From Thermodesulfobacteriota bacterium (GTDB taxonomy: Bacteria > Desulfobacterota > Thermodesulfobacteria > Thermodesulfobacteriales > Thermodesulfatatoraceae), in assembly GCA_013153725.1 (NCBI GenBank), contig JAADDY010000038.1, positions 1 through 32,594 of the forward strand: DNA of 32,594 nucleotides. Reading direction: 5' to 3'. The translations under genes were made by a program, and so were the position numbers. Under the pieces are notes generated by a model that did not search any database, was not told the origin of the DNA, and saw only the letters and a list, made by a program, of their open reading frames with translations. Shown piece by piece: positions 1-32,594 of this stretch; the stretch's first letter is position 1; each line of letters begins with the position of its first letter.

Positions 1-579
1 AGTCTCGTTCAGGATTCGCAGGCGTTCCTCAGAGCGATGGCAGAGGAGTTTTTCCTTGAGTTCTGCCAGCAGGAGATAATACACCTGGTCGTCGTAAGGT
101 TCTGGCCGGTTGAAATCGTCGGGATAGTCGTCGACGTCTTCTTTCTCAAAGGGGTAAATGGTCACCGGAGAGGTAGCCCTGGTCTGGATGTTGTAATTCT
201 TTCCACCACTTACCAGGACGAAGGCCACGTTTTCGTGGCTGGCGCCGGCTTCCTGGTCCATCACCCGGAGAGAAGTGGTTCGCCTGGCACAGGCGCTGTA
301 AACCTTGAGTTCCGGTGCCACCAAACAGAGAAAGGGCTTTCCGTAGGCGTCTTTAGGGTAGCGCAACACCGTGGTGCAATCACCCGGCAGGCGACCGCGG
401 TGCTCCAGCGCGTATTGCACCAGAGTGGCGGCGTTTTCTTCGAGACGATTTTCGTTCTCACGATGTTTCTTCTGCTTTACCAGGATTCCAAAGAGGGAAG
501 CTCCCATCCCGAGGAGCAACCCCACGATGACCAGCGTGATGGCCAGTTCTACGAGAGTAAAACCCCTGCGAGCATTCAT
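1..579 (-). CDS. Type IV prepilin-like / pseudopilin protein, 3' end missing
   Basis: The reading frame starts at an ATG on the minus strand at 579 and stays open for 193 codons to the window edge, so the C-terminus is missing. The N-terminus MNARRGFTLVELAITLV is a class III prepilin signal: short basic leader, cleavage between Gly6 and Phe7, Glu at position 5 of the mature protein, then a hydrophobic helix to about residue 33. The mature part has several Cys and an acidic C-terminal region. It would be cleaved and N-methylated by PilD and assembled into a pilus or type II secretion pseudopilus. No other pilus gene is in view, so the system it serves cannot be told. The ribosome binding site is weak. 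Confidence 0.8.
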   Translation of the reverse strand, partial: MNARRGFTLVELAITLVIVGLLLGMGASLFGILVKQKKHRENENRLEENAATLVQYALEHRGRLPGDCTTVLRYPKDAYGKPFLCLVAPELKVYSACARRTTSLRVMDQEAGASHENVAFVLVSGGKNYNIQTRATSPVTIYPFEKEDVDDYPDDFNRPEPYDDQVYYLLLAELKEKLLCHRSEERLRILNET

Positions 580-724
580 ATATTCTGTTTCGGTCGGGAA
601 ACTTGAAAAATAAATTTTTGAGCGCGCGAAGCAATGGCCGGATCTTCCAGCAATTTTCGTGCAAGGAAGAAAAGCCCCTGATAAAATCTCCTCAGCCCGC
701 AAACTAAAGGAACCTTTAGCCAAA

Positions 725-1840
725 ATGGTCATTTATCTTGATCACAACGCCACCACCCCCACTCTTCCGGAAGTAGCCGAAGTAGTGAATTTCTTCCTCA
801 CCGAAGAATACGGGAACCCTTCTTGCGGGCACACTCTTGGCCAGCGGGCTCGCAAGGCCCTTGAGGCGGCGCGGGAAGAGGTGGCCAGCCTCATCGAAGC
901 CCGAAGAGAAGAAATCATCTTCCTGAGCGGGGGCACGGAGGCCAACAATCTGGCCCTTTTCGGCACGGTTCTGGCCCACCCGAAGGCCCACCTCATCACC
1001 TCCCGCATAGAGCACCCCTCCGTCCTGAACCCCTGCGTGCGTCTCCTTGAACTCGGCTACGACGTTACCTTCCTTCCGGTAGATGGCAGGGGGCTGGTGG
1101 ACCCTGCCCAGGTCAAAAAGGCCCTCAAGCCTCACACCAGGCTGGTTTCCATCATGTGGGCCAACAATGAGACCGGCGTCATCCAGCCGGTGAAAGAAAT
1201 TGGAGAGATATGCCAGGAAGCCGGTGTGCTCTTCCACACCGACGCCGCCCAGGCCGTGGGAAAGATCCGCGTCTCCGTGGAAGAGGTTCCCTGTGATCTC
1301 CTCACCATCGCCGGCCACAAACTTTACGCCCCCAAAGGGGTCGGGGCCCTCTATGTGCGCCGGGGTGTAAGGCTTCAGAATCTCCTTTACGGGGCCGGGC
1401 AGGAAAGAGGGCTGCGGCCGGGGACGGAACCCGTGGCCCTGGCCTGCGGGCTCGGGAAGGCCTGCAGCCTCGCCGCCCGGGACCTCAAGGCCGAAGCGAA
1501 AAGAGAAGAGGCCCTGCGAGAGAAGCTCTATGGCGGGCTCAAAGAGATCTTCCCCGCCCTCCTGCGCCACGGGCCACCTGAAAAGACCCTTCCAAACACG
1601 CTTAGCGTTTCCTTCCCGGGTTATAGCGGGGAGGAAATCCTGAGGGCCCTTCCTGAGATCTGCGCCTCCACCGGAGCAGCCTGCCACGACCGGGGCACCA
1701 CCATCTCTCACGTGCTCTACGCCATGGGAGTCCCGCCTGAAATAGCCCGGGGGACCATCCGCCTCTCACTCGGGCGCCTTACCACCGTGAAGGACCTAGA
1801 AAGAGCCCTTTCACTTTTCCGTCGCTTCTTTTCGCGTTAA
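725..1840 (+). CDS. Cysteine desulfurase, NifS/IscS family
   Basis: This is a PLP-dependent enzyme that takes sulfur from cysteine as an enzyme-bound persulfide for Fe-S cluster, thiolation or other sulfur pathways. I chose ATG 725 (371 residues) because MVIYLDHNATTP is the family N-terminus and an AAAGGAA lies upstream; the open frame reaches further up but without family similarity. The PLP lysine is Lys199 in GHKLYAPKG, preceded by the HTDAAQ motif. The persulfide Cys is probably Cys320 in STGAACHD, where most family members have S-x-G-S-A-C. No IscU, NifU or IscR gene is adjacent; an MFS gene follows 9 bases later. Selenocysteine lyase-like activity cannot be excluded. Confidence 0.9.
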   Translation: MVIYLDHNATTPTLPEVAEVVNFFLTEEYGNPSCGHTLGQRARKALEAAREEVASLIEARREEIIFLSGGTEANNLALFGTVLAHPKAHLITSRIEHPSVLNPCVRLLELGYDVTFLPVDGRGLVDPAQVKKALKPHTRLVSIMWANNETGVIQPVKEIGEICQEAGVLFHTDAAQAVGKIRVSVEEVPCDLLTIAGHKLYAPKGVGALYVRRGVRLQNLLYGAGQERGLRPGTEPVALACGLGKACSLAARDLKAEAKREEALREKLYGGLKEIFPALLRHGPPEKTLPNTLSVSFPGYSGEEILRALPEICASTGAACHDRGTTISHVLYAMGVPPEIARGTIRLSLGRLTTVKDLERALSLFRRFFSR

Positions 1841-1849
1841 AGAAGGCGC

Positions 1850-3070
1850 ATGCCCCTTTTCGAAGAAATTGCCAGCAATCTCCTTCTGCCGCTTCGCATC
1901 CGCAATTTCAGGCTCTTCTTCCTGGGGCAGAGCATCTCGCTCGTGGGCACCTGGATTCACACCACCGCGCAGCGCTGGCTCCTTTACGAGCTCACGGACT
2001 CGGCCTTTTACCTGGGGCTTCTGGGGGCCATAAGTAGCCTTCCGGTCTTGCTCTTCTCCTTGCCTGCGGGCTATCTTGCCGACCATCTTCCCAAAAAGAA
2101 TCTCCTGCTCCTCTCCCAGACCGTCGCCTCGCTCCAGGCCGGTATTTTGGCGGCGCTGGTCTATTTGAACCTGGTTCAGGTCTGGCACGTGCTGGCTCTG
2201 GCCTTTGTCCTGGGGACCACCGTGGCGCTTGAATTTCCGGTGAGGCATTCTTTCATCTACGAACTGGTGGGGAAGGAGCCCCTTGTCACCGCCCTCTCTT
2301 TGCACTCCACGGCCTTCAACCTGGCCCGCTTCCTGGGGCCAGCGCTTGCGGGTTTTCTCATGGCCCGCTTCGGTCTCGGAAGCTGTTTCCTGGCGAACGC
2401 CCTCTCTTACTTGCCGGTGATCCTGGCCCTTTTGGCCATTCAGCTCCCAAACGCCCAAAAGGCACCGGTAAAAAAGCCGCTCGAGGGCCTGAGAGAAGGG
2501 CTCAAATTTGCCTGGAAGACGCTTCCCATCAGGGCCACGCTCTCTCTCATCGCGGTCACAAGCGTGTTCTTGCTTCCATACGCGGTCCTGCTTCCGGTCC
2601 TTACCCGGGAGCGCTTCGGGGGGGCGGCAGAGGAGTTCAGCTTCATGATGGCGGCCAACGGGCTCGGAGCTCTCTGCGGAGCCCTTTTCATGGCGGGTTT
2701 TGGGCGTGAGATAAGGCGGGATCGTTTCATCGTCTTCAATCTCCTCCTCCTTTCTGTCTGGCTGGCGGCCACGGTGATCACCCGGCATCTTTACGCGGCT
2801 TCTTTCTGCCTGCTGCTCGCCGGTTTTCACATGGTGTGCATGTTTACCTCCGCCAACGCCCACCTCCAGCTAAACGCCACCGATGAGCTCCGCGGGCGGG
2901 TTCTGAGCATTTTCAGTCTTTGCTTCCTGGGGCTTTTCCCCCTGGGAAGCCTCCTGGCAGGAACGCTCGCCGAAAAATTCGGCACCGAAAACGTCTTGCT
3001 CCTGGGATCGTCTGTAAGTTTTTTGGCCGGGGCTTTTGTGTATTTTAAAGGTTTTTCTCGAAAATTCTGA
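1850..3070 (+). CDS. MFS transporter, EntS/MFS_3-like
   Basis: This is a 406-residue integral membrane protein with about 11 to 12 hydrophobic segments. The N-terminus has the pattern of the EntS/MFS_3 exporter group: LRIRNFRLFFLGQSISLVGTW, then a loop with GYLADHLPKK between helices 2 and 3, which is the MFS motif A region. Members export siderophores, drugs or other small molecules by proton antiport; the substrate here cannot be read from sequence. ATG 1850 has AGAAGG upstream and lies 9 bases after the cysteine desulfurase stop, so the two are probably co-transcribed. Confidence 0.85.
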   Translation: MPLFEEIASNLLLPLRIRNFRLFFLGQSISLVGTWIHTTAQRWLLYELTDSAFYLGLLGAISSLPVLLFSLPAGYLADHLPKKNLLLLSQTVASLQAGILAALVYLNLVQVWHVLALAFVLGTTVALEFPVRHSFIYELVGKEPLVTALSLHSTAFNLARFLGPALAGFLMARFGLGSCFLANALSYLPVILALLAIQLPNAQKAPVKKPLEGLREGLKFAWKTLPIRATLSLIAVTSVFLLPYAVLLPVLTRERFGGAAEEFSFMMAANGLGALCGALFMAGFGREIRRDRFIVFNLLLLSVWLAATVITRHLYAASFCLLLAGFHMVCMFTSANAHLQLNATDELRGRVLSIFSLCFLGLFPLGSLLAGTLAEKFGTENVLLLGSSVSFLAGAFVYFKGFSRKF

Positions 3071-3107
3071 TTTTCAAAATTAGATTCTCTGGGTAAAGTC
3101 AGGAAAA

Positions 3108-3695
3108 ATGGGTACGCTGAAGATAGACCCGGAAAAAATCCTAAGTCTCGCGGATCAAAAGCTCTTTTTGTGGCTCAATCACTTTCGTCATCCCCTGCTC
3201 GATCAAATAATGCCTTACCTCTCAGATGAGAGGTTCATCTACGCCTTCTTTGGCCTTTTTGCCCTGATATTCATCTTTTCCTTGCGCTTGAAGGGGCTCC
3301 TCATCATAGCCCTGGTCTGGCTCTTTATCATCGGAAGCGACGTCCTCTGCGGAAAGGTTTTGAAACCTTATTTCAAGCGCCCGCGGCCTTATCTCACTTT
3401 GAAGCAGGTCTATCTCTACAAGCGCCACCAGTGGCAATTGACCAAGGAGCCGCTTAAGGGGAGGTCCTATTCCCTGCCCTCCTGTCACGCCACCAACGTG
3501 GCCTGCGCGGCCTCACTCTTTGCCTTCCTCCTGCCCCGCTTGAGGGTTCTCTTTTGGCTCTTCGCTCTGGCCGTGGCCTACTCCCGCATCTATCTGGGCG
3601 TCCATTACCCCTTTGACGTGGTGTTTGGCTTCCTTGTGGGTTTCCTGGTGGGCCAACTGGGGCGCTTCCTGCTGATCCGCCTCAAGCTCCTATGA
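3108..3695 (+). CDS. PAP2-family membrane phosphatase
   Basis: This 195-residue membrane protein has the three PAP2 catalytic motifs: K-x6-RP at residues 86-94, P-S-C-H at 124-127 (Cys where PSGH is usual), and SR-x5-H at 159-166 with Asp170. These give the phosphohistidine chemistry used on lipid phosphates at the membrane face. Family members include undecaprenyl-diphosphatases and lipid A phosphatases (LpxE/LpxF). The following gene, an ArnT-like glycosyltransferase, overlaps it by 4 bases (ATGA), which favours lipid A or other envelope lipid modification over general recycling; that is inference. The 37-base gap from the MFS gene contains only a weak AT-rich hairpin. Confidence 0.85.
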   Translation: MGTLKIDPEKILSLADQKLFLWLNHFRHPLLDQIMPYLSDERFIYAFFGLFALIFIFSLRLKGLLIIALVWLFIIGSDVLCGKVLKPYFKRPRPYLTLKQVYLYKRHQWQLTKEPLKGRSYSLPSCHATNVACAASLFAFLLPRLRVLFWLFALAVAYSRIYLGVHYPFDVVFGFLVGFLVGQLGRFLLIRLKLL

Positions 3696-5182
3696 AAGGT
3701 CTCTTTTCCTCCCTTTATTCTGCGGCGGGGCTCGTCTTGCTGGCCCTTCTGGCGGCAAGACTTACCTTCATCCAGCAAATCGGGCTTGAGCTCACCCCTG
3801 ACGAGGCCTATTACTGGGACTGGTCGCGCACGCTTGCCTGGGGTTACTACAGCAAGCCCCCTCTGGTGGCCTGGCTCATCCACATCTTCACCCTCAAACT
3901 GGGGCACACGGAGTACGGGGTACGGGTACCGGCGGCCCTCAGCCACACCTTTTATCTGACCCTGGTCTATTATCTGGGGCAGAGGCTCTTTGATCGCAGG
4001 GTGGGGCTCTGGGCGGCTCTCGCGGCAGCTGCCGGCCCGCTCTCTGCCGTCTACGGCTTCGTGATGACCATCGACCCCCCGCTCTTTGCCCTCTGGGCGG
4101 CAGCCCTCTGTTTTGCCTGGCAGGCGTCAGAAACACAGAAGACCTCCGACTTTTTGAAGCTGGGCCTGACCCTGGGGCTCGGCCTCCTTACCAAACAGAC
4201 CATGGTGGCCTTTCCCGTGCTCTATCTTCTCTGGCTCTGGTGGACGCCCGAAAAGAGGCCCCTTTTGCGCAGCCCCAAGCCTTATCTCGCCTTCTTCACC
4301 GCCTTTCTGCTCTTTCTTCCCAATCTCTGGTGGAACGCCACCCACGGCTGGATCACCTTCAGGCACACTGAAGAACACTTTCAGCGGCAGGGGATCTTCC
4401 TTTCAGGGCCAATCAAATTCTTGCTGGAGCAGGCCGGAGTCATCACACCGGTGATTTTCTTCCTCCTGCTCTATGTTTTTGCGGTTTTTGTCTCCCGTCC
4501 CAAACTCCGGCAAAACCCGAAGCTTAGTTTTCTCTTCGCCTTTTCAGCCGTGCCCCTGGCCCTGGTGCTACCCCTTTCCCTCTTGCGCCAGGTTAACGCC
4601 AACTGGCCGCATCCCTTCTACGCGGCGGGGTTCATCCTCCTGAGCGCCCTCATCCTGCGGGGCAATTGGCCTGCTACGAAAGGGGCCTTGCTGCGCAAGG
4701 TCTTCCTCCTCGGGGTCCTTCTCGGGATGTTTGTGATGGTGGCGGTCTATCAGCTCCCTCGCACGCCGGAGAAGTTTCCCCCCAAGGTCCAGCGCTTGCT
4801 CTACAAATTTTCCGGCTGGAAAGACCTTGCGCGCTGGGTGGCTTTCCACCGGAAGAAAAACGAGATCCTCATCACCACGCGGCGCGATTACGCTGCGGAG
4901 ATGGCCTTTTATCTTCCTGGAAAACCACGCCCCTACACCTTCTGGGAGGGATATCCCCGGAGCCAGTACGACATCTGGGACGGTCTTCCACAAAGAATCG
5001 GCGAAGATGCCCTGCTCCTCCTCAAAAGGACGGCCCAGGCCGCCCGCTATGGCGTGTGTTTCGAAAAAATGGAATACTTGGGGAAGTGGGAGCGAAATAT
5101 TTACGGAAAGACCCGCCGCATCCTGCTCTATCGTGGCCAGAAATTGAAAATCTGCCCCTATCTGGGCCCGGGAAATGGCTAA
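3692..5182 (+). CDS. ArnT/PMT-like lipid-linked sugar glycosyltransferase
   Basis: This is a 496-residue polytopic membrane protein of the GT-C fold. After a first helix come LTPDEAYYWDW and YYSKPPLVAWL, the signature region of the ArnT / dolichyl-phosphate mannosyltransferase (PMT_2, GT39/GT83) family, whose acidic residues bind the lipid-phosphate sugar. About 10 to 12 hydrophobic segments follow, then a soluble C-terminal domain from about residue 365. ArnT itself moves aminoarabinose from undecaprenyl phosphate to lipid A; the donor and acceptor here are unknown. The start overlaps the PAP2 stop (ATGA) and the stop overlaps the radA start by 8 bases, so translation is probably coupled. 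Confidence 0.85.
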   Translation: MKGLFSSLYSAAGLVLLALLAARLTFIQQIGLELTPDEAYYWDWSRTLAWGYYSKPPLVAWLIHIFTLKLGHTEYGVRVPAALSHTFYLTLVYYLGQRLFDRRVGLWAALAAAAGPLSAVYGFVMTIDPPLFALWAAALCFAWQASETQKTSDFLKLGLTLGLGLLTKQTMVAFPVLYLLWLWWTPEKRPLLRSPKPYLAFFTAFLLFLPNLWWNATHGWITFRHTEEHFQRQGIFLSGPIKFLLEQAGVITPVIFFLLLYVFAVFVSRPKLRQNPKLSFLFAFSAVPLALVLPLSLLRQVNANWPHPFYAAGFILLSALILRGNWPATKGALLRKVFLLGVLLGMFVMVAVYQLPRTPEKFPPKVQRLLYKFSGWKDLARWVAFHRKKNEILITTRRDYAAEMAFYLPGKPRPYTFWEGYPRSQYDIWDGLPQRIGEDALLLLKRTAQAARYGVCFEKMEYLGKWERNIYGKTRRILLYRGQKLKICPYLGPGNG

Positions 5183-6512
5183 ATTCGTCTGCCAAAATTG
5201 CGGCTACCAGAGCTTGAAATGGCTGGGGCGCTGCCCCGGCTGCGGAGAATGGGGAAGCCTCGTGGAAGAGGCTCCCAAAGTGCGGAAATCTCCCAAAGTT
5301 CGCGAAGCTCGGGTCTTTTCCCTGAAGGAAGTGCGCGAAGAGACCCACCAGCGCCTCAGGACCGGTCTTTCGGAGCTCGATCTGGTCCTGGGAGGGGGGC
5401 TCGTGCCGGCTTCTCTCGTCCTCCTGGGTGGCGACCCGGGAATCGGCAAATCCACCCTCCTCCTCCAGATTGCCCAGCATCTCGCCCGGAACTACGGGAA
5501 GATCCTCTATCTCTCCGGCGAGGAATCTCTGGCCCAGATAAAGCTGCGTGCCGAAAGGCTCGGGGTGGACGCCGGAGAGATTCTCCTCCTCTCTGAGACC
5601 GATCTTTCCGCGGCCCTGGAGACGGCCAAGGCCGAAAAACCCGTCTTTTTCTTCGTGGATTCCATCCAGACCGTCTTTTGGCCCGAGATTTCCTCGGCCC
5701 CGGGGAGCGTCTCCCAGGTGAGGGAGTGCGCCTCCCGGCTCCTGGAATTCGCCAAGGGCGAAGGAATCGGGGTTATCCTGGTGGGGCACGTGACGAAAGA
5801 AGGGGCACTTGCCGGCCCGCGGGTGCTCGAACACCTGGTTGATACCGTCCTCTACTTCGAGGGAGACCGGGGGCTCAGTTTTCGCGTCTTAAGGGCGGTG
5901 AAGAATCGGTTCGGTTCCACCAACGAGATCGGGGTCTTCGAGATGACAGGGGCGGGGCTCGTGCCGGTTGCAAATCCTTCTTCGTTTTTCCTTTCGGAAA
6001 AGACCACCCGGGCCCCGGGGGCGGTGGTCTGTGCCACCCTTGAGGGTACACGCCCCCTTCTCGTGGAAGTGCAGGCCCTGGTAACCCGCACCCCCTGGGG
6101 GACACCACGGCGCACCAGCGTGGGGTTCGATCCTCAAAGGCTTGCCATGCTGGCTGCCATCCTTGAGAAAAAGGCCGGCCTCGGCTTTTACGACCAGGAT
6201 ATCTACCTCAACGTGGTGGGGGGCTTACGTCTGGCAGAGCCCGGGGTGGATCTGGCTGTGATCCTGGCTCTGGCTTCCAGCCGTCTCGAGAAAGAGCTTC
6301 CACCCGCCACGGTGGTCTTTGGAGAAGTTGGACTTACCGGAGAAGTACGGCCGGTGATGCAGGCGGAGACCCGTCTCAAGGAGGCCTTCAAGCTGGGCTT
6401 TGAAAGGGCTTGCCTTCCTTACGGAAACCTGCGAAACTTCCCGAACAAAAGCTCTAGCAAAATCATAGAGGTTTCTAACGTCCAGGAAGCCCTAGAAACG
6501 CTGATTTTATAA
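5175..6512 (+). CDS. radA: DNA repair protein RadA (Sms)
   Basis: This is a full-length RadA of 445 residues. It has an N-terminal zinc finger (Cys6, Cys9, Cys20, Cys23), a RecA-like ATPase with Walker A GDPGIGKST at 86-94, the RadA-specific KNRFG motif at 243-247, and a C-terminal Lon-protease-like domain from about residue 280. RadA is a ring helicase that drives branch migration of recombination intermediates in the cytoplasm. The start overlaps the end of the glycosyltransferase gene, which is unusual company for it and suggests a transcriptional rather than functional link. Confidence 0.97.
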   Translation: MAKFVCQNCGYQSLKWLGRCPGCGEWGSLVEEAPKVRKSPKVREARVFSLKEVREETHQRLRTGLSELDLVLGGGLVPASLVLLGGDPGIGKSTLLLQIAQHLARNYGKILYLSGEESLAQIKLRAERLGVDAGEILLLSETDLSAALETAKAEKPVFFFVDSIQTVFWPEISSAPGSVSQVRECASRLLEFAKGEGIGVILVGHVTKEGALAGPRVLEHLVDTVLYFEGDRGLSFRVLRAVKNRFGSTNEIGVFEMTGAGLVPVANPSSFFLSEKTTRAPGAVVCATLEGTRPLLVEVQALVTRTPWGTPRRTSVGFDPQRLAMLAAILEKKAGLGFYDQDIYLNVVGGLRLAEPGVDLAVILALASSRLEKELPPATVVFGEVGLTGEVRPVMQAETRLKEAFKLGFERACLPYGNLRNFPNKSSSKIIEVSNVQEALETLIL

Positions 6513-6524
6513 ATTTATTTTTCC

Positions 6525-6553
6525 TTGCACCCCTTGTATCGGCGCATTATGAT
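6525..6553 (+). promoter_or_regulatory. Sigma-70-type promoter for trxA-trxB-bamD
   Basis: TTGCAC (6525-6530) and TATGAT (6548-6553) are separated by exactly 17 bases, each one or two bases from consensus. This is the best promoter match in the window. It lies in the 80-base gap after radA, and a transcript starting near 6560 would have a leader of about 33 bases with a strong AGGAGG before the trxA ATG. Confidence 0.7.
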
Positions 6554-6592
6554 GCCTCAAAATTCCTAAAATTTTTCATCAGGAGGCATGAT

Positions 6593-6916
6593 ATGGCAGT
6601 CTGCCACGTAACGGACCAGGACTTCGAGGAGAAGGTTCTGAAGTCTGATATACCAGTCTTGGTGGATTTCTGGGCGGCCTGGTGTGGGCCCTGCCGGGCC
6701 ATAGCCCCGGTCATCGAGGAGCTGGCTGAAGAATACGCCGGAAAACTCAAAGTCTGCAAGATGAACGTGGACGAAAACCCCATTACTCCGGGCAAGTTCG
6801 GCATTCGTGCCATTCCCACCCTCATTTTCTTCAAGGGTGGCCAGCCGGTAGACCAAATTACCGGAGCGGTAGCCAAATCCACCATTGAGAGTGTGATCAA
6901 GCGCATTTTAGACTAG
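6593..6916 (+). CDS. trxA: Thioredoxin
   Basis: This 107-residue thioredoxin has the redox site WCGPC (Cys31, Cys34) after VDFWAAW and the conserved cis-Pro in IRAIPTLIFF. It reduces disulfides of cytoplasmic proteins and is itself reduced by thioredoxin reductase, whose gene follows 4 bases downstream. ATG 6593 is preceded by AGGAGG at 7 bases. No signal peptide is present. A sigma-70-type promoter lies just upstream, so expression looks constitutive as far as the sequence shows. Confidence 0.97.
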   Translation: MAVCHVTDQDFEEKVLKSDIPVLVDFWAAWCGPCRAIAPVIEELAEEYAGKLKVCKMNVDENPITPGKFGIRAIPTLIFFKGGQPVDQITGAVAKSTIESVIKRILD

Positions 6917-6920
6917 CCTC

Positions 6921-7847
6921 ATGGCAGAAGTTCACGACCTGGCAATCATAGGCGGGGGGCCGGCGGGTCTTACAGCCTACCTTTACGCCGCCCGGGCCCG
7001 CCTCGATACCATCCTCATCGAAAAACTCTCCCCTGGCGGGCAAGTCTTAGTCACCGACTTTGTGGAAAATTATCCGGGGTTCCCGGAGGGGCTCCCGGGC
7101 TGGGAGCTAATGGAGAAGTTCGTTGCCCACGTCAAAAAACTGGGGTTCAACCAGAAGCTTGGCGAAGTGGTGGGGATCGAACTAGAAGGCCAGATCAAGA
7201 AGATCAAGCTGGCTGGCGGCGAAGAGCTCCGGGCCCGCGCCGTGATCGTGGCCACCGGAGCCTCCCCTAACAAGCTCGGAGTCCCTGGCGAAAAGGAACT
7301 CACCGGAAAGGGCGTTTCCTACTGCGCCACCTGCGACGGCCCCTTTTTCCGCGACCAGGTAATAGCCGTGGTGGGAGGCGGGAACACCGCTGTCCAGGAA
7401 GCTATTTTCCTTACAAAGTTCGCCAAGAAGGTCTTTCTCATTCACCGGCGAGATCAGCTCCGGGCCCAGAAGATCCTCCAGGAGAGGGCTTTTGCCAACC
7501 CGAAGATCGAATTCATCTGGAACACGGTGGTGGAAGAGATCCTAGGGAAAGACAAGGTTGAAGCCCTGAAACTCAAGAATCGCCAGACCGGTGAGACAAG
7601 TATCCTCAAGGTGGACGGAGTATTCATCTTCATCGGAACCAGACCTCAGTCCGACTTTGTAAAAGGGCTTCTCCCTACCAACGAGCGGGGTTTTATCATT
7701 ACCGATTGCGAGATGCGTACTGAAGTTCCCGGCATCTTTGCCGCGGGAGACGTGCGGGCCAAAGCCTGCCGGCAAATTATCACCGCTGCGGGAGACGGAG
7801 CCACCGCCGCTTACATGGCAGAACACTATCTCTCTTCAGAATCATGA
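6921..7847 (+). CDS. trxB: Thioredoxin reductase
   Basis: This 308-residue flavoprotein has an FAD-binding GGGPAG at 11-16, the redox-active CATC (Cys135, Cys138) in the low-molecular-weight TrxR position, a second dinucleotide site VVGGGNTA at about 150-157, the NADPH-binding HRRDQLRA at about 175-182, and a C-terminal FAD motif around AAGDV. It passes electrons from NAD(P)H to the thioredoxin encoded just upstream. The start lies 4 bases after the trxA stop with little ribosome binding sequence of its own, so it is probably translated by coupling. The stop overlaps the bamD start by 4 bases. Confidence 0.96.
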   Translation: MAEVHDLAIIGGGPAGLTAYLYAARARLDTILIEKLSPGGQVLVTDFVENYPGFPEGLPGWELMEKFVAHVKKLGFNQKLGEVVGIELEGQIKKIKLAGGEELRARAVIVATGASPNKLGVPGEKELTGKGVSYCATCDGPFFRDQVIAVVGGGNTAVQEAIFLTKFAKKVFLIHRRDQLRAQKILQERAFANPKIEFIWNTVVEEILGKDKVEALKLKNRQTGETSILKVDGVFIFIGTRPQSDFVKGLLPTNERGFIITDCEMRTEVPGIFAAGDVRAKACRQIITAAGDGATAAYMAEHYLSSES

Positions 7848-8584
7848 AACGGTTTTTCGCCCTTTTTCTCCTCATCTTTCTTCTCTGTTCCTGCGGGGGG
7901 TCTCATCAGGGAGGGCTTCTTTCCTGGTTCAAAGGAGGCCAGGAGGTCGAAAGCCCGGATCCCGAACTTGCCCAGCTAATAGAGAAAGCCCTCAAGTATT
8001 ATCGCAAAGGGCACTGGGAACTTGCCGAAGAGGCCTTCCGGGCCATCAGAGACCGCTACCCGGACACTCCCTATGCCCTCTGGGCGGAGCTCAAACTGGC
8101 GGACTGTAAATTCTACGCCAAGCAATACCTGGAGGCCATCGTCCTCTACGAGGAGTTTGAGAAGCTTCACCCCACCAACGAGGCCATACCCTACGTGATC
8201 TATCAGATCGGAACCTGTTATTACAAACTGATGCTCTCCCCGGATCGAGACCAGACCTTTACCAAAAAAGCCATTGAAAACTACGAAAGACTCATCGAAC
8301 GCTTTCCGGATTCCCCTTACGTGGCAGAAGCCCGCAAGCGGATTAAGGAGTGCCGCGAACGTCTTGGGGAACACGAACTCTACGTGGCCAGGTATTACTT
8401 TCGCACCAAACGTTACCGTGGGGCCTACTGGCGTCTCCTTTATCTCCTCCAGACTTACCCGGATACCCGGGCCGCCCAAAAAGCTCGTGCCCTGGCCCAG
8501 AAATATTATGTGAAAGCCCTTGAAGAGACCCGCGCTCTTACCGCGGGGACCCTAAAAGATTTCTGGGGCAAATCCGTTCGTTAA
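7844..8584 (+). CDS. bamD: Outer membrane assembly lipoprotein BamD
   Basis: This 246-residue protein has a lipoprotein signal peptide (hydrophobic residues 4-14, lipobox L-C-S-C with Cys17) followed by TPR-type helices with the BamD/YfiO pattern, for example YYRKGHWELAEEAFRAI and a second repeat with FPDSPYVAEARKRI. BamD is an essential part of the BAM complex that folds beta-barrel proteins into the outer membrane, so it marks a diderm cell. The start codon overlaps the trxB stop (ATGA), placing it in one operon with the thioredoxin pair. Confidence 0.92.
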   Translation: MKRFFALFLLIFLLCSCGGSHQGGLLSWFKGGQEVESPDPELAQLIEKALKYYRKGHWELAEEAFRAIRDRYPDTPYALWAELKLADCKFYAKQYLEAIVLYEEFEKLHPTNEAIPYVIYQIGTCYYKLMLSPDRDQTFTKKAIENYERLIERFPDSPYVAEARKRIKECRERLGEHELYVARYYFRTKRYRGAYWRLLYLLQTYPDTRAAQKARALAQKYYVKALEETRALTAGTLKDFWGKSVR

Positions 8585-8628
8585 ACCAGGAATTGAAGCG
8601 GGACTAATCCAAAACTTAAAGGGGAAGA

Positions 8629-9102
8629 CTATTTTTCCTTGATCTCCTCGGGAAGGATCTCCTCCAGGCTCTCGATGTCCTCGAAAAGATCCAAGGTGTC
8701 GGTTTCTTCCTTTTCTACCAGGGTTTCCTGGATGGAACCCTCGAGATCCTCCGGCTTGAGCTCGATTTCGGGGAACTCCTCTATGGCTTCAAACTCCTCT
8801 TCATCCACTTCTGCCAGCGGGAACTCTTCCTCCAGTTCTTCGAGATCTGGAGCCTCGGCTACGGTGATGGTCTCTTCTTCCAAGGGTGGGAAGAGATCGT
8901 CTTCGGGTTGTTCGAGTTTATCAAAGAGGATTCCCTCCGGGCTTTCGGAGACTTCGCTCTCTTCCCAGAGACTTTCCAAAAACTCCGGATCGGGCTCGTA
9001 GAAGGGACCAAAGTAACGTGAAAGTTCCGAAAGATCCTCCTGGCATTCCGGACAAACCTGAAAATATTCTGCCACAATGTACTTGCATTTCGGGCAACGC
9101 AT
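8629..9102 (-). CDS. Zinc-ribbon protein with long acidic tail
   Basis: This 157-residue protein begins MRCPKCKYIVAEYF and has a second CPEC, a four-Cys zinc ribbon in the first 25 residues. The rest is strongly acidic, rich in Glu and Asp with regular Leu/Ile/Phe, and probably disordered or partly helical. ATG 9102 was chosen because AGGAGG lies directly upstream and the Cys motif starts there; an open frame eight codons longer has no such signal. It is convergent with bamD (44-base gap) and divergent from the BamE-like gene (44-base gap). I do not recognise a named family. A zinc-binding adaptor is possible but not shown. Confidence 0.75.
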   Translation of the reverse strand: MRCPKCKYIVAEYFQVCPECQEDLSELSRYFGPFYEPDPEFLESLWEESEVSESPEGILFDKLEQPEDDLFPPLEEETITVAEAPDLEELEEEFPLAEVDEEEFEAIEEFPEIELKPEDLEGSIQETLVEKEETDTLDLFEDIESLEEILPEEIKEK

Positions 9103-9111
9103 GCTTCCTCC

Positions 9112-9140
9112 TGGCCAATAGATCAAAAAAAATTTATAAT
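9112..9140 (+). promoter_or_regulatory. Candidate promoter with perfect -10, possibly leaderless transcript
   Basis: TATAAT at 9135-9140 is a perfect -10 element; TGGCCA at 9112-9117, 17 bases upstream, matches four of six bases of the -35 consensus. Only six bases separate the -10 from the ATG at 9147, so transcription would be expected to start at or beside the start codon. Confidence 0.45.
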
Positions 9141-9146
9141 GGCGCC

Positions 9147-9485
9147 ATGAAACGGCTTCTTTATTTACTTATCGTAATTTTGGCCCTCAGCTTAACAAGT
9201 TGCAGCGGCGCTCCGGAAAGAAACCTGGCCTCTGAGGCCTGCCTCATCCGCAAGGGGCTCTCCACCCGGACCGAAGTCTACCAACTTCTGGGCCCTCCAG
9301 ACAAAATCGCTCGCGGGCCCTCTGGCACCGAGGACTGGTATTATTATCATGTTAACAAGAGCACGCTCAAAAAGGTCCCTCTTCTCGGAGAAAAACTCGG
9401 AGAGGAAGAGATCGAGATCCTGAAGATCAGTTTCCGCGGAGACAAAGCCGTTGATTGCATCTATCTTGTGAGAAGGAAGAAATGA
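9147..9485 (+). CDS. SmpA/OmlA (BamE-like) lipoprotein
   Basis: This 112-residue protein has a lipoprotein signal peptide with lipobox L-T-S-C (Cys19). The mature part has the OmlA/BamE-type pattern: a short helix followed by [19 protein letters not shown] and a beta segment with DWYYYH. BamE supports the BAM complex by binding BamD, and bamD lies about 560 bases upstream on the same strand, separated by one opposite-strand gene. ATG 9147 has no Shine-Dalgarno sequence but starts the signal peptide exactly; the longer open frame upstream is antisense to the acidic protein gene. Other small OmlA-fold lipoproteins remain possible. Confidence 0.75.
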
Positions 9486-10141
9486 CCTATCGCGAACCAG
9501 ACATTTATCAAAGAGCGCGGGAACGCATGGTGGAGACGCAGATTGCCGCCCGTGGCATCAAAGACCCGCGGGTGCTGGCGGCCATGCGCAAGGTCCCGCG
9601 GCATCTCTTTGTGGACGAAGCCCTCAAGGACCAGGCCTACGGAGATTATCCCCTGCCCATCGGCGAGGGGCAGACCATCTCTCAGCCCTATATCGTGGCC
9701 CTCATGACAGAGGCCCTGGAGCTCAAAGGGCCGGAAAAGGTCCTGGAGGTTGGCACGGGCTCCGGTTACCAGGCCGCCATCCTGGGAGAGCTTGCCCGCT
9801 GGGTCTATTCCATCGAACGCTACCCCAGCCTGGCCCACCGGGCCAAACGCATCCTGGAGAAACTGGGCTACAACAACGTCATCATCAAAGTAGGCGACGG
9901 GACCAAGGGCTGGCCCGAAGCCGCCCCTTTCGATGCCATCATCGTGACCGCTGCGGGCCCGAAGATCCCCGAACCCCTCATCGAGCAGCTCAAGGATGGC
10001 GGACGCTTGGTCATGCCGGTGGGGGACGAATGGTCGCAGTATCTCATCAAGGTTACCAAAAAGGGCGACAAGTTGTACAAAAAAAACCTCGGAGCGGTGA
10101 GATTCGTCAAACTGGTGGGAGAACATGGATTTCCGGAATAA
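9482..10141 (+). CDS. pcm: Protein-L-isoaspartate O-methyltransferase
   Basis: This 219-residue enzyme methylates isoaspartyl residues in aged proteins using S-adenosylmethionine, starting their repair. It shows the family N-terminus ([19 protein letters not shown]), the PRHLFV segment, the SAM-binding glycine motif [15 protein letters not shown], and the C-terminal [11 protein letters not shown] 9482 was chosen because it overlaps the previous stop as ATGA and has AGAAGGA upstream; the frame extends a few codons further up without support. It is translationally coupled to the BamE-like gene and overlaps the next gene by 17 bases. Confidence 0.95.
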
Positions 10142-10604
10142 GAGACGCATCGCCATCTTCGGCGCAGGCATTTGTGACGAGGAAATCTACCAGCTGGCTT
10201 ATGAGGTCGGGCGTCTGCTTGCCCCGAAGGCCATTGTCTACACCGGAGGGCTCGGAGGAGTAATGGAGGCGGCCAGCAAGGGCGCCCTTGAGGCCGGAGG
10301 GCTCACGGTGGGCATTCTCCCGGGCCACCGCGCAGAAGACGCCAACCCTTACGTCCAGGTGCCGGTTCTCACCGATATGGGCCACGCGCGCAACGTGATC
10401 CTGGTGCGCACGGCAGAAGCTGCTATCGCCATTTCCGGAGGCTACGGGACGCTCTCTGAGATCGCCCTCGCCCTCAAGACCTGGAAGCCGGTGGTGGGTC
10501 TGAGAACCTGGCCGCACATCGAAGGGGTGGTTTACGTGGAGACCCCGGAAGAGGCGGTGAGTAAGGTCTTCGAGCTGCTTGAGGTCACCCGCGAAGAGAT
10601 CTAG
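10125..10604 (+). CDS. TIGR00725 / LOG-like Rossmann-fold protein
   Basis: This 159-residue protein of the SLOG superfamily has [19 protein letters not shown] early in the fold and [13 protein letters not shown] later, where LOG-type phosphoribohydrolases have PGGxGTxxE. The TIGR00725 group is uncharacterised; nucleotide or nucleoside-monophosphate binding is likely from the fold, and cytokinin-type activity should not be assumed. It starts inside the last codons of pcm with GGGAGA upstream, and its stop is shared with the convergent deaminase gene in a palindromic CTAG. Confidence 0.8.
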
Positions 10605-11911
10605 CCCTTCTTGGTGAGGGCTCGCACCTCCCTGGCGATCTCGATCACCTGCCTGCGGGCCTCTTCTTCGTCGAAAGTAAGAATCTTTCCCCCTCGCAAA
10701 ACGAACTCTCCTCCCACCATGACGTCGGTCACGTCTCCTCCTCTGGCACTGTAAACGAGAAGGGAGAAGGGATCGTAAAAAGGCGTGAGGTGTGGAGCAG
10801 CGAGGGAAACGACTGCCAGATCCGCCCGTGCCCCCGGTGCGATAAAGCCCAGCTCTTCAAAACCCAGGGCCCTGGCCCCAAAGGTCGTGGCCATCTCAAA
10901 GACCTTCTCCGCCGGAAGCCTGGTGGGATCGAAGGAAAGCCCCTTTTGCAGGAAGGCCGCGGTGCGCATTTCGCCGAAAAGATCGAGGTCGTTGTTGCTC
11001 GCCGGCCCGTCGGTGCCAAGTCCCACCAGGACCCCGGCCTCAAGCAGGGCCACCACCGGGGCCACCCCGGAGCCGAGCTTGAGGTTGCTCTCCGGGCAAT
11101 GAGCCACGCGAACCCCGCGCCTGGCGAAGAGCTCTATTTCTTCGTCCGTGAGCTGGACCGCGTGCGCCACCAGGAGCCTTTCGTTCAAAAGGCCAAGCTT
11201 TTCCAGATGGAAGGGTGGGGTTTCCCCGTAGCGCGCCTTGATGAGGGCTACCTCGTCTCTGGTCTCGGAAAGATGGATATGAAGCAGGGTATTGAACTCC
11301 TCTGCCAAGGCCGCCGCCTTCTTCAAGGTCTCCGGTGAGCAGGTATAAGTGGCGTGGGGGCAAACGATGATCTTTAGGCGAGGGTGGGTGGCGTAACTTT
11401 CGAGAAGCTCCCTCGTAAGGGCAAGGCCCTTTTCTAGCGGTCCATAGCCTGGGGAGGGAAAATCAAAGAGCCCTTCCCCCAGCGCAGCCCGCACCCCGGT
11501 CTCCTCCACGGCGCGGATGACCTCGGGCTCGAAGAGATACATGTCCACGAAGGTGGTGATGCCGGAGCGCAGCATCTCCGCAATGGCAAGCTTCGCCCCC
11601 CAGTAGACCCATTCCCTCCGCAGGTGTTGCTCCACGGGAAAGATGTAGTTCTCAAGCCAGGTCATGAGGGGAAGATCATCTGCCAGCCCGCGGAAGATGG
11701 TCATGGAGGCGTGGGTGTGGAGATTCACAAACCCTGGAAAGAGGATGCTCTCCCCGAAATCCACGATTTCGGCCTCCGGGAAGCGTTGTTTCAGCTCTTC
11801 GAAAGCCCCCAGGGCCTCGATGCGCTCCCCCTCTACCAGAACCGCACCCCCTGAGAGGGGAGGATTGTTCGGCGACGTGATGACCACCCTCGCTTTGAGA
11901 AGCTTTGCCAT
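10601..11911 (-). CDS. mtaD: 5-methylthioadenosine / S-adenosylhomocysteine deaminase
   Basis: This 436-residue amidohydrolase belongs to the MtaD/SsnA-type group that deaminates MTA, SAH or related adenosines in purine and methionine salvage. Metal ligands are visible as H65-x-H67 in NLHTHASM, the His of HIHLSE, and the late GTDGPASNNDLD with the catalytic Asp. TIFRGLADDLPLMTWL after the first motif is typical of the subgroup. ATG 11911 was chosen because AAGGAGGG lies directly upstream; the open frame runs 27 codons further with no similarity. It is divergent from the EamA gene and converges on the TIGR00725 gene. The exact substrate is inferred. Confidence 0.88.
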   Translation of the reverse strand: MAKLLKARVVITSPNNPPLSGGAVLVEGERIEALGAFEELKQRFPEAEIVDFGESILFPGFVNLHTHASMTIFRGLADDLPLMTWLENYIFPVEQHLRREWVYWGAKLAIAEMLRSGITTFVDMYLFEPEVIRAVEETGVRAALGEGLFDFPSPGYGPLEKGLALTRELLESYATHPRLKIIVCPHATYTCSPETLKKAAALAEEFNTLLHIHLSETRDEVALIKARYGETPPFHLEKLGLLNERLLVAHAVQLTDEEIELFARRGVRVAHCPESNLKLGSGVAPVVALLEAGVLVGLGTDGPASNNDLDLFGEMRTAAFLQKGLSFDPTRLPAEKVFEMATTFGARALGFEELGFIAPGARADLAVVSLAAPHLTPFYDPFSLLVYSARGGDVTDVMVGGEFVLRGGKILTFDEEEARRQVIEIAREVRALTKKG

Positions 11912-11954
11912 CTTCCCTCCTTGACGCCCCCTTCCTTGCGGCTTAGATGAGGGC

Positions 11955-12821
11955 ATGTGGTTCTTTCTGGCCTTGGCCACCGCCTTTTTCACCGCTTCGG
12001 GCGACGCCTTTAGTAAACATTATTTGCGCCGCTTTGGAAGCCCCAACATGGCCCTTGCAAGGGCCCTTGGCCCCACCTTTTGCCTCCTGCCCTTCCTCCT
12101 CTGGTGGCCCTGGCCCGAGATTTCTTCGAAATTCTGGCTCACCCTTGCGCTCCTCTACCCGCTGGAGACCCTGGCCATGCTCTGTTACATGGAGGCCCTG
12201 CGGGTCTCACCTCTCTCGGTTACTGTACCATACCTGGCCTTCACCCCGGCCTTCATCATCCTCACTGGGCGTCTCATTTTGGGAGAGAAGCTTTCCCCGG
12301 CGGGGATACTCGGGATCTTCCTCATCGTAGCGGGGAGCTATTTTCTGCACCTGGGGGAGATACGGAAGGGCATCCTTGCCCCCTTCCGGGCCACTTTTCG
12401 CGAAAAGGGCTCCTGGCTCATGCTGCTAGTGGCCTTCATCTACTCCATCACCTCGGTTTTCCTGAAGGTGGGCATCCAGCAGTCCGAAAGGTTCTTCTTC
12501 GCCTTTTTTTACTACTCTTTTCTGGGGCTTTTCATGGGGTTCTTCCTGAAGGCGTTTTTCGGCGCGGATCCGAGGCCTCTCCTCCGGTCCTGCCCGAAGG
12601 GTTTCTTTCTCGTGGCGGCCTCCCAAAGTGCGGCGGTGGTGTGCCACGTCTGGGCCTTGAGTCTTGCCCCCACCGCTTATATGATCGCCATCAAGAGGTT
12701 GAGCGTCCTGTTCGGGGTCCTGATCGGCGGCTTGTTCTTTAAAGAAGCGGCCTTCCGGGCGCGGCTCTTTGGGGCCGCCCTGATGGTGAGTGGCGTGTTC
12801 TTGATCGCGGTCAAAGGATGA
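11955..12821 (+). CDS. EamA-family (DMT) transporter
   Basis: This 288-residue membrane protein has about ten hydrophobic segments in two similar halves, the layout of EamA drug/metabolite transporters. The first half begins MWFFLALATAFFTASGDAF and the second repeats the pattern from about residue 155. LGEKLSPAGILGIFLIVAG and the later FKEAAFRARLFGAALMVSG are the characteristic end-of-half motifs. Substrates in this family are varied (amino acids, nucleosides, sugars) and cannot be assigned. The 43-base gap to the divergent deaminase must hold both starts. The stop overlaps the next gene by 4 bases. Confidence 0.88.
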   Translation: MWFFLALATAFFTASGDAFSKHYLRRFGSPNMALARALGPTFCLLPFLLWWPWPEISSKFWLTLALLYPLETLAMLCYMEALRVSPLSVTVPYLAFTPAFIILTGRLILGEKLSPAGILGIFLIVAGSYFLHLGEIRKGILAPFRATFREKGSWLMLLVAFIYSITSVFLKVGIQQSERFFFAFFYYSFLGLFMGFFLKAFFGADPRPLLRSCPKGFFLVAASQSAAVVCHVWALSLAPTAYMIAIKRLSVLFGVLIGGLFFKEAAFRARLFGAALMVSGVFLIAVKG

Positions 12822-13471
12822 GGGAAAGGGAAATACTTCGCGAAATTTACGAAAGGCTCTACCGGCACTTCGGCCCGCAAGGGTGGTGGCCGGGAGAGAC
12901 GCCTTTCGAGGTCTGCGTGGGGGCCATCCTCACCCAGAACACGAACTGGCAAAACGTGGAGAAGGCCATCGCTCGCCTGAAGGAGCGCAACCTCCTGGAC
13001 CCCAGAAAACTTTATGAATTGTCTCCCGCCGAACTTGCCGAACTCATCCGTCCGGCGGGGTACTTCCGGGTCAAGGCCAAGAGGCTCCGAAACTTCTTGC
13101 GCCTCCTGAACGAAGAGTACCAGGGAGATCTCGGACGCCTCTTTGCGGAGGGGTTGGCCCGGGCACGCGAGAAGCTCCTTTCCGTCTCCGGTATCGGCCC
13201 GGAGACCGCGGATTCCATCCTCCTTTACGCCGGAGGGCTTCCCGTCTTCGTCATCGACGCCTACACCAGGAGGATCCTCCTCCGCCACGGTCTGGCCACC
13301 GAAGAGATGGATTACCACGAACTCCAGGAACTCTTTCAGAAAAACCTTCCGGAAGACCCTGCACTCTTCAACGAATATCACGCCCTTCTGGTGGCGTGCG
13401 GGAAGCACTACTGCCGCCCTCGCAGGCCCCTTTGTGAGGATTGCCCCCTTTATCGGGTTGAAGAACGTTGA
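12818..13471 (+). CDS. HhH-GPD DNA glycosylase, endonuclease III-related (MagIII-like)
   Basis: This is a 217-residue base-excision repair glycosylase. The N-terminal part has FEVCVGAILTQNTNWQNVEKA, as in Nth proteins. The helix-hairpin-helix reads VSGIGPETADSILLYAG, so the lysine that gives Nth its lyase activity is replaced by Glu, while the catalytic Asp is kept in VIDAYTRR. This pattern fits the monofunctional MagIII-type group (3-methyladenine removal). The C-terminal cluster cysteines are Cys194, Cys199, Cys206 and Cys209 (C-x4-C-x6-C-x2-C); the fourth cysteine of the classic C-x6-C-x2-C-x5-C motif is absent. Its start overlaps the EamA stop (ATGA). The last 104 bases overlap the convergent MscS gene. 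Confidence 0.88.
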   Translation: MREREILREIYERLYRHFGPQGWWPGETPFEVCVGAILTQNTNWQNVEKAIARLKERNLLDPRKLYELSPAELAELIRPAGYFRVKAKRLRNFLRLLNEEYQGDLGRLFAEGLARAREKLLSVSGIGPETADSILLYAGGLPVFVIDAYTRRILLRHGLATEEMDYHELQELFQKNLPEDPALFNEYHALLVACGKHYCRPRRPLCEDCPLYRVEER

Positions 13472-14687
13472 AGGCCAGAGCCCTGAGGCCCTCCTTGAGG
13501 TCGTTTCCGGTGGGCATCTGGTAGACCCGCAAATCGAACTCTCCCGCCGTGGAAAGGATGTGATCGAAGATATCGGCCTGGACCCTTTCGTAGGGGATCC
13601 AGCGGGTATCTGCCACGAAGCAATAGACCTCCAGGGGGAGCCCCTGAGGGGTGGGAGCCAGTTGCCGCACCATGAGTGTCATGTCTTTGCGGATCTTGGG
13701 ATGATGGCGGAGGTACTCTTCGATATAGATGCGGAAGGTCCCGAGATTGGTGAGACGGCGGCCGTTGAGCGGCGAGGCCGTGGTATCTATCCCATGAGCC
13801 TGGTTGTAGGCCTCGATCTCTTCCAGCTTGTTCTTGAGATAATCCCGGAGGAGATGGACTTTTTTCAGGCGTCCGAGGAGTTCTTCGTCCAGGAGTTTTA
13901 CCGTGGCCTGGTCCACCAGGATGGCGCGCTTGATCCGCCGTCCACCGGCAAGCTCCATCCCGCGCCAATTCTTGAAGGATTCCTCGAGAAACTTGTAGGT
14001 GGGGATGACCACGATGGTCTTGTCCCAGTTCTGGACCTTTACGGTGTGAAGGGCGATATCGATTACCTCTCCGTCTGCCCCGAACTTGGGCATCTCGATC
14101 CAGTCTCCGATGCGGAAGAGATCCTGGGAGACGATCTGAAAACTGGCCACGAAAGAAAGGAGGGTGTGCCGGAAGATGAGAAGGAGGACGGCGCTCAAGG
14201 CCCCGAGCCCGCTCAAGAACACCCAGGGAGAGCGATTGAAGAGGGAGGAAAGGCCGATGATTATACCGGCAGCGTATACAAAGAGTTTTACGATCTGGAC
14301 GTAACCTTTGATGGGATGTTCCCGGGAGATAGGGTGCCTCTCGTAAGCGGTAACCCCCACCGAGAGCAAGCGATCTATCAGGAGGACGGCCACCGCCGTC
14401 CAGCCCACGTCTACCAGCCGATTGATGACCCCCTCGAACCGAGGCACGAAATGGGCCCCAAAATGGAGGACCAGAAGCACCGCGGCGTAAGCGGCCACGT
14501 TGTAGACCTTGTGCTGGGAGAGGAGATCGTCCCACGGGTTGGCGGAACGTTTCGAGAGACGATGGGCCGTTTTGACAACGGTTTTGTAAGCCAGGAAATA
14601 AGAAAGAAGCGAGACGAAGAGGAGGACCAAGAGCCTCAGAAGCTCATTTTCAAGAAGATGGTGATAGAGGGTGTTAAAATAGTCCAT
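13368..14687 (-). CDS. MscS-family mechanosensitive ion channel (YbdG-like)
   Basis: This is a 439-residue inner-membrane channel. About five hydrophobic segments lead to the pore helix region (LSGLGALSAVLLLIFRHTLL) and the MscS beta domain with DLFRIGDWIEMP, followed by VQNWDKTIVVIPTYKFLEESFKNW in the order seen in YbdG. Such channels open on membrane tension and protect against osmotic downshock. ATG 14687 was preferred over a TTG four codons upstream because GGGTGA precedes it. The last 30 or so residues are Gly/Ser/Pro-rich and lie antisense to the end of the DNA glycosylase gene; they look like a read-through tail. It is divergent from the kinase gene with 39 bases between starts. Confidence 0.88.
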   Translation of the reverse strand: MDYFNTLYHHLLENELLRLLVLLFVSLLSYFLAYKTVVKTAHRLSKRSANPWDDLLSQHKVYNVAAYAAVLLVLHFGAHFVPRFEGVINRLVDVGWTAVAVLLIDRLLSVGVTAYERHPISREHPIKGYVQIVKLFVYAAGIIIGLSSLFNRSPWVFLSGLGALSAVLLLIFRHTLLSFVASFQIVSQDLFRIGDWIEMPKFGADGEVIDIALHTVKVQNWDKTIVVIPTYKFLEESFKNWRGMELAGGRRIKRAILVDQATVKLLDEELLGRLKKVHLLRDYLKNKLEEIEAYNQAHGIDTTASPLNGRRLTNLGTFRIYIEEYLRHHPKIRKDMTLMVRQLAPTPQGLPLEVYCFVADTRWIPYERVQADIFDHILSTAGEFDLRVYQMPTGNDLKEGLRALAFNVLQPDKGGNPHKGACEGGSSASRTPPEGRDIR

Positions 14688-14726
14688 GGTGTCACCCAAT
14701 ATAACAACTTTTTGCGATGAGAACCC

Positions 14727-15710
14727 ATGCCTTCAAAGTTTTTGCCAAAAGTAAAAGATGCTCTTGGTCTGGTCAAAGAGGGAGAAATAGTCTCGGCCAA
14801 CGAGGCTTTCTTGAGACTCTTCCATCTCGAAAGTCTCCCGATCACGCTCGGGGAACTCTTCGAAGACCACTTCGAAGATTTTGGCCTCTTTGAAACCCGC
14901 GCCAAAAGGCCCGATGGAAGTATGTTCGAGGCCGAGGTAGTCCTCCTGCCATACCGGGAAGGCTTATACCAGCTCCTGGTACGGGATGTGAGCGAGAGAC
15001 GGGCCACCGAGAAAATGTGGCTCAAAGCCGAACGCCTCACCGCCATGGGTAAACTGGCCGGAGAGATCGCCCATGAAATCAACAATCCGCTGGGAGGAAT
15101 CCTCCTTTACGCCAACCTCTTACGAGAAGACCTTCCGGTCGAAAGCCCACTCCTCTCGCACGTGGACAAGATCATCAAACTGGCCACCCGCTGCCGCATC
15201 ATCGCCAAGGCGTTGCTGAACTTTGGGCACCCTGAAGACAGCCTGGAAGAATGGGTAAACGTCAACCAGGTTCTCCAGGAGATGTTCTCTTTGATCGAAG
15301 ATCACCGGCTTTTCCGTGAAGTTCAGATCATCTGGGAGCTGGAAAAAGACCTCCCCTTCGTGCAGGGCAATCGCAGCCAGCTGGAACAGCTCGTTCTCAA
15401 TCTCATCATCAATGCCGGGGAAGCCATGCAGGGACGCGGGAGCCTCTCCTTCCGTACGAAGTTTGACCCCGCCGAGGAGGAGATCATCCTTGAGATCGAA
15501 GACACCGGGCCGGGAATTCCCTCCGAAATCCAGGACAAGATCTTCGACCCCTTCTTCACCACCAAACCCGGCGGGAAGGGCACGGGCTTGGGGCTTGCCA
15601 TTTGTCACGGTATAGTCAAGAGACATCGCGGCCAGATCGAATTCGAAAGCCGCCCGGGGAGGACCCTTTTCAGGGTAAAGTTGCCGAAGATCCACCTGGA
15701 AAATGAATAA
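14727..15710 (+). CDS. Soluble NtrB-like sensor histidine kinase
   Basis: This 327-residue kinase has no transmembrane segment. Residues 1 to about 95 look like a PAS domain ending in VRDVSERR, followed by HisKA with phospho-accepting His116 in [14 protein letters not shown], then the ATPase with N box ([13 protein letters not shown]), G1 box (DTGPGIP), F box ([10 protein letters not shown]) and G2 box (GTGLGLAI). It should phosphorylate the sigma-54 regulator whose gene overlaps its 3' end by 8 bases. The PAS domain probably senses a cytoplasmic signal, which the sequence does not reveal. A TATAAC lies 21 bases before the ATG with no good -35. Confidence 0.93.
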
Positions 15711-17046
15711 AGAGAAGATCCTCATCATCGACGACGATCCCGCTATCCGGGACGCCTGTTTCCAGGTCCTGACCAGGCGGGGCTACGAAGTGGACCTCGC
15801 CGCCCGCCCGGAGGAGGCCCTGGATCTCCTGGGGCAATTCGAATTCGACGTCATCCTGCTGGATCTCAAGATGCCCGGCATGAACGGGCTTGATCTTCTG
15901 AGAAACATCAAAGAGATGGACCCGCACGCCGAGGTGGTCATCATCACGGCCTATGGCACGGTGAGCAACGCCGTGCAGGCCATGAAGAACGGGGCGAGCG
16001 ACTTCCTCCAGAAACCTTTTGGCCCGGAAGAGCTCAAGCTGGCCGTGGAAAAGGCCCTCGAACGGCGCCGGCTCACCCTGGAAAACATCTACCTGCGCCG
16101 GGCACTGGCTGAAAAAGAGGGCCAGGTGGTGATCATTGGCCAGAGCCCTGCCATCCGCCAGGTGCTTGAGATGGCCAAAATGGTGGCCCCCACGGATTCT
16201 ACCGTCCTTATCACCGGAGAGTCCGGCACGGGTAAAGGGCTTCTGGCCCGCAAGATCCACGAGCTGAGCCCCCGTGCCAAAGGCCCCTTTGTGGCGGTGG
16301 ATTGCGGCACGCTGGTCCCCACACTTTTCGAGAGCGAGCTCTTCGGCCATGTCAAAGGGGCCTTCACCGGGGCAACCACCCACAAGATTGGCAAGTTCGA
16401 ACTGGCCAACGGTGGCACCCTCTTCTTCGACGAGATCGGAAACATCTCCATCGATATCCAGGCCAAGCTCCTGAAGGCCGTGGAAGACAAAGAGATATCG
16501 CCGGTGGGAAGCCACCGGGTCACCAAGGTAGACGTGCGCATCATCGCCGCCACCAACAAGAACCTCGAAGAGGAAATCCGAAAGGGAACCTTCAGAGACG
16601 ACCTCTTCTACCGCCTGAACGTCGTTTCCATTCACATCCCTCCCCTGCGGGAGAGGGCCGAAGATATTCCCCTCCTTGCGAGATATTTCCTGCAAAACTT
16701 TGCCCACAAATATCGCAAGAAGATCTACGACTTCGACAGAGAAGTCCTCGAAAAGCTCACCGCCTACTCCTGGCCGGGAAACGTCCGGGAGCTCGAAAAC
16801 ACCATCGAACGCCTGGTGATCTTCGCCAAGGGAGACCGCATCACCCTGGACGACTTGCGACTGGCAGGATTCAAGACCGAAGAGGCCGAACTCCTGGAAG
16901 ATGACCTTCCGCTTGAAGAAATCGAAAAGCGCTACATTCTGCGCATCCTGAGGCGCTGTGAGGGAAACAAGAGCAAAGCCGCCAAAATTTTGGGCATCGA
17001 TCGCAAGACCCTCCGCGAAAAACTCCGCCGCTGGGGATTCGACTAA
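15703..17046 (+). CDS. NtrC-family sigma-54-dependent response regulator
   Basis: This 447-residue regulator has three domains. The receiver has acidic residues Asp10-Asp12 and phospho-acceptor Asp54 (LLDLKMPG). The AAA+ domain has Walker A GESGTGKG at 172-179, the sigma-54 loop GAFTGA at 219-224, Walker B TLFFDEIG at 239-246 and arginine-finger region FRDDLFYRLNV. The C-terminal Fis-type helix-turn-helix ends in KAAKILGIDRKTLREKL. It activates promoters used by sigma-54 RNA polymerase after phosphorylation by the partner kinase, whose gene overlaps it. I saw no convincing -24/-12 promoter in the window, so its targets are probably elsewhere. Confidence 0.95.
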   Translation: MNKEKILIIDDDPAIRDACFQVLTRRGYEVDLAARPEEALDLLGQFEFDVILLDLKMPGMNGLDLLRNIKEMDPHAEVVIITAYGTVSNAVQAMKNGASDFLQKPFGPEELKLAVEKALERRRLTLENIYLRRALAEKEGQVVIIGQSPAIRQVLEMAKMVAPTDSTVLITGESGTGKGLLARKIHELSPRAKGPFVAVDCGTLVPTLFESELFGHVKGAFTGATTHKIGKFELANGGTLFFDEIGNISIDIQAKLLKAVEDKEISPVGSHRVTKVDVRIIAATNKNLEEEIRKGTFRDDLFYRLNVVSIHIPPLRERAEDIPLLARYFLQNFAHKYRKKIYDFDREVLEKLTAYSWPGNVRELENTIERLVIFAKGDRITLDDLRLAGFKTEEAELLEDDLPLEEIEKRYILRILRRCEGNKSKAAKILGIDRKTLREKLRRWGFD

Positions 17047-17087
17047 ATTTTGTCGCCGTCTCGCCGATATATGAAGATAAAAAATCT

Positions 17088-17264
17088 ATGTTTCGCCTTC
17101 TGTACCGTTTACCAATTGGTCTGCGTATCATTTTGCCCTTTAGCATCCTGCTGGGGCTGGCCTTTGTCATTGCCAACTGGCTGGCCCTCAAGGAGATAAA
17201 GTCCTTTGAGGACTTTATCCTCAAAGAAGAACTCTCTTTGGCCGGAGAGGATATAAAGATATAA
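17088..17264 (+). CDS. N-terminal fragment of frameshifted diguanylate cyclase
   Basis: This is a 58-codon frame from ATG 17088 to TAA 17262-17264. The peptide has a basic start (MFRLLYRLPIGLRI), one transmembrane helix at about residues 13-33, and a helical stretch ending in SLAGEDIKI. It supplies what the next frame lacks: a first membrane segment and the start of the periplasmic domain. The downstream frame is open from 17210, so the two overlap in the -1 register. Adding one A to the A-run at 17255-17257 would give a continuous EDIKDINYFREV. It is most likely the 5' end of the gene that continues to 19009. Confidence 0.65.
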   Translation: MFRLLYRLPIGLRIILPFSILLGLAFVIANWLALKEIKSFEDFILKEELSLAGEDIKI

Positions 17265-17278
17265 ACTATTTCCGGGAA

Positions 17279-19009
17279 GTGGCCCAAAACAATTTCATTC
17301 TGGCCCAAATTCTCGCCAAGGCCACTTCCAGGCCGGCCCTGGAGAACACCCCCTTCCCTCGTTACGTAAGATATCTGAAAAGTACCTCTCAGGGGCCGGG
17401 CTGGGACCTGGGAGGTGAGGTTCCCACCGCTTTCGGAAGGGCCTTCCTCTCAGACGGACGGATGGTGGAAGTTTATACTCCCCTCAGGTCTCTGGTGGAC
17501 TATCTGGCCCGGCGAAAAGACATCGAGAACGGGCTCTATCAACTGCAAGGGGGCAAAATTCTGGCCCTGAAAGAGCTCCTTCCGGAAAACGCCCTCGAGA
17601 ATCAGCCCCGGGAAATGCCGTTCACCCTCTCCCTGGGAAAGAGACTCTTCTGTGTCGTACCCCTCAAGAACAATCTTGGAGAAACTTTTGGTTACTACGT
17701 TCGCGAAGCCCGCGTCTCCTATCTGAAAAATTTCGCCTACGCCCTCTTCAAACGCAACGCCCTTCCCACCATCTTCTTTCTGGGAGTGGCCCTGGTTATC
17801 GCCCTTATGCTGACCAGACATTTCGTCTGTATCCCGCTCAACAATCTTCACACTCAGCTAACACGCATTTCCCAGGGAATCGGGAAGAGGCTCCGGGAAG
17901 CGGTGAAAGAAAAGATCATCGAGGCCCCGGGGAACGACGAAATATCTGCCCTCGCCCGCACCATCAACCAGCTCGTGAAGGAACTAGACGAACTGGCCTC
18001 CTTCAGACAGGCCATCGAAATGGACGAAACCCCCCTTGAGATCTACCATCGTCTTCACCGCGTCCTGACCAGCAGATTCGGCCTCTCAAATTTTGTCATC
18101 TTCGAGATCTCCAACAGTCAGAACCGTATCACCCCGGTGGTTACCGAACCTCCCCACTTGCTGGAGGAGTGCTGCCTGCGTGATATAAACCAGAATCCGA
18201 AACTCTGCCGGGTCTATCGCAGTGCTTCACGGGCAAGCTCCCTCCACTTCACCGAAACCTGTGAATACTTCCGCCACAAAGAGCTGAACTATATTTGCCT
18301 CCCTCTCTGCGTGGGAGGGAAGGTCATCGGCATCATCCACTTCCTCTTGCCGATGGAATACGCCTTAAAGGAGATGCAGCAGGCCATCATGGACAAGGTC
18401 CTGGCCTACATCAAGGAGGCTGCCCCCATCATCGAGGCCAAAAGATTCGCCGAAAGCCTGCGAGAGATGTCTTTTCGAGACTCCCTCACCGGTCTTTACA
18501 ACCGCCGCATCCTCGACGATCTCATCCCTCAGGTAGCAGCGGGGATCGTCAGACGAGAAAGCAACCTCGGCATTATCATGTTCGATATCGACCACTTCAA
18601 AATCTTGAACGACACTTACGGTCATTCTTTTGGCGACAAGGTCCTGGCCAAAATCGGCGACATCATTCGTTTCCAGCTTCGCAAGAGTGATTTTGCCATC
18701 CGCTTCGGTGGAGAAGAATTCCTGCTCTTGTTGGTAGATGCCAAACCGGGAAGCACCCTTCAGGTGGCGGAACGTCTTCGTCAACACATCGAGACCAGTG
18801 CTTTCGTCTTTGAAGGCAAAATGGCCACCGTGACCATCTCGGCAGGGGTGGCCGAATTCCCCCGGGATGATACCAACCTCTGGAACGTCATCAACTTTGC
18901 CGACGTGGCCCTTTACCGGGCCAAGGCCATGGGACGCAACCGGGTGGTAAGGTTTGAAAAGAGTTTCCTGAAGGAAGAATTAAAGCAAACGGATGAAAAG
19001 AAGTCTTAA
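17279..19009 (+). CDS. Membrane-bound diguanylate cyclase (sensor-HAMP-GAF-GGDEF), 5' end frameshifted
   Basis: As annotated from GTG 17279 this is 576 residues. Order: the rest of a periplasmic sensor domain (about 1-150), transmembrane helix 162-180, HAMP 180-240, a GAF-like domain 250-385 with six cysteines (298, 299, 310, 328, 340, 344), and GGDEF 398-565. The active site is GGEEF at 477-481 and the inhibitory RxxD site is Arg468 to Asp471, so cyclic di-GMP synthesis with product feedback is expected. The true start is probably ATG 17088 in another frame; the GTG start would leave the periplasmic domain without its first membrane anchor. The 3' end overlaps the convergent gene by 30 bases. 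It follows the NtrBC pair by about 40 bases. Confidence 0.85.
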   Translation: MAQNNFILAQILAKATSRPALENTPFPRYVRYLKSTSQGPGWDLGGEVPTAFGRAFLSDGRMVEVYTPLRSLVDYLARRKDIENGLYQLQGGKILALKELLPENALENQPREMPFTLSLGKRLFCVVPLKNNLGETFGYYVREARVSYLKNFAYALFKRNALPTIFFLGVALVIALMLTRHFVCIPLNNLHTQLTRISQGIGKRLREAVKEKIIEAPGNDEISALARTINQLVKELDELASFRQAIEMDETPLEIYHRLHRVLTSRFGLSNFVIFEISNSQNRITPVVTEPPHLLEECCLRDINQNPKLCRVYRSASRASSLHFTETCEYFRHKELNYICLPLCVGGKVIGIIHFLLPMEYALKEMQQAIMDKVLAYIKEAAPIIEAKRFAESLREMSFRDSLTGLYNRRILDDLIPQVAAGIVRRESNLGIIMFDIDHFKILNDTYGHSFGDKVLAKIGDIIRFQLRKSDFAIRFGGEEFLLLLVDAKPGSTLQVAERLRQHIETSAFVFEGKMATVTISAGVAEFPRDDTNLWNVINFADVALYRAKAMGRNRVVRFEKSFLKEELKQTDEKKS

Positions 19010-20386
19010 CTCAAAGTCTCCGTTTTCGCTTCCGATCCCGAAAAGCCCCTTGAGGATCCTGAAACGCCAGCCCTTGGGTTTGCGATGAAAAGAGAGAAGA
19101 AAGGCAAGCTCTACGATGTCTTCCTCATCGGTATGGTCGTGACGATAAAGCCCCCACAGAGCCTTGGAACGAGTAAAGCCGTTCGGATCCTGAACGTACT
19201 CGTAGAGTCGAAGAAGCGGGGCGATGGTGCGGTCTATCCCTTCGGAATGGAAAGGTAAAAGGGCCGGGAAGAAGAATATCTCGAAGCCGTCGTCGCGCTT
19301 TATTTGCTCTCCGAGAGGCCAGACCCGCGAGAACTGATATTTGAGACGGCCCTTTTCGTCTTTCACCTTCTCAAATTTGGTGAGCAACAGAAAAGTGCGG
19401 GTTTCCCGATGAAGCTCTCGCTCCTTGTGTCGAACAACGTCGTAGCGGTAAGTGTAGAGTGGCCAGAAGACAAAGTGAGAATACTCGTCTTTTGTTTTGC
19501 GGTAGCCCAGGAGGGGCCAGAAGCGTCTCTCACGGTAGGTGATTTTTTTGCCCTCGCCGTAACGGAAAATGGGCCATGGGAGATCCCAGGAGGTCACGTC
19601 GTTTTTATCGTGGCGGAAATAGCGAAAAAAGGGCCAGAAAAGGATGTAGCGTCGATGAAATTCGCTTTTCTCTTCCACCCAGAGAGGCCAGAACATATCC
19701 CGTGTTACCGTTCCATCCCCGAAGTAGAACTCCTCGTGCCAGAAGAAAGGCCACAGGAAAAAAGTGCGATCGTAAACCCCTTTCTTGATCTTGTGACTGT
19801 AAAAGGGCCAGAACTTGCGCTCGTAAAAGGTGGGGCCATCCGTGCGGTTGTAGATGGGCCAGAACCAGGTGCTGGAAACGTTACCATCAAAGCGGGATTT
19901 GACCCTGATAGGCCAGAAATAAAAACGCACTTCGTCTCTTCCGCCCCAGTTCAGGAGGCGACCATAGATGGGAAAAATGCCCCAAAAGGATTCGTCTTCC
20001 TTGGTTTTCCCCCAGAAGATGAGCCCAAAATTGTGGTATTTCTTGTTCTCGTTGATGTTTGAATTGCGGGCCCAGATAGGAACCAACCGGAGCCTGGTGT
20101 AATCCTGGCCTTCCTGGTAATGCCCCAGAGGAGGCAGAAAGTACACGTCGTGGCGTTCCTTGCGGTCCACCACCGCCAGGAAGGGCCTGAAGGCGGAGCC
20201 GCTTTCCGCCTTGGTTTCGTAAGCGTAATAAAGCGGCCCAAACAGCTCGAGCTCTCTCACGGAGCCGTCTTTTGATTCCTGAAAGAAGAGGAAGGGCCAC
20301 CAGTTATGACGTACACGCCCCTCCTGCGCCGCCACAGACGACGCCCAGCAGAGAACCAGGAATAGGAGGAGATACTTGCGCGGCAC
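18980..20386 (-). CDS. Exported Trp-Pro-repeat protein of unknown function, downstream of mlaD
   Basis: This 468-residue protein starts at GTG 20386, with AAGGAGG overlapping the mlaD stop 10 bases upstream. Residues 1-20 are a Sec signal peptide ending near Val-Ala-Ala. The mature protein is rich in Phe, Trp, Tyr and Arg and carries a repeated F-W-P-hydrophobic-aromatic motif. Between residues 158 and 308 there are nine Trp-Pro pairs spaced 17 to 21 residues, with degenerate copies before (30, 51, 85, 103) and after (356). The alternation of aromatic and charged segments suggests beta-strands or hairpins, perhaps an outer membrane or periplasmic beta structure. I do not recognise a named family. 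Its place at the end of the mla cluster suggests an envelope role. Confidence 0.8.
   Translation of the reverse strand: MPRKYLLLFLVLCWASSVAAQEGRVRHNWWPFLFFQESKDGSVRELELFGPLYYAYETKAESGSAFRPFLAVVDRKERHDVYFLPPLGHYQEGQDYTRLRLVPIWARNSNINENKKYHNFGLIFWGKTKEDESFWGIFPIYGRLLNWGGRDEVRFYFWPIRVKSRFDGNVSSTWFWPIYNRTDGPTFYERKFWPFYSHKIKKGVYDRTFFLWPFFWHEEFYFGDGTVTRDMFWPLWVEEKSEFHRRYILFWPFFRYFRHDKNDVTSWDLPWPIFRYGEGKKITYRERRFWPLLGYRKTKDEYSHFVFWPLYTYRYDVVRHKERELHRETRTFLLLTKFEKVKDEKGRLKYQFSRVWPLGEQIKRDDGFEIFFFPALLPFHSEGIDRTIAPLLRLYEYVQDPNGFTRSKALWGLYRHDHTDEEDIVELAFLLSFHRKPKGWRFRILKGLFGIGSENGDFELRLLFIRLL
19460..19915 (-). repeat. Nine Trp-Pro repeats inside the exported protein gene
   Basis: The segment encodes residues 158-309, where Trp-Pro recurs at 158, 176, 193, 212, 233, 251, 271, 290 and 308 (steps 18, 17, 19, 21, 18, 20, 19, 18). 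On the plus strand this shows as GGCCAGAA or close variants every 50 to 65 bases. The linkers differ in sequence, so the repeat is protein-level rather than a recent DNA duplication. Confidence 0.8.
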
Positions 20387-20396
20387 CCCCGCCTCC

Positions 20397-21455
20397 TTAC
20401 TGCAGGACCATGGTTCCTATCGTCCCCAGGATCGTCACGGGTACCTGTTCTTGGAGACCGGTGGCCGCCTGGTTTACGTTCCGCAGAGTCTTTTTGGCCT
20501 CCAGATAGAGACTGTCATCGTTGATAAGCCTCCCGAGGGTGCCTTCCCCGCGTTCGATCTTCTGCGCGATCTTGCTGAGAGAGTCGAAAGTGGCGTTGAG
20601 CTTGTTATAGAGCTCTTCATCACTGATCAACTTGCCAAGGGTGCCTTCGCCCTGCCCGATCTTCTTGGCCACCTCGCTCAGGGTGCTGGAGGCCTGGTTG
20701 ATGGTGGAAATGGTCTGCTTGAGGTCCGCATAAAGCTCGTCATCGTTGATGAGTTTGCCCAGCGTGCCTTCACCTCGATTCAGCTTGGCAGCCACATCAC
20801 TGAGATTAGCGGCCAGCCTTTCGATCTTGACGTAAAGGGTCTCGTCGGTGAGAAGTTTCCCGATGGTGCCTTCACCCTTTGCCAGCCTCTCCCCCACTTC
20901 TTTGAAGGCCGCGGCGGCGTCTTTTATGTTCGCCACCATTTGCCTGAAATTATTCAACCCTTCCTCGGAACCCAAGAGTTCTTTGAGCCCGGCAGTGATC
21001 TCCCGCAGGTTTTGAATGGCGGGCCCCACTTCTGCCAGGATCTGATCGAGATCCACGGGTGAGATGGTCTTGGCAATCATGGCCCCGGGGGGCAGATATT
21101 CCGGGCTCCTGCCCTGACGAATTTCCACGTAGCGATCCCCGAGAACCCCTTTGGTGCGTACCATGGCCACGGCGTCTTTGGCGATCTTCACTCCTTCGTA
21201 AATGCGCATCTCCACCAGAGCCTTGCCGTCGGTAAGAGAGATACGAGAAACCCGACCAATCTCCACTCCAGCCATTTCAACCCGCGCCCCTTCCACCAGA
21301 CCGGAGACGTTTTCAAAAACGGCCTTGAGAGGATAAGTCTTCTTGGTGGAAATTTTCTCTTCCCCCAGTTGAAGGCTTAGATAAGCTAGAGCAAGAAGGG
21401 CTATCAAAACGAAAAGCCCAACTTTGATTTCCAGCCCTTTGTCAGTTCTTCTCAT
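20397..21455 (-). CDS. mlaD: MlaD-like MCE-domain protein with C-terminal repeats
   Basis: This 352-residue protein is anchored by one N-terminal helix (about 11-30) with the rest in the periplasm. Residues about 39-115 form the single MCE domain ([21 protein letters not shown], later VLGDRYVEI). The C-terminal half is predicted helical and carries four copies of GEGT[LI]G[KR]L...D..LY starting at residues 194, 228, 269 and 303. MCE proteins form hexameric rings that carry phospholipid between membranes with the MlaE/MlaF ABC transporter. ATG 21455 has AAGGAGG upstream and overlaps the mlaF 3' end by 14 bases. At 352 residues it is about twice the length of E. coli MlaD. Confidence 0.92.
20505..20876 (-). 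repeat. Four Gly-Glu-Gly-Thr repeats in the MlaD C-terminus
   Basis: The region encodes residues 194-317. Each unit reads GEGT[LI]G[KR]L[IL] followed by a short acidic stretch and L-Y, then a helical linker. Unit starts are 34, 41 and 34 residues apart; 41 is 34 plus one heptad, as expected if the linkers are packed helices. The DNA copies are similar but not identical (seen as GTGCCTTC blocks on the plus strand). Confidence 0.85.
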
Positions 21456-22200
21456 TTTTTTCCTCCTTACAACCTGTTGGCAAAGCGGTGATAAAACTCC
21501 TTACGAAAGGATGTTTTGAGGCCTTTATCTTTTCGGGAGGACCTTCCTCAATGATTACTCCCTCATGCAAGAAGGCGATCTTGTCTGCGATGGCAAAGGC
21601 TATCGGAACATCGTGGCTGATGACCACGCAGGTAAGACCGTGCTTTTCCTGGGTCTCTTCTATGAGTCGGGCAATGCTCTCCTGCATCAAAGGATCCAGC
21701 CCGGTAGTGGGCTCGTCAAAGAGAACGATCTCCGGGTCCAGAGCAAGGGCTCTGGCCAGAGCGGCCCTCTTTTTCATTCCTCCGGAAAGTTCTGAGGGCA
21801 TCTTGTCTATCGCTTCGATCAAACCCACCTGGGCCAGCTTGACCTCGACCCGGGCCCAGATTTCCTTTTCCGAAAGGTTCGTATGCTCTCTCAGTGGAAA
21901 GGCGACATTCTCTCCCACCGTCAAGGAATCGAACAGGGCACCTTCCTGAAAGAGCATGCCAAAACGTTTGCGAATCTGCATGAGCTCTTTTTCACTCATC
22001 TGCGTGATATCCTGGCCGTCGATCAGGATCTGACCTTTGTCCGGGGGGATGAGCCCGATGATGTGCTTCAAGAGAACACTCTTTCCCGTACCGCTCCTGC
22101 CCATGATGAAAGTGATCTTCCCTTTCGGGATATCCAGATTCACTCCTCGGAGGACTTTCTGTTTCCCAAAAGATTTGTGGAGATCTACGATCTTTATCAT
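21442..22200 (-). CDS. mlaF: Phospholipid ABC transporter ATPase MlaF
   Basis: This 252-residue ABC ATPase has Walker [16 protein letters not shown]-loop [12 protein letters not shown], signature [15 protein letters not shown], Walker [15 protein letters not shown] and the His switch VISHD. The LSGGM-KR signature and the EGALFDS segment are typical of MlaF/Ttg2A. It powers the MlaE permease at the inner membrane. ATG 22200 lies 9 bases after the mlaE stop, with AGAGG upstream, and the stop codon is inside mlaD, so the three genes form one unit. Confidence 0.95.
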
Positions 22201-22209
22201 TATTGGCCT

Positions 22210-22980
22210 CTAGAAAAGGAGAGAAGTAAGGATGTAATCGGCAATCAGAATGCTGATTGACGAAATAACCACCGCCTGTGTGGTAGCTTTCCCAACTCCT
22301 TCGGCTCCACCTCGGGCATTATAACCTTTAAAGCAACCCACTACAGCCAGGATGGCTCCAAACACGAAGGCCTTGTAAAGCCCGTTAATGATATCGACTA
22401 GCTCCACCAGCTCTTTCATTTTACTTACAAAGACCCCGGCATCGATGTGGAGCAAAATGACACCCACGAAGTATCCTCCGGCGATTCCTACCAGATCTGC
22501 CAGAACGGTGAGAAGAGGTACCATCAAAACTGCCGCCCAGAATCTCGGAACAACCAGATAGTGGATGGGGTTTACCGCCATCACCCGCAGAGCGTCTATC
22601 TGTTCTGTAACACGCATGGTGCCGATTTCAGCCGCCATGGCCGAACCGGCCCGCGCCGTTACCATCAGACCGGTGAGAACTGGCCCAAGCTCCCGCACCA
22701 GGGAAAGGGCCACCGTTGCCCCCAGGAGACTCTCTCCTCCGAATTTGCGGAAACCATAATATCCCTCTAGAGCCAGGACCATCCCCGAAAAAAGCCCTGT
22801 TAGCACCACTACGAGAGTAGACTTAACCCCCACAAATTCCATCTGCTTAATGAACAGCCGCAAACGAAAGGGGGGCTTGAAGGTGAGGCCCAGAGTTTGC
22901 AAGAACATAAGGGCCATGCCACCCATCTCTTCTAATATGCTGATAGTGAAGGCACCCAGAGCAGCTACCGGGTTATACAC
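22210..22980 (-). CDS. mlaE: Phospholipid ABC transporter permease MlaE
   Basis: This 256-residue permease has five or six hydrophobic segments. It carries the MlaE signature region LVRELGPVLTGLMVTARAGSA followed by EIGTMRVTEQIDALRVM, which contacts MlaF. The start is GTG 22980 with GGGAGG about 8 bases upstream. It is the first mla gene; the 157-base AT-rich gap before it, after mtaB, may hold the mla promoter (TTGACG on the minus strand at 23061-23056, but no convincing -10 at the right distance). Confidence 0.94.
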   Translation of the reverse strand: MYNPVAALGAFTISILEEMGGMALMFLQTLGLTFKPPFRLRLFIKQMEFVGVKSTLVVVLTGLFSGMVLALEGYYGFRKFGGESLLGATVALSLVRELGPVLTGLMVTARAGSAMAAEIGTMRVTEQIDALRVMAVNPIHYLVVPRFWAAVLMVPLLTVLADLVGIAGGYFVGVILLHIDAGVFVSKMKELVELVDIINGLYKAFVFGAILAVVGCFKGYNARGGAEGVGKATTQAVVISSISILIADYILTSLLF

Positions 22981-23137
22981 AAAAGACCTCCCAGCGCAAA
23001 AAGTGGAAAAACGTAAAAGAATTATCTTTGGTTTTTAATGTCATTTTTATATAGGCGTCAACCGATAGAAAACATTGATTTGGGTCAAAAGACATCTTAG
23101 CGCTCCAAAAGAGCAATTAAAAGGGCCTGCTTGTTTG

Positions 23138-24451
23138 TTATCCGACCATATCAAGAGATCCATAAAGGGTGGTATCGACGGCGCGCTCTACCCTAACTCT
23201 CACGAGTCTTCCTGTGAGCTTCGCTTTTCCGTGAAAAAATACCGTCACATAATGGCGCGAAAGGCCCTCCAGAAGGCCGGTGTTTTCGTCCTGGCGCAAG
23301 ACCAGAACCTCGAAGTTTTTGCCTATCTGCCGGGCGTAAAAGCCTTTTTTCTTGGCCCGGGAGAGGTCGCGCAGCCGACGAGCCCTTTCGGCCACCACGT
23401 GGGGAGGGAGCTGGGGCCAGGAAGCAGCCCTGGTGCCAGGGCGAGGTGAATACGGAAAGACGTGGAAATAGGCCAGCGGAAGCCTCTCAAGGAGACGATA
23501 GGTCTCTTCAAAATCTTTCTCGGTCTCCGCAGGGAAGCCCGCGATGACATCAACCCCCAGAGCGGCCTCCGGAAAAAAGCGGAGGATCTCTTCCACGACT
23601 CGCAGGAAATCTTCCCTCCGGTATCGACGCCCCATCTTCCGCAAGACCTCGTTGCTGGCACTCTGAAGAGACAGATGAAAATGCGGACAAAAGCCCGAGG
23701 AGGCCCTGAGAAAAGAGAGCATCTCAAGATCAATCTCGCGGGGCTCAAGAGAGCTGAGACGAAACCGTGGAACCTCGAGTTCGTCAAGAAGCCTCAGTAG
23801 ATCCAGAAGTTTTTTCGGTGGATCCAGATCACGACCCCAGAGCCCCAGATGGACACCGGACACGACCATTTCCTGGTATCCCGCGGCAAGGTAGCGTTTG
23901 GCCTGCTCTGCTATGAGCTCCAAAGGAAGGCTGCGCGAAGGTCCCCTGGCGTAGGGCACGATACAGTAGGTGCAAAAGAGACTGCAGCCGTCCTGCACCC
24001 GCAAAAACGCCCGTTGATGCCCCCGAAACCGGTGTAGAGGAAAAGGTTCACAGCGTTTGAGCTTCCTCACATCGGAGAGCAAAGCCTGTGTCTCCTCAAG
24101 GGGAAGAGGAAGTCCCTCGACGATCTCCGGGATTCGCGGTTTGAACTCCTGCCCCACGATGAGGAGGGGGCCTTCTACCTGTTCCCTTATTTCCTCAACC
24201 CCCACCTGGGCGTAACAGCCCGTGGCTATCACCAGAAGAGGGGAGTGTTTGAGGGCCCGCCGCAGGAGCTGACGGCTCTCATAAGCGGCCTTGGCCGTTA
24301 CCGCGCAGGTGTTTACCAGGTAGATGTCGGCCTCTTCCTTGAAATCTACGATTTCGTAACCCCTGGAAGAGAACTCCTCCAGCAGGGAGGCGGTTTCCAC
24401 CTGATTAACCTTACAACCCAGGGTAAAGGCAGCGAGCGTCTTCTTGGGCAT
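23138..24451 (-). CDS. mtaB: tRNA t6A37 methylthiotransferase MtaB
   Basis: This 437-residue radical-SAM methylthiotransferase has an N-terminal UPF0004 domain with three cluster cysteines (TLGCKVNQ near residue 13, VNTCAVT, ATGCYAQ), a radical-SAM CSLFCTYC (C-x3-C-x2-C) after VQDG, and a C-terminal TRAM-like domain. The GCKVNQVE opening separates MtaB from MiaB (usually GCQMN) and RimO. It adds a methylthio group to t6A at position 37 of tRNA. ATG 24451 overlaps the previous stop in TGATG; a TTG one codon upstream is less likely. The stop is followed by 157 non-coding bases before mlaE. Confidence 0.92.
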   Translation of the reverse strand: MPKKTLAAFTLGCKVNQVETASLLEEFSSRGYEIVDFKEEADIYLVNTCAVTAKAAYESRQLLRRALKHSPLLVIATGCYAQVGVEEIREQVEGPLLIVGQEFKPRIPEIVEGLPLPLEETQALLSDVRKLKRCEPFPLHRFRGHQRAFLRVQDGCSLFCTYCIVPYARGPSRSLPLELIAEQAKRYLAAGYQEMVVSGVHLGLWGRDLDPPKKLLDLLRLLDELEVPRFRLSSLEPREIDLEMLSFLRASSGFCPHFHLSLQSASNEVLRKMGRRYRREDFLRVVEEILRFFPEAALGVDVIAGFPAETEKDFEETYRLLERLPLAYFHVFPYSPRPGTRAASWPQLPPHVVAERARRLRDLSRAKKKGFYARQIGKNFEVLVLRQDENTGLLEGLSRHYVTVFFHGKAKLTGRLVRVRVERAVDTTLYGSLDMVG

Positions 24452-25485
24452 CAAACACTAAACCGGAAGATGATGACGTCTCCGTCCTGGACTTCGTAAT
24501 CCTTCCCTTCAAGCCTTACTTTGCCGGCCTTTTGGGCGGCCTGATAGGAACCAAGGGCCACGAGTTCCTCAAACGGGATCACCTCCGCCCGGATGAACCC
24601 TCTCTCCATGTCGGAGTGGATGGTGCCCGCGGCCTGCTGGGCCCTGGTACCCCGGGGAATGGGCCAGGCCCGGGCTTCCTTCTCACCACCGGTAAAGAAG
24701 CAGATGAGATCGAGTATTTCAAAGCTCTTGCGCACCAGAAGCGGAAGCGCCGCCTCTTTGAGGCCGTATTCCTCTCGAAAGACCTCCGCCTCCTCGGGAG
24801 GCATCTCCGCCAGATCCGCCTCAAGCCGCCCTCTGATCACCACGAGAGAAGTTTCCTCCGGGAGCCTGAGTTCGACGGGCTCGTTTTCCTCCCCGGTGTT
24901 CAACACCACTAAAAGGGGCTTGATGGAAAGAAAGGTATACCCGCGGAGGATGGGGCTTTGGCGCAGTCGAGGTTCTACCCGAAGGGGGCGGCCGGCTTCG
25001 AGCAGCGCACGAGCCAGGCGCAATTCTTCTATCTCTTGTTCGTTCACGTCGCCGCCCTTGCGGGCCTCTTTTTCCAGGCGCTCAAGCCGCCTTTCCACGA
25101 TGGCAAGATCGGAGAGAATGAATTCCTCGTGCATGGTGTCGAGCTCGGCCTGGGGGTCTGGAGGAAGACCTGCCAGTTCGAAGTTGCGCACCACCAGGAC
25201 GAGAGCGTCGGCGGGTCTGAGTTCGTTGAGGAGCCTTTCCGTCTCCTTCTGGCGGCTCTCCCGCTCCCGCAGGTCGAAAGAAAGATCGAGGTATTGCACG
25301 GTAGCCGGGGTAATCTTTGCCGAGCCGAAGATCTTTTGAAGCACCGGAAGCCTTTCATCAGGCACCTTGACCACGGCGCGGGCAACACCCGCCTTTTCCT
25401 CCTGGTGACCGGCGAATTGCCCTGCCGCCGCCCGAAAGATGGTACTCTTGCCAGATTGGGGAAGCCCGACGATACCTATCTTCAT
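24451..25485 (-). CDS. Divergent YchF-family (DUF933) P-loop NTPase
   Basis: This 344-residue protein resembles YchF/OLA1. It has a P-loop GLPQSGKST at 7-15, a G4-like NTGE in VVLNTGEEN, and the C-terminal YchF (TGS-like, DUF933) domain with AWPIPRGTRAQQAAGTIHSDMERGFIRAEV. It differs from canonical YchF (about 363 residues): the P-loop lacks the usual PNVGKS, and the G3 motif D-I-A-G-L is missing, the matching region reading YLDLSFDLRERES. It may be a YchF paralogue with altered nucleotide handling. It overlaps trpD by 4 bases and mtaB by 1 base, so it is translationally coupled to both. Confidence 0.85.
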   Translation of the reverse strand: MKIGIVGLPQSGKSTIFRAAAGQFAGHQEEKAGVARAVVKVPDERLPVLQKIFGSAKITPATVQYLDLSFDLRERESRQKETERLLNELRPADALVLVVRNFELAGLPPDPQAELDTMHEEFILSDLAIVERRLERLEKEARKGGDVNEQEIEELRLARALLEAGRPLRVEPRLRQSPILRGYTFLSIKPLLVVLNTGEENEPVELRLPEETSLVVIRGRLEADLAEMPPEEAEVFREEYGLKEAALPLLVRKSFEILDLICFFTGGEKEARAWPIPRGTRAQQAAGTIHSDMERGFIRAEVIPFEELVALGSYQAAQKAGKVRLEGKDYEVQDGDVIIFRFSV

Positions 25486-26522
25486 TGGGTATGTCTTTGG
25501 CTAAAGGAGATAAGTTCTTCGAGTTTGTCGAGGGCCTTTCCGGAGGAGAGGATCTCAAGGGCCTTCTTTACCCCGGCCTTGAGATCAATGGCCCTCTCCG
25601 CGGCGTAAATGGCCGCTCCGGCGTTCAAGGCCACCATGTCTCGCCGGGGACCTTCTTCCTTCCCGGCCAGGATGTCCCTGATGATGCGAGCGTTTTCCTG
25701 GGCGTCTCCTCCGCGTAGTTCTTCCGGCTCTTCGCAGAATTCCAGGCCCACGTCTTCCGGATCTACGTAATAGGTGGTGATGCGGCCCTCTCGAAGCTCG
25801 GAGACCTTGGTGGAACCGGTAACGACGAATTCGTCGTAGCCTTCTTCGCCAAAGACGACAAGCGCCCGGCGGCATCCCAGAGCGTCAAGGGCAAAGGCCA
25901 TTTTCTCCGTGAGACGAAAGTCAGAAACACCCAGGACCTGGGTGTTGGCTCCCGCAGGATTGAGGAGGGGCCCCAGGAGATTGAAGATGGTCCGAATCCC
26001 CAGGGCCTTTCTTACCGGAGCAACCTCCTTGAGCGCGGGGTGATAAAGGGGAGCAAAGAGGAAGCAAAGCCCCAGACGCTCCAGACACTCCGCCGCCATC
26101 TCCGGTGGCATATCTACTTTTACGTTCAAGGCTTCCAGGACGTCGGCGCTCCCGCATTTACTGGAAACGGAGCGGTTCCCGTGTTTGGCCACCTTGACGC
26201 CTGCCGCGGCCACCACAAAGGCCGCCGCCGTGGACACGTTGAAGGTGCCTTTTTGATCCCCCCCTGTACCGCAGGTGTCGACGAGAGGTTCCTCCGGAGG
26301 TAAACGATGCGGAACCTTCAAGGCCGCTTCTCTCAAAACTCTCGCCGCGGCGGCTATCTCCTCCCAGCTCTCTCCTTTGGCCCGCAGGGCCACCAGGAAA
26401 CCCGCAAGCTGGGGCTCGTTTACCTCGCCTTCCAAGAGTGCCTGAAAGACCTCCTGCATTTCCTGGGGGCCAAGGTCTTTCTTTGCTATGAGCTTTTCAA
26501 GTACGGCCTTGAGATCCTTCAT
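25482..26522 (-). CDS. trpD: Anthranilate phosphoribosyltransferase
   Basis: This 346-residue enzyme joins anthranilate to phosphoribosyl pyrophosphate in tryptophan synthesis. It has the PRPP-binding DTCGTGGDQKGTFNVSTA (GTGGD at 85-89), KHGNRSVSSKCGSAD, and the later FNLLGPLLNPAGA anthranilate-site region. It is complete at both ends. No other trp gene is nearby; it is followed instead by the YchF-like gene with a 4-base overlap. ATG 26522 has CGAGG upstream and lies only 25 bases after a strong terminator-type hairpin, so its expression may depend on read-through. Confidence 0.96.
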   Translation of the reverse strand: MKDLKAVLEKLIAKKDLGPQEMQEVFQALLEGEVNEPQLAGFLVALRAKGESWEEIAAAARVLREAALKVPHRLPPEEPLVDTCGTGGDQKGTFNVSTAAAFVVAAAGVKVAKHGNRSVSSKCGSADVLEALNVKVDMPPEMAAECLERLGLCFLFAPLYHPALKEVAPVRKALGIRTIFNLLGPLLNPAGANTQVLGVSDFRLTEKMAFALDALGCRRALVVFGEEGYDEFVVTGSTKVSELREGRITTYYVDPEDVGLEFCEEPEELRGGDAQENARIIRDILAGKEEGPRRDMVALNAGAAIYAAERAIDLKAGVKKALEILSSGKALDKLEELISFSQRHTQ

Positions 26523-26547
26523 TAGAAAACCTCGCGAAGAATTCAGT

Positions 26548-26575
26548 AAAAAACGCCCCTTGAAGGGGGCGTTTT
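26548..26575 (-). terminator. Rho-independent terminator / possible trpD attenuator
   Basis: On the minus strand AAAACGCCCC pairs with GGGGCGTTTT (10 base pairs, six-base loop) and is followed by a run of six T. It lies 37 bases after the stop of the DUF5335 gene and 25 bases before the trpD ATG. It can also fold on the plus strand with a shorter T-run. Confidence 0.85.
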
Positions 26576-26581
26576 AGCTTT

Positions 26582-26600
26582 AACCCTTTTTGGAAGGGCT
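26582..26600 (-). promoter_or_regulatory. Second hairpin upstream of the trpD terminator
   Basis: On the minus strand AGCCCTT and AAGGGTT form a small stem around a CCAAA loop (one G-T wobble). The right arm AAGGG could instead pair with the CCCTT at the loop side of the terminator, which would block it. This is an attenuator-like layout, but the arms are short and the match could be chance. No leader peptide with Trp codons fits in the 90-base gap. Confidence 0.3.
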
Positions 26601-26612
26601 TACAAGTTCGGG

Positions 26613-27086
26613 CTAGACGTACATTTTGGCGGCGAGCTCCACGATGCGCTCGGCCTCGAGCCAATCGTCCAGGGCCTTGCCAGGCTCCTTACCACGTCTT
26701 TCATAGAGTTGATAGGCGATCTTTTCGATAAGTTCTCTCTTTACCCGTTGAGCCTCTTCCGGCGGCCCGATAAATTCTACAACCAGGTTGTCGTCTTTAG
26801 CGGACTGGACTTCGATACCACGCACCTCGCCATTTTCTCTCAAGACGTAGATGGCCCTCGGAGAACTCAGGGTATGGATCAGGTGGGCGGTGTGCTCGAT
26901 ATCGATACCCCCCACGATGACTTCCACGTCGTTTTTCTTCGGCTCGTAAACCAAACCCAAAAAGGGCATATCCCGGCACACTTCATGCCCTCCCACCAGA
27001 ACACACACCGGCCGGAACTGCTGTTCGGCATTGAACTTTTTGAGAAACTCCTGCCAGTCTTTCTTGAGGATCCTTTCTTTCTTCAT
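26613..27086 (-). CDS. DUF5335-like protein with C-terminal DUF2934-like motif
   Basis: This is a 157-residue soluble protein. Residues 1 to about 105 resemble the DUF5335 group (opening KKDWQEFLKKFNAEQQ, then beta segments with DVEVIVGG and a region like Arg-Ala-Ile-Tyr-Val). Residues about 125-150 match the DUF2934 pattern: IAYQLYERRGKE, then DDWLEAERIV. Both families are of unknown function and often occur near stress genes. Start ATG 27086 has GGAGGG upstream. It is divergent from the CoADR-rhodanese gene with 148 bases between, and is followed by a terminator. Family calls are from memory of motifs. Confidence 0.7.
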   Translation of the reverse strand: MKKERILKKDWQEFLKKFNAEQQFRPVCVLVGGHEVCRDMPFLGLVYEPKKNDVEVIVGGIDIEHTAHLIHTLSSPRAIYVLRENGEVRGIEVQSAKDDNLVVEFIGPPEEAQRVKRELIEKIAYQLYERRGKEPGKALDDWLEAERIVELAAKMYV

Positions 27087-27234
27087 GCCATTACCCTCCT
27101 TCTATGTCTTTGCCACGAGTTTTGCTCTCATCCTTAAAAATAAGCATTAAAATGGAGTTTTCTGTCTTTTTTGCCCTTGTCTTCCCGGGCCTAAATTGCT
27201 ACCCCAGAGATAAATCCTCCCAAGGGGGTCAAAA

Positions 27235-28944
27235 ATGGCCGAAAGAGTAGTAGTCATTGGTGCGGTAGCAGCCGGGCCACGGGCGGCTTCGCGTTTCAAA
27301 AGATTGAGACCAGAAGCCGAAGTCATCATGATAGACAAAGACGACCTTATCTCTTATGGCGGGTGCGGGATCCCTTATTACATTTCCGGAGACATCCCGG
27401 ATGAAACAGAGCTCCGCAAGACCGCCTTTCACATGGTGCGAAACGAAGCCTTCTTCGAAAATGCCAAAGGGGTCCACACCCTCACCAAAACCCTGGCTAC
27501 CAAGATAGATCGGGAGAAGAAAGTTGTCCACGTAAAATATCTCGAAAACGGCAAGGAAGACGCTATCCCTTACGACAAGCTGGTGCTTGCCACCGGAGCC
27601 TCCCCTTTCATCCTGCCCTTACCGGGTCGGGATCTCGACGGTGTCTTTGCGGTTTCCAATCTCCATTCTGCGGTAGAGATCAAAGAGCGCATCGCCAAGG
27701 GGCTGGTGGAGAAGGTCGTCATCATCGGGGCCGGGCCCATTGGTCTCGAAATGGCCGAGGCCTTTCGCGATCTCTGGGGGCTTGAGGTCACGGTGCTGGA
27801 ATATTTCGATCAGCCGCTTCCCCGCATTATAGACAAACCCATGGCCCGGATCGTGGCCCATCATCTGGAAGAGAAAGGGGTCAAACTCGTGGTAAACGCC
27901 CGCACCAAAGAAATCGAGGGCAGGGATGGCAAAGTCGCCGCCGTTGTCACCGAAGATGGTCGCTACGAGTGTGATCTGGTGCTCATGGCCACCGGGGTGC
28001 GGCCCAACAGTCAACTGGCCCGAGAAGCAGGGCTCCTCGTCTCCCCGCTCACCGGGGGGATCGTGGTAAACGAAAGGCTCCAGACCTCGGACCCCAACAT
28101 TTACGCCGGGGGAGACTGCATCGAGGTCACCCATCTCATCACGGGCAAAAGGCTGGTCTTGCCCCTGGGGTCTCTTGCCAATCGTCACGGACGCATCATC
28201 GGAACCAACCTGGCCGGAGGCACCGAGACCTTCCGCGGGGCCGTAGGAGCCTTCGTGATGAAATGTTTCGACATTTCCATTGCGGCCTGCGGAATCTCCT
28301 ATACCGTCGCTAAAACCGAAGGATTCCCCGCCCTCTACGCCCTTCACAACCAGACCGAACGGGCCCACTACTACCCGGGGGCGGAATTCATCTTCGTCGA
28401 AATCGTGGCAGACCAGCGCGACCGTCGGGTACTGGGGTTTCAGGCCGTAGGTCCGATGACAGACGGCGCCATGGCCCGGGTCAACTCCCTTGCCAAACTT
28501 CTCGAATTCAAACCACGCCTTGAAGACACCGCTTACATGGAACTCGCTTATGCCCCGCCTTTCAACACCGCCCTGGATCCCCTGAACGTCGTCTCCATGG
28601 TGGCCAACAACCTGGCAGACGGGCTCTTTAAGCCCATCACCTGGGACGAGGTCAAGAAGCGACTCGAAGAAAACGACCCCAACACCATCTTCGTGGACGT
28701 AAGGCACCCTAAAGAAGCGGCTCCTTTCATGGAGAAGTACCCGGGGCGCTGGATAAACGTCGTCTACGACCAGGTGCGGCACAATCTCGACAAAATCCCG
28801 AGGGACAAGGACGTCATCCTCATCTGTAATTCCTCCATGCGCTCGTACGAAGCCGCGCGCGTCCTATACGCCGCCGGTTACGAACGGGTCTTTGTGCCCC
28901 TAGGAGGGCTCAACTTTCCTCGCCGCTGGGGTTGGGAACTCTAG
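27235..28944 (+). CDS. CoA-disulfide / persulfide reductase with rhodanese domain (CoADR-RHD)
   Basis: This 569-residue flavoprotein belongs to the single-cysteine disulfide reductase group. It has an FAD-binding N-terminus (VVVIGAVAAGPRAASR), active Cys44 in SYGGCGIPYY, a second dinucleotide site VVIIGAGPIGLEMAEAF, a C-terminal FAD motif YAGGDC, a dimerisation domain, and a rhodanese domain from about residue 470 with Cys531 in ILICNSSMRS. Such fusions reduce CoA disulfides, CoA persulfide or polysulfide with NAD(P)H (Npsr, CoADR-RHD), which fits a sulfur-metabolising host. Start ATG 27235 has AAGGGGGT upstream. crcB follows 2 bases after the stop. Confidence 0.92.
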   Translation: MAERVVVIGAVAAGPRAASRFKRLRPEAEVIMIDKDDLISYGGCGIPYYISGDIPDETELRKTAFHMVRNEAFFENAKGVHTLTKTLATKIDREKKVVHVKYLENGKEDAIPYDKLVLATGASPFILPLPGRDLDGVFAVSNLHSAVEIKERIAKGLVEKVVIIGAGPIGLEMAEAFRDLWGLEVTVLEYFDQPLPRIIDKPMARIVAHHLEEKGVKLVVNARTKEIEGRDGKVAAVVTEDGRYECDLVLMATGVRPNSQLAREAGLLVSPLTGGIVVNERLQTSDPNIYAGGDCIEVTHLITGKRLVLPLGSLANRHGRIIGTNLAGGTETFRGAVGAFVMKCFDISIAACGISYTVAKTEGFPALYALHNQTERAHYYPGAEFIFVEIVADQRDRRVLGFQAVGPMTDGAMARVNSLAKLLEFKPRLEDTAYMELAYAPPFNTALDPLNVVSMVANNLADGLFKPITWDEVKKRLEENDPNTIFVDVRHPKEAAPFMEKYPGRWINVVYDQVRHNLDKIPRDKDVILICNSSMRSYEAARVLYAAGYERVFVPLGGLNFPRRWGWEL

Positions 28945-28946
28945 CA

Positions 28947-29321
28947 ATGCCGAAACTGATGTGGGTGGGCCTCGGAGGGTTCTTCGGGGCCCTCACCCGC
29001 TACCTCATCTCCGGCCTCGTGGCACGGTGGTGTGTCTCTTTCCCCTGTGGGACACTCTTTGTCAACGTCACGGGCTCCTTCTTCCTGGGCTTCCTCATGA
29101 CGCTTGCCGCGGAAACCCTGGTCATTTCGCCGAACCTGAGGCTTCTCCTGGCCATCGGCTTCCTGGGTTCTTACACCACCTTTTCCACCTTCGCCTATGA
29201 GACCAACTCCCTCCTTGAGAGCAACAAAATCCTTGAAGCCACCTTAAATGTAGGGCTAAGTGTATTCTTGGGGCTGGCGGGAATTCGCTTGGGCGTGTGG
29301 CTGGCCCGCAATCTACTGTAG
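28947..29321 (+). CDS. crcB: Fluoride channel CrcB/FluC
   Basis: This 124-residue protein has four transmembrane segments with the Fluc signatures: GGFFGALTRY at the N-terminus, GTLFVNVTGSFFLGF, and GFLGSYTTFSTFAYE carrying the Phe-box and sodium-site residues. It exports fluoride as a dimer. ATG 28947 was chosen; a TTG five codons upstream overlaps the previous gene and is less likely, and an ATG four codons in (28959) is possible. No fluoride (crcB) riboswitch was seen. The DUF190 gene follows 8 bases later, a common pairing. Confidence 0.95.
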   Translation: MPKLMWVGLGGFFGALTRYLISGLVARWCVSFPCGTLFVNVTGSFFLGFLMTLAAETLVISPNLRLLLAIGFLGSYTTFSTFAYETNSLLESNKILEATLNVGLSVFLGLAGIRLGVWLARNLL

Positions 29322-29329
29322 GTGAATCT

Positions 29330-29659
29330 ATGGCTTACAAACTCCTCAACATTTATGTCGACGAAGACGACAAAATTGGCAAACAACCCCTTTACGAGGC
29401 GGTTATTCACTTCCTGCGTGACAGGGGCATCAAAGGAGCCACGGTCTTCAAAGGTGTCTTTGGCTGGGGTCCCGACGGTGTAATCCACACGGTGCGACTG
29501 TTGCGTGTAAGCGGAAACCTTCCACTCAAGATCGAAGTCATCGAGGAGGAGGAAAAGATCAAGGCCCTTCTCCCGGAGCTTCAAAAGTTGCTCTCCAAGG
29601 GTCTGATTACCATCTCCCCCCTGGAGTACTATTTTACCCCCCAGAACGAGGCCCATTGA
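29330..29659 (+). CDS. DUF190 domain protein
   Basis: This 109-residue protein has the DUF190 pattern: LLNIYVDEDDKIGKQPLYEA, then FLRDRGIKGATVFKGVFGWG, HTVRLLRVSGNLPLKIEV, and a C-terminal helix. The fold is ferredoxin-like and related to PII-type proteins, and the gene is often next to crcB, so a regulatory or binding role for the fluoride channel is plausible but not proven. ATG 29330 has AGGTGA upstream; the frame runs 11 codons further up, inside crcB, without similarity. Confidence 0.85.
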   Translation: MAYKLLNIYVDEDDKIGKQPLYEAVIHFLRDRGIKGATVFKGVFGWGPDGVIHTVRLLRVSGNLPLKIEVIEEEEKIKALLPELQKLLSKGLITISPLEYYFTPQNEAH

Positions 29660-29715
29660 CGAGACGGCCTCCCTGTGAAAAGGTCTATCCAAGTGTTGCG
29701 ATAAAGGAGGTCAAA

Positions 29716-32594
29716 ATGCTCGCCAAGATCGAAGTCGCCCAGAAACCCGAGTTGCGGGATGCTTTGGGAGAAAAAGTCGCCCGCCGGATGCGAGAGGACT
29801 TGGGGCTTGCGGTGTCTTCCTGCCGCACCATTCGCGTCTACCTGGTAGAAGCTGATATCAGCGAAGAGGAGCTTTTGGCCTTTGCCTCCGGACCCTTGTG
29901 TGATCCGGTAACCCAGATTTACGCCGTAAGGAAACCCCTGGCCCCGCTTTTCGGCTTCGACTGGCTCATTCAGGTGGGCTTTCGCCCCGGCGTAACGGAC
30001 AACGAAGGCCGGGTAGCCCGGGAAGCCCTGGAGCTCCTTGTGGGGCGCAAGCTCTCTGAGGAGGAAAACGTCTACTCTCTCATGCAATATCTGGTAAAGG
30101 GCGAGCTTACCCGCGAGGATGCCGAGCGGGCGGCAAGAGAGCTCTTGGCCAACGAACTCATCGAACGTTTCTGGGTGGTTTCGCCGGCGGAATTCGACAA
30201 GGAAAAGGGCCTTGAAATCCCCCCTCCCAAGGTCACCGAGGAGCACGAGATCCGGGTGGAACTCTTCGACCTTTCTCAGCTCTCCGATGAGGAACTTCTG
30301 AAACTATCCCGTGAAAGGGTACTGGCCCTCAACCTTCGGGAAATGCAAACCATAAGGGACTTTTTCAAGCGGCCGGAATTCGTGGAAGTGAGACGCCGGT
30401 ATGGACTGGATCACCGCATCACCGACGTGGAGCTCGAGTGTCTGGCCCAAACCTGGTCTGAACATTGCAAACACAAGATTTTCAACGCCAAAATCACCTA
30501 TACCGACGAAAGCACCGGTGAGACCGAAATCATCGACAGTCTCTTCAAGACCTATATCCGCCGTGCTACCGAAGAAATCCGGAAGGCGAAGGGGGAGCGC
30601 GATTTCTGCCTTTCGGTCTTTGTGGACAACGCCGGCGTCATTCGTCTCAACGAGAAATGGAACGTGGCCATGAAGGTGGAAACCCACAACAGCCCCTCTG
30701 CCCTTGACCCTTATGGCGGAGCGCTCACCGGCATCGTGGGTGTCAACCGCGACCCTTTCGGGACCGGGAAGGGGGCCCTTCTCGTCTTCAACACCGACGT
30801 CTTCTGTTTTGCTCCCCCTGACTGGGACAAACCGCTGCCCCCGCGACTCCTCCACCCGAAGCGCATTTTTGAGGGGGTGCGGGAGGGCGTAGAGCACGGA
30901 GGCAACAAAAGCGGTATTCCCACGGTGAACGGCTCCATCTTCTTCGACCCGCGCTACCTCGGGAAACCCCTGGTTTTCTGCGGTACCGGTGGCATCATGC
31001 CGGCAGAGGTCTGCGGAGAGCCGAGCTGGAAGAAAGGCGCCCGCCCCGGAGACCTGGTGGTGATGGTGGGAGGCCGCATCGGAAAGGATGGCATCCACGG
31101 GGCCACTTTCTCTTCGGAGGAGCTCCACGAGGGAAGCCCGGCCACCGCCGTCCAAATTGGGGACCCCATCACGCAGAAAAAGATGTTCGATTTCCTGCTC
31201 GTCGCCCGCGACGAATGCCTCTACACCTCCATCACCGACAACGGTGCCGGAGGGCTTTCTTCCTCGGTGGGAGAGATGGCACGGGAATCCGGCGGGGCCG
31301 AACTTGACCTGGAAAAGGCCCCTCTCAAGTACCATGGGCTTCAGCCCTGGGAAATTCTGGTCTCGGAGAGTCAGGAACGCATGACGGTGGCCGTTCCCCC
31401 CGAGCATATAGATCGCTTTCTTGAACTGGCGCAAAAGATGGACGTGGAGGCCACGGTACTCGGGAAATTCACAGATTCCGGCTATTTCCACGTGCGCTAC
31501 GAAGGGAAAACAGTGGCCCTTCTGCCCCTGGATTTCCTCCATGAAGGGGTCCCGCAACTGGAACTCAAAGCGGTGTGGTCTCCTCCCAAACACGAGGAGC
31601 CTTCCCTTCCCGTGCCGGAAGATTGCGGAGAGATCCTCAAAAAGCTCCTTTCCCGGTACAACGTTTGTTCCAAGGAGTACGTGGTGCGCCAGTACGATCA
31701 CGAGGTCCAGGGAGGAAGTGTGATCAAACCTCTGGTGGGGGCCAAGGACGACGGCCCCAGCGACGCCGCGGTGCTGCGGCCGGACCTCGAGCGCCAGGAC
31801 GGTCTCGTGGTGGCCCACGGGATTTGCCCCAAATATTCCGATATCGATACTTACTGGATGGTGATGAACGCCGTGGACGAGGCGGTGCGAAACGCCGTCT
31901 GCGTGGGGGCGGACCTCGAACACATGGCAGGGCTCGATAACTTCTGCTGGTGCGACCCTATCCAGAGCGAGAAGACCCCTGACGGCTATTACAAACTGGC
32001 CCAGCTGGTGCGCGCCAACCAGGCCCTCTACGAAATCACCACCGCTTACGGGGTGCCCTGTATCTCCGGTAAGGATTCCATGAAAAACGACTACCTCGCC
32101 ACCGGCCTTGGTCTCACCCCGGAAAACAACCCCTACGGGACAGGGGTGGTCCTCCCCGACGGCAGCCTCAAAATCTCCGTGCCACCCACCCTTCTCTTTT
32201 CGGTTCTCGCCCGCATTCCCGATGTGACCCGTGCCATGACCATGGACGTCAAGCGCCCCGGAGACCTGGTCTATATGCTGGGAATGACCCGCGACGAGCT
32301 GGGAGGATCAGAATATTTTGGATTTTCAGGATTTGTGGGCTCAAAAGTACCTCGGGTGAATCCCAAAGAAGCCAAAGATCGATATCTTCGGTTAAGGGAG
32401 GCTATTTATTACGAACTGGTCTCCGCGACCCACGATTGTTCGGACGGGGGTCTGGCGGTGACCCTGGCAGAGATGGCCTTTGCCGGAGGGCTCGGAATGA
32501 TCATCGATCTTTCAGCGGTGCCCTATGAAGGGGAAAAGCGGGCAGATTATATCCTCTTTTCAGAGTCGGCGAGCCGGATTATCGTTACCGTCCC
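29716..32594 (+). CDS. purL: Phosphoribosylformylglycinamidine synthase, PurS-PurL fusion, 3' end missing
   Basis: ATG 29716 follows AAAGGAGGT, and the frame is open for 959 codons to the window edge, so the C-terminus is cut. Residues 1 to about 180 form a PurS-like N-terminal region, with two PurS-type segments (first about 1-85; second with QVGFRPGVTDNEG near 92-115). The PurL core follows with TWSEHCKHKIF, KVETHNSPSALDPYGGALTG, GGNKSGIPTVNGS and SGKDSMKNDY. With the PurQ glutaminase it makes FGAM from FGAR in purine synthesis; no PurQ domain is seen before the edge. It lies 56 bases after the DUF190 gene. Confidence 0.95.
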   Translation, partial: MLAKIEVAQKPELRDALGEKVARRMREDLGLAVSSCRTIRVYLVEADISEEELLAFASGPLCDPVTQIYAVRKPLAPLFGFDWLIQVGFRPGVTDNEGRVAREALELLVGRKLSEEENVYSLMQYLVKGELTREDAERAARELLANELIERFWVVSPAEFDKEKGLEIPPPKVTEEHEIRVELFDLSQLSDEELLKLSRERVLALNLREMQTIRDFFKRPEFVEVRRRYGLDHRITDVELECLAQTWSEHCKHKIFNAKITYTDESTGETEIIDSLFKTYIRRATEEIRKAKGERDFCLSVFVDNAGVIRLNEKWNVAMKVETHNSPSALDPYGGALTGIVGVNRDPFGTGKGALLVFNTDVFCFAPPDWDKPLPPRLLHPKRIFEGVREGVEHGGNKSGIPTVNGSIFFDPRYLGKPLVFCGTGGIMPAEVCGEPSWKKGARPGDLVVMVGGRIGKDGIHGATFSSEELHEGSPATAVQIGDPITQKKMFDFLLVARDECLYTSITDNGAGGLSSSVGEMARESGGAELDLEKAPLKYHGLQPWEILVSESQERMTVAVPPEHIDRFLELAQKMDVEATVLGKFTDSGYFHVRYEGKTVALLPLDFLHEGVPQLELKAVWSPPKHEEPSLPVPEDCGEILKKLLSRYNVCSKEYVVRQYDHEVQGGSVIKPLVGAKDDGPSDAAVLRPDLERQDGLVVAHGICPKYSDIDTYWMVMNAVDEAVRNAVCVGADLEHMAGLDNFCWCDPIQSEKTPDGYYKLAQLVRANQALYEITTAYGVPCISGKDSMKNDYLATGLGLTPENNPYGTGVVLPDGSLKISVPPTLLFSVLARIPDVTRAMTMDVKRPGDLVYMLGMTRDELGGSEYFGFSGFVGSKVPRVNPKEAKDRYLRLREAIYYELVSATHDCSDGGLAVTLAEMAFAGGLGMIIDLSAVPYEGEKRADYILFSESASRIIVTV

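Follow-up and report, generated by a model that had tools for sequence, protein, structure and literature searches.

A secreted protein with Trp-Pro repeats, hereafter the WP protein, probably forms the end of an MCE lipid bridge on the side of the outer membrane, where a long MlaD would dock on it. Its gene lies in the window, that is, the whole stretch of 32,594 nucleotides analysed (contig JAADDY010000038.1 of a Thermodesulfobacteriota bacterium, GCA_013153725.1). Since the WP protein replaces known outer-membrane parts of the Mla system across the phylum, it probably constitutes the missing outer-membrane end. In the proposed mechanism, MlaE and MlaF would drive the system from within the inner membrane, and the long MlaD, presumably as a hexamer, would span the periplasm by means of a helical needle. 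The conserved C-terminal tail of MlaD may dock on the WP protein, which would sit on the periplasmic side of the outer membrane; there, phospholipid would pass between needle and outer membrane, both the passage and its direction being putative. The WP protein would therein take the role of MlaA, or that of the C-terminal barrel fused to MlaD elsewhere, and the long MlaD most likely makes an MlaC shuttle unnecessary. The first-pass annotation had suggested a beta-structured, exported MlaD partner that handles lipid in place of MlaC or MlaA; the all-beta structure, the export and the mla linkage held, as did the replacement of MlaA (or of the fused barrel), while that of MlaC appears less likely.

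The WP gene (18980..20386, minus strand), defined by its open reading frame and its homologues, starts with GTG and encodes 468 amino acids. Upstream of the start the sequence reads CTGCAGTAAGGAGGCGGGG-GTG, in which the ribosome-binding site AAGGAGG (20392..20398, minus strand) overlaps the mlaD stop codon TAA, leaving a gap of 10 bases between stop and start. Residues 1-20 (20327..20386, minus strand) form a signal peptide with a probable cleavage between AA and QEG, as judged from the sequence and from the export signals of homologues. The mature protein contains 11 WP dipeptides, whereas 20,000 shuffles of the protein average 1.2 and never exceed 6. Nine of the dipeptides are consecutive, from W158 to P309 (19460..19915, minus strand), at steps of 18, 17, 19, 21, 18, 20, 19, and 18 residues; this block is delimited by the spacing, by DSSP of the AlphaFold model, and by covariation. 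The start close behind mlaD with a strong ribosome site on its stop, the signal peptide, and the nine motifs at steps of 17 to 21 residues, all read from the sequence at first pass, were thus borne out. Differences from the nearest homologue number 80/48/277 at codon positions 1, 2, and 3, which identifies the minus strand as coding; a plus-strand open frame of 252 amino acids inside the gene (19304-20062) is therefore regarded as a shadow of the WP repeat. The gene converges with a GGDEF/HAMP gene (17279-19009, plus strand), the 3' ends overlapping by 30 bases (18980-19009), and this diguanylate cyclase gene is adjoined by a histidine kinase and sigma-54-dependent response regulator pair at 14727-17046.

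The other genes of the cluster, all on the minus strand and assigned with Pfam and NCBIfam, are mlaD (20397..21455), the ATPase gene mlaF (21442..22200), and the permease gene mlaE (22210..22980). PF02405, a MlaF-type ATPase, and PF02470 occur in adjacent genes, making up an MlaE-MlaF-MlaD core. Genes of the mla type move lipids between the two membranes of the cell envelope, and phospholipid transport by the present core is putative. The MlaD is of a long type (352 amino acids), with a transmembrane helix, an MCE domain, and a long helical region, but without a fused barrel. Its helical region (within 20400-21455) carries about four copies of a GEGTLGKL repeat, which is conserved in long MlaDs. 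In a model of the MlaD monomer, the MCE domain is good and the needle has low confidence, for which reason the model is not taken as proof of the needle.

A survey of 75 loci, with a single locus for most genera, addressed the linkage of the WP gene to mla, which holds for most loci across 69 genera. The common order is mlaE-mlaF-mlaD-WP, co-directional, with the WP gene ahead of mlaE in seven loci. Family f34 keeps mlaD and the WP gene together, behind an epimerase gene and a TPR gene and with no mlaEF adjacent; three further loci (L110, L150, and L152) have WP-mlaE-mlaD operons without an adjacent mlaF. No other genes were found to recur co-directionally beside the WP gene across families, and the apparent clusters of conserved neighbours mostly turned out to be either antisense shadows of mla genes or housekeeping genes local to a lineage. 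A homologue search of the kind that the first-pass annotation had recommended thus shows the gene staying beside mla throughout the phylum, rather than mostly away from it; the exceptions are seven examined loci, all from one order. In Thermodesulfobacterium-like genera of the organism's own order (g5, g6, and g9), the gene is located elsewhere in the genome. In one genome that is 92% complete (G026, L153:1-11383), a WP gene is present and MlaD and MlaE were not detected.

Searches of Pfam, NCBIfam, and PDB sequences gave no match for the WP protein, the models for MlaA (PF04333), MlaC (PF05494), and PqiC/ABC_trans_aux (PF03886) included, and tblastn against plasmids gave none either; no characterised Mla component like it was known at first pass. 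No description of the family was found in the literature searched, the coverage of which was partial. Homologues occur in 47 of 60 genomes among relatives and in 115 of 395 genomes sampled across the phylum (69 genera, 28 families), the counts covering the organism's own phylum. A pattern scan of genome contigs, with a very specific pattern, returned the own order only, including Thermodesulfatator, Thermosulfurimonas, Thermodesulfobacterium, and Caldimicrobium.

The own order has MlaD and MlaE but neither MlaA, which the organism's own genome lacks too, nor MlaC, and PqiC is either missing or scores below the cut-off. Across the phylum sample, MlaA occurs in 17/115 genomes with the WP protein versus 192/280 others, and MlaC in 20/115 versus 206/280, with Fisher odds ratios of about 0.08 phylum-wide and p-values that are only indicative because the genomes share ancestry. 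Both kinds of components coexist in 24 genomes, which carry the WP protein plus MlaA and/or MlaC; in those examined, MlaA/C are encoded at a separate locus with a short MlaD of its own.

Three arrangements can thus be distinguished. In the first, a short MlaD goes with MlaC and MlaA, the MlaD frames at such loci measuring 150-219 amino acids (22/22 examined were short). In the second, the WP protein goes with a long MlaD, typically of about 320-370 amino acids, the WP-linked open frames measuring mostly 300-400. In the third, an MlaD of about 460-640 amino acids carries a fused C-terminal beta domain; most of the 67 genomes without WP protein and without MlaA/C have an MlaD of this size. The fused domain was present in all 20 long MlaDs examined (L218-L237), has about 170 residues of beta-barrel-like sequence, and has no Pfam model. 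Of 380 genomes of the phylum, 69 match a profile built for it; 17 of these 69 also contain MlaA and/or MlaC, and not one contains the WP protein. Fifteen genomes are left over; they are often incomplete, and two of the MlaDs inspected run off a contig end. Derivation of the WP protein from the fused barrel by excision was rejected for lack of homology (hhalign probability 0.1%), and the WP profile gave no match against the 20 fused MlaDs. In a tree of the MCE region only (104 rows), the MlaA/C-type MlaDs form one supported branch and the WP type and fused type are intermixed, which needs several switches, their number being approximate because many forks are weak. The genomes in the alternation counts are not independent, as shared ancestry partly remains despite these switches.

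A C-terminal tail of the long MlaD (20400..20459, minus strand), with the pattern EQxPITVLGT, marks the MlaDs that have a WP partner. It occurs in 62/62 WP-linked MlaDs, a count that is descriptive because these tails were already known when the regular expression was composed. It is also present in 6/6 MlaDs from own-order genomes with an unlinked WP gene and absent from 22 MlaA/C-type and 20 fused-type MlaDs (0/42), and neither the six nor the 42 were used in writing the expression. The tail is the best candidate for a docking element on MlaD. Such comparative evidence points throughout to a partnership with MlaD and nowhere to contact with lipid, as would also be expected of a structural or regulatory accessory of MlaD, such as a collar, a stabiliser, or a peptidoglycan guide for the needle. 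This reading seems unlikely, since the WP protein alternates with MlaA and with the fused terminal domain, both of which are found at the outer-membrane end, which suggests a place at the end of the needle and not along its shaft.

Hydrophobic export signals are kept throughout the 118 homologues of the WP protein. In about 32 of these, a lipobox cysteine immediately precedes the mature domain, as counted by eye from the N-termini after discarding regular-expression matches inside the hydrophobic core, and they belong to eight families (f4, f7, f12, f16, f20, f22, f41, and f53). Residue +2 is never Asp, and according to the +2 rule, established in Enterobacteria, lipoproteins without Asp at +2 are sorted to the outer membrane, where these homologues would thus be expected. 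The protein of the window and those of its own order lack the lipobox and have an ordinary signal peptide, so that an outer-membrane location of the former rests on its homologues.

The AlphaFold model of the WP protein (23 rows; mean pLDDT 89.4, pTM 0.71) contains about 45 strands averaging 6 residues. Independently of this model, gap-filtered, centre-scanned mutual information over 119 homologues, which replaced a mean-field DCA on the same 119 rows that was dominated by gappy columns, gives antiparallel covariation peaks between W and P, and second peaks half a repeat away that correspond to polar turns, with low values in between. By model and covariation alike, each Trp-Pro is a turn, and the protein is predicted to be a single-layer antiparallel beta-meander with one aromatic edge (L-W-P-L/F-F/Y) and one charged edge. 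Foldseek found no global fold match, the query-normalised TM-score being at most 0.23, and only local matches to single-layer meanders, and with such scores no known fold family was named. Structure prediction of the protein alone, which had been proposed at first pass, therefore yields an all-beta meander that no solved fold matches globally.

The observations on export and fold also bear on whether the WP protein could instead be a soluble lipid carrier in the periplasm, moving back and forth between MlaD and the outer membrane as a substitute for MlaC. It is exported and has no lipobox in the organism itself, and MlaC is absent. However, it has a long MlaD as its partner, and in other families that lineage of MlaD reaches a fused beta domain without a carrier; moreover, the lipoprotein forms in eight families are ill-suited to shuttling, and a single-layer meander with strands of about 6 residues offers no obvious MlaC-like pocket, which makes a carrier quite improbable. 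An equally slim chance is given to an integral outer-membrane beta-barrel that would form the pore of the bridge. The protein is all-beta and rich in aromatic residues, several close homologues have an aromatic last residue, and the domain that it replaces is probably a barrel elsewhere. Nevertheless, strands of integral outer-membrane barrels have about 9-11 residues, whereas here they average 6 with a WP turn every ~19 residues; the best fold matches include no barrel, the lipoprotein versions argue for a peripheral protein, and homology to the fused domain was not detected. That the WP protein is an unrelated exported protein merely sharing an operon, as its separate location in the Thermodesulfobacterium-like genera might suggest, is extremely improbable in view of the linkage in many families, the exclusion of the fused barrel, and an MlaD tail that predicts the WP protein even when the genes are unlinked.

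A terminus at the outer membrane, the reading preferred here, has parallels in known systems. MlaA (PF04333), an outer-membrane lipoprotein in E. coli, likewise serves the outer-membrane side of MlaEFD, and the WP protein is a lipoprotein in eight families; however, MlaA is helical and the WP protein is all-beta, they share no sequence match, and the WP protein goes with long, not short, MlaDs. For Veillonella, a transenvelope MlaEFD with a C-terminal beta-barrel fused to MlaD has been proposed (Grasekamp et al. 2023, PMC10665443). This type shares with the present one the long MlaD, the lack of MlaA and MlaC, the three-gene mlaEFD core, and a beta-type domain at the outer-membrane end, but in the present system a gene of its own encodes the terminal beta part, which has another predicted architecture and no homology to the fused domain of this phylum. 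Most long MlaDs are reported to be barrel-less, and unidentified or accessory proteins have been suggested as their partners (PMC10665443); the WP family is a candidate for such an accessory partner. The PqiC/ABC_trans_aux lipoprotein (PF03886) of Pqi and type I MCE operons (PMC10897342, PMC5561183) is likewise encoded apart from, and downstream of, the periplasm-spanning MCE protein that it partners at the outer membrane, although the WP protein does not match PF03886 and, in the own order, PqiC-like proteins do not exceed the cut-off. Brucella Mpc (PMC12436622), described as a chimeric system that combines homologues of Mla and Pqi parts, resembles the present system as a proposed lipid-moving bridge between both membranes, but neither Pfam nor NCBIfam assigns the WP protein to an Mla or Pqi family. 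Single-layer meanders, such as OspA, the CPAP/TCP10 G-box, and MORN repeats, have a similar local hairpin-after-hairpin geometry and a repeat of about 20 residues, but neither a global match (query TM-score ≤0.23) nor a sequence relation.

Taken at its broadest, the reading would be that MCE lipid bridges end at the outer membrane in a new protein family of new overall fold, which bacteria have repeatedly exchanged with an unrelated fused barrel; we give this reading slightly less than an even chance. The outer-membrane end of the lipid bridge would then be a replaceable module, consisting of MlaA with MlaC, of a fused barrel, or of the WP protein. The WP family would provide, in one large phylum, a concrete candidate for the receiver of barrel-less long MlaDs, and the MlaD tail a sequence mark that may predict which genomes use it.

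What the first reader, a model, noticed from the sequence alone, without database searches (positions are those of the whole stretch)
20505..20876. Heptad-compatible GEGT repeats in the MlaD C-terminus
Four copies of GEGT[LI]G[KR]L...LY start at residues 194, 228, 269 and 303. The spacing 34, 41, 34 differs by exactly 7, as expected for helical units stacked in a hexameric needle. E. coli MlaD has no such part. The repeats may lengthen the lipid conduit across the periplasm, by analogy with the stacked MCE rings or needles of LetB and PqiB.
Basis: partly seen in the sequence, partly recalled or inferred. Interest (0 to 1): 0.5.

Follow-up and report, generated by a model that had tools for sequence, protein, structure and literature searches.

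The report
Stepped MlaD needle with paired protein
A bacterial lipid-transport protein ends in a chain of similar helical units whose length changes almost only in seven-residue steps, as a periplasm-crossing rod should, and bacteria with this kind of rod nearly always carry a so-far unnamed secreted protein that was not found in bacteria whose rod has its own outer-membrane end piece.

Summary
In detail: MlaD (window 20397-21455, minus strand) has GEGT motifs at residues 194, 228, 269 and 303. It is a family trait: in 80 relatives, 153 of 156 single spacings are 34+7k, and 29 of 32 length changes inferred on a tree are multiples of 7. AlphaFold2 gives helix-kink-helix units at moderate confidence; the top Foldseek match is Mce1, needle included. 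Best reading: needle modules of a long MlaD that lacks a fused beta-barrel. Long MlaDs are already published; the GEGT motif was not found in print.

The surprise is the next gene (18980-20386), a secreted all-beta 'FWP' protein without a Pfam family. Genome-wide it occurs with 66 of 68 barrel-less and 0 of 12 barrel-bearing MlaDs; among 395 phylum genomes 114 have FWP, 69 the barrel, none both, 20 expected. MlaC, MlaA and PqiC were not found in the order. FWP is the best candidate for the missing outer-membrane-side partner. Hexamer, contact and transport are inferred.

The parts
20397..21455 (-). mlaD, 352 aa, elongated MCE protein without a fused C-terminal beta-barrel
   Evidence: ORF; PF02470 69.9 bits, cut-off 25.1; only PF02470 match in the own genome, which is 81% complete
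21354..21440 (-). N-terminal membrane helix, residues 6-34
   Evidence: AlphaFold2 helix H6-34; hydrophobic by eye
21111..21338 (-). MCE domain, residues 40-115
   Evidence: block-mean pLDDT 89-97
20454..21050 (-). helical needle region, residues 136-334: long helices broken at each GEGT
   Evidence: AlphaFold2 secondary structure; Foldseek match to chain B of Mce1 over 339 columns, E 2.7e-14
20853..20876 (-). GEGT motif 1, residues 194-201
20751..20774 (-). GEGT motif 2, residues 228-235
20628..20651 (-). GEGT motif 3, residues 269-276
20526..20549 (-). GEGT motif 4, residues 303-310
20400..20453 (-). conserved hydrophobic C-terminal tail, residues 335-352 (part of ..[18 protein letters not shown]); in most barrel-less relatives the protein ends 49-51 residues after the start of the last GEGT
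   Evidence: mostly pLDDT below 50
18980..20386 (-). FWP gene: 468 aa, GTG start, 10 bases between the mlaD stop and its start; secreted all-beta protein with WP/FP about every 19 residues; proposed partner of barrel-less MlaD
20327..20386 (-). probable signal peptide of FWP, residues 1-20
   Evidence: sequence, by eye; helix H2-19 followed by beta strands
21442..22200 (-). mlaF, ABC ATPase; overlaps the mlaD start by 14 bases
   Evidence: PF00005; best NCBIfam match MlaF, 256 bits, below its cut-off of 441
22210..22980 (-). mlaE, permease
   Evidence: PF02405 290 bits; TIGR00056 287 bits, cut-off 212

Best explanation
The GEGT repeats are needle modules of an elongated MlaD. Each unit is a long amphipathic helix, a glycine kink (GxGT), a short helix (LGKLLxD) and an aspartate-capped start of the next helix (DxLY). 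Six subunits would pack these units into stacked helical bundles that carry a hydrophobic lipid path from the MlaEF ABC transporter towards the outer membrane; unit lengths change almost only by whole heptads because a bundle must keep its packing register. This MlaD has no fused C-terminal beta-barrel, and MlaA, MlaC and PqiC were not found in its order, so the needle tip must meet the outer membrane through something else. The neighbouring FWP protein, exported by a Sec-type signal or in some species as a lipoprotein and all-beta, is the best candidate for that role and stands in for the beta-barrel that other long MlaDs carry. Shown: motif, heptad-quantised lengths, absence of MlaA/MlaC/PqiC matches, near-perfect co-occurrence of FWP with barrel-less MlaD and exclusion with barrel-bearing MlaD in the samples. 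Predicted: helix-kink-helix units, all-beta FWP. Inferred: hexamer, tunnel, contact of needle or tail with FWP, direction of transport.
For: Heptads. Helix/kink units: residue preferences over 250 units, AlphaFold2, Foldseek to Mce1, whose subunits hold eight helical repeats separated by kinks and stacked as six-helix bundles (PMC9882608, passages). Missing shuttle parts: MlaC 0 of 41 and MlaA 0 of 41 genomes of the order, PqiC family over its cut-off 0 of 41. FWP: genome-wide in 66 of 68 barrel-less named cases (53 linked; 13 of the other 15 elsewhere in the genome) and in 0 of 12 barrel cases (8 of 8 positive controls found). 114 FWP and 69 barrel genomes among 395 of the phylum, overlap 0. 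FWP is kept when unlinked from mlaD.
Against: The helices are predicted at block-mean pLDDT of about 49-71, pTM 0.39, and no hexamer could be modelled. FWP is not an evident outer-membrane barrel: 45 strands, mostly 5-7 residues, weakly like exposed single-layer sheets. No experiment links FWP to MlaD. Exceptions: barrel-less MlaD without FWP in the genomes of L113 and L126, in G034 and G080 (its contig may end too early); FWP without any MlaD found in G006 and G026, without a tail-type MlaD found in G059. In G039 only a 63-residue FWP piece and in G032 about half of it was found. Single GEGT-like motifs also occur in other long MCE proteins with a different end, in genomes without FWP (G046, G047, G063, G084, G097), so the motif alone does not imply FWP. 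Within the phylum sample no taxonomic family holds both FWP and barrel, so genomes are not independent (family-level P about 5e-4 to 9e-4). Three of 32 spacing changes are +1.
Confidence: 0.68

Rival explanations
1. The needle works alone. The conserved C-terminal tails of six subunits form a small six-stranded barrel at the outer membrane, as in the Mce1 portal, and FWP does something else in the envelope that is merely needed in the same organisms.
For: Mce1 has a six-stranded portal made of one C-terminal strand per subunit (PMC9882608, passages) and such barrels were predicted for two barrel-less MlaDs (PMC10665443, passages); the tail is conserved; FWP is unlinked from mlaD in part of the order.
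Against: FWP follows barrel-less MlaD even when unlinked, is mostly single copy, and was not found where MlaD carries a barrel. The two ideas can both hold.
Confidence: 0.22
2. The C-terminus is a flexible, partly disordered tether or a simple coiled coil and not a lipid conduit; the heptad steps only mean that some coiled coil forms.
For: AlphaFold2 monomer confidence is low in this part; a PDB sequence search with the C-terminus alone finds only weak matches, the best to designed coiled coils.
Against: Strongly conserved kink motif with fixed phase over 250 units; with MlaA, MlaC and PqiC not found, no other known bridge is left; the Foldseek alignment to Mce1 includes the needle.
Confidence: 0.12
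3. FWP and barrel-less MlaD only share ancestry: they were inherited together in some lineages and barrel-bearing MlaD in others, without functional replacement.
For: No taxonomic family in the phylum sample holds both types.
Against: Barrel state changes at least 6 times on the MCE-domain tree (some nodes weakly supported); L073, barrel-less but placed beside barrel types, has FWP; FWP lies on either side of mlaEFD in different loci.
Confidence: 0.15

Closest known systems
Elongated transenvelope MlaD (Veillonella parvula, PMC10665443, passages seen)
   Same: MCE domain plus long helical region, with MlaEF, and no MlaA or MlaC
   Different: V. parvula MlaD ends in a predicted 10-stranded outer-membrane barrel; this one ends in a short conserved tail and sits next to FWP. 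In that paper the words motif, heptad and coiled do not occur in the main text.
Mce1 needle (Mycobacterium smegmatis, PMC9882608, passages seen)
   Same: Helical repeats separated by kinks after an MCE domain; top Foldseek match
   Different: Mce1 is a heterohexamer of six MCE proteins with eight repeats each; here one MCE gene was found, with four GEGT kinks
PqiB-PqiC and Brucella MpcD-MpcA (PMC10897342, PMC12436622, passages seen)
   Same: MCE needle whose outer-membrane end is served by a separate protein of the same operon
   Different: MpcA is homologous to PqiC; I take PF03886 as their family (recalled), and FWP does not match it; only some FWP proteins show a lipobox
Canonical E. coli MlaD with MlaC/MlaA shuttle
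   Same: MCE domain, membrane helix, MlaE and MlaF
   Different: No needle in E. coli MlaD; MlaC and MlaA not found in the order of the window
LetB (stacked MCE rings)
   Same: Idea of a bridge across the periplasm
   Different: LetB stacks seven MCE domains (PMC12436622, passage); here one MCE domain and helices

Membership tests
MCE/MlaD superfamily (PF02470) | MCE domain over the Pfam cut-off | tested here: met
   69.9 bits, cut-off 25.1
MCE/MlaD superfamily (PF02470) | hexameric ring | not testable with these tools
   monomer prediction only
Canonical MlaD (TIGR04430 equivalog) | score over the curated cut-off | tested here: not met
   124.4 bits, cut-off 135
Canonical Mla shuttle system | MlaC and MlaA in the genome | tested here: not met
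   0 of 41 genomes of the order for each, own genome (81% complete) included, 30 of the 41 at least 90% complete; E. coli and Caulobacter controls ring
Elongated transenvelope MlaD | long helical region after the MCE domain | tested here: met
   AlphaFold2 helices over residues 136-334, at moderate confidence
Elongated transenvelope MlaD | C-terminal beta-barrel (Veillonella subtype) | tested here: not met
   only 50 residues from the last GEGT to the end; no barrel-domain match in G000
Mce1-type needle | helical repeats separated by kinks | tested here: inconclusive
   predicted units and Foldseek E 2.7e-14 to Mce1 chain B, but pTM 0.39 and TM-score 0.35
Mce1-type needle | six different MCE subunits | tested here: not met
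   one PF02470 match in the genome, which is 81% complete
LetB/PqiB | several MCE domains in tandem | tested here: not met
   one matched stretch
PqiC/MpcA cap (PF03886), for FWP | PF03886 match | tested here: not met
   no such match for the window protein, 10 homologues or any of 45 alignment members at E 0.01
MlaD C-terminal barrel domain, for FWP | profile similarity to the barrel domain | tested here: not met
   hhalign probability 0.1 with 15 barrel sequences against A4
Transmembrane outer-membrane barrel, for FWP | closed barrel of membrane-spanning strands | tested here: inconclusive

The most novel reading that the evidence does not exclude
FWP is the unidentified outer-membrane-side component of an ancient MlaEFD system: a family of exported proteins whose long antiparallel sheet has hydrophobic WP turns along one edge and polar turns along the other. 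It receives the tip of the GEGT needle as a collar, ring or lipid slide, and in evolution it is exchanged for a barrel fused to MlaD. MlaD systems of this phylum would then fall into three outer-membrane solutions: MlaC/MlaA shuttle, fused barrel, or FWP.
Probability: 0.5. Interest if true: 0.8.

Novelty: new variant of a known kind. Interest (0 to 1): 0.62.

Why it matters
The 2023 Veillonella study found that 85% of MlaD homologues are long and most of the long ones lack a barrel, and suggested that as yet unidentified proteins may be needed (PMC10665443, passages). The pattern here names one testable candidate, FWP, and predicts in which genomes it should be found. The heptad rule gives a simple, mutation-testable sign that the needle is a packed helical bundle.

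Tried and rejected
Recent DNA duplication: rejected; the repeats are 62-78% identical in bases, and in 28 order proteins with four units, units at the same position in different species resemble each other more (0.56) than units within one protein (0.48).

FWP as a low-complexity or chance match: rejected; profile scores of about 180 to 590 bits in the 53 linked loci (circular for the members of A4, not for the barrel loci, which gave none), invariant prolines, pLDDT 93.9.

FWP as a classical outer-membrane barrel or as PqiC-like: not supported. Amphipathic alternation of its strands is weak (mean difference 0.50 against 0.40 in shuffles, largest of 2000 shuffles 0.57). Foldseek and VIA-align listed no convincing fold (best VIA Z 10.4 at rmsd 12.6).

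PDB entry 13hr (Mce/MlaD protein, 312 aa) matches the A2 profile over 8-301; two searches with the C-terminal part did not list it, so whether it shows GEGT kinks is unknown.

A weak match of 6 of 45 FWP members to NCBIfam LA_1737 and the four-stretch match of MlaD to the Leptospira Mce model (far below its cut-off) hint at Leptospira; a literature search gave nothing on it (listing only).

One script failed on a file name and the regex-based extraction missed proteins; it was replaced by phmmer (on). Rows dropped before counts: L107 and L111 were cut by my start-choosing rule, so their motifs are not counted; 16 longer spacings (68, 69, 82, 103, 106, 107) are not among the 156 single ones; spacings of 60 or more were set to missing; L050 (holds N), exact duplicates and proteins under 200 aa were left out. 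Among the 68 barrel-less named cases L063 and L099 are cut by the contig end, so their class is assumed; without them it is 64 of 66. The barrel class was assigned by me from the C-terminus.

Full report
OBSERVATION. The ORF at window 20397-21455 (minus, 352 aa) is an MCE protein (PF02470) directly behind mlaE (22210-22980) and mlaF (21442-22200). The four GEGT motifs stand at residues 194, 228, 269 and 303 with spacings 34, 41, 34. None of 200,000 shuffles of the C-terminus had two loose motifs. The genome (1.6 Mb, 81% complete) has one PF02470 match; its nearest named relatives are Thermodesulfobacteriales and Thermodesulfatator by record title.

HEPTAD TEST. In 30 MlaD proteins of the same order all spacings are 34, 41, 75 or 82; 75 and 82 are sums over one degenerate copy (alignment). 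In pairwise alignments within the order, 764 of 884 gaps in the C-terminal part are exactly 7 residues, in the MCE part 0 of 324. In these 80 proteins the single spacings are 27 (1), 34 (110), 35 (3), 41 (32) and 48 (10): 153 of 156 are 34+7k; 16 longer ones were not decomposed. On a FastTree of the MCE part (115 proteins), parsimony over gap positions counted from the C-terminus infers 32 changes, 29 of them multiples of 7 and three +1. The binomial P of 1e-21 there assumes independent, uniform changes and is only a guide.

WHAT A UNIT LOOKS LIKE. Over 250 units the pattern is fixed: hydrophobic residues at -17, -10, -7 and -3; G0, G2, T3, L4, G5, K6, L7; D at +10; LY at +13/+14; hydrophobic again at +17, +24 and +31 (G0, G2 and the classes at 3-7 are partly set by the search pattern). 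By common helix-capping rules (recalled) this reads as helix, glycine C-cap, short helix, aspartate N-cap, helix. AlphaFold2 with 46 sequences gives just that: H164-192, H197-203, H205-226, H231-237, H239-267, H271-278, H280-301, H305-312, H314-334, with breaks at each GEGT. Block-mean pLDDT is 89-97 in the MCE domain, about 49-71 in the helices, below 50 in the tail; pTM 0.39; a hexamer could not be predicted. Foldseek's best PDB match is chain B of Mce1 over 339 columns, E 2.7e-14, TM 0.35. In Mce1 each subunit has eight helical repeats separated by kinks, stacked as six-helix bundles around a hydrophobic tunnel, and a six-stranded C-terminal barrel (PMC9882608, passages). The GEGT units most likely are such modules.

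ALREADY KNOWN. Long MlaDs, the lack of MlaA and MlaC, and a transenvelope bridge are published for Veillonella (PMC10665443, passages): 85% of MlaD homologues are long, a C-terminal barrel was inferred in 103 sequences, and the majority of long ones are barrel-less. The main text does not use the words motif, heptad or coiled; 'GEGTLGKL' occurs in no paper of the library. The library lacks bioRxiv and most subscription papers. Other literature searches; the titles and abstract starts they listed showed neither the GEGT module nor FWP.

NO SHUTTLE FOUND. MlaC and MlaA match none of 41 genomes of the order sampled, 30 of them at least 90% complete and at most 5% contaminated. The PqiC family PF03886 is over its cut-off in none of the 41; two weak matches lie next to a second MCE gene.

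THE FWP GENE. Ten bases lie between mlaD and a 468-aa protein with a probable signal peptide and WP/FP about every 19 residues. It has no Pfam family and no PDB sequence match. Homologues lie beside mlaE/F/D on the same strand in records titled Thermodesulfobacteriota, Dadabacteria, Methylomirabilota and NC10, Nitrospirae, Verrucomicrobiota, Kiritimatiellae, Lentisphaerae and Hydrogenedens, after mlaD in some, before mlaE in others. Most have a Sec-type signal, a few a lipobox (rule of thumb). AlphaFold2 with 45 sequences: pLDDT 93.9, pTM 0.80, 45 strands, mostly 5-7 residues. Polar linkers (DG, NG, KG types) alternate with hydrophobic WP linkers. Fold matches are to single-layer sheets (CPAP G-box, OspA, MORN1) and large shells (teneurin), all weak.

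CO-OCCURRENCE, NAMED LOCI. Of the 80, 12 MlaDs carry a fused barrel and 68 do not (my classification from the C-terminus; two of the 68 are cut by the contig end). FWP is linked in 53 of 68 and in 0 of 12. Of the 15 others 13 have it elsewhere in the genome, exceptions L113 and L126; the 12 barrel genomes have none; 8 of 8 positive controls were found.

CO-OCCURRENCE, 99 RELATIVES. 39 of 41 order genomes have an FWP match, including genera where it is unlinked; G039 has only a 63-residue piece and G032 about half. In the 58 other phylum genomes: 19 have a tail-type barrel-less MlaD with GEGT, 18 of them FWP (miss: G080, whose mlaD contig may end too early); 10 have barrel MlaD, none FWP; 28 are neither as far as seen, none FWP, MlaC in 27; G059 has FWP but no tail-type MlaD found. 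None of the 28 is among the barrel genomes. I examined 30 further loci from them: 28 gave an MlaD-like hit, none tail-type; single GEGT-like motifs with other ends occur in G046, G047, G084 and G097 and in G063. Not every MCE gene of the 28 was read, since the list was cut. MlaC occurs in 4 of the 19 (G041, G065, G080, G086); in G065 and G086 it lies on the contig of a separate short MlaD.

CO-OCCURRENCE, PHYLUM. In 395 genomes (overlapping the sample above) 114 have FWP, 69 the barrel domain at E 1e-10, none both; about 20 expected. Families do not mix either: 27 against 22, P 5e-4 to 9e-4 for an assumed 104 to 110 families. Barrel state changes at least 6 times on the MCE tree, with some weak nodes. 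The Fisher values ignore relatedness.

READING. The needle reading of the repeats is likely. That FWP stands in for the barrel is the simplest reading of the exclusion and of its persistence when unlinked. FWP and the barrel are not detectably homologous, so this would be functional replacement. How FWP works (collar, ring, groove) is open; the conserved MlaD tail is the obvious contact candidate.

Noticed in passing
L144-L147 (G012, G014, G019, G022): In genomes of the Thermodesulfobacterium type FWP has left the mla operon and lies next to a coaD-like gene (phosphopantetheine adenylyltransferase, recognised by eye) in all four loci inspected.
   Followed up: partly
G055, G061, G078, G089; weak matches in G015, G030: PqiC-family genes (PF03886) lie near separate MCE paralogues of about 300-580 aa, suggesting that different MCE systems have different outer-membrane partners.
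   Followed up: no
window 18980-20386 and 20397-21455: Six of 45 FWP homologues match NCBIfam NF047486 (LA_1737 family, Leptospira) at best E 6.3e-08, and the Leptospira Mce model matches this MlaD in four stretches, far below its cut-off: spirochaetes may have the same pair.
   Followed up: partly
L133 (G063), L139 (G059), L154 (G097), L156 (G046); L152 (G047), L153 (G084): Long MCE proteins with one GEGT-like motif and other C-terminal ends (W-L-[IL]-R type, or ..KYLKFSLF), neither barrel nor tail type.
   Followed up: partly
window 17279-19009 (+) and 18980-20386 (-): A HAMP-GGDEF protein gene ends convergently with the FWP gene; their 3' ends overlap by 30 bases.
   Followed up: no
PDB 13hr chain I: A solved 312-aa Mce/MlaD protein matches the long-MlaD profile over 8-301; it may show such needle modules but its alignment could not be read here.
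   Followed up: partly
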